Assembly (NCBI GenBank): GCA_019638675.1
Contig: JAHBTE010000001.1
Location: 1,520,605-1,584,604 of the forward strand
Origin: Fimbriimonadaceae bacterium
Lineage (GTDB): Bacteria; Armatimonadota; Fimbriimonadia; Fimbriimonadales; Fimbriimonadaceae
Length of the DNA stretch: 64,000 nt
Direction: 5' to 3'
Position 1 is the stretch's first letter, and each line of letters starts with the position of its first letter. Shown here piece after piece: positions 1-64,000 of this stretch. The position numbers and the translations under genes were made by a program. Under the pieces are notes generated by a model, which did not search any database, had not been told where the DNA came from, and saw nothing but the letters and a program-made list of their open reading frames with translations.

Positions 1-985
1 CGAGCGCAACTTCGTCGTTGTATCGCTTGAGCGCGTTTAGGTAGCTGTTGCGAAGCCGAGCTTTGTCAATCGCTTGAGGCTCTTGCTGATAACGCAGAAT
101 CTTGTAAGTGACAAAGAATTCATAGGCAATGACCGTGCCTACAAAAAGCAACGCAAGACCACCTGCGGCTACAACGGGACTTTCCAGTCCCCGGGCCGTG
201 GAAAGCCTTTGCATATCCACTTGCATAAATGCGAGCAGAGTTCCTACCAGGGCGACGGTCATTCCGATCAGCAATCCAATCGCCATTTTCCGACCCAGCA
301 TTTGTCCAGCTGTTCTAATTTCTTTAAATCCTTCACCAGGAGAGATTGCGGCAATCATCATCATGATGAATCGCACCATAAAGGTAATCCCGTAGCTAAG
401 CGCTATTGCGAGCACAGTGGCAAAAACGAACTTAGTATTGGAAGTTCCAGTGCCGAGTACAGGCTCCATGAGTACGGAAGCCAACGGGATAAGCAAATAA
501 GCCTTGAGGACAACCGCTACGAGTAGAGCAAAAATGCCTCCCGTAAGCTTTTTTGTGGTCGCATGGCTGTGGCTAAGCGCGGTGAGATAAACTTTTTCTA
601 GGCTTTGAGCATCCATGTACTTTGGTGCTTTAACCCGTCCGCCGATTGCGCGACAATCTTCGATAAATTCGTTTGCGCGGGCACTGAATCCGCCGTTGAG
701 TTCTTCATCGCGTTGGAGTGCTTCGTAACTTGCGTGCCATTGCTGAGTCTGCCGGACGTAAGCTTGAAGGAACTGCTTGGCTTCCCAAACGTGACGGCTC
801 ATAAAGCCGAGCGAAAGCATATCGCCTTCTACGGTTCGAGCAAGTTCATCTCGCTCAAAATCGGTAACCATCCGAGGCTGTTCTTGAGCAAGTTGTTGTT
901 CAGGATTCGGACGCGAGACGATCCGTTCCCGAATTGGTGGTGCGGGAATTGCAGGCGGTGTGTTCGTTGGAAAAGTTGTGCTCAT
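1..985 (-). CDS. Multi-pass membrane protein, C-terminus cut by window edge
   Basis: An uninterrupted frame runs from an ATG at 985 to the left edge. The N-terminal ~130 residues are soluble and proline/glutamine-rich at the start, followed by helical charged sequence. After that come about four hydrophobic stretches (near residues 147-170, 185-215, 232-255 and 270-290), so the middle is an integral membrane domain, and a charged cytoplasmic-looking tail follows to the cut. The ATG overlaps the TGA of the upstream lipoprotein gene (ATGA), so the two are translationally coupled and probably act together. I recognise no family; a partner role for the VWA lipoprotein is inference from the coupling only. 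Confidence 0.75.
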   Translation of the reverse strand, partial: MSTTFPTNTPPAIPAPPIRERIVSRPNPEQQLAQEQPRMVTDFERDELARTVEGDMLSLGFMSRHVWEAKQFLQAYVRQTQQWHASYEALQRDEELNGGFSARANEFIEDCRAIGGRVKAPKYMDAQSLEKVYLTALSHSHATTKKLTGGIFALLVAVVLKAYLLIPLASVLMEPVLGTGTSNTKFVFATVLAIALSYGITFMVRFIMMMIAAISPGEGFKEIRTAGQMLGRKMAIGLLIGMTVALVGTLLAFMQVDMQRLSTARGLESPVVAAGGLALLFVGTVIAYEFFVTYKILRYQQEPQAIDKARLRNSYLNALKRYNDEVAL

Positions 986-1794
986 TCGCTCGTCTCGGAG
1001 GTAGCACCATCCGCGGCACTACTAGAATTGTTTTTTGCTTGTGTGATCAAAGCTTGTATCGCTTTTTGGGATTGGGCAAGCATCGGTTCGCCACCCGTCA
1101 GAGTGATATCGAAATACTGCTTGGGCATATCACCCATTGCACCCAAGATGAATCGGTCGCGCACCACTGAGTCAAGGTTCGTGATTTTCTTCGTGCCATC
1201 CGCATTAAGTCCGAGGAAAATAATCATCGGTGCATTTGGAATATCTCGAAGGACTTCTGCTTCCTTAGAGAGAGTGCTTGGATCGTCTTCAAACCCGCCA
1301 TCGGTGACAAAAATGCCAATGACTTGCTTATCTGGGTTGCGCGCGCACTGCGCCTCCAAATCTCGAAATGCTAAAGCTAAGTTTGTACCCTTAGACTTTT
1401 TGCTATCGCCATGCGGATCATTCTCATACTGATCCACGATTTCTTGCATGATGGCCCGGCTGGCAATCGTGGTTTTCATTTTGGAAACATCTTGGGCGTA
1501 CCAGTGAACCGTGGTTGTAATCGCATCAGGATAGAAGTCCATGAGGTTCACCAGTTGCTGACCAATATCTGCCCGGAGATGCTTTGCCGAGCCAGATCGA
1601 TCTAAATATACGTGGGCAACAACTCCTTCAGTCGTGGGCTCGGTTGGCCTAAACGTATCTCTACCGACTTGCTCTTTGACGCTTTCAACCGCGCCACATC
1701 CCACAAGTGCTAGCGAACAAATCGCTAAAAACAGCATCCCAACGCGTTTCACACCACAAGATACGCTAAAAGTAGGGTGCGGTTTCGCCCGCAT
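982..1794 (-). CDS. Lipoprotein with von Willebrand factor A-like domain
   Basis: A lipobox (LALVGC) follows a hydrophobic stretch preceded by Lys-Arg, so the mature protein is a lipid-anchored envelope protein. The mature part starts like a VWA domain: a MIDAS-type DRSGS (D-x-S-x-S), a downstream KGTNLA threonine, and VTDGG after a hydrophobic strand, together predicted to bind a divalent cation. The C-terminus is Ser/Ala-rich. The start is uncertain: ATG at 1794 is used here, a GTG at 1752 would give an ideal 19-residue lipoprotein signal, and the frame is open up to 1860. Its stop overlaps the start of the membrane-protein gene at 985. Ligand and role are unknown. Confidence 0.8.
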   Translation of the reverse strand: MRAKPHPTFSVSCGVKRVGMLFLAICSLALVGCGAVESVKEQVGRDTFRPTEPTTEGVVAHVYLDRSGSAKHLRADIGQQLVNLMDFYPDAITTTVHWYAQDVSKMKTTIASRAIMQEIVDQYENDPHGDSKKSKGTNLALAFRDLEAQCARNPDKQVIGIFVTDGGFEDDPSTLSKEAEVLRDIPNAPMIIFLGLNADGTKKITNLDSVVRDRFILGAMGDMPKQYFDITLTGGEPMLAQSQKAIQALITQAKNNSSSAADGATSETSE

Positions 1795-1892
1795 TTTTAA
1801 TAAATTTTCGCTATTTACTGGCGGGATTACTGGGTTATTGCTCATGTTCTTGAATTGCACAACGAAAAAATGTTGTTTCTGATTCCCTAATT

Positions 1893-2483
1893 ATGAAATT
1901 TTCTCGGGCTGGTAGGCTAGAAATCGTGGCAGGCAAAGAATCGGGGAAGTCACCCAAGACAATTTTAAGCAAAACCGGGGTTCGCGATATCCAGCGCGAA
2001 ATCCGGAAAAAGTACGAGGGTCGCCGAGAACTTTGTTTCCTCCTACAAGACTGGGATGATGGTTACAACGTCGGCGGGATGTTCCGCCTGGCAGATGGAT
2101 GCGGTGCTAGCGAACTGGTTCTTACCGGCAAGACCCCGCAACCAGAGGCGAACCCGATGATTGGCGTGACTAGCATGGGTCAACACCGACGCATCAAGTG
2201 GCGTCATTTCGCCCGCCACGACGAAGCCTGTCAGAAACTGATTGATGAAGGCTGGACGTTAATCGCACTAGAAATAGCGGAAGGAGCCGTGGAATTCACG
2301 GAGTTTGATTTCCCGCCGCGAACTTGTATCGTTGTCGGTAACGAAGGTGCTGGCGTTTTCAGTGGAGTGATGAAGTTTTGCTCCGCTGCGGTCTATATTC
2401 CGATGTTTGGCAAAGGACGTAGTTTGAATGTTGTGAGCTCGGCGAGTGTTGTTGGGTATGCGGTTGTTTTAGGTGACCGTTGA
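1893..2483 (+). CDS. SpoU/TrmH-family RNA 2'-O-methyltransferase
   Basis: 196 residues, the size of a minimal SPOUT methyltransferase. The three SpoU motifs are visible: an Asn/Gly-rich motif 1 (YNVGGMFRLADGCG), motif 2 around VGNEGAGV, and motif 3 IPMFGKGRSLNVVSSASV, which together form the trefoil-knot SAM pocket. These enzymes methylate ribose 2'-OH in tRNA or rRNA; the substrate cannot be assigned. It is divergent from the VWA lipoprotein gene and its last 15 bp overlap the 3' end of mazG on the other strand. Confidence 0.88.
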   Translation: MKFSRAGRLEIVAGKESGKSPKTILSKTGVRDIQREIRKKYEGRRELCFLLQDWDDGYNVGGMFRLADGCGASELVLTGKTPQPEANPMIGVTSMGQHRRIKWRHFARHDEACQKLIDEGWTLIALEIAEGAVEFTEFDFPPRTCIVVGNEGAGVFSGVMKFCSAAVYIPMFGKGRSLNVVSSASVVGYAVVLGDR

Positions 2484-3473
2484 ATTCGCTTTTGCTTGGT
2501 TCCACAACTCGTCCCATTCCTCGGCACTTAGATCGGTCAGCGGTTTAGAAGACATCTCTTCCATAGCCATAAATCGTCGGCGGAATCGCTCGACCATAGT
2601 CCTCAACGCATCTTCCGGATCAACTTTTGCCCATCGAGCAAGATTCACAACTGTGAATAGCAAATCACCTAACTCTTCAGAAATTCGCTGACGATTACCC
2701 TCGGCAAGAGCTTCGCGAAACTCATTTTCTTCTTCGCGGAATTTCTCCCAAACTCCTTCCATATCGGGCCACTCAAATCCTGATCGAGCTGCTCGTTTGC
2801 TGATCTCCATCGCGAGCATAAGCGCAGGCATCGCCACCGGTACTCCGCTCAATGTTGATGTTGACTCTAGTTTTTCACCTTTTTCTTGTCGCTTGATTGC
2901 ATCCCAGTTTTTCAGAACCTCGTCAGGAGTGTCCGCCTGAACGTCGCCAAAAACGTGGGGATGGCGACGAATCAGCTTGACGTTGATCTGGTTTGCGACT
3001 TCCTCAATCCCCCATTTGCCCTCTAATCGCTTGATTTGAGTGTGCATGAGCGGCTGGAGGAGTACGTCACCCAGTTCCTCTTTCATTGCCGATTCGTCGC
3101 CGTCATCAATGGCTTGGATCAGCTCGTAAGATTCTTCGAGCAAATACTTTTTGAGCGATTCGTGAGTTTGAGCTTGATCCCATGGGCAACCACCTGGCCC
3201 GAGAAGGCGGTCAACGATTTGAGCCAGCCCAGCCATTCCGCCGGCGTGCCCGGTTTCGCTAGCCGCGACCACAAATTCATTTGTTGCAGGGGCCGCAAAC
3301 GATCGTCCGTAAACCCGTTCTAAGTGGATCAATAGATCAGGAAATATGTCGGCAAATCCTAAGAAAATCTGGTGTGCTCTCTGGTCGATGACAAGAATCT
3401 GGGGTGCGATATGAACCTGATAGCTTCCTGCCAATCCTTTTTCTTTGAGGAGATCGGATGGCGAAGAATTCAT
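2469..3473 (-). CDS. mazG: Nucleoside triphosphate pyrophosphohydrolase MazG
   Basis: The MazG fold appears twice, as in classical MazG: the first half begins GPGGCPWDQAQTHESL and has the EESYEL...EELGDVL Mg-binding helices (about residues 90-150), the second has EEENEF...EELGDLLF (about 250-285). The enzyme hydrolyses (d)NTPs to monophosphate and pyrophosphate, usually for pool sanitation or ppGpp balance. An extra ~75 N-terminal residues precede the first MazG half; they are hydrophobic and may be a remnant of the tetrapyrrole-methylase-like domain found fused to MazG in some phyla (inference). It converges on the SpoU gene with a 15-bp overlap. Confidence 0.9.
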   Translation of the reverse strand: MNSSPSDLLKEKGLAGSYQVHIAPQILVIDQRAHQIFLGFADIFPDLLIHLERVYGRSFAAPATNEFVVAASETGHAGGMAGLAQIVDRLLGPGGCPWDQAQTHESLKKYLLEESYELIQAIDDGDESAMKEELGDVLLQPLMHTQIKRLEGKWGIEEVANQINVKLIRRHPHVFGDVQADTPDEVLKNWDAIKRQEKGEKLESTSTLSGVPVAMPALMLAMEISKRAARSGFEWPDMEGVWEKFREEENEFREALAEGNRQRISEELGDLLFTVVNLARWAKVDPEDALRTMVERFRRRFMAMEEMSSKPLTDLSAEEWDELWNQAKANSTVT

Positions 3474-3507
3474 TCTGCGAGATTACCGCCGCAGTCAAAC
3501 AAGAACT

Positions 3508-3528
3508 GGCCCTGCAAAGTGCAGAGCC
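3508..3528 (-). terminator. Weak hairpin after the foldase gene
   Basis: On the minus strand GGCTCTGCA-ctt-TGCAGGGCC forms a 9-bp stem with one T-G wobble and a 3-nt loop, followed by a moderately T-rich TTCTTGTTT. It lies between the stop of the SurA-like gene and the start of mazG and could separate the two units. Confidence 0.45.
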
Positions 3529-3552
3529 AGCCGGTTCGGAACTATTCTTGCC

Positions 3553-4506
3553 TTATTTATCTGGTCCGAATAACTGTTTTAACTGGCCGTCAAATGGAGT
3601 ACCCGAGTACTCAATTCTTGCGTTAGCCCGTTGGTTAGCCATCATTTTTTCAATGTCGTTTTTCACATTTCCGCGATCAACCATCATTTTGCGGCGGATG
3701 CGTTGCTTGAGCTTTGCGTCGAGGGGCATCACTTCTGATTGCCAGGTTTTTTCGAGGAAGAATTTAATTTCTACGCCTTGGGTTTGACCAGGAACCCAAA
3801 TCGAGGATTGGCCTTCCTTCATACCGTTGACTATGGCCTTGATTGTTCCGCTGAGGTTATCTTCAGGAATAACTCCCATCAGCCCGCCATCGTATTTGGT
3901 TGAGATGTCAATGCTGAGTTCAGCTGCAACGTCGGCAAACGACTTTCCTGCGGCAAGTTGGTCGTCCACTTTCTTTTTCAAAGCTGGGCTATCAATCGTA
4001 ATCACTCGAATCTTGTGCCGCTTCGGCAAAGTGAACTGGGCGCGCTTTTCGTTTTCGTAGAACTGGGTGATCTGTGCATCGGCGATATTGATGCCCATAG
4101 TGGTCAGGTTGAACTCGGAAAGCTGTACTTTAATATCGTATCGCAGGTCAGCCTGGGTAAATCCAAGCATGGTGAACGCTTTTACAAAATCGGGATTGTC
4201 ATCGGTTCTGAACTTGATTTCATCCGTGATTTGGGCCTCGCTTGGTTCAACACCTTTATCTTTGGCGAGTTGAAGCATTAACGCTTCGTTGATGAGTTGC
4301 TGAAGAGTAAGAAATCCTGGTGTGGCTTCAAAAAATTTGCCGCCAACGTTCTTCCCAACGCCAGGGAGAACTTCCATTCTCTTGATGTATTGAGAACGGG
4401 CGATGGGTTGACCGTTGACTGTAACGATAGTGTCTTGAGCTTGGGCTCCGACTGCCATAAGCGCAGTTGCTAAGGCCAGCGTGAATGTTAATGCGCGCGA
4501 TTTCAT
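3553..4506 (-). CDS. SurA/PpiC-like periplasmic peptidyl-prolyl isomerase
   Basis: 317 residues with a clear Sec signal peptide (MKSRALTFTLALATALMAVG, cleavage after AQA). The mature N-terminus (VNGQPIARSQYIKRME, then a long helical region ending LQQLINEALMLQLAKDKGV) has the SurA N-domain pattern, and residues ~165-255 correspond to a parvulin (PpiC) domain. It probably acts as a chaperone or prolyl isomerase for exported proteins in the periplasm. The parvulin part is divergent and I cannot confirm catalytic residues, so a pure chaperone is possible. It is monocistronic or followed by mazG. Confidence 0.82.
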   Translation of the reverse strand: MKSRALTFTLALATALMAVGAQAQDTIVTVNGQPIARSQYIKRMEVLPGVGKNVGGKFFEATPGFLTLQQLINEALMLQLAKDKGVEPSEAQITDEIKFRTDDNPDFVKAFTMLGFTQADLRYDIKVQLSEFNLTTMGINIADAQITQFYENEKRAQFTLPKRHKIRVITIDSPALKKKVDDQLAAGKSFADVAAELSIDISTKYDGGLMGVIPEDNLSGTIKAIVNGMKEGQSSIWVPGQTQGVEIKFFLEKTWQSEVMPLDAKLKQRIRRKMMVDRGNVKNDIEKMMANQRANARIEYSGTPFDGQLKQLFGPDK

Positions 4507-4588
4507 GATCCGTAAAGTTCCGTACCTGTCATTTTGACGAGTGAGTTTCCAAGAAGCGTCGCAGCATAGGCCGGAATTGCCCCCATGT

Positions 4589-4602
4589 CATAATTTCAGC
4601 CT
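4589..4602 (+). promoter_or_regulatory. -10 element 8 nt before lysA start
   Basis: CATAAT at 4589-4594 is followed by only 8 nt before the lysA ATG, and no Shine-Dalgarno is present. Transcription from this box would start at or next to the ATG, so a leaderless mRNA is predicted. Confidence 0.5.
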
Positions 4603-5895
4603 ATGGCAGAGCCAGAATTCGACCCACGCTGGCGCCCAACTGCCGATTTAACCCGTGACCTTGTAGGTCAATTCGGAACTCCGCTGTACGTCATTGACGA
4701 AAACCATTTTCGCAGTCGAATTCGAGATTACATTTCAGCCGCACGGCAAGCTGACCCCAATTGCGAAATCACATTTGCCAGTAAGGCAAACAGTGTTCTC
4801 GCGGTTCTAAAAATCGCCCATTCGGAAGGTTGTCTGATCGATGTCGCTAGCGAAGGAGAACTACGTGCGGCTCTGGCGGCTGGTGTTCCAGCCAGTGCTT
4901 GCCACATGCACGGAAACAACAAAAGCCGAACTGAAATTGAGTTCGCTTTGTCGGTAGGAATCAACCAAATAGTTATCGATAACTTCGAAGAAATCAATAC
5001 TCTTGCAGAACTAAAAGCTACGACGCCTTTGGTTCTCAGACTTGCGCCGGGCGTGCTTCCGATTACTAATGAGAAGATCAGCACGGGGCAGCAAGATACA
5101 AAATTCGGATTTAGTATCCAAGATGGTTCGGCTGAAAAGGCTTTGTTACAAGCGTTGGATTCAGGGCTACAAGTAGTAGGATTTCACTGCCACGTGGGTT
5201 CGCAGCTGCTCGATCCCGAAGCACAAATCTCGGCTGGTCAAAGGCTCGCCCAATTTGCCGCTGAGATGAAGAGCAGGCATGGATTCATCACGCAGGTCAT
5301 AAACGCAGGCGGAGGTCGGGCTGTTCGATACACCAACGAATCTCCAATCGCTCTTGCTGATTACTGTCAGCAACTCGCGCAAGGCGTTCGGCGGGCATTA
5401 GAAGGAACGGATCTTAACCCAAAGCTCGTTCAAGAACCCGGGCGTAGCTTAATTGCCGAAAGCGGGGTCACTATTTACACCATCGGCTCAATCAAGTTAG
5501 TAGAATCCCCGGACGGCGGAACAAAGCGCTATGTGATCGTTAATGGCGGTCTTGCCGATAATCCACGTCCTGCAATGTACGATGCTAAATACGCTGTAGA
5601 GGCGATTGCATGCGATGGACGCGAACTGGGTGAATCCTCATCGGCAACCGTAAGTGGTCGGCATTGCGAGACCGACCTACTGTTTGATCAAGTCATGTTG
5701 CCGAACGACCTGCAACCCGGCGATCTCCTCATCGTTTTAACAACGGGCGCGTATTCAAGTAGTATGGCGAGCAATTACAACCGATATCCTCGACCAGCCA
5801 CCGTGCTTGTGCGAGATTCGGGGCCAGTAATTGTTCAGCGGGCAGAATCGTACGATGAAATGCTCGCTCGGGAAGTTTTGCCAGAGGGAATTTAG
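4603..5895 (+). CDS. lysA: Diaminopimelate decarboxylase
   Basis: 430 residues, PLP-dependent fold III. The N-terminal barrel opens with TPLYVIDENHFRSRI and FASKANSVLAVL, where the Lys is the PLP Schiff-base residue; the barrel continues through GFHCHVGSQLLD, NAGGG and EPGRSLIAESG. The C-terminal half has the substrate-binding GRHCETDLLF and a Tyr near GAYSSSMASNYN. It decarboxylates meso-diaminopimelate to lysine in the cytoplasm. A -10 box lies 8 nt before the ATG. It may be cotranscribed with the downstream site-2 protease (9-bp gap). Confidence 0.92.
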   Translation: MAEPEFDPRWRPTADLTRDLVGQFGTPLYVIDENHFRSRIRDYISAARQADPNCEITFASKANSVLAVLKIAHSEGCLIDVASEGELRAALAAGVPASACHMHGNNKSRTEIEFALSVGINQIVIDNFEEINTLAELKATTPLVLRLAPGVLPITNEKISTGQQDTKFGFSIQDGSAEKALLQALDSGLQVVGFHCHVGSQLLDPEAQISAGQRLAQFAAEMKSRHGFITQVINAGGGRAVRYTNESPIALADYCQQLAQGVRRALEGTDLNPKLVQEPGRSLIAESGVTIYTIGSIKLVESPDGGTKRYVIVNGGLADNPRPAMYDAKYAVEAIACDGRELGESSSATVSGRHCETDLLFDQVMLPNDLQPGDLLIVLTTGAYSSSMASNYNRYPRPATVLVRDSGPVIVQRAESYDEMLAREVLPEGI

Positions 5896-5904
5896 AAACG
5901 ATCA

Positions 5905-6558
5905 ATGGGATACGCAGCACTCGCCATCATCTTATTTATTTCCATCGGACTCCATGAATTTGCTCACGCTAAGGTCGCGGATATGGCGGGTGACCCAACG
6001 CCGCGCTCGCAAGGTCGAGTGACTCTAAACCTGACCAAACACTTTGAAATCACAGGCGTGATCATGATCGTTGTCAGTACGCTCAGCGGATTTGGGATCG
6101 GGTGGGGCAAGCCAGTCATGGTTAATCCCGGGCGAATGAAAAACCCTCGCTGGGATCACTTTGCTAGCGTTATCGCTGGGCCAATGACGAACGTGACTCT
6201 TGCTTTATTGTTCGCTATCGCTTACCGAATTATTGCCATTGCGTATCCCTACGCATTCAATAACGATTTTGTCTACGCATTATTTGGGTACGGAGTATTT
6301 ATCAATATCGTCTTGGCGTTGTTCAACCTCATTCCGCTCGGGCCGCTTGATGGTCACTGGCTCTTAGGGTTATTGCTCCCGGCGCAAAACCGACAACGAT
6401 GGTTTGACTTCAACCGCTCCCAAGGAACTATTCTATTGCTCGTGCTCATCGTTGGCGGGCAAATGATGTCGCGAGCTGGTAGCCCTGGACCAATCGAATT
6501 CCTGATTGGGGTTCCGGCTAGAGCCCTATACCAATATCTTACGGGTAGTCCATTCTGA
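5905..6558 (+). CDS. Site-2 protease family (M50) membrane metalloprotease
   Basis: 217 residues, several membrane segments. HEFAH near residue 13 in the first hydrophobic helix is the HExxH zinc motif of M50 proteases, and the second conserved element (N-x-x-P-x-x-P-L-D-G: NLIPLGPLDGHW) supplies the third ligand Asp. WGKPVMVNP and GPMTN are typical of the short Rip3/YwhC-like subfamily without PDZ or CBS domains. It cleaves transmembrane substrates within the membrane; the substrate is unknown. It follows lysA closely and precedes trpS by 45 bp. Confidence 0.88.
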   Translation: MGYAALAIILFISIGLHEFAHAKVADMAGDPTPRSQGRVTLNLTKHFEITGVIMIVVSTLSGFGIGWGKPVMVNPGRMKNPRWDHFASVIAGPMTNVTLALLFAIAYRIIAIAYPYAFNNDFVYALFGYGVFINIVLALFNLIPLGPLDGHWLLGLLLPAQNRQRWFDFNRSQGTILLLVLIVGGQMMSRAGSPGPIEFLIGVPARALYQYLTGSPF

Positions 6559-6603
6559 TAACCTTCTGGCACGCCAATTGCCAGTTGGAAGGGAAGACGA
6601 ATC

Positions 6604-7599
6604 ATGAGTGAAAATCGCCGAATCTTGAGTGGAATGCGCAGCACAAACCCAAAGCTGCACATCGGGAACTACGAAGGCGCTCTCAGAAACTGGGTCGAAC
6701 TCCAAGAATCGGGGCACGAAATGTTCTGCATGGTTGCGGATTGGCACGCACTGACCACCATGCAAGGAAACTCGGGGGATGCGGGATTTAACGCTCGAGA
6801 AGTAGCAAAAGATTTTGTTGCGGCAGGAATTGACCCAGCTCGATCGGCCGTGTTTATTCAAAGCCACGTCAAAGAACACGCTGAACTACACCTTCTGCTC
6901 AGCATGATCACCCCTCTCGGCTGGTTAGAACGCAACCCCACGTACAAGGAAAAACAAGGCGAAGTCGGAGGAGTTGAACGCGAGCCGTACGGGTTGCTTG
7001 GTTATCCCGTTTTGCAGACCGCGGACATTTTGCTGTATCGCCCACTTGGGGTTCCGGTTGGGCGCGACCAGGCTCCACACCTGGAAATTGGCAACGATAT
7101 TGGTCAACGGTTTAATCGCTTGTTCGAAGTTGAGATATTTGAGCCGTACAAATATCTCATTCCGGCCGACGAAAATCGAGCCAAGGTGCCGGGGCTTGAT
7201 ATGAGGAAGATGAGCAAGAGTTACGACAACTGCATCTATCTCACCGATACGCCGGATGAAACAGCGGAAAAGATCAAAAGCGCATTTACAACTCCAACCA
7301 AACTCCGCAAAACCGATCCGGGCATTCCAGAAGGTTGCGCGGTCTGCCAGTATCTAAAAATCTACTCTCCGAACTGGGAAACTCAGTGGTCAGAGGACGT
7401 AGCCGGTGAGCGCGGCTGTATGCAAAACAAGAAGGAACTCACGGAGATCATCAACGAATACTTCCGCCCGATGCGCGAACGTCGCGCGGCATTATCGGAC
7501 GGCGATATTGAGGATATTTTGATCTCGGGCGCTGAAAAGGCGCGCGCAGTTGCCAGCGAAACCATGTCCATGGTTCGCAAAGCAATGGGCTTGTATTAG
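6604..7599 (+). CDS. trpS: Tryptophanyl-tRNA synthetase
   Basis: 331 residues, the normal length for bacterial class I TrpRS. The HIGH-like signature is KLHIGNYEGA (about residues 17-26) and the second class I signature is DMRKMSKSYDN. LQTADILLYRP and VPVGRDQAPHLE are family-specific active-site segments. It charges tRNA-Trp in the cytoplasm. ATG at 6604 is preceded by GGAAGG about 15 nt upstream. Confidence 0.95.
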   Translation: MSENRRILSGMRSTNPKLHIGNYEGALRNWVELQESGHEMFCMVADWHALTTMQGNSGDAGFNAREVAKDFVAAGIDPARSAVFIQSHVKEHAELHLLLSMITPLGWLERNPTYKEKQGEVGGVEREPYGLLGYPVLQTADILLYRPLGVPVGRDQAPHLEIGNDIGQRFNRLFEVEIFEPYKYLIPADENRAKVPGLDMRKMSKSYDNCIYLTDTPDETAEKIKSAFTTPTKLRKTDPGIPEGCAVCQYLKIYSPNWETQWSEDVAGERGCMQNKKELTEIINEYFRPMRERRAALSDGDIEDILISGAEKARAVASETMSMVRKAMGLY

Positions 7600-7611
7600 A
7601 AAGAGATTTCG

Positions 7612-7617
7612 TATACT
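7612..7617 (+). promoter_or_regulatory. -10 element 10 nt before the 49-aa gene
   Basis: TATACT sits in the trpS-to-small-gene gap, 10 nt before the ATG at 7628. No Shine-Dalgarno is seen, suggesting an own promoter with a leaderless or nearly leaderless transcript. Confidence 0.4.
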
Positions 7618-7627
7618 AGGATTAAGA

Positions 7628-7777
7628 ATGCCTACACATGATAAAAAATGGGTTCCGACTCCCGAGCAACTCAAGATGATTGAGGACGCCGTTCGTGAAA
7701 ATGGATCAGGATATTCTTACACGGAAGACGAAGCACGTGCGGAAATCGAGCGTCGCGTCAAGCTACTTATTAAGTGA
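7628..7777 (+). CDS. 49-residue conserved-looking small protein
   Basis: The ATG at 7628 gives MPTHDKKWVPTPEQLKMIED followed by a short acidic and helical sequence ending RRVKLLIK. The upstream in-frame extension to 7550 runs inside trpS and is unlikely to be used. The charged helical composition suggests a small soluble protein. No family recognised. A TATACT box 10 nt upstream of the ATG supports expression. Confidence 0.55.
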   Translation: MPTHDKKWVPTPEQLKMIEDAVRENGSGYSYTEDEARAEIERRVKLLIK

Positions 7778-7800
7778 GCATATATATTTCAGCGAATAGG

Positions 7801-8355
7801 CTAAGCCCGCGTTCCTGGCTTCGTAATTGGAATCTCAGCAAGCCAATCAGGAACCTCGTCCTCAGCCCAGCTCTCTGCCTCGACTTTGTAGCCAGCGAAG
7901 TACGGTGCGCCAAAATCGATTGGGTTTGGCGCGCGGTCAATAAGCACACCGACCCCAGCTATCGTGCCTCCAAAAGCCCGAATCGCGTCTACCGTTTCGA
8001 TAACGGAAAGGCCAGTGGTGAGAACATCGTCAACGACTAAAACCCGCGCTCCCGAGGGAATGGAGGCATTGCGGCGCAGGGTCTTCACCCCGTCCACCGT
8101 TTCGACATACCGAGCCGGTACCCCCAGTTGCCGCGCGACTTCGAAAGCGATAATGATCCCGCCCGTCGTTGGCCCGGCGACGAGATCAACCTGACCGCGA
8201 AACTGATCGGCTATTTCGGTGCAGAGTGCCGAAAGCGCAGGTGGTGATTCGAGCACCCGAAACTTCTCAAAATAAATATCCGAATGCCGCCCGGAAGTGA
8301 GTTTGAAATGGCCCTTGAGAATTGCTCCTGATTCTCGGAGCAACTGTTCGAGCAT
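7801..8355 (-). CDS. pyrE: Orotate phosphoribosyltransferase
   Basis: Starting at ATG 8355 the protein is 184 residues: LRESGAILKGHFKLTSGRHS is the typical PyrE N-terminus, and VLVVDDVLTTGLSVIE is the PRPP-binding loop (acidic pair DD then T-T-G). It converts orotate plus PRPP to OMP in pyrimidine synthesis. The frame is open to 8454; a TTG at 8376 overlapping the panD stop would give MANSNREM and stronger coupling, so the start is undecided. It is last in the ccmE-ccmF-panD-pyrE unit. Confidence 0.9.
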   Translation of the reverse strand: MLEQLLRESGAILKGHFKLTSGRHSDIYFEKFRVLESPPALSALCTEIADQFRGQVDLVAGPTTGGIIIAFEVARQLGVPARYVETVDGVKTLRRNASIPSGARVLVVDDVLTTGLSVIETVDAIRAFGGTIAGVGVLIDRAPNPIDFGAPYFAGYKVEAESWAEDEVPDWLAEIPITKPGTRA

Positions 8356-8368
8356 TTCGCGGTTAGAG

Positions 8369-8731
8369 TTAGCCAAGGACGTTGAATGGGGTGAGGTCGC
8401 GGACGATTTCGTTTTCGTCGCCGAGCAGCACAATTCGCGGAGTGATGGGTTCATCGCTCAGCGTGAATGCTGCGATGATGACTCGATCCCCCATTTCAAA
8501 ATGGTAGGCCGCGCCGCCGTTCAAGCCGATCACACCTTTGGGGCCAGCAAATGCGTAAGTTTGAATTCGTGATTTATGATCAACTGCCCAGATGTGGACG
8601 AGTTCGCCGTCGATAATGCCGACTTCGCGCATGAGATCGCCATCAATTTCGATGCTCCCAACGTAATCGGGGTTCGAATAAGTGATGCGTCCGTGATGGA
8701 GTTTAGACTTCAAGAGTGTCCGAAGTTGCAT
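8369..8731 (-). CDS. panD: Aspartate 1-decarboxylase (pyruvoyl enzyme)
   Basis: 120 residues, typical of bacterial PanD. The self-cleavage site Gly25-Ser26 is in YVGSIEID; the new N-terminal Ser becomes the pyruvoyl group. NGGAAYHFEMGDRVIIAAF is the conserved C-terminal barrel segment. It makes beta-alanine for pantothenate/CoA. The start overlaps the 3' end of ccmF by 29 bp, and the stop is next to or overlapping pyrE. Confidence 0.95.
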   Translation of the reverse strand: MQLRTLLKSKLHHGRITYSNPDYVGSIEIDGDLMREVGIIDGELVHIWAVDHKSRIQTYAFAGPKGVIGLNGGAAYHFEMGDRVIIAAFTLSDEPITPRIVLLGDENEIVRDLTPFNVLG

Positions 8732-11129
8732 TGCTTTCTGTTTGATCAGTTGCGGGAACTTCTGGTTCGCCGACTGGTGCTAACGGGGTCTTGCGGTTTC
8801 GGCGGTAAAACGCGGAAATGAATCCCCCAAGCGTCATGATACCGACCCCCCACCAAACCAATATAGTCAGGGGCTTATAGAAGATTTGCACCGGGTAAGC
8901 CGGAGTGGTGTATTTAATGACCAAAGAGACAGCTTTTGTCGCGGCATCGATCTTATCAACATATAATCCCAGGCCTCTTCCAAGATCAACAACTGGTCGC
9001 TCCATTTCCCCTGGGCCAAGCAGTTTGATGTAGGGATGAACTGTGCTTTTGACTCCCTTGTTATTCACCTCAACCGTCGTGATGAATTTCGCTCCAAATG
9101 TTCCGACCGTGCCTTCGACTTCGTAGCCGTGATAATCAAGCAGTACGTCGTAAAACTGAGCGGATTGGCCCGGCAGAACTTGAACTGGCTCGCTTCCACC
9201 AAACTCGACGGTTTCATTACTTGTGTCTATGACAAATGGTTGAACAACCGTGTATACGTCGTAAAGGGGCCAAGAATGAATATCTGGCCAAATGAAACCT
9301 TGCGGTTCACCGTCTGCGCCAGCGATGAAATAGAGCCCTGGGGTTGCTTCAAAACTACGACCATCCTTGTTGTAAGTCAGCTTGATTTTGTTGTTTCGGT
9401 CAACAAAATCGGAGGTGTTGCCATGAAGGTCAACTTGGTAGCCAAACGCTTCCAACGATTTAGATTCGTGAACGATGCCCTCTACTTTTTGCTCAAGCCC
9501 ACGCGAGAAAATCAGGCCAGTGACGGCGAGAATCGCACCGATATGGGTGAGCATCCCGCCTGCTGATGCTTTGTTTGAATTAAAAAGCTTTGCCCCCTTC
9601 CAAAGGTTGGCAAATACTGTAAATGAGCAGAGCCAAGTAAGGAAAAGCACCCAAGGAATCGTTGGCATTGGGAAAGCGCCGAATAGCATCGAGGTCTGTT
9701 TGGTCTGGTCACCTGCTTGACCAGCAAATGTAAGAACAGCCGGGCCAAATTGGACTGATTGACCACCCCATTTGAGCCATAACAAGATGAATCCAACTGT
9801 GGCGATGCTGGCAGCAAGCACATTGGTAAATCCCTTCAGAACTTCAACAGCCGGCTTGTTTCGCCAAGTGAGAAACGGGGCAATCGCCATCAAGAAGATC
9901 AACGGCAGAAAAGGGAAGGAAATAATCGTGTTGTAGAGGTGTTCTTCAACAACTTTGGGTTTCTGCTGCATCAGCGATTGCACGAGTGGAACACTCATGC
10001 CAAAGCCAGTGATGACACCTAATGAAAGCAGCAGCCAGTTTCCGTAGGAGTAGAAAGTTTCTTTGTTCCAGCCTGCTTTTTCTGTTGTTTGTTCTGGATT
10101 TTCAGCGCGATACCACTTCGCGGTTTTGCGATATACCACGATGAAGCCAATCAGAGCCGCACTAACGAGGCCGATGAGAATATAGAGTGCACTTCGGTTC
10201 ATCTGGGCGAAGCTATGAACACTGGTGTCGCCGAGGAATCCGCTCCGAGTCAAAAACGTGCCATAGCCAAAAGCTAGGAACGGAACTGCGGCAAGGATTG
10301 CGTTGGTGAGTTGCCACTTCTTCTTTGCCTTTTGGACGAAAATCCCATGAACGAACGCGACTAAGGCAACCCATGGCACAAAGGAGGTGTTTTCTACCGG
10401 ATCCCACATCCAGAATCCACCCCATCCTAAGGTTTCGTAAGCCCAAAACCCACCCATACACAGGCCTACACCGAGCAAGCTTAAACCAATCAATGACCAA
10501 GGTCGAATCTGGTCAATCCATGTTTCCAAATCCCGGCTGAGAAGGGCGGCAACCGACCACGCAAATAGGGAAGTGAGCAATCCAAAACCAAGGAAGATCG
10601 TTGGTGGATGGATAACGACCCAATAATTGAGGAGCGATGGCGGCATCCCCAAACCGTTGCTGATATCAACGCCGTTTGGGTTGAAAAAGAACGGTGACTC
10701 AAACATCAATATCCCGCCGAGAGCCGTAAGAAATACCGAACCAACTGCGGCGAACTGCCTCTGATAACCTTTAGCCGCACGAATACATAGGCTAAGGAAT
10801 ATTCCGCTTGTTACAGCCCAGAGGAGGAAGGAACCCTCTTGTCCAGACCAGGCACCCGCAATCTTGTACTGAAGCTCGTGATCTAAAGCTGAATGCTTGT
10901 AAACATATTTAATCTGAAACTGTGAATTGACAAACAGAACGATTAAGCTCACAAAGGCGGCAATAAAGTTGAGGGATGAAAGCTGTACAAATAGTTGTGG
11001 CAGTTTTGGTCGATTAAGGATCGCGGTAACAAACGACGCTAACGCAAAAATAGTCGCGAGAAGAATGAATATTGACCCTGCGGTTCCGAGCCAGTTGAGG
11101 GAATTGACTGGTAAGGTGCTTGGGTTCAT
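8703..11129 (-). CDS. ccmF: Cytochrome c-type biogenesis protein CcmF (heme lyase component)
   Basis: 808 residues with about 14-15 membrane segments. The WWD heme-handling signature is GGFWMWDPVENTSFVPW (near residue 230), and a large periplasmic loop lies in the last third. CcmF receives heme from CcmE and attaches it to CxxCH motifs of c-type cytochromes. It lies 8 bp downstream of ccmE and overlaps panD by 29 bp. The protein is longer than the ~650-residue proteobacterial CcmF, which fits System I-type CcmF of other phyla. No ccmH or ccmI is visible here. Confidence 0.92.
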   Translation of the reverse strand: MNPSTLPVNSLNWLGTAGSIFILLATIFALASFVTAILNRPKLPQLFVQLSSLNFIAAFVSLIVLFVNSQFQIKYVYKHSALDHELQYKIAGAWSGQEGSFLLWAVTSGIFLSLCIRAAKGYQRQFAAVGSVFLTALGGILMFESPFFFNPNGVDISNGLGMPPSLLNYWVVIHPPTIFLGFGLLTSLFAWSVAALLSRDLETWIDQIRPWSLIGLSLLGVGLCMGGFWAYETLGWGGFWMWDPVENTSFVPWVALVAFVHGIFVQKAKKKWQLTNAILAAVPFLAFGYGTFLTRSGFLGDTSVHSFAQMNRSALYILIGLVSAALIGFIVVYRKTAKWYRAENPEQTTEKAGWNKETFYSYGNWLLLSLGVITGFGMSVPLVQSLMQQKPKVVEEHLYNTIISFPFLPLIFLMAIAPFLTWRNKPAVEVLKGFTNVLAASIATVGFILLWLKWGGQSVQFGPAVLTFAGQAGDQTKQTSMLFGAFPMPTIPWVLFLTWLCSFTVFANLWKGAKLFNSNKASAGGMLTHIGAILAVTGLIFSRGLEQKVEGIVHESKSLEAFGYQVDLHGNTSDFVDRNNKIKLTYNKDGRSFEATPGLYFIAGADGEPQGFIWPDIHSWPLYDVYTVVQPFVIDTSNETVEFGGSEPVQVLPGQSAQFYDVLLDYHGYEVEGTVGTFGAKFITTVEVNNKGVKSTVHPYIKLLGPGEMERPVVDLGRGLGLYVDKIDAATKAVSLVIKYTTPAYPVQIFYKPLTILVWWGVGIMTLGGFISAFYRRNRKTPLAPVGEPEVPATDQTESNATSDTLEV

Positions 11130-11137
11130 TCTTTAGT

Positions 11138-11533
11138 TCAAGAGGATGCTTTCGCCGAAGGCTTTGCTTCGGATTCGTACTTGCTTGGGCACTTGGTGAT
11201 GAGCTTATGGCTACTGAACTCACCGTTTGCCATTCCACCGACAACCACAACTCTGGTGGCATCGCCCATATTTGAAGGGGGTAGTCCAGCGTGAACAACG
11301 TTCATTTTGTCGCCGGCATCGTCAACAATGGTAAATCTGGTTTCTTGGCGATTGAGACTCACCTGGATTGATTCTTTGACTAAATCGCCCTGCAGATGAA
11401 GATTGTTCCCTTTGTGGTTGAGCGCTTCTTTAACAGAAACGTATGGGCTTGCGTTGCTCAGCATTAAGAACGCGATTCCTGAAATCGCCGCAATTCCGGC
11501 CACGATGCCAAGGGGTGAGCCCGACTTCATCAT
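11138..11533 (-). CDS. ccmE: Heme chaperone CcmE, CxxxY variant
   Basis: 131 residues: a short cytoplasmic start, one membrane anchor (about residues 8-27) and an OB-fold domain with HLQGDLVKESI and VVVVGGMANGEF. The heme-attachment motif near the C-terminus reads KCPSKY, so Cys115 replaces the His of the usual HxxxY and Tyr119 is kept. Cys-type CcmE is known from archaea and some sulfate reducers. It passes heme to CcmF, encoded 8 bp downstream. Confidence 0.9.
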   Translation of the reverse strand: MMKSGSPLGIVAGIAAISGIAFLMLSNASPYVSVKEALNHKGNNLHLQGDLVKESIQVSLNRQETRFTIVDDAGDKMNVVHAGLPPSNMGDATRVVVVGGMANGEFSSHKLITKCPSKYESEAKPSAKASS

Positions 11534-11704
11534 GATTTAATCATTCTACGCAACAAACTAGAAGGGTAGTAGGCGGAAATTCGTTCGATAGGGAACACGG
11601 CAGAAACTAATGGCGTTGCATTGTTTGCGGGGTTTTGCCAAGGGCCGACAACTGGCCTGCTTCTTGGGATAAAATAACACGCTGGAACTCCGAGAGGAAC
11701 CGAA

Positions 11705-12280
11705 TTGACTATGAGACCGATTTTGAAGTTTGGATTGGTGGGTGCGCTGACAGTAGTATCGTTGGCAAATTTTGCCCAAACGGCAACTCCCGCACAGATG
11801 GGAAGTTATGCAAACCGCACAGACTTTGGCACGATGCACTTACAAACAAACCTCGGTAGCTTTAAGTCAATCGATGGCGAAGGTCGCCTGGAAGTTAAGT
11901 TTTCTGGAACCCTGTTGCTGACAAAGCATACAGATGGCAAGATTGATGTTATCAGCGGATCGCTCCGTAAAGAATACGATAAGAATCAACGGACAATTTA
12001 CACAGGAACTGCTTCAGTGGTTATCACTGGCAAGTGGCGCGGTATTCAATGGTTCGGTAAAGATATGGTCGCAACCTGGTGGGGTAAAGGCGCTATGCGC
12101 ATTACTGGCGAATTTGATCGCAATTTGAAAACTGGCGACTACTGGTACGACAAGAAAGAGGAAGCATTGCCGTTTCCAGCTTCCACATTGATGTCCCTTT
12201 TCTTACCCAAGCCCAACTATGGTGCTGACCCGAACATTGTTCCACAAGGCCGCAAAGGCGGAACCGCTGGCGGCGGTTAA
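11705..12280 (+). CDS. Secreted protein of unknown function
   Basis: About 190 residues with a signal peptide (MRPILKFGLVGALTVVSLA, probable cleavage after NFAQ). The mature part is beta-rich with repeated polar/hydrophobic alternation, ending in a Gly/Lys/Arg tail (GRKGGTAGGG). The start is either TTG 11705, 7 nt after GAGAGG, or ATG 11711. No family recognised; an exported or periplasmic beta-sandwich is the most one can say. It precedes the nuclease gene by 12 bp. Confidence 0.7.
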   Translation: MTMRPILKFGLVGALTVVSLANFAQTATPAQMGSYANRTDFGTMHLQTNLGSFKSIDGEGRLEVKFSGTLLLTKHTDGKIDVISGSLRKEYDKNQRTIYTGTASVVITGKWRGIQWFGKDMVATWWGKGAMRITGEFDRNLKTGDYWYDKKEEALPFPASTLMSLFLPKPNYGADPNIVPQGRKGGTAGGG

Positions 12281-12292
12281 ACTCAGGTTGTT

Positions 12293-13087
12293 GTGTTAAC
12301 CCAAAGCTTTTGCCATGTTCCTGGCCTTGGAGGCCACACAGAACGGGCATTATGGAAAGCAGGGTGTACCGGATGGGATCATTTTCTCGAAAACTCAGAT
12401 TGGTTTTCGGTTGGTTCGGCAGGACAAGTTGAGGTGCGAGAACATCTTGAACTTTCTAAAACTGCCTTAGAAAATGGGGTTCATCAGTTTTTTGCGCGTG
12501 ATTTAGGTGCCAAAGAAGCCTGGCGAGCTTTTCCCGAATTCCGAAAGAAGGTGATGTACCTTGACATCGAGACGGATGGAGGTCAGTATGGCGACTCTAT
12601 CACCACGATCGGCCTTTACGACGGAAATCGATTCACCGCGCTCATTAAAGGCCAAGACTTGCATGAGTTTCCCGACATTATCAGTAACGCCAGCATGATT
12701 GTTACTTTCTTTGGTTCAGGATTCGATATTCCGATGCTGAAAAAGGCTTTTCCGCAGGTTCCTTTCGATCAAATTCATCTTGACTTGTGCTTTGCTCTCA
12801 AACGTGTGGGCATCAAGGGTGGGCTCAAGAAAATTGAACGCCAACTCGGCATTGGTCGAAGCGAAGATACGGATGGGTTAAACGGTTTGGATGCAATCCG
12901 ACTTTGGAACGCACATCTCCGAGGCAGTGAAGGTGCGCTAGAAACTTTAATCCAGTACAACAAAGAAGACGTGGTGAATATGGAAGTTCTTGCGGAAATC
13001 ACCTACAAAAAACTCCGCGCCTTAACATTAAGCGAAGCTAATCTCACGGAGCGCGATCTTCCGTATAACTTCGCAAGCATAAACTAA
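12293..13087 (+). CDS. RNase H-like (DEDDy) exonuclease-fold protein
   Basis: 264 residues. The first ~85 residues are a variable N-domain; the nuclease fold then shows YLDIET (Asp91, Glu93), FFGSGFDIPML (Asp145) and YNKEDVVNM, in which Tyr-x-x-x-Asp supplies the fourth acidic ligand. This is the YprB/RNase_H_2 family pattern of two-metal exonucleases; substrate unknown. Start codon: TTG/GTG-type near 12293 (GTGTTAACC region). Its last 60 bp overlap ltaE on the opposite strand. Confidence 0.8.
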   Translation: MLTQSFCHVPGLGGHTERALWKAGCTGWDHFLENSDWFSVGSAGQVEVREHLELSKTALENGVHQFFARDLGAKEAWRAFPEFRKKVMYLDIETDGGQYGDSITTIGLYDGNRFTALIKGQDLHEFPDIISNASMIVTFFGSGFDIPMLKKAFPQVPFDQIHLDLCFALKRVGIKGGLKKIERQLGIGRSEDTDGLNGLDAIRLWNAHLRGSEGALETLIQYNKEDVVNMEVLAEITYKKLRALTLSEANLTERDLPYNFASIN

Positions 13088-14059
13088 TTGTTCGTCACTT
13101 ACTTGGTGGTGGAATACAAACCGCATTCGCTTTGGCCCAAATGGGAAAGCACGTATGCCAAGGTTCGCAAACTGCTCCGAAGCTCTCGCTGAATCAACTG
13201 GCAAATCTAACATGACAATATTAGTTTCTGGGTCGGGCGAACTCCATCCGTTTACTTCGTTTAGAGATTGACTAAATCTCTTTGCTTTCGCATGATCATG
13301 AGCGAGCAAAGGAAATATGTTGTCAAGGCCATAAATTCCAGCCGCGGCAAGCAATCCGGATTGTCTCATCCCGCCGCCGAGTCGTTTGCGCCAGATGCGG
13401 GCACGTTCAATATGATCAGCCGATCCGGCAAGAACACTTCCTACCGGAGCACCTAATCCCTTACTCAGGCAGAGGCTAACGCTATCAACGTGTTGGGTGA
13501 AGTCTTTTATTGGCCTACCGAGCGCGGCGGATGCGTTGAACAGCCGTGCTCCATCTAAGTGGACTTTGATTCCCAACTCGTTCGCGGTTTTTTGGAGTTC
13601 AGCGTGATCCTCCGGGGTCAATACTGATCCGCCGTGACGGTTGTGAGTGTTTTCAATGCAAAGCAAAGTTGTCCCCGGTGTGTGTAGCGATGCGGTAAGG
13701 CATTTCGCCCGCAACTCATCTGAATTAACTTTGCCGCCTTCGCTAGAATAACTTCTCACCGTCAGTCCATTTAGAACGGCAAGAGCACCAACTTCATAGT
13801 GCAAGATATGGGCTTCTTCTTCGACTAATATGCTGTCGCCCGGGGAGGTGAGGGCGGCAATTCCAATTTGGTTGCCCATTGTTCCGCTTGGCACAAACAC
13901 TGCCGCTTCCATCCCAGTTAGCTCAATGATCTTAGATTCAAGTGCTTGAATGGTTGGCTCATCGCCCAGAACATCGTCTCCTAGTGGGGCTTCAACCATC
14001 GCCGCCTTCATTTCAGGAGTTGGTTGGGTTACCGTATCGCTTCGCAGATCAACTTGCAT
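13028..14059 (-). CDS. ltaE: Low-specificity L-threonine aldolase
   Basis: 343 residues of a fold-type I PLP enzyme. The N-terminus [14 protein letters not shown] and [10 protein letters not shown] are hallmark sequences; [11 protein letters not shown] holds the PLP-contacting Asp and Arg and [14 protein letters not shown] the Schiff-base Lys. It cleaves threonine/allo-threonine to glycine and acetaldehyde. The stop is inside the 3' end of the convergent nuclease gene (60-bp overlap), and the start is 2 bp from the stop of the esterase gene upstream, so the two are likely one transcript. Confidence 0.92.
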
Positions 14060-14061
14060 GG

Positions 14062-14892
14062 TTAGATAGTTTGGGCAAACTCGGCGGCTTGTTCAAGAAT
14101 CTTGCTCCAACTTGAAAAGAGGAAAGCGTGTCCTTCTCGTTCAAGAATCTGCAGGTCTGCGGATACTCCTGCCTGACAGAGAGCATCATAAAGTTGCTTG
14201 CTTTGTTCAGGCGGAACAATGTCATCATGCGATCCGTGAAAGATGAGAAACGGTGGAGCGTTCTCAGAAACATATGTAATAGGTGAAGCTTCAGTGTAAA
14301 TTTCTGGAGCTTCGTGCACAGATTTCACCATGAACTGATCGAGGAAAGAAAACGCTACGGGATACTGTGATTCGTGGGGGGTTCTAATGTCCGTAATTGA
14401 ACATATGCTCACAACGCCGTTTGCGTTTTGTGCAGGTTCGCCATCTGAAAAAGTCTTCTTCAATCCTGCCATACAGGCGAGGTGACCGCCCGCACTGTTT
14501 CCCATCGAAACAATCTGGTTGGGGTCAACGTGGTATTCGCTTGCGTTGTCCCGCAAATAGCCGATGCTTTTAAGGACGTCGTCTATCGCGGCTGGATATG
14601 GATTTAGAGGAGCCAGACGATATCCCACGCAAGCTGCGGCAATGCCTTGTTGGGCAAACCACTCAGCACTATCGTGAAACGTTGTGCGGTCGCCGCTGAT
14701 CCAACCGCCACCATGGATTAACACAACTAAGGGAGTCGCAGATTTTGTTTCGGGCAGAAAGATATCAAGTTGGCGACCTCGAACAGCTGAATCGTAGGAA
14801 ACGTCACGGATAACTTTCACAAGTCGCAGTTTGACATAGCTAAAAATAGGCGTCTGGGCGATGAAATTATGATGAAAGTAGACAAATTTCAC
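14062..14892 (-). CDS. Alpha/beta-hydrolase esterase (BD-FAE / HSL-like)
   Basis: Up to 276 residues. The oxyanion motif HGGGW, the nucleophile elbow GNSAGG (Ser), the acid in HGSHDDIVP and the base in EGHAF give a complete triad. The arrangement matches the BD-FAE/carboxylesterase group that hydrolyses short-chain esters. The first ~24 residues fit the family poorly, so a GTG at 14820 ([10 protein letters not shown]) may be the true start. No signal peptide. It is immediately upstream of ltaE and divergent from the SARP regulator. Confidence 0.82.
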
Positions 14893-14983
14893 AATTTAAT
14901 TGCTAAATCATAAATTGTGTCTGCTATTTATGTTATATTTCAGTGAGATGATTCTACGGTTTCATCTATAAAGGGAGAGACAA

Positions 14984-16090
14984 TTGAATAGTAAAATGGA
15001 AATCGGCCTGTTTGGCCGGGTAACGATTCGTCGCGACTCAACGGTTTTCACGGGATTCCCCACAAAAAAGGTTGCGGAGCTTCTTGCTTTGTTGGCTTTG
15101 AATATCGGGCATGCCGTTAATCGAAAAGATGCGATCGCACTGATGTGGTACGGCTCGCAAGGGCCGCGAGCAGGCAACCGTTTATCGGCGACCCTTTATT
15201 TGCTCAGGCAGGTATTGGAAAGAGAGTTTGGCGATGATGCTTCAGAACTCTTTGGAACGGGAGATGGTTCTCTGTGGCTCAATAAAGAGGTTCAAACGGA
15301 TGTTCGTTCGGCTGAGCAATGGTGGAATCGGTTTAAAAATGAGTCAGATGTTGCGAAGAAGAAAGAAGCAACCGAACATCTTGCGAAGCTATACCAAGGC
15401 CATTTGTGCGGCGATTTGCAAAATACATGGTTTGAGCCTATGCGGTCGCTTTGGGCGAGTCGTTGGACAGAAAGTTTGCTCTGGATTGCCGAGCAAGATA
15501 CTGGGGAGGTTGACCGAATCCTCGCCGAACTCGCACGTATTCAGCCGATTCTGCCAGTAACCAAAAGCCGAGTCATCAGCTTTTTGGAGAAGGTTCAGCG
15601 AGAAGACTTATCTGAATCGTGGAAAAAGGCGGCGGGCACCAACCAATACCCTCAGCCAGAGAGCGGGCGACTAACCGGCATCCACATTGCCGATATCGTG
15701 ACCCGACCGCAGGCCTTTGAACTGCCGACTGTCACTTATATGCTGGTGCGGAGCCGAAACATTTCGGTAGTACAGGACCTCGCAGCTAAATGTGGTTCTG
15801 GCTTAGTGGAACTGCATGATGGGGGATTCGCCATTACGACGCGAAACCCGATAGCCGCGAGAATTGCGGCCGCTGAACTGAGAACTCATGATCCTTACTC
15901 AAGCATCTACATTTCAACTAGGGTTCACAGTCCGAACGATCAACTGCCGGGACAGTTGACTGAGCGATACAGCCAAATCCAAGCGGGAGAAGTCTTGATG
16001 AATCCCAGTGCGGCAAGCCTAATTGAACAGCACGAGGTCAACGTGATCTTAGAGCGCAAGGTGGGGCGATCTGAATATCGTTTGATTTAG
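14984..16090 (+). CDS. SARP/BTAD-type regulator with degenerate cyclase-like tail
   Basis: 368 residues from a TTG preceded by GGGAGAGA at ideal spacing (ATG at 14996 is the alternative). Residues ~1-95 look like an OmpR-type winged helix of SARP proteins (LFGRVTIRRDS...FPTKKVAELLALLAL, RLSATLYLLRQVLE); residues ~95-185 correspond to the helical BTAD domain. The C-terminal ~140 residues resemble a class III nucleotide cyclase (VELHDGGFAITTRNPIAARI, IYISTRVHS, GEVLMNPSAASLIE) but lack the metal-binding Asp pair, so it is probably a sensor. Its 3' end overlaps the convergent methyltransferase gene by 53 bp. Confidence 0.75.
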   Translation: MNSKMEIGLFGRVTIRRDSTVFTGFPTKKVAELLALLALNIGHAVNRKDAIALMWYGSQGPRAGNRLSATLYLLRQVLEREFGDDASELFGTGDGSLWLNKEVQTDVRSAEQWWNRFKNESDVAKKKEATEHLAKLYQGHLCGDLQNTWFEPMRSLWASRWTESLLWIAEQDTGEVDRILAELARIQPILPVTKSRVISFLEKVQREDLSESWKKAAGTNQYPQPESGRLTGIHIADIVTRPQAFELPTVTYMLVRSRNISVVQDLAAKCGSGLVELHDGGFAITTRNPIAARIAAAELRTHDPYSSIYISTRVHSPNDQLPGQLTERYSQIQAGEVLMNPSAASLIEQHEVNVILERKVGRSEYRLI

Positions 16091-16745
16091 TCGCGGGATT
16101 TTCCTCGGGGTTGTCTCCGGCAATTCCGAGGATTCGCTTGCTATTGTTTCTAGCCGGATGGAATTCGGGATGAGCTTGATAATGCGCTTGCATCGCGTAT
16201 TGCGTTGCTATTGCAACGGCTTGACCAACGTTTAGAGAAGTCGTCATTCCATATAGTGGAATTGCCACCGTATGGTGGCAAAGCTCCAATATTTCCGGGC
16301 GAACTCCATACTTTTCTTCACCAAATACAATTGCGGTGGGCGTCTGCCAATTAAAGGTAGCGATGTTCTGCGATTCTCGACTAAGGTGCAGCGCAACGAC
16401 CTGATATCCCTTGTCGCGCAGGCTTCGCAGGTGGTCAGCTGGCTCGCCGAATTCATACGATTGCCAGGCAGTAGAGCCTCGCTCGCCGGAAAGATCATAT
16501 ATATCATCCGCTTCCCGTTCCAGCAAAACGTGCTCCAATCGATAAGCTTCGGCAATCCTCAATATCCCGCCGTGGTTGGCGACTTTTTCCATCTGCAATC
16601 CCACGAGTTGAATTGGAGCGCGGGGGAGAGATGTGTAGGTTTCTCGTAGCCCAGGATCTTCTGGTGTTTTTCGTGCTTCTTCCCATGCAGCGCGGAGTTC
16701 TTCACGAATTCGCTTCTGCCGCTCTGGATAAGGCACTATTTTCAT
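16038..16745 (-). CDS. SpoU/TrmH-family RNA methyltransferase
   Basis: 235 residues. A ~45-residue charged N-terminal extension precedes the SPOUT domain: NHGGILRIAEAYRLEHVLL (motif 1), VFGEEKYGVRPEI (motif 2) and IPLYGMTTSLNVGQAVAIA (motif 3). Predicted to methylate ribose 2'-OH of tRNA or rRNA; target not assignable. The C-terminal ~35 residues after HPEFHP look unrelated to the fold and partly overlap the SARP gene in the opposite strand. Confidence 0.85.
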   Translation of the reverse strand: MKIVPYPERQKRIREELRAAWEEARKTPEDPGLRETYTSLPRAPIQLVGLQMEKVANHGGILRIAEAYRLEHVLLEREADDIYDLSGERGSTAWQSYEFGEPADHLRSLRDKGYQVVALHLSRESQNIATFNWQTPTAIVFGEEKYGVRPEILELCHHTVAIPLYGMTTSLNVGQAVAIATQYAMQAHYQAHPEFHPARNNSKRILGIAGDNPEENPATKSNDIQIAPPCALRSR

Positions 16746-16831
16746 CTTAAACCTGGTAATTCAGCGGGGACCAGCGAGATTGCTGGTACCGACGATTTAT
16801 TCATACCCAAGGTTGGGACTGGAGGCATAGG

Positions 16832-17038
16832 ATGGCCAAACGTAACTTAAAGGTGGTTCGACTTATCGAACCGGAACTCTGCTTGGAGTGCAGATTTGCC
16901 AATACCGCGGAAGTGGAATTGGAAAATGGCACTTTCCAGCGGATGATCCATTGTCGCCGGTTAGATTGCGACAACTGGGATTACAGTTCTGCAGAAGCAG
17001 CAAAATCAATCGTCAACGAAGAAGACCAAGCGGCATAA
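16832..17038 (+). CDS. Small four-cysteine protein
   Basis: 68 residues. Cysteines occur as CLEC (17 and 20), C41 (IHCRR) and C46 (LDCDNW), a spacing suited to one zinc or iron site. The C-terminal third is acidic. No family recognised. It stands alone between a divergent methyltransferase and the ABC-importer operon. Confidence 0.6.
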   Translation: MAKRNLKVVRLIEPELCLECRFANTAEVELENGTFQRMIHCRRLDCDNWDYSSAEAAKSIVNEEDQAA

Positions 17039-17140
17039 CTTGTGAATTCGCGAGCTTCTAATTTAGGCACGGCGAATTGTCACAAACCTTTATCGACTTA
17101 GTATCGGTTGATGCCTAATTTTGCTATTGAGTGTTGAAAC

Positions 17141-17157
17141 GTGCGTAAAATACGCAC
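17141..17157 (+). promoter_or_regulatory. Palindromic operator overlapping -10 box of the ABC importer
   Basis: GTGCGTA-AAA-TACGCAC is a perfect 7-3-7 inverted repeat ending at the base before the ATG of the BMP lipoprotein gene. It contains TAAAAT (17146-17151), a good -10 box 6 nt before the start codon, so the mRNA is probably leaderless. A dimeric repressor bound here would block both polymerase and initiation. Confidence 0.6.
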
Positions 17158-18168
17158 ATGTCTCGTTGGATCATTGCACTGTTCGCGATTCTGCTCGTTA
17201 TTGTTGGATGTTCGGGCGGAGATAAAGGCATTCCTGTTTCGGTCAACGATTTTCCAGTTGGCAAACCGGTTGAAGGCAAACTCAAGGTTGCTCTGCTCAC
17301 CCCCGGAAACGTCAATGACAGCGGTTGGAGTGCGCTAGCGAACCGAGGATTGCTCGCAATCGAAAAAGATTTAGGAGCGGAAGTGAGTCAGCAGACCGCA
17401 AAAGATGCTGGCATCAAAGATGCGATGCGCAGTTTCGCCCAAGATGGCTATCAACTCGTGATTGGGCACGGTTTTGAATACAACGGGCCAGCAGCGGAGA
17501 TTGGCAAAGACTTCCCAAACACCGTTTTCGTAACCAGTAGCGGCGGGGAAACTGCGGCTAACGTAGGAGCCTTCCGGTTTTATCTCGAACAAGGATTTTA
17601 TTTGGCAGGATTTATCGCAGGTAAACAAAGTAAGACTGGCAAAGTCGGCATGATCGGTGGGCCAGATGTTCCTTCGATTCGCTCAACCTTCAAGGCATTT
17701 GCGGCGGGAGCAAAAGCAGCCAATCCATCAATTGAAGTGATAGAAAAATTCACTGGCAGTAACGATGATGTTGCCAAGGCTAAACAAGCCACACTTCAAG
17801 CGATTGCCGAAGGAGCTGATTACTTGATCCACCAAACCAACGCGGCGGTGACCGGATTCTTCAGTGCTTGTGAAGAAAAGAATGTTTGGGCATTTGGCGC
17901 AAATGAAGACCAAAACAAACTCAGTCCGCAATGTATAGCGAGTGCAGTGATTCTTGCCGAAAAGCCGTTCGTTGCCTTGGCTACTTTGGTCAAAGAAGGC
18001 AAGTACCACGGAGAAATTAAGTTAGTTGGAATGCAAGAAGGCGCAGTGGATTTTGTGCTGAATCCGTTGCTTGCATCTGAGATCCAATCCGAAGTGCGGG
18101 AAGAAATCACCAAACTACAAGCGGCGATCATCGCAGGTGAGCTAACGATTCCTAAAGACGAATTCTGA
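17158..18168 (+). CDS. BMP-family substrate-binding lipoprotein of an ABC importer
   Basis: 336 residues with lipobox signal (ILLVIVGCSGG; Cys about residue 19). The mature protein shows the BMP/PnrA fold: VALLTPGNVNDSGWSALANR, then GHGFEYNGPA, FVTSSGGETAANVGAF and AGKQSKTGKVGMIGG. This family binds nucleosides (or related compounds). The three genes downstream supply ATPase and permeases. A palindrome directly before the ATG suggests repressor control. Confidence 0.9.
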   Translation: MSRWIIALFAILLVIVGCSGGDKGIPVSVNDFPVGKPVEGKLKVALLTPGNVNDSGWSALANRGLLAIEKDLGAEVSQQTAKDAGIKDAMRSFAQDGYQLVIGHGFEYNGPAAEIGKDFPNTVFVTSSGGETAANVGAFRFYLEQGFYLAGFIAGKQSKTGKVGMIGGPDVPSIRSTFKAFAAGAKAANPSIEVIEKFTGSNDDVAKAKQATLQAIAEGADYLIHQTNAAVTGFFSACEEKNVWAFGANEDQNKLSPQCIASAVILAEKPFVALATLVKEGKYHGEIKLVGMQEGAVDFVLNPLLASEIQSEVREEITKLQAAIIAGELTIPKDEF

Positions 18169-18177
18169 GAATCATTT

Positions 18178-19611
18178 ATGCCGTCCGAACCACGATCTGA
18201 AGCCCTCATTCAGGTTCGGGCGGTTTCAAAGTCTTACGGCGAAGTCCAAGCTTTAAAAACTGTTTCATTGGATTTTTTGCCGGGTGAAGTTCACGCGGTG
18301 TTAGGCGAGAACGGAGCCGGAAAATCCACCTTGATGGGAGTGCTTTCTGGATTCGTTGTGCCTGACCAAGGGGATGTTTTGTTCGACAGATCTCCGCTCC
18401 CAACTGGTCGCCCAGTTGAAATCCGTCAGCTTGGCGTGAAGATGGTTCACCAGCATTTCATGTTGGTGCCTCAGTTTTTGGTCTCGGAAAACCTAGCGTT
18501 AGGCGAAATCACGGGCAACTTGACGCCTCTTTCACTTGCTGAGCTCTCAAAATTGGCGACGGAAAAAGGGGCCGAACTTGGCTGGAATGTTGATCTTAAA
18601 AAGTTAGTTTTAGAGCTTCCCGTAGGTGCACAGCAACGAATTGAAATCCTCAAGGCTTTGGCAGGTGATTCTCGGGTGTTGATTCTGGATGAACCGACTG
18701 CCGTGCTCGGTCCAGATGAAATCAGAGATTTATTTGGCGTGCTCAGAAAACTCCGTGACGAAGGAATTGCTGTCATCCTGATCGCCCACAAACTCAGCGA
18801 AATCATGGCGGTCGCCGATCGTGTCACGGTTTTGCGAAAAGGCGAATTCATCGCGACTTCATCGATTGACGATACGAACGAAGCCCAACTTGCTGAGTGG
18901 ATGGTGGGAGATGTCCCCGAATTCACAAAAGATGGTGAACGCAGCTTTGGCGAAGTTTTGGTAAAAGCAGAAAAGTTATCGGTCGACGATGATCGCGGTG
19001 TTAAGGTCATTGATTCGGTGGACTTTGAAATCTTAGCCGGACAGATTTTAGGGCTGGGCGGTGTTGATGGCAACGGACAGATCGAGCTGGCTGAAGCGTT
19101 AGCCGGGGTAAGGGGTTATGAGGGCACTCTCAGATTGCCAGACCACGTTTCTTATATCCCACAAGACCGCCAAACCGATGGACTTGCACTCGGATTATCG
19201 GTAGCGGAAAACCTGATGCTAAGCGGTGTTCCGAGCGAATGTAAATGGGGATCATTCATTCGACCAGCTTTTGTTCGGGATTACGCCCAGCGCATGATTG
19301 CCGAATACGAAATCAAAGTCGGGAAGGAGACAGATACAGCGAACAGCCTAAGCGGGGGCAATCAACAAAAAATCGTCGTGGCTCGAAACTTGGCTCAGAA
19401 TCCTGATCTGATCATTGCGGTAAATCCGACGCGGGGGCTGGATATTCGAGCAACTGATTATGTTCACCGTCGACTGCGAGAAGCGGCGGAGCAGGGAGCC
19501 GCCGTGCTCCTGATTTCGACTGACCTGGACGAACTCTCTGCCTTAGCGGATGAAACTAAATATCTCCAATCGGGGGCAATAAACGACCAATTCTTGGTGG
19601 CAAACGCTTGA
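18178..19611 (+). CDS. ABC importer ATPase with two ABC domains (nucleoside type)
   Basis: 477 residues, a fused double ABC protein as in YufO/NupA and sugar importers. Domain 1 has Walker A GENGAGKST, Walker B VLILDEPTAVL and the switch His in LIAHKLSE. Domain 2 starts ILGLGGVDGNGQIELAEALA, where Walker A lacks the Lys (degenerate), yet has LSGGNQQK signature and Walker-B-like LIIAVNPTRGLD. This one-normal, one-degenerate pattern is usual for the family. It energises uptake with the permeases downstream; its stop overlaps the first permease. Confidence 0.9.
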   Translation: MPSEPRSEALIQVRAVSKSYGEVQALKTVSLDFLPGEVHAVLGENGAGKSTLMGVLSGFVVPDQGDVLFDRSPLPTGRPVEIRQLGVKMVHQHFMLVPQFLVSENLALGEITGNLTPLSLAELSKLATEKGAELGWNVDLKKLVLELPVGAQQRIEILKALAGDSRVLILDEPTAVLGPDEIRDLFGVLRKLRDEGIAVILIAHKLSEIMAVADRVTVLRKGEFIATSSIDDTNEAQLAEWMVGDVPEFTKDGERSFGEVLVKAEKLSVDDDRGVKVIDSVDFEILAGQILGLGGVDGNGQIELAEALAGVRGYEGTLRLPDHVSYIPQDRQTDGLALGLSVAENLMLSGVPSECKWGSFIRPAFVRDYAQRMIAEYEIKVGKETDTANSLSGGNQQKIVVARNLAQNPDLIIAVNPTRGLDIRATDYVHRRLREAAEQGAAVLLISTDLDELSALADETKYLQSGAINDQFLVANA

Positions 19612-20627
19612 AAGCAGTTGGTCGTTTTGTTTTCCTTGCGCTGGGGATGGTGGTAGTCCTCACGTTGACTTTTGCTGCCTTTGGGTTAGATGTTTCCGCG
19701 AGCCTGGCAATCATGTGGAAGGGCGCGTTTAGCGATAAAGTCGCGATCGCTCGAACTCTGGTGCGCGCTACTCCTCTTTGCCTCGCGGGTCTTGGAATCG
19801 TTGTCGCATGGCGAGCCGGAATGTATAACATCGGCGGGGAGGGCCAGTACGTTTTAGGCGGAATCGGTGGCGCGTTTTGCGCGAAATTCCTGTCCATACT
19901 CATGCCGAGCGTGCTTTCGATTTTTATCTTGCTGAGTGGAATAGTTTGTGGCGCTTTGTTCGGAGCACTGGCGGGCTGGCTCTACGTCAAGCGTGGAGTT
20001 CAGGTTGTGATCTCCACAATCTTATTGAATTTTCTTGCTTTGCTAACTCTAGAGTGGACACTCCGCGGCCCGCTTCAAGAATCAAAAAAACAAACATTCG
20101 TCACCGATACTTTGCCGAATGAAGTGATGCTCATGCGATTTGATTCCGGCACTGACTTGCACAGCGGAGTCTTTATCGCGCTAATCGCAACTGTGCTCAT
20201 TTGGGTTTTTCTGCGCTATACAATTCCTGGGTTTCATTTGAGGGTTGTGGGCGATTCTCCCGATGCGGCCCGCGCCAACAAACTTCCGGTCGGGGCAATC
20301 CAAATTCGGGCGATGGCGATCAGCGGTGGGTTATGCGGATTGGCGGGTTCAGTGGACTACGTTGGTCTGACTGGAAGGCTGGCGGATGGATATTCCCAAA
20401 ACTGGGGATTCATCGCGATTCCGGTGGCGTTGTTGGGCGGACTGACCCCAATTGGAACACTCGGAAGCGCCACTTACTTTGGCGCACTGTTTGCTGGATC
20501 AGAGGTTCTCAAACGTTCAACTCCGATTGGGAACAGCGTAGTTCCGGCGGTGCAGGGATTCGCGGTATTGGCCTACATTGCTATTCTGTGGGCACTCAAT
20601 AGAAAATCTCAGCGGAGGGCCGACTAA
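19608..20627 (+). CDS. ABC importer permease 1 (BPD_transp_2)
   Basis: 339 residues, about 9-10 hydrophobic helices. GMYNIGGEGQYVLGG is the coupling-helix signature of nucleoside/branched-chain-type permeases, and LTGRLADGYSQNWGFIAIPVALLGGLTPIGT is the conserved C-terminal loop-helix (here named in two adjacent parts). The start overlaps the ATPase stop by 4 bp and the end touches the second permease by 1 bp. Confidence 0.88.
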   Translation: MKAVGRFVFLALGMVVVLTLTFAAFGLDVSASLAIMWKGAFSDKVAIARTLVRATPLCLAGLGIVVAWRAGMYNIGGEGQYVLGGIGGAFCAKFLSILMPSVLSIFILLSGIVCGALFGALAGWLYVKRGVQVVISTILLNFLALLTLEWTLRGPLQESKKQTFVTDTLPNEVMLMRFDSGTDLHSGVFIALIATVLIWVFLRYTIPGFHLRVVGDSPDAARANKLPVGAIQIRAMAISGGLCGLAGSVDYVGLTGRLADGYSQNWGFIAIPVALLGGLTPIGTLGSATYFGALFAGSEVLKRSTPIGNSVVPAVQGFAVLAYIAILWALNRKSQRRAD

Positions 20628-21499
20628 TGGAAGCACTTGTTTGGTTTTTTCTGATCGCTCAGTTCACGGCGCCGGTTGCGTTTGCCGCTTTAGGAGAAAC
20701 AGTTGGGCAAAAAGCAGGTGTGCTCAATATTGGCTTGGAAGGCACTATTCTCGTCGCTTGTTATGCGGCGGTGGTTGCAAGTGCGGCGACCGGATCGTGG
20801 ATTATTGGTTTGCTTGCGGCTGTCCTGATTGGAGCAATTTTGAACTTGGTTCAGGGATTCTTTACGGTTGTGCTGGCGAGCGATCAAGTAGTCGCGGGCA
20901 CGGCGGTGAACTTGATCGGGCTTGGATTGACGAGCACCCTTTTTGATGCGGGTGTTGCCAGCGGGCAGAAGTTCAGCGGGGTCGCAGGTATCCCAAAACT
21001 ACCGCTAGGCATGGATTTACTTTTACTCTCCTTACCGATCTTCGCTTGGGGCGTGCATTGGTTATTGTTCCGAACTCAGTTCGGGCTTGCCTTACGGGGA
21101 GCCGGAGAATATCCACCGGCCGTTGAATCGGCTGGGTTTTCCGTGATTCGGTTACGGCTAATCGCCTTGCTCATCGGGGGAGTTTTTGCGGGGCTCGCTG
21201 GGGCATACCTCACGCTTGGAACCGCGAGTAGTTTTGCTCCCAACATGACCGCCGGACGCGGGTTTATCGCCATTGCCCTCGTCACGTTTGGGCGGTGGAA
21301 ACCCATGTGGGTGCTGGGGGCGAGCTTCCTCATCGGCATCCTAGATTGGCTTCAAGTGGCACTGCAAGGGCGATCAGCAATCCCGATCCAGTTCTTTATG
21401 GCATTGCCCTATGTTGTCGCACTCATTGTTTTGGTCGCTGTAGGCAAAGGGACACAGACCCCTCATAGTTTGGGATTAGCGTATCGTAGAGAGAAGTAG
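20627..21499 (+). CDS. ABC importer permease 2 (BPD_transp_2)
   Basis: 290 residues, about 8 membrane helices. It begins like its partner permeases (GETVGQKAGVLNIGLEGTIL contains the N-I-G-x-E-G coupling sequence), and MTAGRGFIAIALVTFGRWKP is the second conserved loop. It forms the heterodimeric channel with the preceding permease. The gene starts on the last base of that gene and is 4 bp from the tandem PTPS gene, which may therefore be cotranscribed. Confidence 0.88.
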   Translation: MEALVWFFLIAQFTAPVAFAALGETVGQKAGVLNIGLEGTILVACYAAVVASAATGSWIIGLLAAVLIGAILNLVQGFFTVVLASDQVVAGTAVNLIGLGLTSTLFDAGVASGQKFSGVAGIPKLPLGMDLLLLSLPIFAWGVHWLLFRTQFGLALRGAGEYPPAVESAGFSVIRLRLIALLIGGVFAGLAGAYLTLGTASSFAPNMTAGRGFIAIALVTFGRWKPMWVLGASFLIGILDWLQVALQGRSAIPIQFFMALPYVVALIVLVAVGKGTQTPHSLGLAYRREK

Positions 21500-21503
21500 C
21501 CCA

Positions 21504-22322
21504 ATGCCGCAAGTCACCCTTTCCCGAAAAGTCAGCTTTAGTAGTGGGCACCGTTATTGGTTACCTTTGCTCAACGAAGCCGCAAATAGGGAAGTGTTTG
21601 GTGAATGGGCTTCCAAATACAACCACGGACACAACTATGTGCTTTGGGTTTCGGCTCGCGGCCAAGTCAATGAATCCGACGGAATGGTTGTTAATATCAA
21701 ATGGATTGATGACATCTTAAAGGAGAGAGTTGTCGCCCGGTTTGACCAAAAAAGTATCAACGATGAGATTCCTGAATTTACGCACCAATCACCTTCGCTT
21801 GAGAATCTGCTTCGACATTTCCGCAATACCCTTCGCGATCTGCCGGGCGAAGTCGAACTCACAGCCCTGAAATTAGAAGAAACGCCGCTCTTGTACGGAG
21901 AGTGGCAATTAGAAAACGACATGATCACCATCACTCGCAGTTACGAATTTGCCGCCTCGCATCGGCTCGATGTTCCAGATCTTGGGCATGAAGAAAATGT
22001 GCGGTTATTTGGCAAATGCAACAACCCTAACGGGCATGGTCACAACTACGTTTTGGAGGTCACGGTTAGCGGGGAAATCGCAGAGCCTTCCGGAATGATG
22101 GTAGACCTCGGTGAACTCGATGAGGTTGTGAATCGTGAAGTTGTAGACCGATACGATCACAAGAATTTGGATAAGGATATTCCCGAATTTAGCGGCAAAA
22201 ACACAACGAGCGAAGTGGTGGGATTAACGATATTTGATCGGCTAAAAGAAGCTGTACCGGGGCAGTTAGAACGAATTCGGCTGTATGAAACCGCTCGGAA
22301 TATGTTCGAGGTTTCTCGTTGA
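21504..22322 (+). CDS. Tandem 6-pyruvoyltetrahydropterin synthase/QueD-like protein
   Basis: 272 residues holding two PTPS domains (about 1-135 and 140-272). Domain 2 is eukaryote-like: His153, CNNPNGHGHNY (Cys172, His178, His180) and YDHKNLDKDIPEF, with zinc ligands and the catalytic Cys and Asp-His pair. Domain 1 keeps the zinc histidines (SSGH16, HGH41-43) but has Trp35 in place of Cys and DQKS in place of DHKN, so it is probably inactive. The reaction is dihydroneopterin triphosphate to 6-pyruvoyltetrahydropterin, or the QueD variant. It overlaps the SDR gene by 4 bp. Confidence 0.85.
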   Translation: MPQVTLSRKVSFSSGHRYWLPLLNEAANREVFGEWASKYNHGHNYVLWVSARGQVNESDGMVVNIKWIDDILKERVVARFDQKSINDEIPEFTHQSPSLENLLRHFRNTLRDLPGEVELTALKLEETPLLYGEWQLENDMITITRSYEFAASHRLDVPDLGHEENVRLFGKCNNPNGHGHNYVLEVTVSGEIAEPSGMMVDLGELDEVVNREVVDRYDHKNLDKDIPEFSGKNTTSEVVGLTIFDRLKEAVPGQLERIRLYETARNMFEVSR

Positions 22323-23020
22323 AAACAGTTCTGATCTCCGGTGCAAGTAGTGGAATCGGGGCCGAACTTGCATTGATCCTTTCCAAGCAGGGCCATCACT
22401 TAATTCTCACTGCTCGACGTGACCACCTCCTCCGCGAACTGGCGGTGCAATGCGAATCCAACGGTGCGGCATCGGTGGGGTTTATCGTTGGTGACGTATG
22501 CGATGTTGCGGCGAACCCCAAGGTCAAAGAATTCGTACGATCAGGCGGCGAGCCAGTCTTGATTAACAACGCGGGAATGGCGCAGTTTGGCGATTATGCC
22601 GAAACCCGATGGGACGACCACGCAGCACAGATTGAAACCAATTTGGTCGGAACAATGAAACTCACCCATGCGGTTCTGCCGGCAATGCTGGAACACAAAT
22701 CTGGGTTGATCGTAAACGTGCTCAGCATTGCGGCGAAGCACGTTTTTAGCGGAGCCGCGGTTTATTCCGCGACTAAGGCAGGAATTCTCCAATTCGGAAA
22801 CTCATTGCGGGAAGAGTATCGCCGGTCAGGGATTCGGCTTACTAATATCCTCCCCGGGGCGGTGAATACACCTCTTTGGGATAGCCAAGGGTTCAGCCCG
22901 CCAACGGAAAAAATGCTTTCGGCAGTTTCGGTCGCACAGACGATAGCCGATGTGATTGCTCTGCCCGCAGATCGGGTTGTAGATGAAATCACTCTTACGC
23001 CTCCAGATGGAATTCTGTGA
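22319..23020 (+). CDS. Short-chain dehydrogenase/reductase, possibly sepiapterin-reductase-like
   Basis: 233 residues of classical SDR. GASSGIG (residues 8-14) binds NADP(H), with TARR after strand 2 favouring NADP; NNAG at 83-86; catalytic Ser136, Tyr149, Lys153. The 4-bp overlap with the tandem PTPS gene suggests it works on a pterin, i.e. the sepiapterin reductase step of tetrahydrobiopterin synthesis. That is inference from context; the sequence alone supports only a generic SDR. Confidence 0.85.
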   Translation: MKTVLISGASSGIGAELALILSKQGHHLILTARRDHLLRELAVQCESNGAASVGFIVGDVCDVAANPKVKEFVRSGGEPVLINNAGMAQFGDYAETRWDDHAAQIETNLVGTMKLTHAVLPAMLEHKSGLIVNVLSIAAKHVFSGAAVYSATKAGILQFGNSLREEYRRSGIRLTNILPGAVNTPLWDSQGFSPPTEKMLSAVSVAQTIADVIALPADRVVDEITLTPPDGIL

Positions 23021-23108
23021 GGAAGTTATTTGAGATTTATAGCAATTCAGGGTTGAGAATAATTTCTGAGTGATTTGCCGGAGTGAACGTGTAACATAGG
23101 TTCACTCT

Positions 23109-24377
23109 ATGGACTTAACCGCAGAATCTGGAAACTGGGGAGCCGCGAAGAAGTTTCGCCTAATTATTCGTGAGCAAGGTCAAGCGCGAGAAATGGGGGG
23201 CAACGAAATGTCTCTCGCGGTTGGAATTGTTGACAACATCATGATGAACGCGCTTGATACACGAACAAGCGACATCCACCTTCAACCAGAACGTGACCAA
23301 CTTCGGATACGTTTCCGTCAAGACGGGGTTCTCCACGAGAACGGTCAACTTCCTCCCGAACAAGCAACCAACGTTTTAGCCCGTCTCAAGTTGTCTGCTG
23401 GGATGCGAATTGACGAGCAACGCGAACCGCAAGATGGACGGATTGACATGGAGTACAACGGGCGTCGGCTCAGTGCTCGTGCCAGCTGCGTGCCTTGTCT
23501 AAACGGCGAAAAGTTTGTTATGCGGCTCCTCGACCCGCAGGCGATGAAAGTTGATCTTGAATCGCTTGGGATGCAGCCAGAAACTCAATCAAAGTGGGTG
23601 CAGTCGATCCAGGTTCCTTACGGATTAATCTTGGTTACTGGTCCAACTGGTAGTGGTAAGACATCTACGTTGTACGCGTCGCTCAACAAACTTGATTCCA
23701 AAACGCGCAACATCGTCACGGTTGAAGACCCAATTGAATACGAGTTCGATACCAATATCGCTCAGGTGCAGGTCACGGAAAAAACGCCGTTCCCTCGGGT
23801 TATGAAAGCCTTCCTCCGTCAAGACCCTGACGTTATGATGGTCGGTGAAATCCGCGATCCTGAATCACTCAAAATTGCGATTCAAGCTGGTCTTACCGGT
23901 CACCTTGTTATGAGCACCCTGCACACGAACAACGCTCTCGAAGCGATTGGTCGTATGGTGGACATGGGAGCAGAATGGTATTTGATCTCCGGTGTTACGG
24001 TTGCGATCATGGCGCAACGACTTGTTCGACGAAACTGCCCTAAATGCAGTGAGCCGTTCCCATATCCACGCGAAGAACTTGAAATGATCGGCATCACCGC
24101 AGAGCATATGGCGGGTGCAAATCTGCTCAAGGGTAAAGGTTGCCCCGAGTGCCGAGGGTCAGGATTCAAAGGTCGACAAGGAATCTTTGAGCTTGTCGTT
24201 GGAACGCGGGATATTAAACAGGCGATTTCAAATCAAGCTGACTATCCAGAGCTTCTAGCCATCGCTCGTGAACAAGGATTCTTCACGATGATTGAAGACG
24301 GACGAAAGAAAGTGCTTGCCGGCATTACTACTCCGGATGAAGTTGCAAAAGCTGTTCTCACACAAGCGGTCGAGTGA
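23109..24377 (+). CDS. GspE/PilB-type secretion ATPase without N-terminal domain
   Basis: 422 residues. The N2-like domain with SDIHLQPERDQLRIRFRQDG leads to the core: Walker A GPTGSGKTS (~179-187), Asp box VTVEDPIEYEF, Walker B DPDVMMVGEIRD, His box GHLVMSTLHTN, and a tetra-Cys zinc module (CPKC then CPEC) typical of GspE/PilB and absent from PilT. The usual N1 domain that docks on GspL/PilM is missing, so the protein is ~150 residues shorter than PilB. No pilus or type II genes are nearby. A TAACAT box is 11 nt before the ATG. Confidence 0.9.
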   Translation: MDLTAESGNWGAAKKFRLIIREQGQAREMGGNEMSLAVGIVDNIMMNALDTRTSDIHLQPERDQLRIRFRQDGVLHENGQLPPEQATNVLARLKLSAGMRIDEQREPQDGRIDMEYNGRRLSARASCVPCLNGEKFVMRLLDPQAMKVDLESLGMQPETQSKWVQSIQVPYGLILVTGPTGSGKTSTLYASLNKLDSKTRNIVTVEDPIEYEFDTNIAQVQVTEKTPFPRVMKAFLRQDPDVMMVGEIRDPESLKIAIQAGLTGHLVMSTLHTNNALEAIGRMVDMGAEWYLISGVTVAIMAQRLVRRNCPKCSEPFPYPREELEMIGITAEHMAGANLLKGKGCPECRGSGFKGRQGIFELVVGTRDIKQAISNQADYPELLAIAREQGFFTMIEDGRKKVLAGITTPDEVAKAVLTQAVE

Positions 24378-24389
24378 TAAGATAAGGAT

Positions 24390-25631
24390 ATGAAAGGAAA
24401 GTTGCTGCGATACTTGATGCTGGCAGTGATCTCTGTCGCAGGTGCTTTTGCAGTGATTTTCCTTACTCGAGGTTATGAAGGCTATGCCCTAGATCGAGAA
24501 ATTATTGGTATCCCCGCTGAGAAAGTCGGAGAGCGAAGGGCAAGCATCGAAAAATATGGGATTTCACTCAATAATAAGATTGAGGGCACTAATCCAAGAG
24601 TTTTAGTTACTTCGATTTCGGATTCTGATTGGGCAAAGAAGTACGAAACAAAGCTGGCATCTGCAAGCATGGGCGCAGAGTTGGTTGCATCGAGTGACAT
24701 AAAAGAATTGCTTTGGAAGGAAGTTGCCGCGCCTCCAGCAGATTCCTATAAGTGGCCGGATCGGTATGACTTTAATGTGAGAAATGTTGAACGCAATACG
24801 CAGCGGGCGGCAGGTTCTATTGATCAATGGATCTCAAGCAGGTTAGCGGTTGGTGATTACGATGCCGCTATTTCTGGATTAGAATGGCTGGATCGGTTTT
24901 CGCAGATATTGGCGCGTAGCCCTGACGAGAATGCCCTTGTGTTATGGTTTGCCGTGAACTTAGATGTGTTACGAATTATTGAGCGCATAAAGTCTGAAGG
25001 TGCTCTTACACCAGAGCGGCTCGCTAAGATACAGCCAATGCTAAGTCACGAAAACCGAGCGATAGACTATCAGAGGGTGGTCTACCAAAAAATACGAGAG
25101 TCCGTAGCTACCACTCGTGCCCTTCCTCTACTTAATGAGGATGATATCTATTCGCTGATCGTGGACAAAGATGATCAGGTTGTTCCCAAATTTGATAGCA
25201 AAACATTGCTTGCAATTGAATCAAAGCTTCTCTCGGTTTGGGAGAAAGTTATTCCAATTGCTAGTGATATGAATCACAACTCCGAAGAAATAGGCATTGA
25301 AATTGATCGAGTTGTGGAGGCTAATCAAAAGTCTATGAAGGCCAGTGATTTTATGATTCAAGCCATACCGGATTCCTTCGAGCAATTTGGTCGCATCGTG
25401 TTTCGAATAACTCAGGCCAAGGCGATCATGAATTATTGGATTGTTGGCAACATCGAGCCCGGAACCTCTACTATTGGTACAGGTAAGGATAGGGTGGTTA
25501 TTGAAGTAGAGGATCGAGGAAGAGACTGGGTAATTACTAGTAAAGCACCATATGCGGGATTGGGGTTCCGCGAGAACAGAGGACTTGAAATTAATCAATC
25601 TGAAGGTGCTCAACTCCTAGTAGCTAAATAA
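24390..25631 (+). CDS. Single-pass membrane-anchored protein of unknown function
   Basis: 413 residues. An N-terminal anchor (LLRYLMLAVISVAGAFAVIF) is followed by a mostly helical, polar domain of ~390 residues with no motif I recognise. The anchor lacks a clear cleavage site, so the domain probably faces the periplasm. It starts 12 bp after the ATPase gene; TAAGAT precedes the ATG by 6 nt. A link to the ATPase is possible but unproven. Confidence 0.65.
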   Translation: MKGKLLRYLMLAVISVAGAFAVIFLTRGYEGYALDREIIGIPAEKVGERRASIEKYGISLNNKIEGTNPRVLVTSISDSDWAKKYETKLASASMGAELVASSDIKELLWKEVAAPPADSYKWPDRYDFNVRNVERNTQRAAGSIDQWISSRLAVGDYDAAISGLEWLDRFSQILARSPDENALVLWFAVNLDVLRIIERIKSEGALTPERLAKIQPMLSHENRAIDYQRVVYQKIRESVATTRALPLLNEDDIYSLIVDKDDQVVPKFDSKTLLAIESKLLSVWEKVIPIASDMNHNSEEIGIEIDRVVEANQKSMKASDFMIQAIPDSFEQFGRIVFRITQAKAIMNYWIVGNIEPGTSTIGTGKDRVVIEVEDRGRDWVITSKAPYAGLGFRENRGLEINQSEGAQLLVAK

Positions 25632-25671
25632 GATCGTTCGAAAATCAAAAGCAATCGGGTAAGTTACAAAC

Positions 25672-26085
25672 ATGAGCAGAGCAGGGCAATTATCAATTGG
25701 CAGTAAGGTCAACGGACATCAAATTGGTGCAATTGCACTTATGGCTTTAGTGCTAGCGATTGGTCTTGCCGTGAAACTTGATCGCGCTCCCAGCTTTTTC
25801 GAGTTAGTACTTGACCCAATTCGATTGCTCGTGCCACTTTCGCTGCTCGCCGTCACTCAGCTAAGAAAAAAGATCGGCGTTTCACGAAGATTTGCCCTCA
25901 TGGGAGTTGCTTGTGTGGGGCTGACAATTGCTTCGGAACTGCTGCGTGGTGTTGGCGGCAACGTACTTTTAGTTGGTGCTTTCGCAATCTACGTGTGGCT
26001 TCTTGCAAACTGCCGAGTGAAGGGCAATGTCGATTCCGGAGTTGCTGGATTAGCTCTTTGCCTCATCATGGCTCCGATTTTCTAG
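25672..26085 (+). CDS. Small integral membrane protein
   Basis: 137 residues with four hydrophobic segments (about residues 20-35, 45-62, 75-95 and 100-135) separated by short basic loops (QLRKKIGVSRR). No family recognised. Located between the anchored protein and the dNTPase gene; it has its own TAAGTT-like box close to the ATG. Confidence 0.6.
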   Translation: MSRAGQLSIGSKVNGHQIGAIALMALVLAIGLAVKLDRAPSFFELVLDPIRLLVPLSLLAVTQLRKKIGVSRRFALMGVACVGLTIASELLRGVGGNVLLVGAFAIYVWLLANCRVKGNVDSGVAGLALCLIMAPIF

Positions 26086-26143
26086 ACTCTGTTCAACCAG
26101 GCCCCGGTGCGAGGTGCCACGGTGCTTCGTCGTAACTAGTGGT

Positions 26144-27178
26144 TTGACTATTCGCGAAGAAACGGAAGCATGGGAGGAGAAAACTCTTTCGCCACGGGCG
26201 ATGCTGGCAAAAAATAGCGCAGGGCGATTGCGTAGTGAAGAGCTTGACCCGGTTCGAACCTGCTTCCAACGAGACCGTGACCGAATTCTCCACTCCAAAC
26301 CGTTCCGCCGACTGAAGCACAAAACTCAGGTGTTTATCGAACCAGTAGGGGATCACTACCGAACTCGCCTAACACACTCCCTAGAAGTTGCCCAAGTGGC
26401 GCGCACGATTGGCAGAGCTTTACGGCTCAATGAGGATTTAATTGAAGCTATTGCTTTGGGCCACGATGTAGGTCATCCCCCATTCGGTCATGCAGGCGAG
26501 CACGCGATTGATGAGACTCTGAAGGAATGTTTTGCCGGGGTTGAACGTGCACCTACCGAGTTTCGGCATTACGACCACTCCATGAGGATCGTTGATGTTC
26601 TTGCGGATATGAACTTGACGCATGAAGTAAGGGCAGGAATCGGTGGACATAGCAAGGGTCGTAAAGATTTGAGTGCGGCAGATGGCTTGGTGACGAGCAC
26701 ACTCGAAGCCGCAGTTGTTCGGATCAGCGACCGGATCGCTTATTTGAATCATGATCTGGACGATGCGCTGAGAAGCGGTGTGATAACTGAAATACCTTCG
26801 CGATTTTTGGGAATCGGAAAGACTCATGGCAAGCGCATCAGTGCGATGGTTCAGGATGCGATCAACTGCAGTCGAGATCAGGATTCGATCACTCTTTCTC
26901 CACAAATGTTAAGCATCATGAACGACCTCAAAGAGTGGCTCTTTGAAAACGTTTATCTAGTTGAGCCGCACCCGATGGATCAGGTTCGCAAAGCAAAACG
27001 GATTATTCGTGAGTTGTTGATTCACTATGCGATTCCTGGCAACCTTCCAGAAGGTTTTGTTGGGATTCAGGGTGCAGTTGATTACGTGGCCGGGATGACG
27101 GATCGTTTTGCAATCAAAAAGTACCAAGACCTTTTCATCCCAACTGAATTCAGTGACTTTGTCGCAAATGTTCGTTAG
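26144..27178 (+). CDS. dgt: Deoxyguanosinetriphosphate triphosphohydrolase-like protein
   Basis: About 344 residues. The HD-domain metal ligands are seen as RLTHSLEVAQ (His), GHDVGHPPFGHAGE (His-Asp and the extra HPPFGH typical of dGTPases) and RISDRIAYLNHDLDDA (Asp). It hydrolyses dNTPs to deoxynucleoside and triphosphate. TTG 26144 yields LTIREETEAWEEKTLSPRA, matching the family N-terminus; GTG 26114 is the upstream alternative. No strong ribosome-binding site helps decide. Confidence 0.88.
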   Translation: MTIREETEAWEEKTLSPRAMLAKNSAGRLRSEELDPVRTCFQRDRDRILHSKPFRRLKHKTQVFIEPVGDHYRTRLTHSLEVAQVARTIGRALRLNEDLIEAIALGHDVGHPPFGHAGEHAIDETLKECFAGVERAPTEFRHYDHSMRIVDVLADMNLTHEVRAGIGGHSKGRKDLSAADGLVTSTLEAAVVRISDRIAYLNHDLDDALRSGVITEIPSRFLGIGKTHGKRISAMVQDAINCSRDQDSITLSPQMLSIMNDLKEWLFENVYLVEPHPMDQVRKAKRIIRELLIHYAIPGNLPEGFVGIQGAVDYVAGMTDRFAIKKYQDLFIPTEFSDFVANVR

Positions 27179-27265
27179 GTGCGCTAATTGTGCGTCGGCT
27201 ATACTCCTATATTAACAGTGATTGGTTGACCCCAACGGCGTCGGTTAACCCCAAGATTCCGCTGT

Positions 27266-29479
27266 ATGGCATCACCAGTTAACCCTTCCGATTCCACCGT
27301 TCCTGGGTGGGAACAGTTGCTCGCAACTTTTGCCGAGCACTGGCCGGATGAGAGTGCCGAAAAAATCACACTTGCTTTTGAAACGGCGCGGCTTGCTCAC
27401 GAGGGGCAGTTTAGAAAAACGGGCGAGCCTTATATCATCCATCCCGTTGCAGTGGCGATCATTGTCGCCGAAATCGGCATGGATGAAGACTCCATCTGCG
27501 CCGCGCTCATGCATGACGTTCTGGAAGACACAGAACTCACAGCAGAGCGAATTGAAGAACTGTTTGGCGCGGATATCCGAGCAATGGTCGAAGGCGTAAC
27601 GAAACTTGTTCATCAAAAAATGCTGGAAGGCAGTGTTCGGGAACGGGCCGCCGCCGAATCAGTACGTGCAGCCGAAAGCCTTCGTAAATTGCTTCTTGCC
27701 ATGGCAGATGATTTCCGAGTCATGGTCATTAAACTGGCTGATCGCTTGCACAATATGCAAACCCTCGGGGCGATGGCGATAGAAAAGCAAACGCGAATTG
27801 CCAACGAGACATTAGAGGTTTATGCGCCTATCGCGGCCCGATTAGGGATCTGGCAACTCAAATGGCAGCTGGAAGATCTTGCCTTCAAGACCCTGCACCC
27901 AGATGAATATCAGCGGATTCGCGATACCGTCTCCAAATCTCGAAAAGACCGCGAAAAAGAACTCGACGAGGCGATTGAAGAACTCAAAATCAGGCTAGAA
28001 GAAGTTGGTCTAAAAGATGTCAAGGTAGTCGGGCGACCAAAGCACCTCTATTCAATTTTTAACAAACATGTCAAGCAAGGCGTAGCTTGGGAAGATATTC
28101 TTGACCTGATCGCAATCCGCGTGATTTGCGAACGGCAACACGAATGTTATCTCGCGCTTGGCATCGTTACTGAGATTTGGAAGCCGATTCCCGGGCTGTT
28201 TACTGATTACATCCAAAACCCGAAATCAAACGGTTACCAGAGCCTTCACACCAAAGTGATTGGCCCAAGCGGAGAACCGCTCGAAGTTCAAGTCCGCACC
28301 CGGGAAATGCACGAAATCGCCGAATTCGGGATTGCCGCCCACTGGACTTACAAAGAGGGTTCGGGCAAACCGAATGCAGTGACTAGCTTCAGCCAACTGA
28401 GAAAACAACTCTTTGACTGGAGCAATGACAACAGTTCTTCTAGTGATTTTCTACGAAGCGTTTCGACTGACCTGTTTGCGGAACAAGTGTTTGCGTTTAC
28501 TCCGGGCGGTGACGTTGTTGACCTTCCCGCTGGCTCCACACCTATCGACTTTGCGTTCCGGGTTCATACCAAACTCGGCGAAAACTTGGTGATGGCAAAA
28601 ATCAACGGGGACGTCGTTCCATTGGGTGCTTCGATAAAGAACGGCGATGTGGTGGAGATCATCAGCCGGGGTAACGCGCAACCGAGCCTCGACTGGCTGG
28701 AGCATGCAAAAAGCCCTCATACGCGGGCGAAAATTCGGGCTTATTTTAGAAAGCGCGACCGTAACCAGATCGTTCAACGAGGACGGGACGCCCTTGACCG
28801 AGAGCTTCGGTCAGCGGGATTTGATCCGCGTATCTATATGCGCGATGAGATCATCAAAAAGATTTCTAAAAAAGTTAAAGATAGCGATTCGGTGGATGAC
28901 GTATTCGCGCGGCTTGGCGAAGGGTTGACGAGTGTTCAATCAGTTGTTGATAAGATTCGCTTACTGGTTGCAAAGGATGCACCGGTTGAGGAAACGACCA
29001 CCAAAACTGCAAGCCCCGCCGAGCCAACTCTCGTCACGAGCATAGACCAAGTGATGACTAAGCGGGCAAGGTGTTGCCAGCCAGTTCCGGGTGAAGAAGT
29101 CGTGGGATTCGTTACCCGGGGTAGGGGAATCATGATTCATCGCCGTCTGTGCCCCAACATGATGAGCCTCGCCGAAGAAGACGCGGGAAGGGTGACGCCG
29201 GTCAAATGGCAATCAGACGGCAAAACTTATCCTGTTGATCTCTCCATTACTTGCGTGAACCGGCAAGGGTTGCTCATGGATATCACCACAATTTTTGGCG
29301 AAAGCAAAACAAACGTCAATTCGGCTCGGATCAAAACCTTGCCTAACAATACCGCCGAGATTTTGATTACGATTGATGTCGCCGACATCCAAGCTCTGCG
29401 TGCTCTCATGACCAAGATCAGCAACTTTGGGGACGTACTTTCGTTATTGCGGGTTCATTCTTCAGGTGGTCGAAGGTGA
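27266..29479 (+). CDS. Bifunctional (p)ppGpp synthetase/hydrolase (RelA/SpoT family)
   Basis: 737 residues with full long-RSH architecture: HD hydrolase domain (about 30-190; ALMHDVLEDT and VIKLADRLHNMQT), synthetase domain (about 240-360; DLIAIRVI, GYQSLHTKV, EVQVRTREMHEIAE), TGS (about 400-460; VFAFTPGGDVVDLPAGSTPI), a Cys-containing region and a C-terminal ACT domain (about 660-735). Both catalytic domains look intact, so it should make and degrade the alarmone. Its stop overlaps dtd by 4 bp. Confidence 0.93.
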   Translation: MASPVNPSDSTVPGWEQLLATFAEHWPDESAEKITLAFETARLAHEGQFRKTGEPYIIHPVAVAIIVAEIGMDEDSICAALMHDVLEDTELTAERIEELFGADIRAMVEGVTKLVHQKMLEGSVRERAAAESVRAAESLRKLLLAMADDFRVMVIKLADRLHNMQTLGAMAIEKQTRIANETLEVYAPIAARLGIWQLKWQLEDLAFKTLHPDEYQRIRDTVSKSRKDREKELDEAIEELKIRLEEVGLKDVKVVGRPKHLYSIFNKHVKQGVAWEDILDLIAIRVICERQHECYLALGIVTEIWKPIPGLFTDYIQNPKSNGYQSLHTKVIGPSGEPLEVQVRTREMHEIAEFGIAAHWTYKEGSGKPNAVTSFSQLRKQLFDWSNDNSSSSDFLRSVSTDLFAEQVFAFTPGGDVVDLPAGSTPIDFAFRVHTKLGENLVMAKINGDVVPLGASIKNGDVVEIISRGNAQPSLDWLEHAKSPHTRAKIRAYFRKRDRNQIVQRGRDALDRELRSAGFDPRIYMRDEIIKKISKKVKDSDSVDDVFARLGEGLTSVQSVVDKIRLLVAKDAPVEETTTKTASPAEPTLVTSIDQVMTKRARCCQPVPGEEVVGFVTRGRGIMIHRRLCPNMMSLAEEDAGRVTPVKWQSDGKTYPVDLSITCVNRQGLLMDITTIFGESKTNVNSARIKTLPNNTAEILITIDVADIQALRALMTKISNFGDVLSLLRVHSSGGRR

Positions 29480-29928
29480 GGGCAGTTGTTCAGCGGGTTT
29501 CACGCGCTGAAGTCCGAGTTGACGGGGAAGTGGTTGGTCGGTGCGGTCGAGGAATGATGGTTCTTGTGGCGGCTGGCGTTGATTCCACCGATGCTCAAGC
29601 AAGGGATTTAGCCGACCGTGTCGCGGGGCTCAGGATTTTTGCTGACGAAGCAGGGAAGATGAACCTTGCCCTGAAAGACATAGAACCAACGAATGCTCCA
29701 GAAGTATTGGTTGTCAGCCAGTTCACGCTTTATGGCGACGTTTGGAGCAGCCGCAGGCCGAGCTTTGTTGGTTCTGCCGGATACGAGCGGGGCAAAGAGC
29801 TGTATGAGTTGTTTGTCAATTCATTGTCTAACCTAGTGCGCGGCGTTGAAACGGGAGAGTTCGGCGCAATGATGGATGTTGAGCTCATCAACGACGGCCC
29901 GGTGACTTTGATCATTGATGCACGGTAG
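29476..29928 (+). CDS. dtd: D-aminoacyl-tRNA deacylase
   Basis: 150 residues. MRAVVQRVSRAEVRVDGEVV is the family N-terminus, SQFTLYGD the catalytic loop, and FGAMMDVELINDGPVTLIID the C-terminal signature with the GP motif. It removes D-amino acids from tRNA. GTG start overlaps the RSH stop codon (GTGA), giving coupling; this relA-dtd order is common in bacteria. Confidence 0.95.
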   Translation: MRAVVQRVSRAEVRVDGEVVGRCGRGMMVLVAAGVDSTDAQARDLADRVAGLRIFADEAGKMNLALKDIEPTNAPEVLVVSQFTLYGDVWSSRRPSFVGSAGYERGKELYELFVNSLSNLVRGVETGEFGAMMDVELINDGPVTLIIDAR

Positions 29929-29966
29929 GACCGCGAAGCGGGAAGGTATTATTTCGGTTCTGGTTC

Positions 29967-30052
29967 GCGCCGGTGGTGGAATTGGTAGACACGCTACCTT
30001 GAGGTGGTAGTGCCCACAAAGCGTGAAGGTTCGAGTCCTTTCCGGCGCACCA
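29967..30052 (+). tRNA. tRNA-Leu(GAG)
   Basis: A class II tRNA: acceptor stem GCGCCGG pairs with CCGGCGC, discriminator A and encoded CCA at 30050-30052. The anticodon arm CTACC-TTGAGGT-GGTAG gives anticodon GAG (Leu, CTC/CTT), a long variable arm follows, and GGTTCGAGTCC is the T loop. Confidence 0.96.
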
Positions 30053-30132
30053 AGTTATTTTTATGTTAAAGGTCTACACATATCACCCATAACCCCCGTA
30101 AAAGTGCCCGATGACTCACGCACTCCAGACGA

Positions 30133-30144
30133 TATAGTGGGGTA
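30133..30144 (+). promoter_or_regulatory. -10 element 6 nt before the PEP-CTERM nuclease
   Basis: TATAGT (30133-30138) is followed by GGGGTA and the ATG. The short distance predicts a leaderless transcript, although GGGG could also act as a weak ribosome-binding site. Confidence 0.4.
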
Positions 30145-31245
30145 ATGCTTTTGATTGCTCGGAGAGTGAGTGTTCTTGGTTTTGCCCTGTTAGCCAGCTT
30201 AAGTTTTGGCGACAATTTGCGCGTGGCAACCTGGAACATCAGTAACTACACTGGTGGCCGCGATGCCGCCATCGGCAACGCCGTTTACGGAACGTTCCAA
30301 GGCCGAAGTTTTCGACCGGATGTTTTGTTCGCGCAGGAAATCCAAAGTGCAAGCGCGGCTAACTCCTTGCGTACGATTTTGAACAACGCAGCCGGAAGCC
30401 CAGGCGACTGGCAAGTTTCGTTCGGCAGTCTAACCGGTACTGGATCAACCAGTGACACCGCAATGTTCTATCGAACGAGCAAGGTCAACTCAGTCAGTGC
30501 GAACCTAGTCGCTGCCGCGGCTGGAACAACTGGCAACCCTCGCGACGTGTGGCGTTTCGATTTTTCGATCACCGGAAACGCGGCGACCAACGAAAAGTTT
30601 GGTGTTTACAACAGCCACATGCGGAGCGGGTCGAGTAGCGACGATCAGGCTCGGCGGCAAGTCGAAGCATTAGCGATCCGCAATAACTCCAACGCTTTGA
30701 GCTCTAACTATCAAATCATGTCGCTTGGGGATTTTAATATTCAGACCTCAAGCCAACAAGCATATCAAACATTAATTGGGTCAGATTCCAATAATAACGG
30801 ACGATTTTTTGATCCAATCGGAACTCCAGGTTCCTGGAACAACAACAGCGCCTTCCGCTTTGTGCACACGCAAGATCCAGTTGGATCTGGAGGGATGGAC
30901 GATCGCCTAGATCAGATTCTGATGGGCGGCAAACTTGGCGACGGAATCGGAACTGAATATGTCGGTGCCTTCGGAACGGCGTACAGTACGTCAACTTGGA
31001 ATGATGCGAACCACAGCTATCGAGCATGGGGCAACGATGGCACTAGCTTCGACACTTCGCTAACAATAAACGGGAACGAAATGGTCGGTGCTTCGATCGC
31101 GCAATCATTGGTTGATGTTGCGGTCGGTGGTGGGCACCTGCCAGTTTTTGCAGATATTAGTTTTGAAGCAGTACCCGAACCAGGCACGATGTTGGTTCTT
31201 GGTAGCCTAGCTTTGGTTGCTGCTCGCCGACGCAAGAAAAACTAA
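30145..31245 (+). CDS. Endonuclease/exonuclease/phosphatase-family protein with PEP-CTERM tail
   Basis: 366 residues: signal peptide (ARRVSVLGFALLASLSFG), an EEP-type domain (LRVATWNISNYTG, LFAQEIQ with the metal-binding Glu, GVYNSHMRSG with His, MSLGDFNIQ with D-x-N), and a PEP-CTERM signal: VPEPGT, a short hydrophobic helix and ARRRKK. The protein is exported and probably sorted/anchored by an exosortase encoded elsewhere; it would act as an extracellular nuclease or phosphodiesterase. The IS1595-type element is inserted directly after its stop codon (the TSD includes the last base). Confidence 0.85.
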   Translation: MLLIARRVSVLGFALLASLSFGDNLRVATWNISNYTGGRDAAIGNAVYGTFQGRSFRPDVLFAQEIQSASAANSLRTILNNAAGSPGDWQVSFGSLTGTGSTSDTAMFYRTSKVNSVSANLVAAAAGTTGNPRDVWRFDFSITGNAATNEKFGVYNSHMRSGSSSDDQARRQVEALAIRNNSNALSSNYQIMSLGDFNIQTSSQQAYQTLIGSDSNNNGRFFDPIGTPGSWNNNSAFRFVHTQDPVGSGGMDDRLDQILMGGKLGDGIGTEYVGAFGTAYSTSTWNDANHSYRAWGNDGTSFDTSLTINGNEMVGASIAQSLVDVAVGGGHLPVFADISFEAVPEPGTMLVLGSLALVAARRRKKN

Positions 31246-31252
31246 TAATGTT
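31245..31252 (+). repeat. Left copy of 8-bp target site duplication
   Basis: ATAATGTT immediately precedes the left inverted repeat of the element, and the identical ATAATGTT follows its right end at 34030-34037. Eight bp is the duplication length known for IS1595-family insertions. Confidence 0.9.
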
Positions 31253-31564
31253 GGTAATTATCCCCTAATAGTAGGTAGAAAGTTTTGAAAGTGGGATTAG
31301 GGTTGTGGGGACTGAGACACTGGCCTCATTACCAGTTAAATTTGGAACGAGTTGCAACCGAAAATTGTCAGTAGGTATAGTGAAAACACTTTAGCCCCCC
31401 TGCTGACACAGGGAGGTTTGCCTCCGCTATCCAGGCATTCCACAAAGGAATACCATGAGTAGCATCCGCAGAGCCGTCGCCGAAAGTTCTAGCTCCACTT
31501 CAAGGTCTTTGAGCTTCAGTGATATTTTCACTTGGCGGCTCACCCCCTTTAACCCCTCTAGATT

Positions 31565-31580
31565 TATCCGTAAACGGATA
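31565..31580. promoter_or_regulatory. Palindrome in the non-coding left part of the element
   Basis: TATCCGT-AA-ACGGATA is a perfect inverted repeat about 120 bp upstream of the first passenger gene. It is a plausible operator for a dimeric regulator; nothing identifies the protein that binds it. Confidence 0.4.
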
Positions 31581-31698
31581 GAAGGGAAATCTATGTGCAT
31601 AGCGGATCTCTCATAGCCCCTAGCGGTCACAGAATGTCAGGAAGAGAGTAGAGTTACGGATATTATGCCCCGAGTTTGAAATTCTGATATGGGGAACG

Positions 31699-32133
31699 AT
31701 GTCAGAAGCGTCTATAATACAAGGCGTGGAGCTAAAGTACGTATTACTGGCAGATAGCGCAAATTTAACCGAAAACAAGCGGTTGAATGTACTCGGCGTA
31801 TTTGACCAAATTAACGTTCCTGATGGGGAGCTACCGTATGTCCACCCGATGCTAAGTGTCGTTATATTTGCGCAAGGTACGAAGGAGGATGACGGAAAGG
31901 CTTTCGACTTCACGTTGGCAATTCAGCATGAAGAGTCGGGCAAAATCTTGGCTCAATTACCCGGTACTTTGACGATCAACAATTCTAGTGTATCGCGGCC
32001 TCGGTTTAACCAGGGGTTTGCAATCGCCTTTGTGGAGTTTAAGGATTTTGGAAGCCATCTCTTTATCGTTGATGCAGGTAAGTACGGAAAACAGTCAGCA
32101 TTTCTTGAAATTGCTGACCCGAGGGGTGGGTAA
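31699..32133 (+). CDS. Passenger protein 1 of the IS1595 element, unknown function
   Basis: 144 residues, soluble, beta-rich. The start region VELKYVLLADSANLTENKRL followed by NVLGVFDQINVPDGELPYVHP resembles small beta-sandwich proteins of the uncharacterised DUF6941 type (recalled similarity, not verified). The ATG has GGGGAA 4-9 nt upstream. It overlaps the next gene by 1 bp, so the three passenger genes form an operon. Confidence 0.7.
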   Translation: MSEASIIQGVELKYVLLADSANLTENKRLNVLGVFDQINVPDGELPYVHPMLSVVIFAQGTKEDDGKAFDFTLAIQHEESGKILAQLPGTLTINNSSVSRPRFNQGFAIAFVEFKDFGSHLFIVDAGKYGKQSAFLEIADPRGG

Positions 32134-32708
32134 TGTCACTAAACACTGTGTTGCCCAGAATTGGCGCAAGTTCAAGCGGAAGCCTTAATGTCCCAGAATT
32201 TGATAAGCGCAAGCTAAGACGGAAGAGTTTTGACGTTCGCTCCTGGTCAGCCTCGCCTACCGAAGATACTAATTCAACTAAGGATATGTTTGTTACTACT
32301 GAGAGAAGTATATTTGAGTCCGCTTTGAAGAAGGCAAGCCGTGCGTCCTTCTCTGGCGCAACGTGGTATGCCGATGCTTGTGGGCGTATACACCAATTGA
32401 CCCTGCCTGAAAATATAGATGAAGACGATGTTCCACCTAACGAGCAGGCGGTGGATTGGTCGTTGGCCCTTGTTAGCGTTCTGAATAAAGAGAACAAGCC
32501 GCCGTATAGGGTTCTCTCAGATACGGAAGGCGGGATCATGTTCGCTTTTTTTGAGAATGGTAAACAGATAGATTTGGTTGTAGCCAACAGCGGCTTGCTC
32601 ATCGTTTCTCAGGAAACAGAGGATAATATCCTGGAGCACACGGTGGGAGAATTATCCTACGAGACTCTTAGTGCCGGAGTGAAAATAATCTGTGACTTCC
32701 TTAAATGA
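32133..32708 (+). CDS. Passenger protein 2 of the IS1595 element, unknown function
   Basis: 191 residues, soluble and mixed alpha/beta, with no signal peptide or membrane segment. Segments such as SFSGATWYADACGRIHQLTL and GGIMFAFFENGKQIDLVVAN show the alternation of a beta-rich fold. No family recognised. It starts at the last base of gene 1 and overlaps gene 3 by 17 bp, indicating coupled expression. Confidence 0.65.
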   Translation: MSLNTVLPRIGASSSGSLNVPEFDKRKLRRKSFDVRSWSASPTEDTNSTKDMFVTTERSIFESALKKASRASFSGATWYADACGRIHQLTLPENIDEDDVPPNEQAVDWSLALVSVLNKENKPPYRVLSDTEGGIMFAFFENGKQIDLVVANSGLLIVSQETEDNILEHTVGELSYETLSAGVKIICDFLK

Positions 32709-33150
32709 GTGGTTAAATCAGGACTTTCCCGATGATGAAATGCTCTACGGTCGCTACGAACCTGATGAGGTTATTGGGGACAAAATCAAAGCGAGAGCGA
32801 TCAAGAGAGATGAATCATTTAGTAGAAGTTCTTTGATTCAGCCTGCAAAAGTCAGAACAGAGCGAGATACGATTATTACCGAGATTTCCTGCAAGAAAGT
32901 TTATGAGGCCAGACTGATACTTGAAGACGAGCGATGCATTACGCTTGAGCCAAAGCATATTGCCAAGGGCAAGTCGGACATCGCCCATAGTGATGTAGGG
33001 AGCCACGAGAATGGAGTCAGGTTAGAACGCCATCGGTACGACGAGTCTAACCATTTGCCCAAATATAAGGCTTTCCTGAGTAATAATATGCGAATTATCC
33101 CTGCTGAGGAACTCGTTCCTGATACGGAGTCCACCAACTCAACTGGCTAG
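32692..33150 (+). CDS. Passenger protein 3 of the IS1595 element, unknown function
   Basis: 152 residues, highly charged (many Glu, Arg, Lys), soluble. It starts at GTG 32692 within the end of gene 2. The DEMLYGRYEPDEVIGDKIKA segment and later IITEISCKKVYEARLILEDE suggest a small alpha/beta protein. No family recognised. Its last 56 bp overlap the transposase gene on the opposite strand. Confidence 0.6.
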   Translation: MTSLNEWLNQDFPDDEMLYGRYEPDEVIGDKIKARAIKRDESFSRSSLIQPAKVRTERDTIITEISCKKVYEARLILEDERCITLEPKHIAKGKSDIAHSDVGSHENGVRLERHRYDESNHLPKYKAFLSNNMRIIPAEELVPDTESTNSTG

Positions 33151-33994
33151 TCTGAGCCATGAAGTGATGGAACATAGGAACCTCCGAGCCACGTCGGTTG
33201 TACCGGAACGCATACTCATTGACGTAGGTTTGCAGGTATTCCCGTCCGCAATGCTTGTAAACGCCTTTCAGGCCGCCTTTGAAAAGTGACCAGAATCCCT
33301 CAATGGTGTTAGTGTGGACAGCACCGTCAACGTATATCTTGCGCCAGTGTGGGATTGAATAATGGTCGTAGCCGTGAGTTGGTAACGCCTTGTATGCAGG
33401 GTACTCATCGGTGTAAACCACAGTTCCGGGTTCGACGTTGGTTGTGATGATGTCAATGAGTTCGGCCTTGGTTACTTTATCTATTGCCTTAGCCGTGACA
33501 CGTCCGCCGCGTTGAACTGCACCAACTACGGGAACCTTCTTAGAAGATCGTCCAGGTTTGCCTTTGGTCTTGCCACCGACGTAGGTTTCGTCTACCTCAA
33601 CTTCGTTAGAGAGCTTGGTTGGTTCGTCCATGAGCATAGAGCGGATTTGCTTGAACATACGCCATGCCGTCTTGTAAGTGACGCCTAGATCACGCTCTAA
33701 TTGCTTCGCAGAAATACCACAGCGAGTAGTAGACATGAGAAAGACAGCGCGGAACCAAAGCCTAAGCGGAGTTGACGACTTATGATAGATCGTTCCTGCG
33801 GTTGGGTGGACATGGTGCCCGCAGTTCTGACATGAGTAAGACTTGCGATTTTTGACCTTATGATGCTTGGTAACTCGCTCACAAATAGGACAGGTAATGC
33901 CTGCCGGATAGAGAAAATCTTTCAACCATTCCAGGCAAGCATCGTCGTCGGGGAACTGTTTTTCAAACTCTCGAATCCCGTATTTCTGCTTCAT
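33095..33994 (-). CDS. IS1595-family transposase (ISXO2-like DDE)
   Basis: 299 residues. The N-terminal zinc ribbon CPIC...CQNCGHH (about residues 36-60) and the following helix-turn-helix (GISAKQLERDLGVTYKTAWR) bind DNA. The DDE-type catalytic core has VEVDETYVGG (first Asp), VVYTDEYPAY (second Asp) and VHTNTIEGFWSLFKGGLKG (Asn/Glu end). The start lies 11 bp inside the right inverted repeat region boundary. The gene appears intact and transposition-competent. Confidence 0.93.
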   Translation of the reverse strand: MKQKYGIREFEKQFPDDDACLEWLKDFLYPAGITCPICERVTKHHKVKNRKSYSCQNCGHHVHPTAGTIYHKSSTPLRLWFRAVFLMSTTRCGISAKQLERDLGVTYKTAWRMFKQIRSMLMDEPTKLSNEVEVDETYVGGKTKGKPGRSSKKVPVVGAVQRGGRVTAKAIDKVTKAELIDIITTNVEPGTVVYTDEYPAYKALPTHGYDHYSIPHWRKIYVDGAVHTNTIEGFWSLFKGGLKGVYKHCGREYLQTYVNEYAFRYNRRGSEVPMFHHFMAQTSQLSWWTPYQERVPQQG

Positions 33995-34029
33995 AAAAGT
34001 AGTATACCTACAATGAGGGGATAATTACC

Positions 34030-34037
34030 ATAATGTT
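34030..34037 (+). repeat. Right copy of 8-bp target site duplication
   Basis: ATAATGTT directly after the right inverted repeat, identical to 31245-31252. Confidence 0.9.
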
Positions 34038-34041
34038 AGTA

Positions 34042-34076
34042 ATACCCCTGTGCTTCGCGGCTCAGGGGTATTTTTT
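34042..34076 (+). terminator. Rho-independent terminator, cut off from its gene by the element
   Basis: ATACCCCTG pairs with CAGGGGTAT around a GC-rich loop holding TTCG, followed by TTTTTT. Removing the element and one TSD copy puts this hairpin about 12 bp after the stop codon of the PEP-CTERM nuclease, so it is that gene's original terminator. Confidence 0.85.
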
Positions 34077-34085
34077 GTTTGTTGA

Positions 34086-34103
34086 TATACTCTGCACGAC
34101 GTA
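34086..34103 (+). promoter_or_regulatory. -10 element 12 nt before metF
   Basis: TATACT at 34086-34091 with the metF ATG at 34104; no Shine-Dalgarno between them. Confidence 0.4.
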
Positions 34104-34961
34104 ATGCGCATTATTGATCGGCTCGGGGTTGACGGCCCAAGTTTTTCTTTTGAATTTTTCCCTCCTAAAACATCCAAAGGGGAAGAACGGCTGTTCAAAA
34201 CCATTACACAACTTTCCGCGCTGAATCCTACTTTTGTGAGTGTGACTTGCGGGGCAGGCGGCTCAACCAGACTTAAGACCGCCGAATGGGCGTCGCAAAT
34301 CCGAAAGGAATCGGGCATTGAGCCAATGGTTCATATGACTTGCCTGGGTGTGCCGGAATCGGAAGTTCGTCAAACGTTGAATGAAGCCAAGCAAGCGGGT
34401 CTTTCAAACATCCTTGCCCTGCGGGGCGACCCTCCGCTTGAAGGAAGTTGGGAGCCAGGGTTCTGCAATTTTGCCAACGAACTGATTGGTGTGATCCGTG
34501 AAGACTTTCCCGATGCCTGCATTGCCGCCGCTTGTTATCCAGAAAAACATACGGAGGCAGATTCATTCCGAAGTGATTTAGAAGCAATGAAGCGGAAATC
34601 CGATGCGGGTGTGGATTTCTTCATCACTCAGCTCTTTTTTGATAACGCCAAGTACTTTGAGTTTGTTGGCCGGGCGCGGAGCATCGGCATCACCCAACCG
34701 ATTATTCCGGGAATCATGCCAATTCAAAACGTAGAGCAGGTTCGGCGATTTACCAGCATGTGTGGGGCGACGATTCCCGCTCATCTATCCAAATTGCTGA
34801 GTCAATACGATGCGGCTCCGGCGGCGGTTTATCATATCGGCATCGCTCACGCCATCGCCCAAAGTCACGAACTTTTGGAAGCTGGCGTGCCAGGGATTCA
34901 CTTTTATACGCTCAATAAAAGTCCGGCCACGCGGGTTGTGGTCGAGGCACTAAAGAGTTAG
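34104..34961 (+). CDS. metF: 5,10-methylenetetrahydrofolate reductase
   Basis: 285 residues, the MetF TIM barrel. SFEFFPPKT holds the catalytic Glu, FVSVTCGAGGSTR and LALRGDPP are the FAD and folate binding elements, and DFFITQLFFDN and PGIMPIQN close the barrel. It reduces methylene-THF to methyl-THF for methionine synthesis and methylation. It precedes the Clp-N-like gene by 12 bp. Confidence 0.94.
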   Translation: MRIIDRLGVDGPSFSFEFFPPKTSKGEERLFKTITQLSALNPTFVSVTCGAGGSTRLKTAEWASQIRKESGIEPMVHMTCLGVPESEVRQTLNEAKQAGLSNILALRGDPPLEGSWEPGFCNFANELIGVIREDFPDACIAAACYPEKHTEADSFRSDLEAMKRKSDAGVDFFITQLFFDNAKYFEFVGRARSIGITQPIIPGIMPIQNVEQVRRFTSMCGATIPAHLSKLLSQYDAAPAAVYHIGIAHAIAQSHELLEAGVPGIHFYTLNKSPATRVVVEALKS

Positions 34962-34973
34962 AATTCGAATAGC

Positions 34974-35399
34974 GTGTGGAAGTTATTTACTGAAGAACTT
35001 AGACAAGCGATCTGGCATGCCCAAACGGAAGCAGAATTTGAGAATTCAAAGGCATTAGAGACGCGGCATTTACTATTAGGAGTGTTGAACGTGAAAAATC
35101 CGGAGGTTTCAAGAGTGCTTTCGGTGATAGGTATTGATGAGTCAGTGCTGGAATCTGCTTTTCGAGCCAAGCTTGGTCCTCCGCTTCTAGAACTGAAACC
35201 AGCAGACTTCGAGCTGTCAGTAGGTGGTAAGCAGGCGATCAGTAATTTGTATGATCAGGCACGGACTCTGGATGCCAAGACTTTTGAGCCAATTCATCTA
35301 CTACTCGGTTTATGTGATGTAAACGATTCAACTGCTCAGTTTTTGAATGAGGCTGGTTTGCGGGTTTCCCAGATTTCCCGAATTCACCAACGCATTTAG
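34974..35399 (+). CDS. Stand-alone Clp N-domain (repeat) protein
   Basis: 141 residues made of two Clp_N repeats: LFTEELRQAIWHAQTEAEFE with TRHLLLGVL, and GKQAISNLYDQARTLDAKTF with PIHLLLGLC. In ClpC/ClpA this double helical repeat binds substrates and adaptors; here no AAA+ module follows. It could be a ClpC adaptor or decoy. GTG start at 34974. Confidence 0.82.
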   Translation: MWKLFTEELRQAIWHAQTEAEFENSKALETRHLLLGVLNVKNPEVSRVLSVIGIDESVLESAFRAKLGPPLLELKPADFELSVGGKQAISNLYDQARTLDAKTFEPIHLLLGLCDVNDSTAQFLNEAGLRVSQISRIHQRI

Positions 35400-35405
35400 C
35401 TCAAG

Positions 35406-36524
35406 CTACTTTGCGGCATTCACAATCAACTCGTAGTTCAACCGAGCGTTATCGATGAGCGACTGCCGTGACACTTGCTCCTCGTGCGTGTGAATCTTGT
35501 CCATTCCCGTGGCAACCACGATGCAAGTTGTGCCATGGGCATTGAACTTATTCGCATCGCTACCGCCGAGGGTAGTGCGTAAAGTCGGCTCGAAGCCCAA
35601 ATTCCTGCTCGCCTGAACTGCGTTCACCACGCAAGGGTGATTTTCGTCAATAGTGTAAGCGCTGTAATGGCGCGCGTGAACGATCTCGACTGTCGTATTG
35701 AATTCCGCCGCCGCAGATTCAAAACATTCCTTCATGTGAGCGATTTGAGCATCAAGTTCCGCTTCGCTGGTGCTCCGGGCTTCGCCACGAAGTTTCACGA
35801 ACGGGCAAACGACATTGACTGCAGTCCCGCCGGAGATCAATCCAAAGTTGGCGGTGGTTTCTGGCGAAATCCGTCCGAGTTTCATTTTGCTAATCGCGTG
35901 AGAAGCAACAACGATGGCGTTGATTCCGTTTTCAGGGTCTTTACCACTGTGGGCAGGTTTGCCGATGACCGTGACTTCAAGCTTGTCGTGAGTCGCGGTG
36001 CGATTGACAAAGCTACCAACTGGCGGGCCGGTATCCAAAACGTAGCCGTAATCAAGGTTCAAATCTTGAATTTTTAGGTGCCCGGCTCCGAGCAAACCGA
36101 TTTCTTCTGCAACATTAAACAGCAGATACACATCACCATGAACGGCATTGGTTTCTTGCAACATGCGAATGCATTCAATAGCGGTCGCCATACCAGCTTT
36201 GTCATCAGCTCCGAGAATTGTCGTTCCGTCAGTTTTGATGATGTCGCCTTCTTCAATGATCTTTATTCCGGCAGTTGGTTCAACGGTATCGAAGTGTGCA
36301 GAAAGGAAAATCCTCGGTGCTCCGGGTTTGTTGCCCGGCAGTTTGGCGATCACGTTGCCTGCGTTTCCGCCAATTGCTTCACCAGCATCGTCTTCGGTGA
36401 CTTCAAGGCCAAGTTCGGTCAGGAGATTCTTCACATAGTCAACGCACTCTCGCTCTTCTTTGGCAGGCGCGTTGATAGAAATCAACTCTTTGAAGAGGTT
36501 GATAAGCCGAGTTTTGTTGACCAT
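35406..36524 (-). CDS. M20-family metallopeptidase (PepT-like)
   Basis: 372 residues. The two-zinc site is visible: SAHFDTVEP (His and catalytic Asp), ILGADDKAGM (bridging Asp), VAEEIGLLGAGHL (catalytic Glu-Glu), YVLDTGP (Asp) and IHTHEE near the C-terminus (His). The dimerisation lid is in the middle (residues ~180-290). Closest to tripeptide aminopeptidase PepT/PepT-like proteins. Cytoplasmic, no signal. It is 8 bp from the upstream esterase gene. Confidence 0.88.
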   Translation of the reverse strand: MVNKTRLINLFKELISINAPAKEERECVDYVKNLLTELGLEVTEDDAGEAIGGNAGNVIAKLPGNKPGAPRIFLSAHFDTVEPTAGIKIIEEGDIIKTDGTTILGADDKAGMATAIECIRMLQETNAVHGDVYLLFNVAEEIGLLGAGHLKIQDLNLDYGYVLDTGPPVGSFVNRTATHDKLEVTVIGKPAHSGKDPENGINAIVVASHAISKMKLGRISPETTANFGLISGGTAVNVVCPFVKLRGEARSTSEAELDAQIAHMKECFESAAAEFNTTVEIVHARHYSAYTIDENHPCVVNAVQASRNLGFEPTLRTTLGGSDANKFNAHGTTCIVVATGMDKIHTHEEQVSRQSLIDNARLNYELIVNAAK

Positions 36525-36532
36525 GAGTTCGG

Positions 36533-37738
36533 TTAGTTTAGCCGACTTAGGTTGGGATTCTCGACGACGATCTTAAATGGTGAGGCGTAATCTGGATCGC
36601 CAAGTGCCATGAGTGATTCGCAGTAATTTGCGGGGTTGGGCAAGAGTTGGATTGTTGAAGAAGTCTTGCCCCAGACGATCACAAATGATTTGGTGGTGGA
36701 AGCCAAATTGAGCCGGAACTCTAGTGCCGGCGCATCACTGTTAACCACAGTGATGGACTTACTTGTCATTTCGGCATAAATTCGCCGTCCTGACTTTGGG
36801 TTCGGGTCGGTCAGCCAGTAGTGGTTTTGGAGCGTATTGTCGCTTTGAATCCAGATCAACTTGTCGGGGGCGGGGGTGCGTTTTTGGCTCAGTAACTCCT
36901 CAACCTTGTCGCGGTCGGGAACTGAGTGCCCGGTTTCTGGCAAGAAAGTCATCCCACCAGTGAACCCTCCGTATTCTTCTTTCCAATCCGCCCAAGAATC
37001 GGCAAATTTTTGGCACCGCTCGGGGCGGCCGTACGCGTTATCTTTGCCACCGATCACCCAAGTAAAGTAAAGGTTCCGGAGGTTGACACCTTCAGTTTCA
37101 CCATCAGTTGGCGCGGAAGCGGATGCGTTTGCGCTAGCGAATCGGTAAGGAATTTTGGGGGCGATCACAAAGGTTCCGTATCCGCCATGGGATGCACCAG
37201 TGATGCTCACACGCTGAGGATCGGCGTTACCAAATAGGGTGAAAGCGAGGATCAATCTTTCTACGAGCGGTGAAATGCTGTCGTCATAAAATCCGTTCCA
37301 TTCGTCATTTGGGGCTCGCAAAGCACAGTATATGTATGGCCCGCTGTCCGGTTTATCTCGGTAATAGCCGTTGAACATTCCATCCCACTGGCTGTTGTTG
37401 AGCGATGCAGGGCCGCTTCCTCCTCCGTGAAGGGCAAAAACAAGTGGCATTGGTTTACCGTTAGGAATGCCAACAATGCGGAACTTAAACGGTGCAGTAC
37501 GGTCTGCAGTTTTCACGATGCGGGCATCAAAGTCTGCCTTGAGTTCTTTGTGGATCGGGGCTTGGCTGTATGCCTTCCAAATCTGGGATTTGTACTCGGG
37601 CTTCCAATCGAAGTCACTCAACGCCGACTGTGCTTTTTCAACTCTCTTTGAATCTCCGGAAAAGTAGTCCTGGAAAAGCGTTTCAATTTTAATTGTCTGA
37701 ACCTGGGCGCCAAGGAGAATCGCAAGGGAAGCAAGCAT
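36533..37738 (-). CDS. Exported alpha/beta-hydrolase (PHB-depolymerase-like esterase)
   Basis: 401 residues with a hydrophobic N-terminal signal (MLASLAILLGAQVQ). The lipase-type core has LVFALHGGGSGPASLN (oxyanion), VSITGASHGGYGTF (Ser nucleophile in G-x-S-x-G), and PETGHSVPD (His). A beta-rich C-terminal ~90 residues follows. Likely an extracytoplasmic esterase or peptidase-like hydrolase; substrate unknown. It is upstream of and probably cotranscribed with the M20 peptidase. Confidence 0.8.
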   Translation of the reverse strand: MLASLAILLGAQVQTIKIETLFQDYFSGDSKRVEKAQSALSDFDWKPEYKSQIWKAYSQAPIHKELKADFDARIVKTADRTAPFKFRIVGIPNGKPMPLVFALHGGGSGPASLNNSQWDGMFNGYYRDKPDSGPYIYCALRAPNDEWNGFYDDSISPLVERLILAFTLFGNADPQRVSITGASHGGYGTFVIAPKIPYRFASANASASAPTDGETEGVNLRNLYFTWVIGGKDNAYGRPERCQKFADSWADWKEEYGGFTGGMTFLPETGHSVPDRDKVEELLSQKRTPAPDKLIWIQSDNTLQNHYWLTDPNPKSGRRIYAEMTSKSITVVNSDAPALEFRLNLASTTKSFVIVWGKTSSTIQLLPNPANYCESLMALGDPDYASPFKIVVENPNLSRLN

Positions 37739-37894
37739 AATTTGAATCTAGTATAAAAGGTTAACCACCAGGAAATTACAAAAAATGTTTAAGTTCGTGC
37801 TTAGGCACTGGACCTGGACGATTCCAACGTGCTATAGTTGGGAGAAGTGATTGGCATCGCCGATCAGGTCACTCGAATGACGAGAGGATCACGG

Positions 37895-38407
37895 ATGAAG
37901 AGTATGGTGAAAATTGGTATCGCCGCGGCACTAAGCGCGGTTCTTGTCGTCCCGGCTATGGCCGACTACGAAAAGCCGATGAACATTTCCGTTCGGGCTG
38001 GCTGGTTCTTGGCTCAAGGCGACGGTAAAAAAGTTGAAGGGCAAAACTGGTTTACAATGGGTGCAGAACTCAAGTTGAAGGATATTCCTTCAAACGATCC
38101 TGATTACCTTGCTCACTGGAGCCTTTCGGTTGACTACTACGGCAAAGGCAGCTTTGCTAACGTTCCTGTTCTTTACAACTACGTTGGTCGACACCCAGAT
38201 TTCTACTACTCAGTTGGTGCTGGGGTTGGGTTCGGAAAGCGAGCAACCATCGGCGGAACTGACAGCAGCATGGATTTCAACTACCAACTGTCAATCGGTA
38301 AAGACTTCAACTTCAGCGGGCGAGCTTTGTTTGCTGAATTCCGATACTTCGGTTCCAACCGAGATGCCCTCAACGGCTTCTCCTTGGTTGGCGGAATCCG
38401 GTTCTAA
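37895..38407 (+). CDS. Small outer-membrane-type beta-barrel protein
   Basis: About 170 residues from ATG 37895, which has GAGAGG 7 nt upstream and a signal peptide (MKSMVKIGIAAALSAVLVVP, cleavage after AMA). The mature protein has repeated amphipathic beta strands rich in Tyr, Phe and Gly and ends with Phe (VGGIRF), the usual outer-membrane-protein ending. An in-frame ATG at 37838 adds 19 unsuitable residues. A TATAGT box at about 37832 would give a ~55-nt leader. Terminator at 38423. Confidence 0.8.
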   Translation: MKSMVKIGIAAALSAVLVVPAMADYEKPMNISVRAGWFLAQGDGKKVEGQNWFTMGAELKLKDIPSNDPDYLAHWSLSVDYYGKGSFANVPVLYNYVGRHPDFYYSVGAGVGFGKRATIGGTDSSMDFNYQLSIGKDFNFSGRALFAEFRYFGSNRDALNGFSLVGGIRF

Positions 38408-38422
38408 GTTATCTGCGATTAC

Positions 38423-38460
38423 TGGCCCTAAGTCATACTTGGCTTAGGGCCATTTTATTT
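38423..38460 (+). terminator. Rho-independent terminator
   Basis: TGGCCCTAAG and CTTAGGGCCA form a perfect 10-bp stem with a 10-nt loop, followed by TTTTATTT. It ends the barrel-protein transcript and lies just before the sigma factor gene. Confidence 0.9.
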
Positions 38461-38482
38461 ACGAGGTTTTCCCAGGGACCTT

Positions 38483-39190
38483 TTGAATGGCAGTGAACTC
38501 GCTCTCGTAGAAAACGTCAATGACTATTGCAGAACAATGGGTCATTGGCTAGGTGCAACCAGATTGGCAACGCAAAACGACTTTGATCTTGCTTCCGAGC
38601 AGGCGTTAGTTGCGAAGTGTCGTAAACAAGATTACGATGCTTTTGGAAAGGTTGTAGATGCCTATCAAGCCAGAGTTCTCGGCTATGTGCGCCGATTCGT
38701 TCACAACGAAGATGAAGCTTTGGATGTTACGCAGGAAGTTTTTATCAAGGCGTTTCAAGCTATGGCGGGGTTCGATGGACGAGCCAGTTTACGAAGCTGG
38801 TTGTTTAGAATTGCCCACAATCTTTGTATAGATCGGGCAAGAAAGCGCAATCGAATGCCAGCTCAGATGAGCATTGAACCGACAATAGAAGGTGAGGATG
38901 CTTTTGATTTTGCCGATGTCCGGTGGGATCCCGCTCAGAACGTTTTGAACATCGAATTGGAAACGGTTCTGGAACAAGCAATCACCTCCATGAGCGACAA
39001 GTTGAGATCAGTTTTGGTGATGCACGACCAAGAAGATTTAGGGTACGAAGAAATTGCTCGAGTGATTGACGTTCCAGTGGGAACAGTCAAGAGCCGCCTG
39101 TTTTTGGCTCGCGCCCACGTGCAACGATACGTGCGAGCTTATGTGGATGGTCATAACGATTGGGAAAGCTCTCCCAAAGGTGTGAACTGA
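38483..39190 (+). CDS. ECF-type RNA polymerase sigma factor
   Basis: Up to 235 residues; ATG 38537 (MGHWLG) may be the true start. Region 2 is LGYVRRFVHNEDEALDVTQEVFIKAF with FDGRASLRSWLFRIAHNLCID (both shown as adjacent parts), region 4 is LRSVLVMHDQEDLGYEEIAR with VPVGTVKSRLFLARA, the -35-binding helix-turn-helix. It probably directs an envelope-stress regulon. It is followed by an anti-sigma-like gene and an RseB-like gene, a SigE-type cluster. Confidence 0.9.
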   Translation: MNGSELALVENVNDYCRTMGHWLGATRLATQNDFDLASEQALVAKCRKQDYDAFGKVVDAYQARVLGYVRRFVHNEDEALDVTQEVFIKAFQAMAGFDGRASLRSWLFRIAHNLCIDRARKRNRMPAQMSIEPTIEGEDAFDFADVRWDPAQNVLNIELETVLEQAITSMSDKLRSVLVMHDQEDLGYEEIARVIDVPVGTVKSRLFLARAHVQRYVRAYVDGHNDWESSPKGVN

Positions 39191-39192
39191 TT

Positions 39193-39684
39193 ATGGATAA
39201 GAAACTTTGGAATAAATTGGTGAATGAAGAACCGCTGGATGCGGCAGAACATATCGCCTTGGAACAAGCCTTAGAGGCAGGCGACGAAAGCCTGACGGCT
39301 TATTATTTGAGCCATGTCGAAAATCCCGCACCCAGCCTTGCGTGGCGAAGCGAATTAAACGAGCAACTCAAGCAGATTGCGCCTCAGCCAGTGCGACATG
39401 GTTGGAAGTTTTGGGCTTGGGGTGGAGCAATCACCGCTTCCGCCGCAGCTTGTGCATTTTTGCTTACAATCGTTATGAACTCCCAACAAGAATCGGTAAA
39501 TCCGGTTCAGGTGGCGGACAACACGCCTACTACGGCAGTTGTCGAAAATGCTCCAGCTCCACAATCAAAGGATCTTGGCACAGTGTTGATTTCTGCCCAT
39601 CAAGCAGATGAAACCCAAGCATCGCTTGGATGGCGGTCGCCGCGCCGTAATCACAACCTAACATCTGGTTATTCCAACTGGTAA
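39193..39684 (+). CDS. Putative transmembrane anti-sigma factor
   Basis: 163 residues from ATG 39193. The N-terminal ~75 residues are helical and charged with repeated Glu/Ala (zinc-less anti-sigma-domain style), one membrane segment follows (WAWGGAITASAAACAFLLTI), and the last ~80 residues are periplasmic. Position directly after an ECF sigma gene, 2 bp from its stop, is the main evidence. No HxxxCxxC zinc motif is seen. Confidence 0.68.
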   Translation: MDKKLWNKLVNEEPLDAAEHIALEQALEAGDESLTAYYLSHVENPAPSLAWRSELNEQLKQIAPQPVRHGWKFWAWGGAITASAAACAFLLTIVMNSQQESVNPVQVADNTPTTAVVENAPAPQSKDLGTVLISAHQADETQASLGWRSPRRNHNLTSGYSNW

Positions 39685-39686
39685 GA

Positions 39687-40628
39687 GTGAAATCTATGTT
39701 TCGGCGACTGATTTGCGGGCTTCTGATTTTGATGGTCAGCAGCCCGGCTTTCAGTCAAGGCCGATTGCCGAAAGCAAGTGAAATGGCGGCAAAGATTACT
39801 GCTGCTTCTTCAAAAGCAAACTACGCTGCAGTTCGGCGATTGATTCTGCCTTCTCAAGATGGTACGAAGAGAGAGGTAGATGAGCGTGTCATGCGTAGTC
39901 GCGGACGACTCTATATTAGCTACTTCAAAGATTCTCCGTATGCAGACACAAAGATTTTTGAACGAGATGGCAAGCGGTACACCTACACGATTTCGACTAA
40001 CGAAATTCGGGTTAGTCCGAGCCGCACGTTGGATGAGATCACTAGACTTTTAACTGACCCAAAAGGTGATGAGCCAGTAATTAAGTACGGCGAAAAGATT
40101 GCTGGTCGCTCTACTTACCTGGTTGAGTCGAAGTTTGGCCGAGATCGTGGAATGCATCGGATGTGGGTTGACACCCAACAGTTTGTGATCCTCAAGCGCA
40201 ATTTCCTTGATTCAAAAGGAGTGGTTCAAGGCGGATACGAAATTGTTGAGATCAACTTCAATGCTAAGATTTCCGACTCGAAATTTTCTCTTCCTAAAGG
40301 GGCCAAGCTTGTAACCGTTGAAGATGACCTCAAGAGGCTAGCAAAGCAAATGGGGGTTGATCCATTTATGATCACCAACAATAGCTTTACGCTCATGAAC
40401 TCCGGTCAGATGGAGTTTGATGGAGTCAAAATCCTGCGGCAGTTTTACACTTCAAACGATAAACGAGTGAGTCTATTTGTGATGAAGGGAAGCCAAAAAA
40501 CAGATGGATTCCGGCAATCCGACCGCGTTAAGATACACCGATGGGAAGATGATGGACACACGCTCGTGCTTGTAGGCGACCTCAGCCAGGATGAATTGGA
40601 ACGATTGTCAAAGAGCGTGAAGGCCTAG
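39687..40628 (+). CDS. MucB/RseB-like periplasmic protein
   Basis: 313 residues, signal peptide (LICGLLILMVSSPAFS). The mature protein has the LolA-like beta-domain seen in RseB and outer-membrane lipoprotein-sorting proteins (YVADTKIFERDGKRYTY-like region near residue 90; HRMWVDTQQFVILKRNF), then a smaller C-terminal domain. RseB guards the anti-sigma factor from proteolysis; the order sigma, anti-sigma, RseB supports that. GTG start 2 bp after the anti-sigma gene. Confidence 0.75.
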   Translation: MKSMFRRLICGLLILMVSSPAFSQGRLPKASEMAAKITAASSKANYAAVRRLILPSQDGTKREVDERVMRSRGRLYISYFKDSPYADTKIFERDGKRYTYTISTNEIRVSPSRTLDEITRLLTDPKGDEPVIKYGEKIAGRSTYLVESKFGRDRGMHRMWVDTQQFVILKRNFLDSKGVVQGGYEIVEINFNAKISDSKFSLPKGAKLVTVEDDLKRLAKQMGVDPFMITNNSFTLMNSGQMEFDGVKILRQFYTSNDKRVSLFVMKGSQKTDGFRQSDRVKIHRWEDDGHTLVLVGDLSQDELERLSKSVKA

Positions 40629-40675
40629 TCGGGCTGGAACTGCTGACACCCGACGCTTGTTTCAACCGTCATAAT

Positions 40676-40688
40676 AGGCACGTGAACT
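40676..40688 (+). promoter_or_regulatory. -10-like element before the PBP1A gene
   Basis: CATAAT at about 40670-40675 precedes the ATG at 40689 by 13 nt, with no Shine-Dalgarno between them. Confidence 0.3.
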
Positions 40689-43067
40689 ATGGCCAAATCG
40701 GCCCGAACGAAGCCGGCTCCTGACCGTAAAAAAATCAGACGCCGTAAGAAAATAAAGGTCTTCCTGACTTTGAGCCTCATGTTTTTGATGCTCATTTTTA
40801 TTGTCGGATCAGTTTTTGCTTATCAGCGACTCCAAAAGGCTGAGCTCATCGTAAACAAGCTTGATACTGTTATTCAAGATTTGAACAGTCGCCCATCACG
40901 CATTGAATCGGCGGATGGCGAGGTTCTTTACGAAATCCAATCTGAATACCGTAAGGCGGTACCCCGTTCGGATATTCCTCAGCGCGTCGTTAATGCGATG
41001 GTCGCGGCGGAAGACAAACGGTTCTGGGATCATCCAGGTATCGACTTCTGGTCGCTCATGCGGATTTTGTTTGTTGCAACCAAAGAGCGGAGCACACGTG
41101 AAAGCGGCGGCGGTTCCACGCTCACAATGCAGATCGCTAAGCGGGTTTTCACGGGTGATGCTCCTACCATTGAAAGAAAGCTTGACAACATGGCTTTAGC
41201 CATCGTTATCGAACGGAAAATGACCAAAGACCAGATCCTTGAACTCTACATGAATCAGGTGTTCTTTGGTCAACAAGCTTACGGAATCAGTGCGGCGGCC
41301 GACGTTTATTTTGGTAAGTCTTTGGATGACCTCACGGTTGCAGAAGCCGCTATGTTGGCGCGTTGTGTTCGTAGACCAAGCGACGAAAATCCGGTGGCGA
41401 ACTTAGACAAAGCAACTAAGAACCGCAATGTCGTTCTCTCAATTATGCGCGAGGAAGGCTACATTGACCAGAAAGAGTATCAGGAAGCGAAGGAAGAGCC
41501 GGTCAAGCTTCGAGCCAAGCGCCCTCAAGTGGTCACAAAAGAAAAAGTCCACCCTTACTTTGTTGACTATGTTCTCAACGAACTCGCAAAGAAGGGAATT
41601 GATATTTCCGCAGGCGGATACCGGGTAGTCACGACATTAAATAGCACGTATCAAACGATTGCCGAAAAAGGGGTTGTCAAGTGGGTAAAGAACCTGAAAG
41701 GCTATCGCGTCAACCAAATGGCGATCTTAGTGACCGACAACGCTGGTCGTATTGTTTCAATGGTCGGTGGCCCGGATTACCAAAAGTCGGAATTTAATAT
41801 GATGTGGATGGGGCCAGGGCGTCAACCAGGCTCTAGCTTTAAGCCTTTTGTTTATGCGGCTGGGTTGGATCGTGGCGTGTTCGATGAAGGCACTACCATC
41901 TCGACTTCGCCGATGAAGAAACCGTTTTCCAGCGAGTACTTCCAGGGTGGAGCGAATCGTGGCCGGGTTTCTATATCAACTGCCCTCACAACATCTAACA
42001 ACACGGCGGCGGTTCGAGCGATTGATGAGGTAGGCGAAAGCAACACGGTTGCGTTTTGCAAACGGAGTCTTGGGTTTAAGAAGAGCAATTTGCCTGCAGT
42101 AATGAGCCTTGCTCTTGGATCGGGCGAAGTTTATATGCCGGAAATGGCGGAAGCCTATTCGGTATTCCAGAGCCATGGGGATCGCTATCCGGTTTACGCT
42201 GTTTCGCGAGTGATTCATCCAGATGGATCAGAAGAATCTATGGTGCCCAAAAAAGCGCGGGCTGTAATGAACGCGGCGGGAGCGGAATACATTGACCTGT
42301 GCCTCCGGCAAAACGTTCTGTCGGGAACGGGGACTCACGTCCGAAGTGTCATTAATGCGAGAGGAAAAACTGGCACGACCAACGATCACAAGGATGCTTG
42401 GTTCTGTGGATACACCGATCAGTTGATTGGAATTGCTTGGGTAGCAAACGAACAAATTGTCAATGGGCGCCCAGTTGCTACTCCGATGCGTGGTTTGTTC
42501 GGTGGTGAGGGGCCAGCCAGAGTTTGGAACGATATCTTGCGAGATATTCAGAAAAAAGTTGGCGAAAAATCGCGTCCGTTCAACGGTGTTCGCAGTGTGA
42601 CGGTCAAGGAAGAACCAGATGATCCGGAAGAACCAGTGGATGAGCCGCCAGTGGTTGATCCAGGTATCCCAGATGAGCCACCAGTAGATCCAAACTTGGT
42701 TAAAGACCCAAATGAAACCAAACCTCCCGTCTCGCCGCCAAAAACCACAGGTGGAACTGGACAAAACCAAGATGTTGTTTACGTAAGTGTATGCGCAGAT
42801 TCTGGTCAAAGAGCCAACGCTTATTGCCCAGAAACGGTGCGCCGACCTTTCTTTAAGGGAAGCGAGCCGAAAGGTGTCTGTCCACTTCACGGGCCTACAT
42901 TTACCGAGGTTCTAACAAGCCATACTGATGCAAAGGAGGAACGATATGCAAGAGCAGCAAGCTGGAACCGAAAAACCGATTTCAAAGCGGCTTCTCATCT
43001 TGCCGATCTTTCTCGCTCTATTTTTCTCCTTCTGCATAGCGCAGCTCTTTTTGGTGCAAATCGTTAA
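40689..43067 (+). CDS. Class A penicillin-binding protein (PBP1A-like)
   Basis: 792 residues: short basic cytoplasmic tail, one membrane helix (~25-45), GT51 glycosyltransferase (VAAEDKRFWDHPGIDF with catalytic Glu, GGGSTLTMQIAKRVF), and transpeptidase with GSSFKPF (catalytic Ser), TSNNT (SxN) and KTGTTN (KTG). A Pro/Glu linker and a Cys-containing tail (VSVCADSG, YCPET, GVCPLHG) follow. The final ~45 residues overlap a well-initiated downstream gene in another frame and look non-native. It polymerises and cross-links peptidoglycan. Confidence 0.92.
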   Translation: MAKSARTKPAPDRKKIRRRKKIKVFLTLSLMFLMLIFIVGSVFAYQRLQKAELIVNKLDTVIQDLNSRPSRIESADGEVLYEIQSEYRKAVPRSDIPQRVVNAMVAAEDKRFWDHPGIDFWSLMRILFVATKERSTRESGGGSTLTMQIAKRVFTGDAPTIERKLDNMALAIVIERKMTKDQILELYMNQVFFGQQAYGISAAADVYFGKSLDDLTVAEAAMLARCVRRPSDENPVANLDKATKNRNVVLSIMREEGYIDQKEYQEAKEEPVKLRAKRPQVVTKEKVHPYFVDYVLNELAKKGIDISAGGYRVVTTLNSTYQTIAEKGVVKWVKNLKGYRVNQMAILVTDNAGRIVSMVGGPDYQKSEFNMMWMGPGRQPGSSFKPFVYAAGLDRGVFDEGTTISTSPMKKPFSSEYFQGGANRGRVSISTALTTSNNTAAVRAIDEVGESNTVAFCKRSLGFKKSNLPAVMSLALGSGEVYMPEMAEAYSVFQSHGDRYPVYAVSRVIHPDGSEESMVPKKARAVMNAAGAEYIDLCLRQNVLSGTGTHVRSVINARGKTGTTNDHKDAWFCGYTDQLIGIAWVANEQIVNGRPVATPMRGLFGGEGPARVWNDILRDIQKKVGEKSRPFNGVRSVTVKEEPDDPEEPVDEPPVVDPGIPDEPPVDPNLVKDPNETKPPVSPPKTTGGTGQNQDVVYVSVCADSGQRANAYCPETVRRPFFKGSEPKGVCPLHGPTFTEVLTSHTDAKEERYARAASWNRKTDFKAASHLADLSRSIFLLLHSAALFGANR

Positions 43068-43227
43068 TCCACCCGAGCGGACGAAAAGCCATCCATCGCG
43101 CCAACTAGCATCAAAATCTGGTGCTCAAGTCTTCGCGGAACTCAAGAAATTCGGCAAGCGGGTCAAACGCAAGCTTTCGCGTGAATTCCGCACAACGCAG
43201 GAGAGGTTTGATGACTGGTCTCAATAG
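42946..43227 (+). CDS. Orphan membrane anchor resembling the PBP2 N-terminus
   Basis: 93 residues from ATG 42946, with AAGGAGG 6 nt upstream. A single helix ILPIFLALFFSFCIAQLFLV with following QIV aligns with the anchor of PBP2 encoded just downstream (VPIILVLFFGISVTQLWLLQ with IV): about 14 of 30 residues identical, same spacing. The rest is a basic, helical ~60-residue tail with no catalytic domain. It lies inside a PBP1A-anchor-PBP2 operon. Function unknown; could tune PBP2 assembly. Confidence 0.75.
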   Translation: MQEQQAGTEKPISKRLLILPIFLALFFSFCIAQLFLVQIVNPPERTKSHPSRQLASKSGAQVFAELKKFGKRVKRKLSREFRTTQERFDDWSQ

Positions 43228-43245
43228 TAGCGGGGTGATTGCCTA

Positions 43246-45105
43246 ATGTCGGCTATCCATTCCCCAGAAGAGAATCCGGTTACATTGCGACATTTGGTTG
43301 TTCCGATTATCTTAGTGCTGTTCTTTGGGATTTCCGTCACTCAGCTTTGGCTCCTTCAAATCGTGCAGTCAGACGCTCTCAAAGAACGTGCGAAGATGAC
43401 GGGATTGATTCTTGATCATTCACTCGCCCCGCGCGGGAAGATTTATGACCGCAACAACGTTTTGCTAGCGGATGTGAAACCTCAGGTCGTTATCACGGCA
43501 AAGCCAGGGATTGCTTCAAAGCATCCAGAAGAACTTGATCGGCTTGCTAAGATTTTGGGCACGACCCGAGCAAAATTGGAATGGCTCATGCGTCAACAAT
43601 GGAGCAAGCAAAGTTTGCCAGTTCCCATTTTTGTCGGCGCAACAATCCAGCAAGGAACAAAAATCGCCGAGGCATCAGATGAGTTTCCGGGGATAGGGGT
43701 TCAGACTTTGCCGATGAGGTCGTATCCTCAGCCAACCCTGGCACCGCAGGCATTAGGTTGGGTTTGGGTTCCAAACGAATCGATTGAGAAGGAACTGAAA
43801 GATAAAGGCGAAGAGTACATTCCGCCGTATGTTGGGCGAGACGGCCTTGAGCGAATGTACGACGACCAACTGCGTGGGATTCCGGGAACCACCACCTACA
43901 CAGTTGATACGCGCAAGCGGCCTCTCAGGGCGATGATGTCAGAGTCTCCACGACCGGGAGACACTCTGATTTTGGGATTGGATTCCAAAGTGCAAGCAGT
44001 TGCAATGGAAGCTTTGGCAGGTCAGAAAGGAGCCGTTGTCGCTCTTGACCCTAATACTGGTGAAGTGCTTTGCATGGCCTCAACTCCCGGCTACAGCTTA
44101 GATATTTTCAATGGCGGCCTTACAGAATCCGAAGCTGATTCAATTTATCAAAACAAAGATATTCCGCTTCTCAAGCGACCAATCGCGGGGCGGTATCCGC
44201 CTGGGTCAACTTGGAAAATTGTCACCGCCATGGCGGCGTATCAGGCTGGGAAGTTCAGCACCCACGATGCGGTCAGTTGTCCGGGCTACCTCACCGTTGG
44301 CAACCGACGAGTGCGGTGCGAAAACCACCCGGCGGCAACTTACGGTTTTACTATGGCTTTTACTAAAAGCTGTAATAGCTACTTCGGAAAACTTGCTCAA
44401 AGGGTTGGGGAAGATCAGTTAAGGGCAACTGCTTCAAGTATCGGTTTTGGAGTGCAAAGTGGAATAGATGTGCCCGGTGAACTCAAAGGGCTTGTGCCAA
44501 GCGATGAATACGTCAAAGAAACTCATAAACGCCCCTGGTCGTTGGGTGATACAAACAACATTGGGATAGGTCAAGGCGATTTGCTAGTCACTCCACTGCA
44601 GATGGCACTTCTCGCGTGCCTGGTCGCTAACGAAGGCGTCAACTACCAACCGCACTTAGTGCGGGGGATTCTCCCCCCAGGCGAAGGTGCAGTGCTTCAG
44701 AAAGTTGAGCGAAAGGAGCTTCACCGGTTTGATGCGGATCAGTCGTTTTGGATATCTTTGAAAGGCGCTATGAGGAATGTCGTGACCTCGGGAACTGCAC
44801 GAGCCGTGCAGATTCCGGAAGTGCCAGTTTGCGGAAAAACCGGAAGTGCGGAAAATTCAAGCGGACGTAAAACTCACGCTTGGTTCGTTGGATATGCCCC
44901 GGCCACAAATCCGAAGATTGCCTTTGCGGTTCTTGTCGAAAATGCCGGACACGGTGGCGCGGTTGCCGCTCCTATCGCTAAGAAGGTGATTGAAGCTTAT
45001 CTGGTAAAGCCGACTCAGAAATCGGATTCAAAAGCCTTGGATATTGATTTGACTTTGACCAGAGAATCGGATTCCGGTCCTGCCAGCGGGCCAGAAGGGC
45101 CGTAG
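43246..45105 (+). CDS. mrdA: Penicillin-binding protein 2 (class B transpeptidase)
   Basis: 619 residues: short cytoplasmic tail, one anchor helix (~17-37), pedestal domain (APRGKIYDRNNVLLAD, GRDGLERMYDDQLRG), and transpeptidase with PPGSTWKIV (S-x-x-K), KSCNSYF (SxN) and CGKTGSAEN (KTG). It cross-links side-wall peptidoglycan with RodA in rod-shaped bacteria. Its last 91 bp overlap the convergent O-antigen-ligase-like gene; the C-terminal ~40 residues after VIEAYL are low-complexity Asp/Ser/Gly. Confidence 0.92.
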   Translation: MSAIHSPEENPVTLRHLVVPIILVLFFGISVTQLWLLQIVQSDALKERAKMTGLILDHSLAPRGKIYDRNNVLLADVKPQVVITAKPGIASKHPEELDRLAKILGTTRAKLEWLMRQQWSKQSLPVPIFVGATIQQGTKIAEASDEFPGIGVQTLPMRSYPQPTLAPQALGWVWVPNESIEKELKDKGEEYIPPYVGRDGLERMYDDQLRGIPGTTTYTVDTRKRPLRAMMSESPRPGDTLILGLDSKVQAVAMEALAGQKGAVVALDPNTGEVLCMASTPGYSLDIFNGGLTESEADSIYQNKDIPLLKRPIAGRYPPGSTWKIVTAMAAYQAGKFSTHDAVSCPGYLTVGNRRVRCENHPAATYGFTMAFTKSCNSYFGKLAQRVGEDQLRATASSIGFGVQSGIDVPGELKGLVPSDEYVKETHKRPWSLGDTNNIGIGQGDLLVTPLQMALLACLVANEGVNYQPHLVRGILPPGEGAVLQKVERKELHRFDADQSFWISLKGAMRNVVTSGTARAVQIPEVPVCGKTGSAENSSGRKTHAWFVGYAPATNPKIAFAVLVENAGHGGAVAAPIAKKVIEAYLVKPTQKSDSKALDIDLTLTRESDSGPASGPEGP

Positions 45106-47141
45106 AGAGCCAGGAACTCACTGGTCAACCTTCGTCCAAGCGCCAGGTTTTCGCGGACATCCTCGGCTGTCTCACCTGCGTAATCTGGGGCTCCGGCATC
45201 AGTCATGCGCTTCACCAATGGCGCGGTGATTTCCATGTATTGAGCGAGGCCTTCGATAGCCGGGAACAGGAGTTCCGCTTTCTTTGCCGGGTCAGTTTCT
45301 AATCCCGCAAGGAAACTTCGAGCTTTAAACGTTTCCGTTGGAATTGCTTCGGGAATTGCCCGGACTTGGTAGGAAACCGCCGATTCAATTTCGATTAACT
45401 TATTTGACGCTACTTTAGCGGTTTCGGTATCGCCAGATTGAATCGCCAAATCCATTTTAAGGGCGTATGCTTTTAGGTTATTGGGGTCAATGTTGAATAC
45501 TCGGTCGTTGATCAAGATCGCCTTGGAAACTTGGTCAATCTCAGCAAATGCCCTTGCCGTGGCTCTTAAAACACGTGGGCTTGGAACTTCAGTAGCAACT
45601 TTTTCGAGTTCGGTTGCTCGGCTTTCCATCGAAGTGGCTCCATACATTGCCACCATATAAGCCGCGTCTGGATCGCCGTAACTTCCGGCACGCAGTGATT
45701 CAATCGCACTGGCGATATCCGCCTGATCGCGCCGGGCGATTGCGGTCATCAGGTTTGCTTTTTGTGCTTCCGAAGCGGCGAAAATCGCGATTGCGATTAA
45801 AGGTGCGACGCAGGAAACCAGCATGGTCGCTAATCTGAGATTTTTAGGTACGGCTTCGGGAGAAGTGCCATCAGTGCTGAGCTGCAAACTCAATCCGACA
45901 AGGATAAACAACAACAGACCTGAGCCAATGAAGGATAGGTTAGATTCTGTCATTCCGTGGGCCGCTAATCCGATTGCGGCCGCAAATACGCCGGCTCGGA
46001 AAGCAACATGCTCGGCGGATTGAATTTTCGTCCCTCGAAGAGCGTATTTCATCCAGACGAAAGCCATAGCCAGGAAAGCAACTAAGGTGAGGATTCCGCC
46101 TTCCGCGGCAAGCTGTAAGTAAGATTGGTGAGCAAAAACAGTGGATTCGGTTAGCCCTGGTTGAGTTGAATAGTGGCGATAAGTACCGACTCCGGTTCCA
46201 GTCGGATGGGTTTTAGCAAGCTCAATCGCCGATTTCCAGAGGTTTTGCCGGAAGCCAACACTTTGTTCTGCGGTAGCTCCAGATTCTGTGACGCGAGCAA
46301 ATGCGGTGGCGGATTTATTAGCGGATGAAGCGGCTTGCCCGAGGCCGAACGCTAGCAAGAACCCAGCAATGAGGGGAACAAATGCGAATCCAATTTTCTT
46401 GAATCCAACTTTGTTGAAGAGAAGGATGGCGATAAAAATAACTAAGCCGACAATCGCCGCGAGATAGCCACCTTTTGATTGGGTTAAGGCAAGGGCGATT
46501 AGGCAGATGGTAGAGCTAATTCCGGCGAGAACTGCTTGATAAGATTTCACCCTGAGCATCAGGCCGGTGAGGAGTAAGTATCCGACTACAAACACACTCG
46601 CGACGGCATTTGGGTTTGTCCAACCAGCGAAGATTCGGAATGTCGGCTCCTTAGCCATGATCGCGACGTATTCTTCAATTCCGCGCAGACCAACTATCGT
46701 GATGCCGAGTCCAAGAGTTGCCGCCAAGATTAGCGGGCGGTTTCCACGGCCAATTGAGCCGATGGTGAGGAATAGCGCGCCGCCATAAATGAACCAAGTC
46801 ACCCATTCACGCATAGCCGCATATTTGAAATCGGTTCCGGCGATAGAAAGTCCAAGGAGTAAAACAAAAAGCGTTAGCAGAATGAGAATTCGCACGTTCG
46901 GGAGTTGAATCACTCGGTTTCGGGTTGCCAATATTGCTAAACCGCCAAGCACAAATAATCCAATAATCAGCCGGCTGAGGTAGGGGAGGGCACCGCCGCC
47001 AAACACTTCGCCAAAGATTCCTAAATCAATTGGCCTCGGGTCAATGCTCACGTGACCGCCAATAATTGGCGCGAGGAACGAAGCGACTAGCAACAACATG
47101 AACTCGGGAGCGAGCGAAAATCGGTTGGATTCTTGATTCAT
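45015..47141 (-). CDS. O-antigen ligase/Wzy-like membrane protein with TPR-like tail
   Basis: 708 residues. About 11-12 membrane helices occupy residues 1-440, with the Wzy_C-type region around GTGVGTYRHYSTQPGL and FAHQSYLQLAAEGG, which has the conserved large periplasmic loop. The C-terminal ~260 residues are helical TPR-like repeats (e.g. AYALKMDLAIQSGDTETAKV). It likely polymerises or ligates surface glycan. It follows two GT2 genes (4-bp overlap) and converges on PBP2 with 91 bp overlap. Confidence 0.82.
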   Translation of the reverse strand: MNQESNRFSLAPEFMLLLVASFLAPIIGGHVSIDPRPIDLGIFGEVFGGGALPYLSRLIIGLFVLGGLAILATRNRVIQLPNVRILILLTLFVLLLGLSIAGTDFKYAAMREWVTWFIYGGALFLTIGSIGRGNRPLILAATLGLGITIVGLRGIEEYVAIMAKEPTFRIFAGWTNPNAVASVFVVGYLLLTGLMLRVKSYQAVLAGISSTICLIALALTQSKGGYLAAIVGLVIFIAILLFNKVGFKKIGFAFVPLIAGFLLAFGLGQAASSANKSATAFARVTESGATAEQSVGFRQNLWKSAIELAKTHPTGTGVGTYRHYSTQPGLTESTVFAHQSYLQLAAEGGILTLVAFLAMAFVWMKYALRGTKIQSAEHVAFRAGVFAAAIGLAAHGMTESNLSFIGSGLLLFILVGLSLQLSTDGTSPEAVPKNLRLATMLVSCVAPLIAIAIFAASEAQKANLMTAIARRDQADIASAIESLRAGSYGDPDAAYMVAMYGATSMESRATELEKVATEVPSPRVLRATARAFAEIDQVSKAILINDRVFNIDPNNLKAYALKMDLAIQSGDTETAKVASNKLIEIESAVSYQVRAIPEAIPTETFKARSFLAGLETDPAKKAELLFPAIEGLAQYMEITAPLVKRMTDAGAPDYAGETAEDVRENLALGRRLTSEFLALYGPSGPLAGPESDSLVKVKSISKAFESDF

Positions 47142-48037
47142 TTGGAAAATCGTCGCCTGATTTTATCTACTTGGTTCTTTGCGAGGAAAGCACCGGCCCG
47201 TAAGCTGAGCGCGGTTGCGGCAAATGCGAGCAAAAAGGGGCGGGCAATTGCTGGTGATTCTTTGACATTATGTTTTTTGTAATACCGAAACATGGATCGG
47301 TGAAACCGCGCGATCATGCGGTTAGGAGCCTTATCGGTACTTCTTCCAATCGCGTGGGTGATCACGGCTTGAGGGAAGTATTTGACCTTGTATCCCGCTT
47401 GCCACGCTCGCTTGCACCAATCAACGTCTTCGCAAAACATAAAAAGGGTGTCGTCAAGCAGACCGATTTTTTCAAGGCAGTCACCTCGGATGAATAAGGC
47501 GGCTCCACTGACCCAATCCACCTCGCGCGGGCCGTCGTGAGTCCAATCTTGCATGAGATAGTCGCGTGTGAACTTATTGTTGGGGAAGAGTCGCCCGAGT
47601 ATTGTGTTCCGAAACGCGGCCGCAACCGGATTCGGAAACTTTCGGCAGGAGTATTGAAGCGATCCATCTGGATTCAGCAATTTCGGCCCGACGATTCCCG
47701 CATCGGGGTTGGATTCCATGAATCCAACTATGGCTTTGATTGCACCGGGATGAACGACTGTATCGCTGTTGAGCAATGCCTTGTGGGTTCCTTTGGCGTG
47801 TTGAACCGCTAAATTGTGGCCTCCGGTGAATCCAAGGTTTTTGGATTGGGCGAGCAAAGTGAATTCGGGATATTCGTTTGCGATCATTTCCGGCGATCCG
47901 TCCTCCGAATTGTTATCGACGACGATCACCTCAAAATTGGCTTCATCTTTGGCTTCTCTCAAGCTCTGCAGGCAAGCCCGAGTGTCATCTATAGTGTTCC
48001 AACTACAGATTGTGATGCTCAGGTTGAAATCCGCCAT
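47138..48037 (-). CDS. Family 2 glycosyltransferase
   Basis: About 299 residues from ATG 48037 (the frame opens at 48073). GT-A fold: SITICSWNTIDDTRACLQSL, VDNNSEDGSPEMI (nucleotide), LLNSDTVVHPGAI (D-x-D-like), VDWVSGAALFIRGD and FCEDVDWCKRAWQAGYKVKY (acceptor/catalytic Glu-Asp). A C-terminal hydrophobic segment may touch the membrane. Resembles rhamnosyltransferases of surface polysaccharide. It overlaps the upstream GT2 gene by 35 bp. Confidence 0.88.
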   Translation of the reverse strand: MADFNLSITICSWNTIDDTRACLQSLREAKDEANFEVIVVDNNSEDGSPEMIANEYPEFTLLAQSKNLGFTGGHNLAVQHAKGTHKALLNSDTVVHPGAIKAIVGFMESNPDAGIVGPKLLNPDGSLQYSCRKFPNPVAAAFRNTILGRLFPNNKFTRDYLMQDWTHDGPREVDWVSGAALFIRGDCLEKIGLLDDTLFMFCEDVDWCKRAWQAGYKVKYFPQAVITHAIGRSTDKAPNRMIARFHRSMFRYYKKHNVKESPAIARPFLLAFAATALSLRAGAFLAKNQVDKIRRRFSK

Positions 48038-48878
48038 GATAGCCTTTTGCCCGAATGAATGCAGCCACAACACTTGCCATATAAATGGCAGGGAGTGCTA
48101 ACCGCTCTGGGCCAACAAGATGCTTCCTCAAATAACGCACCAAGCTGAGATGTGATTCCCAAATCATACTTTTTCTCACCTGTTTGGTGCTGGAACCATG
48201 GTGATGGAAAACCTGAAGGGACGATTCGTACCAACATTTGAACCCGGCTTGCTTCATCCTGTAAAGCAGGTCAACCTCGTTAAAATAGATCGGAAACTGT
48301 TCGTCAAACGGAGAAGACGGGTCGCAGAAATTAGCCAATGCGGATCGCCTAAACAATATGTAAGTTCCCATTGGTTGATCGGCAATCTGGGATTTTTCGT
48401 AGTCGAAATTGCGCTGAGAATAACTTCCGTAGTCAGAATTTGGCCAAATCTTGTCTAATCCGGTGAGCTGACCGAAAATTCCGGCGATGCTAGGAAATCC
48501 GCGGACGGAAGACTGGGTTTCGCCTTCAGGGCCGATAAATTTGACGCTGAGGGCACCGCAATCGGGATGCCGGCTCAGAATATGAACCGCTTTGTGTAGG
48601 TTATCGGGCGGAAGTTCTGTATCGGGGTTGAGTGTAAGAATAAATTCTGAAGTAGTACGGGAGAACCCGATATTGTTGCCTCGAGCATAGCCATGGTTGC
48701 GGTTTTCGGCGCAAAGTTCTACATTGGGGAAGTCACTTTTCACCATTTCCGCGCTTCCATCACTGGAATTGTTGTCAACAACGATGACTTGGTGAGGAAT
48801 GGTTTGCAGGTTCAAAGAACTGACGCACGCACGTAGCTTTTCCTTCGTATTCCAGTTCACAATGACTATGCTAACCAT
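48003..48878 (-). CDS. Family 2 glycosyltransferase
   Basis: 291 residues, same subfamily as the next gene: SIVIVNWNTKEKLRACVSSL, VDNNSSDGSAEMV, LTLNPDTELPPDN, RGFPSIAGIF and YFNEVDLLYRMKQAGFKCWY. Likely cytoplasmic-face enzyme adding sugars to a lipid-linked surface glycan. First gene of the three-gene unit GT2-GT2-ligase; ATG at 48878, with gene order and overlaps indicating one transcript. Confidence 0.88.
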   Translation of the reverse strand: MVSIVIVNWNTKEKLRACVSSLNLQTIPHQVIVVDNNSSDGSAEMVKSDFPNVELCAENRNHGYARGNNIGFSRTTSEFILTLNPDTELPPDNLHKAVHILSRHPDCGALSVKFIGPEGETQSSVRGFPSIAGIFGQLTGLDKIWPNSDYGSYSQRNFDYEKSQIADQPMGTYILFRRSALANFCDPSSPFDEQFPIYFNEVDLLYRMKQAGFKCWYESSLQVFHHHGSSTKQVRKSMIWESHLSLVRYLRKHLVGPERLALPAIYMASVVAAFIRAKGYHGGFQPEHHNL

Positions 48879-49026
48879 GCGGAAAAAAATCGTACCTTTT
48901 AGCGAACTTCTGGTGGTTGGCTCCGTCTGGACGGGTAGTTAGACTGCTTCGATTGGCCTATGGTTCCCTGGGATTTCTGTAGGTTTTGGGGTTAAGGCGG
49001 TATAACGGAAAGGTTGCTGACCTGCT

Positions 49027-49046
49027 CTAGCAAGCGTTTTTGCTAG
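49027..49046 (+). promoter_or_regulatory. Leader hairpin before the NlpC/P60 gene
   Basis: CTAGCAA-gcgttt-TTGCTAG is a perfect 7-bp stem ending 14 nt before the AGGAGG (49061-49066) of the downstream gene. The 192-nt gap between the GT2 gene and this start has no other feature I can name. It may be a leader structure; it does not match riboswitch consensus I know. Confidence 0.35.
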
Positions 49047-49071
49047 GTAGCGATCAAAAAAGGAGGAACAT

Positions 49072-50487
49072 TTGCGGAAGATTCAACACATTCTCGCCCT
49101 GGCTCTTGCTGTCACTTTAGGCAGCGGTGCCGCACAAGCAAATACAACTATTGTTACTCTCACCAATGTCGTCATCTCGGCTCAAGCGAAGACCACCACC
49201 CACACCGTCGTGGCTGGAGATAACGATTGGAGTATCGCCCGAAAATACGGGATTACAGTTAAAGAACTGCACGATTTAAACCCAAGTCTCGATTGGAACA
49301 AACTAAAAGTAGGCGCAAAAGTTAAGGTGCCTGCTAAGAAAGAAGCAAGTAAGCCAGCAGCGAAGCCGGCCGCTCAAACCAACACCAAAACCACCAAGAT
49401 TGCGACGATCACCAAAACCGATGTGAACGTTCGCAGTGGCCCAGGCACCAACTTCGACCAAGTTGTTCAAGTCGCTAAAGGACGAACTGCCGAAGTTCTT
49501 GAAGCTAAGAACGGATGGGTCAAGGTTCAATTTTCCGGCGGAACCATCGGGTGGATTCGAAACGACATGGTTTCGATCAGTACCAAAACGGTAAAGACCA
49601 TGCCGGTGGCGGCTAAAAAGCCAGAAGCCAAACCAGAATCTAAGCCAGAAACCAAGGTTGCTGAACTTCCAGAAACCCCAGCGGCTGGTTCTAACAGCAT
49701 CACGATTACTAACATTGAAGAGCCAAAAGAAGAAGCTCCAGCGGAGCCACAAAATACTGGTTCGGCAATGCCTCTTAAGATTGAGATCACTGGTAACGAC
49801 GTCAACATTCGCAAGGAACCCAAAACGAGTTCTCCGCGAATCGTTCAAGTTACCAAAGGCCGAGTAGCTGATGTTCTGGCACAAAAGGATGGCTGGTATA
49901 AAGTTAAATTCGCTGGTGGCACCATTGGCTGGGTTCACGGAGATTTTGCTGCCCGCACTGATCCAGATGCTAAAGATCCGGTAGTTGCTAAGTCGGAACC
50001 CAAAGCGGCAGGCAAAGGCGTAGACAGCCTGATTTCCACGGCAAAAGACCAAATGGGAATTCGTTATTCATGGGGCGGAACAAGCCGCTCTGGATTCGAT
50101 TGCTCTGGTTTTGTGCAATTTGTTTTTGCTAAGCATGGAGTCAAACTTCCTCGAACTTCCATATCAATGTCGCAGTACGGTGAAAAGGTGCCGTCGCGCA
50201 GCAAGCTCATTGCTGGCGACTTGGTGTTCTTTATCACCCGTGGAAGCCGCGTAAGCCACGTTGGCATCTACATTGGCGATAACAAGTTCATCCACGCCAG
50301 CAGTGGCGGCGGAAGCGTGCGGATTGATTCGCTGAGTAAGGATTACTACAACAATCGCTACGCTGGTGCTCGCCGCGTGGCTAAGTTCAACAAAGCGCTT
50401 TTGGATGATGCTAAGGCCGAACTTGGTCAGAAAGCAATTCCAGAACCAGACCCAGCTTCGTACCAAGGCCCCGAACTCGGGGAATAG
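49072..50487 (+). CDS. LysM-SH3b-SH3b-NlpC/P60 peptidoglycan hydrolase
   Basis: 471 residues from TTG 49072, with a perfect AGGAGG 5 nt upstream. Signal peptide (ILALALAVTLGSGAAQA), LysM domain (~43-92; HTVVAGDNDWSIARKYGITV), bacterial SH3 domain 1 (~115-170; NVRSGPGTNFDQVV), Pro/Glu linker, SH3 domain 2 (~235-295; NVNIRKEP-like), and NlpC/P60 (~320-450) with FDCSGFVQFVF (Cys nucleophile), SHVGIYIGDNKFIHA (His). It cuts stem-peptide bonds of cell-wall peptidoglycan, probably in growth or division. Confidence 0.92.
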   Translation: MRKIQHILALALAVTLGSGAAQANTTIVTLTNVVISAQAKTTTHTVVAGDNDWSIARKYGITVKELHDLNPSLDWNKLKVGAKVKVPAKKEASKPAAKPAAQTNTKTTKIATITKTDVNVRSGPGTNFDQVVQVAKGRTAEVLEAKNGWVKVQFSGGTIGWIRNDMVSISTKTVKTMPVAAKKPEAKPESKPETKVAELPETPAAGSNSITITNIEEPKEEAPAEPQNTGSAMPLKIEITGNDVNIRKEPKTSSPRIVQVTKGRVADVLAQKDGWYKVKFAGGTIGWVHGDFAARTDPDAKDPVVAKSEPKAAGKGVDSLISTAKDQMGIRYSWGGTSRSGFDCSGFVQFVFAKHGVKLPRTSISMSQYGEKVPSRSKLIAGDLVFFITRGSRVSHVGIYIGDNKFIHASSGGGSVRIDSLSKDYYNNRYAGARRVAKFNKALLDDAKAELGQKAIPEPDPASYQGPELGE

Positions 50488-50555
50488 GTTTGGCAATTGA
50501 CCTAAGGCGGTTGCGAGTGCGGCGGCCTTTAGGTCAGAATGAGGTCTCTTAACGT

Positions 50556-50631
50556 GCTCCGGTCGTCTAGCGGTTAGGATGCCGCCCTTTCACGGCGGAG
50601 GTCGCGGGTTCGAATCCCGTCCGGAGTACCA
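50556..50631 (+). tRNA. tRNA-Glu(TTC), host site of a mobile element
   Basis: Acceptor GCTCCGG pairs with CCGGAGT (one G-T at the end), discriminator A, CCA encoded at 50629-50631. Anticodon arm CCGCC-CTTTCAC-GGCGG gives TTC; the T loop is GGTTCGAATCC. Its 3' half is overlapped by the C-terminus of the serine recombinase on the minus strand and ends in CGGAGTACCA, repeated at 62797. Confidence 0.96.
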
Positions 50632-52173
50632 TTCTTCATCAGAAGCCGATTCCAGGCCATTTTCACCGCATTTTTGGGCCAGTTCATACAGGCTTTGGAA
50701 CGGTTCCAGCATAGAAACCTCAACTTTTCCGTCAATGACGGTGGAGTTCCAACCTAGAGCCATGAGTATGTCCCGCCGATCCATCGGCTTAGCTTCAAGG
50801 AACGTTTTCCAAGCGTCTCTTGCGAGTTCCAACATTTGTAGCCCAGTGTCGAACAGATTGCTTTCAGCTCTGTCCATTCCGGAGAGCACAGTTCGGATGC
50901 TCTGCAACTCATCCTCGAACTTTGAACGCAAGTCCTCGTATGTCTCAGAACTGATTCGATCTGCAACATGATCCAGGTAGAGGTTTGAAAGTCGATCTTT
51001 TAGCTTCTGAGCCTGTGATGCAAGGCGACCATCATTCTCTTGTTGGAATTTCTGCTCCTTCTCGATCACATCCTTGAGAGCTTCCTGAAGGGCCGGGAAT
51101 ACGGCGTCTGGGATTGAAATGCTCCTCAAGGCTTCGCTGATCTGCTTTGTAAGGTCTTCCTCTCGAACAACCTTGACTCCAGCGCATGGCCCACGCTTGC
51201 CTGTGCACCTCATATAGCGATACCTCTTTTTCTTCACCTCGCCGGTGAAGGAGCAACCACACCGTCCACATTTGAAAAGGCCCTTGTAGGGGAAGTCTAG
51301 CGTTCCGAAGCCTGCTATGGTCGTACGGCCCTCTAGGATGGCCTGGACACGATTAAAAACGTCCTCAGAGACGATTGCCTCATGCTTGCCACGAACTGAG
51401 ATGTCATCCCACTCAACCCAACCGATGTAGGCTTTGTTTTGGAGCATCCGGTGAACACTCGCATTCGCGGGAATTTTGTCCTTCCTCGTTCGTAAACCAA
51501 TCTCAATCGCAAGTTGACGACATTGACTAATGCTGTACTTCCCAGAAGCATAGGCTTGGAATAGCTCACGAACTAAGGGTGCTCTTTCGTCATCTGTGAT
51601 GATCTTCTTCTTCGACCCAGTTGTAACGTTCAAATAGCCGAGAGGAGCACAGGATGGAAAGTAGCCCTCAAGAGCTTTCATCTTCATCCCTTTGACGACC
51701 TCTGCTTTCAAGTTCTTGATAAAATGCCGCCCCATTAAGGCTTGGAACTCGAAAGTCAACCACTCATTGGCTGAGCTACCTTTGCTGATCTTTTGCCCAT
51801 CCTTCACCATGATGAAGCTCGCGGCAAAATCGTTGACCAACATTTCAAGGAGGATAAGTTCCTTGTGCGAACGGGAGAAACGGTCGGGTTTCTCAATAAG
51901 AACCGTTACGCCAGGATTTTCACGAACGAATCTGTCCAATTGAGAGATTCCTTTGCTCACGCTATCAATCTTAGAAGCTGATTCCGCTTCGATAATGCGT
52001 TCGACAATTGTCAAACCCTTGTCAGAAGCATATCGTTCAATAAGCATGGTCTGAGCATCAAGAGAGAAACCTTCCTTCGCCTGGTCCTCAGTGGATACGC
52101 GGGCATAAAGAACTGCTTTGTTCTGGTTAGAGGCGGTCAGTTCTGAATTTTGTTGCTTACGCGGTCGTGCCAT
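50590..52173 (-). CDS. Large serine recombinase (integrase)
   Basis: 527 residues. Resolvase domain 1-150: YARVSTEDQ with catalytic Ser, then EKPDRFSR; recombinase domain ~165-290; zinc ribbon CGRCGCSF...CTGKRGPC at ~300-340; then a coiled coil (KDRLSNLYLDHVADRISSET region). The last ~14 codons (YSGRDSNPRPPP) are read from the complement of tRNA-Glu, so the native C-terminus was created by, or would change on, integration. It would integrate and excise the element. Confidence 0.92.
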   Translation of the reverse strand: MARPRKQQNSELTASNQNKAVLYARVSTEDQAKEGFSLDAQTMLIERYASDKGLTIVERIIEAESASKIDSVSKGISQLDRFVRENPGVTVLIEKPDRFSRSHKELILLEMLVNDFAASFIMVKDGQKISKGSSANEWLTFEFQALMGRHFIKNLKAEVVKGMKMKALEGYFPSCAPLGYLNVTTGSKKKIITDDERAPLVRELFQAYASGKYSISQCRQLAIEIGLRTRKDKIPANASVHRMLQNKAYIGWVEWDDISVRGKHEAIVSEDVFNRVQAILEGRTTIAGFGTLDFPYKGLFKCGRCGCSFTGEVKKKRYRYMRCTGKRGPCAGVKVVREEDLTKQISEALRSISIPDAVFPALQEALKDVIEKEQKFQQENDGRLASQAQKLKDRLSNLYLDHVADRISSETYEDLRSKFEDELQSIRTVLSGMDRAESNLFDTGLQMLELARDAWKTFLEAKPMDRRDILMALGWNSTVIDGKVEVSMLEPFQSLYELAQKCGENGLESASDEEWYSGRDSNPRPPP

Positions 52174-52399
52174 TGTTCGTTCTCCCGTTTTGTGCTTGGA
52201 TCAGAGATTTCATGTATCCGGTCAGGGCAAGCAGAAACGCATCCGCTTCTGATTGCGAAACTTTCCGGCTCAGGATGGTGCTCCACACCTCTGAGCCGGA
52301 AGCCGTCATGTAAGTAGTGTTGCCTGCTTTCGTGTTGGTTTGCAAGCCATCAGATGCCCCATTAGAGGCTGTTTTTAAGTTCGTTTGTGTACGTTTCAA
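52157..52399 (-). CDS. Small protein upstream of the recombinase
   Basis: 80 residues, Ser/Thr/Asn-rich start then a helix (SQSEADAFLLALTGYMKSLI). It overlaps the recombinase start by 17 bp. No family recognised; could be a recombination directionality factor, which is inference from position only. Confidence 0.5.
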   Translation of the reverse strand: MKRTQTNLKTASNGASDGLQTNTKAGNTTYMTASGSEVWSTILSRKVSQSEADAFLLALTGYMKSLIQAQNGRTNNGTTA

Positions 52400-52926
52400 G
52401 TTCGATCATCCCGTTTGGTCGCAGGTTCACGGCCTGAGCCGAAAACCAAGTAATGGCGAGATGCGTGCACGCTTTGAACAGGCTCTCAATAGCGCGCTTG
52501 AACCTGATCAAAATGAAACAGGCCCGCTAATTGGAGCGAGCCTGTATTGAGTTCCAGCAAGACAACTGGTCAACCAATTTGATTTGTTGGAACTGTTTGG
52601 ATTGTCCAGGATGAAGGCCGGGGTAGGTCAAGCGTCGTTTGAAAAATCAAACGATCCCCGCGCTCACGCCATTGAAAGCGAACTTTGATGGCGGGTGCGG
52701 TAACAGCCCTGATGGTTGATCTGGAAGGCGTTAGACCGCGCCAAAAATGCCACTCACGCCCTCATCTTCGCCCGAAATAGGAAACACTGCAATAGCGAAA
52801 GCAGAGAGCAAAGGAGAACGATTTTATTTATTAGCAACTTCAAGGTTAAGGCCGGATGTTAGGAATGGACATTTAGGAGCGTTGCCGTATACTGTTAGCC
52901 TGATTTGTTCTTCGCCCTTGCAACGA
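52400..52926. other. Non-coding interval with nested hairpins, possible oriT/ori
   Basis: No credible gene. Two stacked hairpins: 52518-52545 (ACAGGC-c-CGCT-aattgg-AGCG-a-GCCTGT) and 52550-52594 (AGTTCCAGCAA with TTGTTGGAACT, 23-nt loop). A third dyad at 52635-52654 is TCGTTTGA-AAAA-TCAAACGA. The position between the recombinase operon and the Rep_trans gene suits a nick site or replication origin. Confidence 0.5.
52635..52654. repeat. Palindromic element, copy 1 of 3
   Basis: TCGTTTGA-AAAA-TCAAACGA. Its reverse complement shares GTTTGATTTTTCAAA with 52939-52953 and 62605-62619. Confidence 0.7.
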
Positions 52927-54300
52927 TCAACGTTCATTGTTTGATTTTTCAAAAGGCTCCTCAGATTCCGGTACGATTTTTCCGGCCTGAATTGCGATTT
53001 GGCTTGCTTTGTTCTGCATCTTCGATGAAATGGTTACTGTAGATCGATCTTCGATGAAGTGGGTATTGATCATCAGGTTTCCGTCGTTATCCTTCGATAG
53101 CTTTAGCCCATGTTTTTCAGCAATCTTGCGACTCTCGTTTACTAGGCTCCCAATCGCTCCACTACCCTCTGATTCCGCTTGGTGTAGCAAGTACAACCAA
53201 GGGCCAACTAGGTGAGCAAGGGAGGCAACCACTGAATCTGCATCGAATGCCTGACCGTTTTGATTCACGCTGAATTCTCTTCTATGCTTATACATCTCGG
53301 TTTCGTGCTGGCCTCCAGGCTGAATTCTTTGCTCGCTCCTTTGAATTATTCCTGCTAGTTGCTGAATTCCTTCCTGAGTGCTTAGAAGCACATATAGCCA
53401 CTTGCCGTAACTATGCTCAAGAGATTTAAGATACTTCGGGGCGATTCGAGGTTGGGACACCAAAATGCCTCTCGAAGCGTTGTTCAAGAACCCCAACCAC
53501 CACGAACAAGTAGGCCAGGAATCGGGCTTGGATTTCCTGCTATCCACAACTTCGCGAAAGTTCACACACCGAAGAACTTCGGATCGGATGCCTCGAAATC
53601 CCTCCGTCAATAGAATGTCGGCGATTCGACGTGCATGTTTTCCTCGGGCCTGCAACTCAACTCTTATGTTCTGACCCAGCTTCTTTTGCTTAGCGTTACG
53701 GTCGTAGATACGTATACCGAGATCGCTCAAAGCAACCCCGCCTTGCTTGACACCAAAGAGCAATGTTCCGTCTGCGTCCTGTTGATGAAGGAGTGAGCCG
53801 CCTCGCCTCTTTGATCGGTGTCGGTTCCTTTGGCCCTCCTCCCAGGAATACGCATCCAGCACTCGTATATCAAGCAATCCTGATAGGTCGTCTATCGCAA
53901 CGTCGATTCTAGTCAGAACCCAATTTAATGACATAAGGTGAGCAACCGATTTGCACCATTCCTTTTCATCGTATAAGCTAAAGCCGTGACGGACCGCTAA
54001 AGCGTCGCACCCTTCCCCTTTGATTATCAGTCGGCAAGTTTGGGGCGAATCCCGCAAAATAAATACTGCACGATCTAGGCTGTGAACTCTGCTGGCCCTC
54101 CCAATTTCACCCGGCATGAGGCCACTAACATCTTCGTACCCCTTGATGCTCCCGTCAACCCAGTCGCGGTGATGTGCGATCCATTGAACTGTTCTGTGAG
54201 TGATTTCGTTCACCTCGCTCTCGGTTCCATGGAAATACCCATTCAACCAATGCAAACGTGCTTGCCCAGGTTCGTTGCCCTTGCCCTCTGACCCTACCAT
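52927..54300 (-). CDS. Rep_trans/MobT-type replication initiator or relaxase
   Basis: 457 residues. The Rep_trans hallmark appears as TRIDVAIDDLSG (about residue 131), followed by GIRIYDRNAKQKKLGQNIRV and ELQARGKHAR, the strand and Arg/Glu pattern of rolling-circle initiators of pT181/MobT type. The Tyr nucleophile is plausibly in IYDRN. GAGG upstream of ATG 54300. It could start replication of an excised circle or nick oriT for transfer. C-terminal 130 residues are unassigned. Confidence 0.75.
   Translation of the reverse strand: MVGSEGKGNEPGQARLHWLNGYFHGTESEVNEITHRTVQWIAHHRDWVDGSIKGYEDVSGLMPGEIGRASRVHSLDRAVFILRDSPQTCRLIIKGEGCDALAVRHGFSLYDEKEWCKSVAHLMSLNWVLTRIDVAIDDLSGLLDIRVLDAYSWEEGQRNRHRSKRRGGSLLHQQDADGTLLFGVKQGGVALSDLGIRIYDRNAKQKKLGQNIRVELQARGKHARRIADILLTEGFRGIRSEVLRCVNFREVVDSRKSKPDSWPTCSWWLGFLNNASRGILVSQPRIAPKYLKSLEHSYGKWLYVLLSTQEGIQQLAGIIQRSEQRIQPGGQHETEMYKHRREFSVNQNGQAFDADSVVASLAHLVGPWLYLLHQAESEGSGAIGSLVNESRKIAEKHGLKLSKDNDGNLMINTHFIEDRSTVTISSKMQNKASQIAIQAGKIVPESEEPFEKSNNER
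52939..52953. repeat. Palindromic element, copy 2 of 3
   Basis: GTTTGATTTTTCAAA near the 3' end of the initiator gene. Confidence 0.65.
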
Positions 54301-54428
54301 TTTTCGATCCTCTACCCCCCTGTTAGGGGCATGTAAGCATTATCACCTACAATTTGGATTTCCTACATCGAGTCGCACAGGCCCTAACCGGTACTTTTTG
54401 AAAATGGAACCGGGTAGGCTCCCACGGG

Positions 54429-55490
54429 ATGCCAGAATGGGTAGGAATTGACCTCTTCGCTGGTGCTGGGGGAATGTCCCTTGGTGCCAGGTCTGCTGGC
54501 GTTAAGCTCCTCGCCGCCGTCGAAACCTGCCCTCACGCTACCCGAACGTATTCTCTCAATTTCCCCAGCACTAAGGTCTTTTGCACCGATGTAAGAAAAT
54601 TTGACGAGTGGATGCCTACCAACGGTACAGATTCCAAACTGATCCTCTTCGGTGGCCCACCCTGCCAAGGATTTTCCACTTCCAATCAACGCACTCGCAA
54701 TTCAGATAACGAGCGCAATCATTTAGTGTTTACATTTGTGGAAGCAGTAAGCAAACTCCAACCCGAGCTTTTCGTGATGGAGAACGTGAAGGGCATCCTA
54801 GAAACAGAAGGAGCCTACTTCTTACAAAGTGCGGTTGATGCCTTTGAAAAACTCGACTATCAGGTTTCGGTTCACTTGTTGAACGCCGTGGATTTTGGAG
54901 TTCCCCAACGCAGATCACGGGTTTTTGTCGTCGGATCAAGAAAGCCAATCAAACTCCAAATATCTCCTCAACAGCAACCCTTGACTGTATGGGATGCAAT
55001 CCACGATTTACCGTGCCTTACCAATGGAGCGAATGTTGATGATCTTCTATATTCGTGTGATTCCGAAAGTCAATATGCCTTAGCTATGCGAGGTGACTTG
55101 CAATCTGTATCCGGAAATCTTGTGACCAGGAATAGCGATATTGTCGTTAACAGATATCGACACATTTTGCCAGGCCAAAACTGGGAATCCATTCCAGTCC
55201 ATTTGATGAACAACTATGGAGATCGAACTAAATGCCACACTGGCATATATCGACGGCTTGAAAAGTGTCAGCCATCCGTCGTGATAGGAAATTATCGAAA
55301 GAACATGCTTATTCATCCGATACAAGATCGCGGTCTTTCTGTCCGTGAGGCCGCTAGACTTCAATCCGTTCCTGACTCTTTCAGATTTTGTGGCACGATT
55401 GGGTTTCAACAACAGCAGGTAGGAAATATGGTGCCGCCTCTGCTCTCGCAGTCTGTATTTCAAGCCATTATCCTTGAAGGTGCTTCATGA
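54429..55490 (+). CDS. DNA (cytosine-5-)-methyltransferase
   Basis: 353 residues. Motif I DLFAGAGGMSLG, motif IV GGPPCQGFST (catalytic Cys), motif VI FVMENVKG, motif VIII QRRSRVFVVG, motif IX-X VREAARLQSVPDSF and GNMVPPLLSQ. The target-recognition region between VIII and IX is short. Target site unknown. No cognate restriction nuclease is recognisable beside it; its TGA overlaps the start of the HD gene (ATGA). A near-palindrome (CCTAACCGG / CCGGGTAGG) lies directly before the ATG and may allow autoregulation. Confidence 0.93.
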   Translation: MPEWVGIDLFAGAGGMSLGARSAGVKLLAAVETCPHATRTYSLNFPSTKVFCTDVRKFDEWMPTNGTDSKLILFGGPPCQGFSTSNQRTRNSDNERNHLVFTFVEAVSKLQPELFVMENVKGILETEGAYFLQSAVDAFEKLDYQVSVHLLNAVDFGVPQRRSRVFVVGSRKPIKLQISPQQQPLTVWDAIHDLPCLTNGANVDDLLYSCDSESQYALAMRGDLQSVSGNLVTRNSDIVVNRYRHILPGQNWESIPVHLMNNYGDRTKCHTGIYRRLEKCQPSVVIGNYRKNMLIHPIQDRGLSVREAARLQSVPDSFRFCGTIGFQQQQVGNMVPPLLSQSVFQAIILEGAS

Positions 55491-56788
55491 ACTCAGAGTC
55501 AACTACAACTGGGCTCTTTGAAAAGGCTGTTTCTGATCGGCCCGATGGTTTTCCAGGAAACTCGCATCCTAAATCCACTGATGCCCAGCACTATCATACG
55601 TATCTTCAAACCCTCAAAAACACGTGTATACCGCTATACAAGGAAGTTGCTCAGGCGAGCTTGGCTAAAGATATCGAGGATTTGATCGCGGAAATCGCCA
55701 ACCTAAGCAACAGTAAATCACTGAATATGGATTTACTTACTAAGACCTTATTTGAGAAAATCCGCTATCTTAATTCGCATGGTCCCGAGCATGTCCAGCT
55801 AGTTGACAAAAGAGCATGCGAGTTATTGATCGAGATGAAAATTGTCCTAGAAGCCTATGAGCTTTACTTCTTGGTCGCGGCAATATGGGTTCACGATGTC
55901 GGAATGATCTACGGCAGAGATGGGCATGAAAAGAGCTTAAAGAACGTCGTCTCTTCACTCGGTGACACAATTGGAGATGAGCAAGAAAGGAGAACGATAA
56001 TTGCTATTGCTGGCGTTCATGGCGGGCATGTAGAAAACCAGCCAGACAACAAGGACACGATTAGCACTATAAGAAGCAGTAGCCCTGTCAGTAGTAAAAG
56101 AGTCCGATTGCAACTTCTCGCGGCTCTTGTTAGACTTGCTGATGAATTGGCTGAAGACAAATCGAGGGCCACAAAAATTCCTTCTTATCTGAAAACCTCT
56201 GAGGATAGTGCGACACGTGCGAGTGAAGTTTTCCATGCTTATTCCTCTTGTCTTGATAGTTGTATAATTAATGGCTCTGACCGTACTATAGAGTTGGAAT
56301 TTTTGCTTAATGTTGACGATGTCATCCGCGACTATCATAAAGGATCGAAGAAGGTCTACTTACTAGATGAAATTTATGATCGAACCACAAAGGTATTCAA
56401 CGAATTAACGTATTGCAATCGCTTCTTCGTCGATGCACTGCAAGGAGGAGCAACATTACTTGATGCAGTGAAGATCGATATCAAAATTTACGACAATAGC
56501 GACGACATTGCCCCTATCTTTTTGATGGCATACACTCTGAGGGGGAGTGGCTACCCAACGTATGACTCATCTTCCTTGTTAACTCATTGCCCAGAAATCA
56601 CTAAGGCAATGAAGGATTTGGCTGATACGATTCCAGACGCACGAGCACAAGATGCCTTAAAGCAAGGCCCTAATGGAAAATGTTTAGCAGAAATATTTGC
56701 TGTCAAAAGGGCGGCTTCGATTACTCCAAAGCCACGAAAGACTTTGACGGAGAGATTTCAAACCATTTTCAGGAAAGAAGAAGCATGA
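55487..56788 (+). CDS. HD-CE-like HD-domain phosphohydrolase of a conflict system
   Basis: 433 residues. HGPEHVQLV (His102) and AAIWVHDVGM (His136-Asp137) form the HD metal site, with IAIAGVHGGHV and LVRLADELAED (Asp) further on. The long gap between the first His and HD, and YELYFLVAAIW, match the HD-CE family described in nucleotide-linked conflict systems (recalled, not searched). The rest is an unassigned alpha/beta region. It starts inside the stop codon of the methyltransferase and ends inside the start of the ATPase. Confidence 0.7.
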   Translation: MNSESTTTGLFEKAVSDRPDGFPGNSHPKSTDAQHYHTYLQTLKNTCIPLYKEVAQASLAKDIEDLIAEIANLSNSKSLNMDLLTKTLFEKIRYLNSHGPEHVQLVDKRACELLIEMKIVLEAYELYFLVAAIWVHDVGMIYGRDGHEKSLKNVVSSLGDTIGDEQERRTIIAIAGVHGGHVENQPDNKDTISTIRSSSPVSSKRVRLQLLAALVRLADELAEDKSRATKIPSYLKTSEDSATRASEVFHAYSSCLDSCIINGSDRTIELEFLLNVDDVIRDYHKGSKKVYLLDEIYDRTTKVFNELTYCNRFFVDALQGGATLLDAVKIDIKIYDNSDDIAPIFLMAYTLRGSGYPTYDSSSLLTHCPEITKAMKDLADTIPDARAQDALKQGPNGKCLAEIFAVKRAASITPKPRKTLTERFQTIFRKEEA

Positions 56789-58590
56789 GTAATTACACAA
56801 TTGTGCCAGGCACAAACCCATTTGTTGTACACCACGCTGAGGATATTCCTGCTGATGAAATGAAGCGGCTCTTTGTAAATGTCCTCTCAGATTTTACGCG
56901 CTTTTCAAACCCTGGACACGCGATGTTGCACGGGCCTCGTGGAACTGGAAAAAGCATGATTCTTCGTTATCTTTTGCCAGATTGTCAAGCAAGAGAGCGG
57001 CAAAGTTGCTTACAGGAACTCCCTTTTCATAGTGTTTATGTTGGTGTCAAGAGGTCAGAACTAGGTCTTACTGAGTTGCGTCGTCTGCGAATGAACGCGG
57101 TAGATTTTTTTATACTAGAGCACTTAATGGTGTTGCAGTGCTTGACTAAGTTGACCGCTTCTTTGAAAACTAATTCTGAACTGATAAATGATAGTAAAGT
57201 CGGCGATATCCAACTCTTCTACAAGGATGTATTTTGTAAAGAACTACGTTTGAGCGGAGTGTCGGGATTAGATGATGGTTTGCAGGTTAATACAAAACAA
57301 TCCCTGTTTGAAGCTATGGAAAATTGCTTTGAGAATATGGCAAGGGAGGCAACTTCTCATCTTAAAAGGTTAGGATTTTCTTCAGATGTTGCATATTCTG
57401 GCCCATTGTGTTCCTATTCGGATACCTTTCTAAGACTAGTAACTGGCATTAAGATGTGTGGTCTTATAAGTTCAGGCCCGTTGTTTTTAATGGTTGATGA
57501 CGCTGATTTACTAGGTGAGTCGCTTACTCTTGTACTAAATAGTTGGATCGCGAGTAGAACAACTGACAATGTTTGTATTAAAGTTACTACGCAATATAAA
57601 TATAAAACATACAGAACTCCGTCAGGAAATCTCATAGAGAGTCCCCACGATTTCATTGAACTAGATTGCGCGCAGGTTTATACATCTAAAGATAATAGAT
57701 ATTATAACTTGGTGCGAGAGATTGTACAATTGAGGCTAAACGCCGCAGGTTTAGATATTTCTCCAGAAGCATATTTTCCGGCTTACCAAAAGCAGGAAGA
57801 CGCTATTGAAGAAGAGCGTAAACGCTTAATTTCTGATTGGGGAAAGACTGGAAGAGGATACAGACCCAGCGATGATGCGACGAGATATGCCAGGCCGAAT
57901 TATATCCGTAGTCTAAAAGGAACGGCTAAAAGCGGATCATCATATTTCTATGCAGGCTTTGAACAGTTGGTTCACGTCTCCTCCGGTGTTTATCGCTTCT
58001 TCTTGGCTCCGGCTTCTTCAATGTATGAAAGTCAGTTTGAGTCTCAGAAACAGGTTCCAACCCATATAGAACATACGGTTCAAGACGAAGTTGTTCGCGA
58101 TCACGCTTCACATTTGCTTTATAAGAATTTTGAGAAGATTGCGGATGATCCAGAAGATGAATTGCTAGTAGGAGAGGCTGATGTTGAAAGACTTCAAAAT
58201 CTAGTGCATAGTCTCGGTGGCATCTTTGCAGAGATTCAAAATTCTGACAGGAGTGAAAGAAGAGTAACCTCAATAGCTTTATCACAGTCTCCGACTAAGG
58301 AAATTTTAAATGTTTTAAAATTAGGTGTTCAATCAGGTTATTTTGTCGAAGCCACGCTGGGCAATAAAGAGGGCACAGGTCGTACACGTCGGTTTATTTT
58401 GACAAAGCGTCTAGCCCCAGCGTTTCTTTTAGATCCTTTTGGATTTGCAGGATACTTGTTTGTAACAAATGACGCGCTGGCGCAATGCATGACAGACCCT
58501 AAGAGAGCTATCTCTAATTTTATGAATAAACGACTGAAATCCAATGATGCTTCGCAAATGGATTTGTTTGGGGAGATGAGTGATTTATGA
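56785..58590 (+). CDS. ORC/CDC6-like P-loop ATPase
   Basis: 601 residues from ATG 56785, overlapping the HD-gene stop (ATGA). Walker A GPRGTGKS is at residues 50-57, Walker B LFLMVDDADLL at about 232-242, followed by TTQYKYKTYRTP as a sensor region. The lid and a ~300-residue helical C-terminal part are unassigned (winged-helix-like in the last third is possible). Similar to ORC/CDC6-like ATPases found in defence modules. It presumably gates a partner effector. Confidence 0.72.
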   Translation: MSNYTIVPGTNPFVVHHAEDIPADEMKRLFVNVLSDFTRFSNPGHAMLHGPRGTGKSMILRYLLPDCQARERQSCLQELPFHSVYVGVKRSELGLTELRRLRMNAVDFFILEHLMVLQCLTKLTASLKTNSELINDSKVGDIQLFYKDVFCKELRLSGVSGLDDGLQVNTKQSLFEAMENCFENMAREATSHLKRLGFSSDVAYSGPLCSYSDTFLRLVTGIKMCGLISSGPLFLMVDDADLLGESLTLVLNSWIASRTTDNVCIKVTTQYKYKTYRTPSGNLIESPHDFIELDCAQVYTSKDNRYYNLVREIVQLRLNAAGLDISPEAYFPAYQKQEDAIEEERKRLISDWGKTGRGYRPSDDATRYARPNYIRSLKGTAKSGSSYFYAGFEQLVHVSSGVYRFFLAPASSMYESQFESQKQVPTHIEHTVQDEVVRDHASHLLYKNFEKIADDPEDELLVGEADVERLQNLVHSLGGIFAEIQNSDRSERRVTSIALSQSPTKEILNVLKLGVQSGYFVEATLGNKEGTGRTRRFILTKRLAPAFLLDPFGFAGYLFVTNDALAQCMTDPKRAISNFMNKRLKSNDASQMDLFGEMSDL

Positions 58591-59585
58591 GTTCAATTCC
58601 CCTAGATAATTTTGGAGAGTCCTTGGAAGGAAAGAGTGTAATGCTTCTAACGTCGGCAAGCTTTGAGCGGCGTTGCACTGTCATTCCAAGGATTGTGAGT
58701 CAGAATGCGGAAAATAGTGAAGCTATTTTGATTTTCAATGAAGAAAATCTTTTGAGTATTGACGAGAACATGAAATTGATTGAATCATGCTTTAGTGGTT
58801 CTATTTGTGAGTCGTTTGCTGTTTCTGGCTCTAACCCTATCAAATCGGCAGATACTTTACATGCGATTGCTAAGCGTCTTGTGCGTTTGGAAGTTGATGA
58901 AGTTATCGTAGATGTTTCAGCAATGATGCGAGAATCATTATTGATACTCCTCGCCGCTTTAAAATCAGTGGAAGAACCCCGTTCTAAGATTTCCTTTGTT
59001 TATGTGCCAGCCCAGTACGGTCAAAAAGCATCTATGGCGAGTTCGGCAAGCGGAATCCTGGCTGATAGACGGCCTAGGCTGAGTTTTGGAATCTTGGAGG
59101 TTAGATCAGTAGTTGGTTTTCCCGGAGATTACAGCCCGGCAAGTAGAAGGCATTTGATCTTATTGACAGGTTTTGAGGTTGAGCGTGCAAGGGCAGTTAT
59201 TCAGTCCACTGAGCCAACACACATTTCTATTGGAGTGGGCTTACGAGAACGATCTACTACGGGGCTAAATGCTTCTCTTGATTTATCGTTTGCTGAAGAG
59301 CTTTTGAATGATTATGGGTCGTTAGCATCCAGATTTAATATTTATCCAGATAGTGCAAATGATACGGCAACGGCAATAGTTTCAGAGCGAGAGAAGTTTA
59401 AGGGCTATAAAACGATCATTTGCTCGATGAATACTAAGGTTTCTACATGTGGCGCGGCAATTGTCGCAATGAGTGATTCAGCGGTGGGTATGGTTTATGC
59501 TCAACCGGCACTTTACAATCAAGTTGATTATGCTGACCCTCTAAATGAGGTGTATGCATTTGAAATGCCAATTTGGACGCCCTAA
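58587..59585 (+). CDS. Rossmann-like protein, fourth gene of the conflict operon
   Basis: 332 residues; starts inside the ATPase stop codon. Strand VMLLTSASFERRC, AILIFNEENLL, then EVIVDVSAMMRESLLILLAAL and ISFVYVPAQYG, give an alternating alpha/beta N-half reminiscent of CARF-type sensors, but no diagnostic motif was found. The C-half has repeating AEE/ASRF segments ending in FEMPIWTP. Function unknown; sensor or effector by position. Confidence 0.6.
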   Translation: MSSIPLDNFGESLEGKSVMLLTSASFERRCTVIPRIVSQNAENSEAILIFNEENLLSIDENMKLIESCFSGSICESFAVSGSNPIKSADTLHAIAKRLVRLEVDEVIVDVSAMMRESLLILLAALKSVEEPRSKISFVYVPAQYGQKASMASSASGILADRRPRLSFGILEVRSVVGFPGDYSPASRRHLILLTGFEVERARAVIQSTEPTHISIGVGLRERSTTGLNASLDLSFAEELLNDYGSLASRFNIYPDSANDTATAIVSEREKFKGYKTIICSMNTKVSTCGAAIVAMSDSAVGMVYAQPALYNQVDYADPLNEVYAFEMPIWTP

Positions 59586-59593
59586 GTTTAATC

Positions 59594-60985
59594 CTATTCG
59601 GGCTCAGCTGATCCGATTGCGATTTTCGCTATCGTTTCAGGGATAGATTTTCCTAACTGCTTCACTGAATCAGTTAGGTGCTTAGCATAGCGGTAATGCG
59701 CCCCAGTTCCTGTTCGCAACTCCACTTCATATATATATTTATCAAAGGTTGTTGAATGTGTAAAGTTGAATTCATGCCCCAGTAAGATACGAGAAGTATA
59801 AGCTACATTCTGTATCTCTAGCTGATTTCGTGACCATGACAGTTGCTTTAAGCCAAACGAAGAAAAAGAGCTTGGTAAAGCTAAATCCAACCGTCTAGCC
59901 TCATCTTGGGCCATATAGAAACCAATCGGAACCAACGGGCAATACTTTGCTCCTGTACGATGCCGATTTAGGTCTCTAATTTCTGCAAGCGAAACTCCTT
60001 CCCAACCAAATCGAATTAGTGTTGACCTAACAGGCTCTCCGATAAAGGCGTAGCGATGACTGTGATGCTTAAGGGCTTCACTGAGTGTTTTGTCGGTAAC
60101 CCCAAGCGGTAAAAATAACTCAACGGTGGCTTCAGATTTTGCTTCTGTATCGAATCGTTTTGCTTCTGTCGAAGTACAGGTCTTAGCGAAACTAATGAAT
60201 TCATCTTGAAGACCTACAACTGTTCCAGGCTGTTCCGTTGCGTGCTTTGTCATACGGGGTGCTTCGAGTTGAAGTTGCTCTACGATCAACCCACCCAATT
60301 TACGGGCCTCTGGATGATAATGAGATAGTAAGTATTGGCATAATTGAACCCAACCCCGCGCAGACATGATAAGCATCATATTTGTAAGGGCACAGACTGG
60401 GAGAAAATATCGTGACCTATCAAATGCAAAGTTTCGTCGCATTCGTGCTACTTGCTTCTGAGCCTTATCAGTAGGGTCATCGAGCAAGCTTTGCGGTATC
60501 CGCATCACTTCGGGTTTTTCTTCTGCAACCCTTTCCCAAAATTGAAGTGCCTCAGTGTAGAAGTGGAATGATTCTTCAAGAAAGGCTCGCCACTCGGAGA
60601 CTTCGACATCCGGAACGCAAAAAAGGTCTGGAGATGCTACACCATCAGACGATAACTTGACGTATCGAGTAGAAGATTCTTGCCCCCCCGCTGTTGGGCA
60701 TTGAGACCAGATTAGATAGGCAAGCCAAATGGAGATTTCGTCAATGAAGATTGAGACTGGCACCATGTCTGCAATGGACTGATGCCCATAGTCGATCATC
60801 TTGAAAATAGAATCAACTGATTTATCCGGGTTTCCAGGATCGACCTTGGAGAGAATAGCTTCGAGTCCTTCGTTGTTCCGTGAATACCGGGCACCGCTTG
60901 CCGCAAGAAGCTCCGGCGTGAGTTGAGGCGCGCCTGCAAGGCGTGCAGACTCAGATTGCCTTACGGAAACGAGGGTGGCTCTCAT
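59594..60985 (-). CDS. Bipartite ThyX-like flavoprotein
   Basis: 463 residues from ATG 60985 (frame opens at 61021, upstream of a likely TACAAT -10 box). Half 1 has the ThyX-like DYGHQSIADMVPVSIFID with SQCPTAGGQESSTRYV, where RHR is replaced but S-x-R-Y remains. Half 2 has IRDLNRHRTGAKYCPLVPIG, which carries RHR. The dUMP/FAD motif set of ThyX is thus divided between halves. Either a fused pseudo-dimer or a ThyX relative with new substrate. Convergent to the conflict operon. Confidence 0.7.
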   Translation of the reverse strand: MRATLVSVRQSESARLAGAPQLTPELLAASGARYSRNNEGLEAILSKVDPGNPDKSVDSIFKMIDYGHQSIADMVPVSIFIDEISIWLAYLIWSQCPTAGGQESSTRYVKLSSDGVASPDLFCVPDVEVSEWRAFLEESFHFYTEALQFWERVAEEKPEVMRIPQSLLDDPTDKAQKQVARMRRNFAFDRSRYFLPVCALTNMMLIMSARGWVQLCQYLLSHYHPEARKLGGLIVEQLQLEAPRMTKHATEQPGTVVGLQDEFISFAKTCTSTEAKRFDTEAKSEATVELFLPLGVTDKTLSEALKHHSHRYAFIGEPVRSTLIRFGWEGVSLAEIRDLNRHRTGAKYCPLVPIGFYMAQDEARRLDLALPSSFSSFGLKQLSWSRNQLEIQNVAYTSRILLGHEFNFTHSTTFDKYIYEVELRTGTGAHYRYAKHLTDSVKQLGKSIPETIAKIAIGSAEPE

Positions 60986-61066
60986 GGATTGAAGTATGGC
61001 TCCAATCAAGATTGTACCCAAACAAGCAGACGTATATATACATGTGTTGACCAGCCTACCACTATC

Positions 61067-61861
61067 TCAACTATCAGATGTTTGATTCGCTAAGAGACGA
61101 ATTCTGCCTATCCACTCAGCGCACTCCCGAGAATTTGCGAGAACGATTTGCTTAACGGGGTCATGCATGTCATCAACCGTCAGTAAGATATAGCTAGAAC
61201 GAACTTTCGTCTCAACGGTGGTCGTTGATCCCATTGAGCCAATCCCCAAACCGCCGAACGTGACAAGCCCGCCTGAGCCGCGTGTCCGTGCTGTGACTTC
61301 AATGTTGTCCCCAGATTCGATAGCGACAATCTTGGAGCCGGTGTAGGTTTCGGTGCCCATGATCTCCCCAGTTCGGGACACTCTCCCTAGAATGATTTGC
61401 GTTTGATCTGAACTGACTGCTATAAAGGCTTGCCGACCTGGAAGCACCGTCAGCACCTTGCAGGGCCGGTTCATGTCTCTGAGTTTGCCGAGCAAGAAGG
61501 TCTCAGAATTGGCCCGCCATCGTGAGATGCTTTCCCGATCCTCATCCTTCTCGGCTTGCCGGATCAGTTCAAGTTCTTGAGCCTTTAAGCGTCGCTCTTC
61601 CTCTTCTTCAAGGAACTGTTTGTATCTGATCTTGCCAAGTTCGCTTGTATCGGCCTGCAAGCGACGGCCTTTTATCTCACGAACTTTCAGTCCGAACCAG
61701 GCACATACATATATCGCTACAAAAATGGCAAGGGCGGCAACGACGGCCCAGAGCAGAACCAATCCAATCCCACTCGCACCGCCGCCAACAAGCCAGTCCC
61801 AGATTGCTTTCAGAGCAACCAGGATGAGAACGGCGACTATGAACGCAAAGCACCCTTGCAT
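61067..61861 (-). CDS. Two-helix membrane protein with coiled coil and PH-like domain
   Basis: 264 residues. Two hydrophobic helices (~5-25 and ~35-58), a Glu/Arg/Lys-rich coiled coil (~68-112; EEEEERRLKAQELELIRQAE), then a beta-rich cytoplasmic domain (~125-260) that looks like a bacterial PH/GRAM fold. Starts directly after the stop of the lipoprotein gene. No family recognised. Confidence 0.65.
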   Translation of the reverse strand: MQGCFAFIVAVLILVALKAIWDWLVGGGASGIGLVLLWAVVAALAIFVAIYVCAWFGLKVREIKGRRLQADTSELGKIRYKQFLEEEEERRLKAQELELIRQAEKDEDRESISRWRANSETFLLGKLRDMNRPCKVLTVLPGRQAFIAVSSDQTQIILGRVSRTGEIMGTETYTGSKIVAIESGDNIEVTARTRGSGGLVTFGGLGIGSMGSTTTVETKVRSSYILLTVDDMHDPVKQIVLANSRECAEWIGRIRLLANQTSDS

Positions 61862-62284
61862 CTATTGGTCTTTCATCGCCAGCGACTCTTGGAGGCGGTC
61901 AAGCTCTTGTCCTGATAGGCTTGTTTGAACCCACGTTCGGGTGATCTTGCCATCCGGTGAGCTAACCTTTGCCCGGTTGCCCTGCTCGTCGAATGCCAAG
62001 CTAAGCGTGAAAGAAGGAGCATTGCCTGCGGTAATCGTATATAGCCCCTGACCTGACTTGCTCCAACTACCGGAGCTTTGGCGTCCAGCGGCTCCAGTCT
62101 GCCCAGGCTGGTCGATTTCAACGGCTCCTCCTGAATGAAACTCCAGTACCGAACCTGACTCTTGCTCAATCCACTTTGCTTGAACTGGGTCATGGGAGGC
62201 ACAACCTGTCGCGTACAGAAGCAGAGCCAACGAGACCAGACACGTTCCGGCAAATCTGAGCCATGAAGAGGCGAAAAATTGCAT
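61862..62284 (-). CDS. Small lipoprotein
   Basis: 140 residues with lipobox LYATGCAS. The mature part has a short beta-rich domain (VLEFHSGGAVEIDQPGQ and QGLYTITAGNAPSFTLSL), similar in flavour to small META/lipocalin-like lipoproteins but unassigned. Divergent from the XRE gene across a shared operator-like palindrome. Confidence 0.65.
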   Translation of the reverse strand: MQFFASSWLRFAGTCLVSLALLLYATGCASHDPVQAKWIEQESGSVLEFHSGGAVEIDQPGQTGAAGRQSSGSWSKSGQGLYTITAGNAPSFTLSLAFDEQGNRAKVSSPDGKITRTWVQTSLSGQELDRLQESLAMKDQ

Positions 62285-62286
62285 TG

Positions 62287-62311
62287 AGGTGACTTTATCA
62301 TCTAGTCACCT
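62287..62311. promoter_or_regulatory. Operator-like palindrome between lipoprotein and XRE genes
   Basis: AGGTGACT and AGTCACCT, a perfect 8-bp inverted repeat with a 9-nt centre, in the 47-bp divergent gap. A natural autoregulatory operator for the XRE protein. Confidence 0.65.
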
Positions 62312-62331
62312 ATTTTCGCTACCGTCTCTTT

Positions 62332-62610
62332 ATGGGTCGACAAGATACGATCACGATTCATCGTGATGAATACAAGACCCTGATCCGTTTGATCGTTGAT
62401 GAACGTTTGAAAGCTGGTTTAGGGCAACGCGAGGTTGCACGTCGGATCAAACTTCCTCAAGCTACGCTTTGGACCATTGAAAAGGGCGAACGTCGTTTGG
62501 ATGCCCTTGAGTTCTTGAACCTTTCAGTTGCAATCGGATTTAATCCCGGTGAACTGCTTGAAGAAGTGAAGCGGCTCCATCCCGAAGTCTACAACTCAGA
62601 AGACGTTTGA
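62332..62610 (+). CDS. XRE-family regulator
   Basis: 92 residues. Helix-turn-helix: LGQREVARRIKLPQATLWTI followed by EKGERRLDALEFLNLSVAIG. Single-domain regulator like those that control mobile elements. Located next to the predicted right end of the element; palindromes lie just upstream (62287) and across the stop codon (62604-62620). Confidence 0.85.
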   Translation: MGRQDTITIHRDEYKTLIRLIVDERLKAGLGQREVARRIKLPQATLWTIEKGERRLDALEFLNLSVAIGFNPGELLEEVKRLHPEVYNSEDV

Positions 62611-62620
62611 TTTTTCAAAC
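62604..62620. repeat. Palindromic element, copy 3 of 3
   Basis: CGTTTGATTTTTCAAAC overlaps the XRE stop codon; same core as the copies at 52635 and 52939. Confidence 0.7.
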
Positions 62621-62796
62621 ATAGAGGGGTTTATAGCCTTGCCCGTACACATACTGGGTTGCGTGATTGACAGTCAATCTGTCCATTCTGTGGAGCTATG
62701 AGGTCAGAAAATCAGATGCCCCAGTGGAACGCCACCCGTTGTATGGGGGTTATGCCACCCTGTGAGTTTTCAAGGCGGTGAGAGCTGTGTCTACAA

Positions 62797-62806
62797 CGGA
62801 GTACCA
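62797..62806 (+). repeat. Candidate right attachment site of the tRNA-Glu element
   Basis: CGGAGTACCA equals the last 10 bases of tRNA-Glu (50622-50631). Just after it AACAACA-ttttgtg-TGTTGTT is a perfect hairpin that would have followed the tRNA before insertion. The 62611-62854 gap otherwise has GATTGAC-A-GTCAATC (62665-62679) and repeated GCCACCC. Confidence 0.5.
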
Positions 62807-62854
62807 ACAACATTTTGTGTGTTGTTAAACAGCATTTCCCCGATAGGATGTGTA

Positions 62855-63514
62855 CTAAGTAATAGACCAATTATCCCTATTGGCTTGACGAGGTAGAGAG
62901 TACGGAGTTTTCTCCACCGCGTCATCGTATTCCTGGCCGATTAGACGTTTCCACAGTGCACTTTTCTTAATCTTTTTCTGGAAATCCTCTCGGAATATAG
63001 CGAAGTTGTGCAAGTTCCAGGTCTTACCGTCCAGAAGTAACTCGGATTCCATTGTTCCTTCCGAATGCAGGACATCACTAAAGCGGGTAACTAACCCCAT
63101 GCTTCCAAGATTCCATTCTGCTACAGCAACTTTGATTTTGCCAAGGTTGTGGTCGAAGAAGAGGTGGTTAGCAAATAGGCCGAAGCCAGCGGCCGCGATT
63201 TCCCGTCGCCGGTACTCTGGTGCTACATAGAGTCCTACGCTTGTTCCGGTGCGATAGATGCCCTTAGGCTCTGCGTAAATAAACCCAGCAGGGATGCCGT
63301 CGGGCGCAAGAATGATCGCAGAGTCCATAACACGCTCTGACAAAGCCTGAAGTTCAGACTTAAATCCTTCAGGGTCGATGAAATTACGTTCTCCATTCCA
63401 GAGAAAGAGTTCGGTGATTGAATTACGCCAGCGGAACATGAGGGGGAGGTGTTCGGGCAAGACTGGTCCAAGGGCCACTCCGCATTTTGCACTTAAGGTT
63501 GCAATTTGATTCAT
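62855..63514 (-). CDS. GNAT-family N-acetyltransferase
   Basis: About 219 residues from ATG 63514 (MNQIATLSAK). The first acceptor-binding part is LFRWRNSI-like (LPLMFRWRNSITELFLWNGE), then the acetyl-CoA site SVGLYVAPEYRRREIAAAG and a terminal motif near AVAEWNLGSMGLVTRF, as in RimJ/L-type GNATs. Substrate unknown. The longer frame to 63607 overlaps the tiny ICKP ORF and is rejected. It is likely cotranscribed with that ORF 68 bp upstream. Confidence 0.83.
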   Translation of the reverse strand: MNQIATLSAKCGVALGPVLPEHLPLMFRWRNSITELFLWNGERNFIDPEGFKSELQALSERVMDSAIILAPDGIPAGFIYAEPKGIYRTGTSVGLYVAPEYRRREIAAAGFGLFANHLFFDHNLGKIKVAVAEWNLGSMGLVTRFSDVLHSEGTMESELLLDGKTWNLHNFAIFREDFQKKIKKSALWKRLIGQEYDDAVEKTPYSLPRQANRDNWSIT

Positions 63515-63540
63515 TTTATAATTCCATTTTTGTAGGGTTA

Positions 63541-63562
63541 GCGGGATCTCAATAGATCCCGC
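63541..63562 (-). promoter_or_regulatory. Hairpin between ICKP ORF and GNAT gene
   Basis: GCGGGATC-tctaat/tcaata-GATCCCGC, a perfect 8-bp stem with a 6-nt loop and no T-tract. Possible attenuator or processing stem between the tiny ORF and the acetyltransferase. Confidence 0.5.
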
Positions 63563-63582
63563 TTCAAGGTGAGAAGTAGAGT

Positions 63583-63633
63583 CTACGGTTTGCAAATTGG
63601 CTTGCAAATTGGCTTACAAATGAAAATCTTCAT
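63583..63633 (-). CDS. 16-residue peptide with three ICKP repeats
   Basis: ATG at 63633 encodes MKIFICKPICKPICKP, stop at 63585-63583. AAAGGAGG (63648-63641) is 7 nt upstream, the best ribosome-binding site in the window. The three repeat units are ATT-TGT-AAG-CCA, ATT-TGC-AAG-CCA, ATT-TGC-AAA-CCG: all differences are synonymous, evidence that the peptide is under selection. No leader or signal. It could be a RiPP-like precursor modified by neighbours, or a stalling leader peptide for the GNAT gene. Confidence 0.7.
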   Translation of the reverse strand: MKIFICKPICKPICKP

Positions 63634-63648
63634 TGCCATACCTCCTTT

Positions 63649-63684
63649 AATCAGTTTTGAGATTCAACAATCTCCAAACTGATT
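63649..63684 (-). promoter_or_regulatory. Long 5'-UTR hairpin before the ICKP ORF
   Basis: AATCAGTTTTGAGATT and AATCTCCAAACTGATT pair at 15 of 16 positions round a 4-nt loop. It ends one base from the ribosome-binding site. No T-run on the minus strand, so not a terminator there; likely mRNA protector or translation control. Confidence 0.6.
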
Positions 63685-63703
63685 TTAATAGAGGTTTGCT
63701 CGA

Positions 63704-63731
63704 AACATATATGCTTAGAATCTCTTGTCAA
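63704..63731 (-). promoter_or_regulatory. Promoter of the ICKP/GNAT unit
   Basis: Perfect -35 TTGACA (63731-63726), 16-bp spacer, -10 TATGTT (63709-63704). A start near 63697 gives a ~63-nt leader containing the hairpin and Shine-Dalgarno. Confidence 0.6.
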
Positions 63732-63769
63732 GAATATGTCAAAGTTCCGCCAAGTCCGTCAAAATTGAG

Positions 63770-64000
63770 TCAATTTCTTTTGAGAAGTAGCACTCCGTGT
63801 CCAAGGCCTCCTTCTCCCATTAACGACTTTGAGACGACAGTAAAACCTTTCTTAATTAGCCATTCCTCAAATGAATCCAGCCGGAATCGCCATATGCTCA
63901 AAACAGGATGAGCGAAGTCTTTGTCTTTAAAAATAATCGCTAAAGCATCAGGCACGCAACAAGAACTCGATTCCAATTCTGTTGTCACCAGTTCGGAGAA
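63770..64000 (-). CDS. C-terminal end of a gene cut by the right edge
   Basis: 76 codons remain, open to the window edge, ending SLMGEGGLGHGVLLLKRN. The WRFRLDSFEEWLIKKGFTVV segment and terminal strand look like the last part of a class I SAM-dependent methyltransferase, but this is weak. It is 38 bp upstream of the ICKP promoter, same strand. Confidence 0.5.
   Translation of the reverse strand, partial: FSELVTTELESSSCCVPDALAIIFKDKDFAHPVLSIWRFRLDSFEEWLIKKGFTVVSKSLMGEGGLGHGVLLLKRN

Follow-up and report, generated by a model that had tools for sequence, protein, structure and literature searches.

What does a 16-codon open reading frame (ORF) that encodes Ile-Cys-Lys-Pro three times over do in front of a gene for a GNAT-family acetyltransferase? 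The two stand together on the minus strand of the window, by which we mean the whole 64,000-nucleotide stretch of DNA analysed here, and between positions 63731 and 62855 one reads, in this order, a promoter-like pair of hexamers, a 15/16-bp palindrome, the Shine-Dalgarno (SD) sequence AAAGGAGGT, an ATG, the codons for MKIFICKPICKPICKP with their stop, a 10-bp hairpin and the GNAT gene (Table 1). A first-pass annotation had described the DNA in these terms, and our reading of the sequence bears out all of the minus-strand elements. Our answer to the question is a tentative one: the ORF is possibly a cis-acting leader that exerts translational control over an accessory GNAT gene, and it is nearly as likely to be a minisatellite without function.

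Table 1. Features of the locus and its surroundings, in window positions.
Feature	Position	Strand	Remark
Promoter-like TTGACA-N16-TATGTT	63704..63731	-	TTGACA at 63731, TATGTT ending at 63704, spacer 16 bp; consensus match 10/12; scan yield not above shuffles
CCTCT	63690..63694	-	fold: for a transcript start at ~63697, predicted to pair with the leader ORF's AGGAGG
Palindrome/hairpin, 15/16 bp, 4-nt loop	63649..63684	-	arms 63684-63669/63664-63649
Shine-Dalgarno AAAGGAGGT	63640..63648	-	sequence
16-codon ORF MKIFICKPICKPICKP-stop, stop included	63583..63633	-	sequence; ATG at 63633, TAG 63585-63583
Perfect 10-bp hairpin (10/10), no U-run after	63540..63563	-	arms 63563-63554/63549-63540
GNAT-family acetyltransferase gene, 219 aa	62855..63514	-	without clear SD; close relative not found
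HTH + EgtD-like methyltransferase gene, 3' part; 441 aa; runs beyond window	63770..64000	-	whole gene L005:6375-7700
Species-specific 2.7-kb insert, in-window part	62622..64000	.	L005:5227-7937; alignment with same-genus genome G003; holds GNAT, leader, methyltransferase

The arrangement of these sequence elements is real and non-random. Namely, when the 255-nt intergenic region was shuffled 1500 times, a hairpin like the 15/16 one did not arise once, the 10/10 hairpin was equalled in 4 of 1500, three tandem 12-mers with at most 3 mismatches never appeared (0/20,000 shuffles), and AAGGAGG followed at 4 to 10 nt by ATG on either strand was found in 12 of 3000 shuffles of the same region. Palindrome, tandem array and ribosome-binding site are thus each beyond chance, whereas the promoter match is not, the scan having returned 3 matches against 1.8 expected from shuffles, which is not significant. 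No other tandem repeat in the window, what is more, scores as high as the Ile-Cys-Lys-Pro array. Leader and palindrome are single-copy in the genome, which rules out a multi-copy element.

Few ribosome-binding sites in the window match that of the ORF in strength and placement. In particular, AAAGGAGG (63648-63641) lies 7 nt upstream of the ATG; of the 8 occurrences of AAGGAGG in the window, only this one and the one at 42933 have an ATG at the right distance, and the SD is weak or absent in many of the window's genes. The in-frame ATG at 63639 is an unlikely start, being too near the SD. As for what is encoded, the repeat units ATTTGTAAGCCA, ATTTGCAAGCCA and ATTTGCAAACCG place the cysteines in CxxxCxxxC spacing and differ from one another at three sites, all of them third-position transitions and all synonymous, a pattern whose chance is 0.006 if all substitutions are allowed, 0.015 if they are transition-biased and 0.031 if they are transitions only. 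From the same synonymy the first-pass annotation had concluded that the peptide itself is selected; the observation stands (p 0.006-0.03), but the conclusion is overstated from three changes. Three synonymous events are a hint of coding constraint on the repeat units, which they favour without proving.

Could the ORF, then, be an accident? One can well argue that a 12-bp minisatellite came to lie in frame by chance behind a purine-rich stretch of 5' untranslated region, in which case the ORF would have no function and the palindrome would serve the GNAT gene as an operator or as a hairpin that stabilises its mRNA. We consider this a serious possibility. The pattern of three consecutive [hydrophobic]CKP units occurs at 29 places in ~85,000 genomes and in 4 viral matches; reading the frames of them all, and the DNA context at ten of the 29 places, we found intergenic minisatellites, overlaps with longer ORFs or other frames, antisense readings (GLQKGLQK-type coding read on the other strand) and long cysteine-rich proteins. 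Twelve-bp CKP-type arrays therefore arise independently in unrelated genomes, be it in intergenic, antisense or other-frame positions, which supports the chance reading. CKP-repeat ORFs upstream of GNAT genes in other genomes, for which the first-pass annotation had proposed a search, were absent from the matches whose DNA context was examined. Two further points lie on the same side, namely that ~9.7 kb of intergenic DNA contain GGAGG-N4..10-ATG at three places, and that the ORF, for which no conservation was found, has a synonymous pattern of three changes only. On the other hand, a full AAAGGAGGT at good spacing and whole, in-frame, stop-terminated units with synonymous-only changes are jointly unlikely to have come about by accident.

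The search for relatives tells how far comparison can carry the matter. The pattern SD-ATG-CKP-CKP returned only its own copy from 291 genomes of the phylum, and relatives of the ORF, the leader or the GNAT gene were found neither in these genomes, nor in ~780 genomes of two other phylum-level groups, nor in phages, plasmids and viral contigs, save for two generic matches (22-23% identity) to the GNAT gene within genus, class and phylum; for the ~780 genomes, empty answers show little. The GNAT protein itself matches Acetyltransf_1 (PF00583) barely above the cut-off (22 bits against 20.7), has no relative of solved structure by sequence, and gave an unusable single-sequence structure prediction (pLDDT 33). 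Upstream of the leader lies the gene for a protein of 441 aa that combines an HTH-like N-terminus with an EgtD-like histidine methyltransferase domain; its matches in five other genomes of the class are distant and partial only (24-36% identity).

Judging from the alignment with a sister species in the same genus (83-87% DNA identity), the finding is located in a species-specific insert at a variable site. Namely, the sister genome keeps the flanking genes, that is, the 92-aa Xre-like gene at 62332-62610 and the DinB-like genes beyond the window, and lacks the whole 2.7-kb insert with leader, GNAT gene and HTH-methyltransferase gene, carrying a different island of 7.5 kb at the site. That no homologous loci were found follows from this location; the leader is a candidate from a single genome, whose function comparison cannot confirm. 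The sister site (L072, reverse complement 3658-8640) encodes an SMC/ABC-like ATPase of 659 aa, two unknown proteins and a 443-aa DNA methylase-like protein, the ABC-type ATPase and the DNA methylase having been named by reading of the sequence, and this content suggests a hotspot for defence-type islands. Elsewhere in the window, a low-GC stretch (0.418) on the plus strand at 56680-59585 holds two adjacent genes, one for an ATPase-like protein of 636 aa and one for a protein of 332 aa that strongly matches a PADLOC CARF6 model (E 4.7e-61); the pair is probably part of a defence system. On the minus strand (59594-61021) lies a gene for a 475-aa protein with two Thy1/ThyX-like stretches, longer than an ordinary ThyX, for which the aligned locus of the sister species showed no counterpart.

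How would a leader at this place control the GNAT gene? In the model that we tentatively favour, the mRNA would start near 63697, and leader codons 3-8 would pair with the GNAT start region and repress translation of the GNAT gene. While a ribosome is translating, or has paused within, codons 1-10 of the leader, the GNAT start would be accessible; the pause would come at the CKP units, rich as they are in Cys codons and in Cys-Lys-Pro, for example under a shortage of Cys-tRNA or in the presence of a ribosome inhibitor. The frequency of leader translation would depend on the 5' hairpin, which is able to hide the leader SD as well. Of this model, we infer the promoter, the transcription and translation, the pause and the inducer; the pairing of the leader with the GNAT start, and its opening, are predicted.

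Folding the predicted mRNA (63697-63440) does place the GNAT start region in a pairing with leader codons 3-8. The predicted probability that the GNAT AUG is unpaired is 0.30 with the leader and 0.75 without it, and it rises to 0.70-0.83 when a ribosome is placed with its P site on leader codons 1-10. Further along, the value is 0.56 at codon 11 and 0.22-0.38 at codons 12-15, so that a late pause would not expose the start, and approximately 0.5 at codon 16 or the stop, a partial exposure. Masking by the leader, relieved by a ribosome on codons 1-10, is the predicted anatomy of translational attenuation. The statistics behind this prediction are weak (p 0.037 to 0.42). Namely, the pairing of leader and GNAT start in context is 0.60 against 0.16 in dinucleotide shuffles (p 0.037), it does not differ significantly from that in synonymous recodings (p 0.11), and the energy of the bare leader-GNAT duplex is ordinary, no better than in shuffles (p 0.42). 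The 5' region is unusually structured on the leader strand (z -6.6 against shuffles), mostly owing to the two hairpins. The leader has its own masking as well: if the transcript starts at ~63697, the CCUCU at its 5' end is predicted to cover the leader SD, whose unpaired probability is approximately 0.16 with this motif in the transcript and ~0.3-0.97 without it, and the leader AUG lies in a small predicted stem. With SD and AUG both masked in this way, translation of the leader would be low or controlled. No intrinsic terminator was recognised between leader and GNAT gene, and the hairpin at 63563-63540 is by its sequence not one, because no U-run follows it. A search of the leader against Rfam gave chance-level matches only and none above the gathering score, so that no known RNA family was recognised.

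A bolder version of the leader model takes (ICKP)3 to be a new, repeat-built arrest peptide, on which a shortage of Cys-tRNA, thiol chemistry or an antibiotic would pause the ribosome, with the effect that an acetyltransferase acquired horizontally is switched on. We regard it as rather unlikely.

It is unlikely, too, that the peptide acts in trans, as a CxxxCxxxC mini-peptide that would bind metal or otherwise work away from its gene, possibly after modification by the GNAT. The exact repetition of CKP with synonymous changes, the cysteine spacing and the strong SD of its own would all suit such a product, but the 2.7-kb insert shows no precursor leader region, export signal, protease, transporter or other maturase, the GNAT matches no maturase family, and no relatives were found. 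A precedent would be the selidamides, lipopeptides of the RiPP class acylated by a GNAT, whose described cluster comprises the GNAT, an NHLP-type precursor, a lanthionine synthetase, an arginase, a hydroxylase and transporters (PMC9505594). A small Lys-containing peptide adjoining a GNAT gene is what the present locus shares with them; of the other components of that cluster none was seen nearby. An acylated peptide after the fashion of selidamides, as the first-pass annotation had envisaged, thus finds no backing here: the NCBIfam and PHROGs maturase families gave no match to the GNAT (generic weak PHROGs and Pfam matches apart), and no other RiPP gene was seen in the insert.

Still somewhat less likely is that control is mainly transcriptional, the palindrome being a DNA operator to which one of the local HTH proteins would bind, either the HTH-methyltransferase or the Xre-like one of 92 aa. 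Such a reading is invited by a dyad of 36 bp that closely follows the promoter-like site and by the two HTH proteins nearby, but the dyad does not recur, either in front of the methyltransferase gene or anywhere else in the genome, and an operator shared with the methyltransferase promoter is rejected for the same reason. Finally, the GNAT frame stays open upstream of its start, into the leader, and is -1 relative to the ORF; programmed -1 frameshifting out of the ORF into the GNAT frame is dismissed for want of a slippery heptamer at the ORF end, and an extension of the GNAT frame from the upstream TTG (63607) for want of an SD there.

Returning to the leader ORF with translational control, we can set its points side by side. 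In its favour are the well-spaced AAAGGAGGT before the ORF, next to a GNAT gene without a clear SD, and the preservation of frame and residues through three unit differences; against it are the predicted masking of the leader's own SD and AUG, the lack of a recognised intrinsic terminator and the lack of a conserved homologue. A stalling leader that induces the acetyltransferase had been one of the suggestions of the first-pass annotation, and it stays plausible in view of the strong SD, the structured 5' region and the predicted opening by the ribosome, but it is weakened by a pairing only weakly above controls and by the masked start.

As a candidate, the locus comes closest to the leaders of inducible resistance genes. 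Leaders of the ErmCL/ErmBL type are translational attenuation leaders of resistance genes; like them, the ORF is short, has a strong SD, precedes an enzyme gene and has leader mRNA predicted to mask the start of that gene, whereas, unlike in them, there is no known arrest motif, the pairing statistics are weak and the leader SD is predicted to be masked too. Amino-acid attenuation leaders contain runs of the regulatory codon, of which the three Cys codons in 16 are reminiscent; the differences are that no terminator/antiterminator pair was recognised here and that no cysteine-synthesis gene lies downstream. The leader peptides TnaC and MsrDL stall the ribosome at the stop codon and control transcription via Rho or an intrinsic terminator (PMC8429421, PMC10314930). 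The ORF resembles TnaC in being a short leader with a Pro-stop ending (PMC8429421) and MsrDL in its very short length (PMC10314930), and differs from both in that no terminator was recognised and in that a ribosome at the stop would, in the model, expose the GNAT start only partly.

What would follow if the ORF were both translated and regulatory? The leader peptide would then be one built from exact repeats of a tetrapeptide, and, if this is true, sequences that arrest or pause the ribosome may be born from minisatellites in the mobile accessory DNA of a little-studied group of bacteria.
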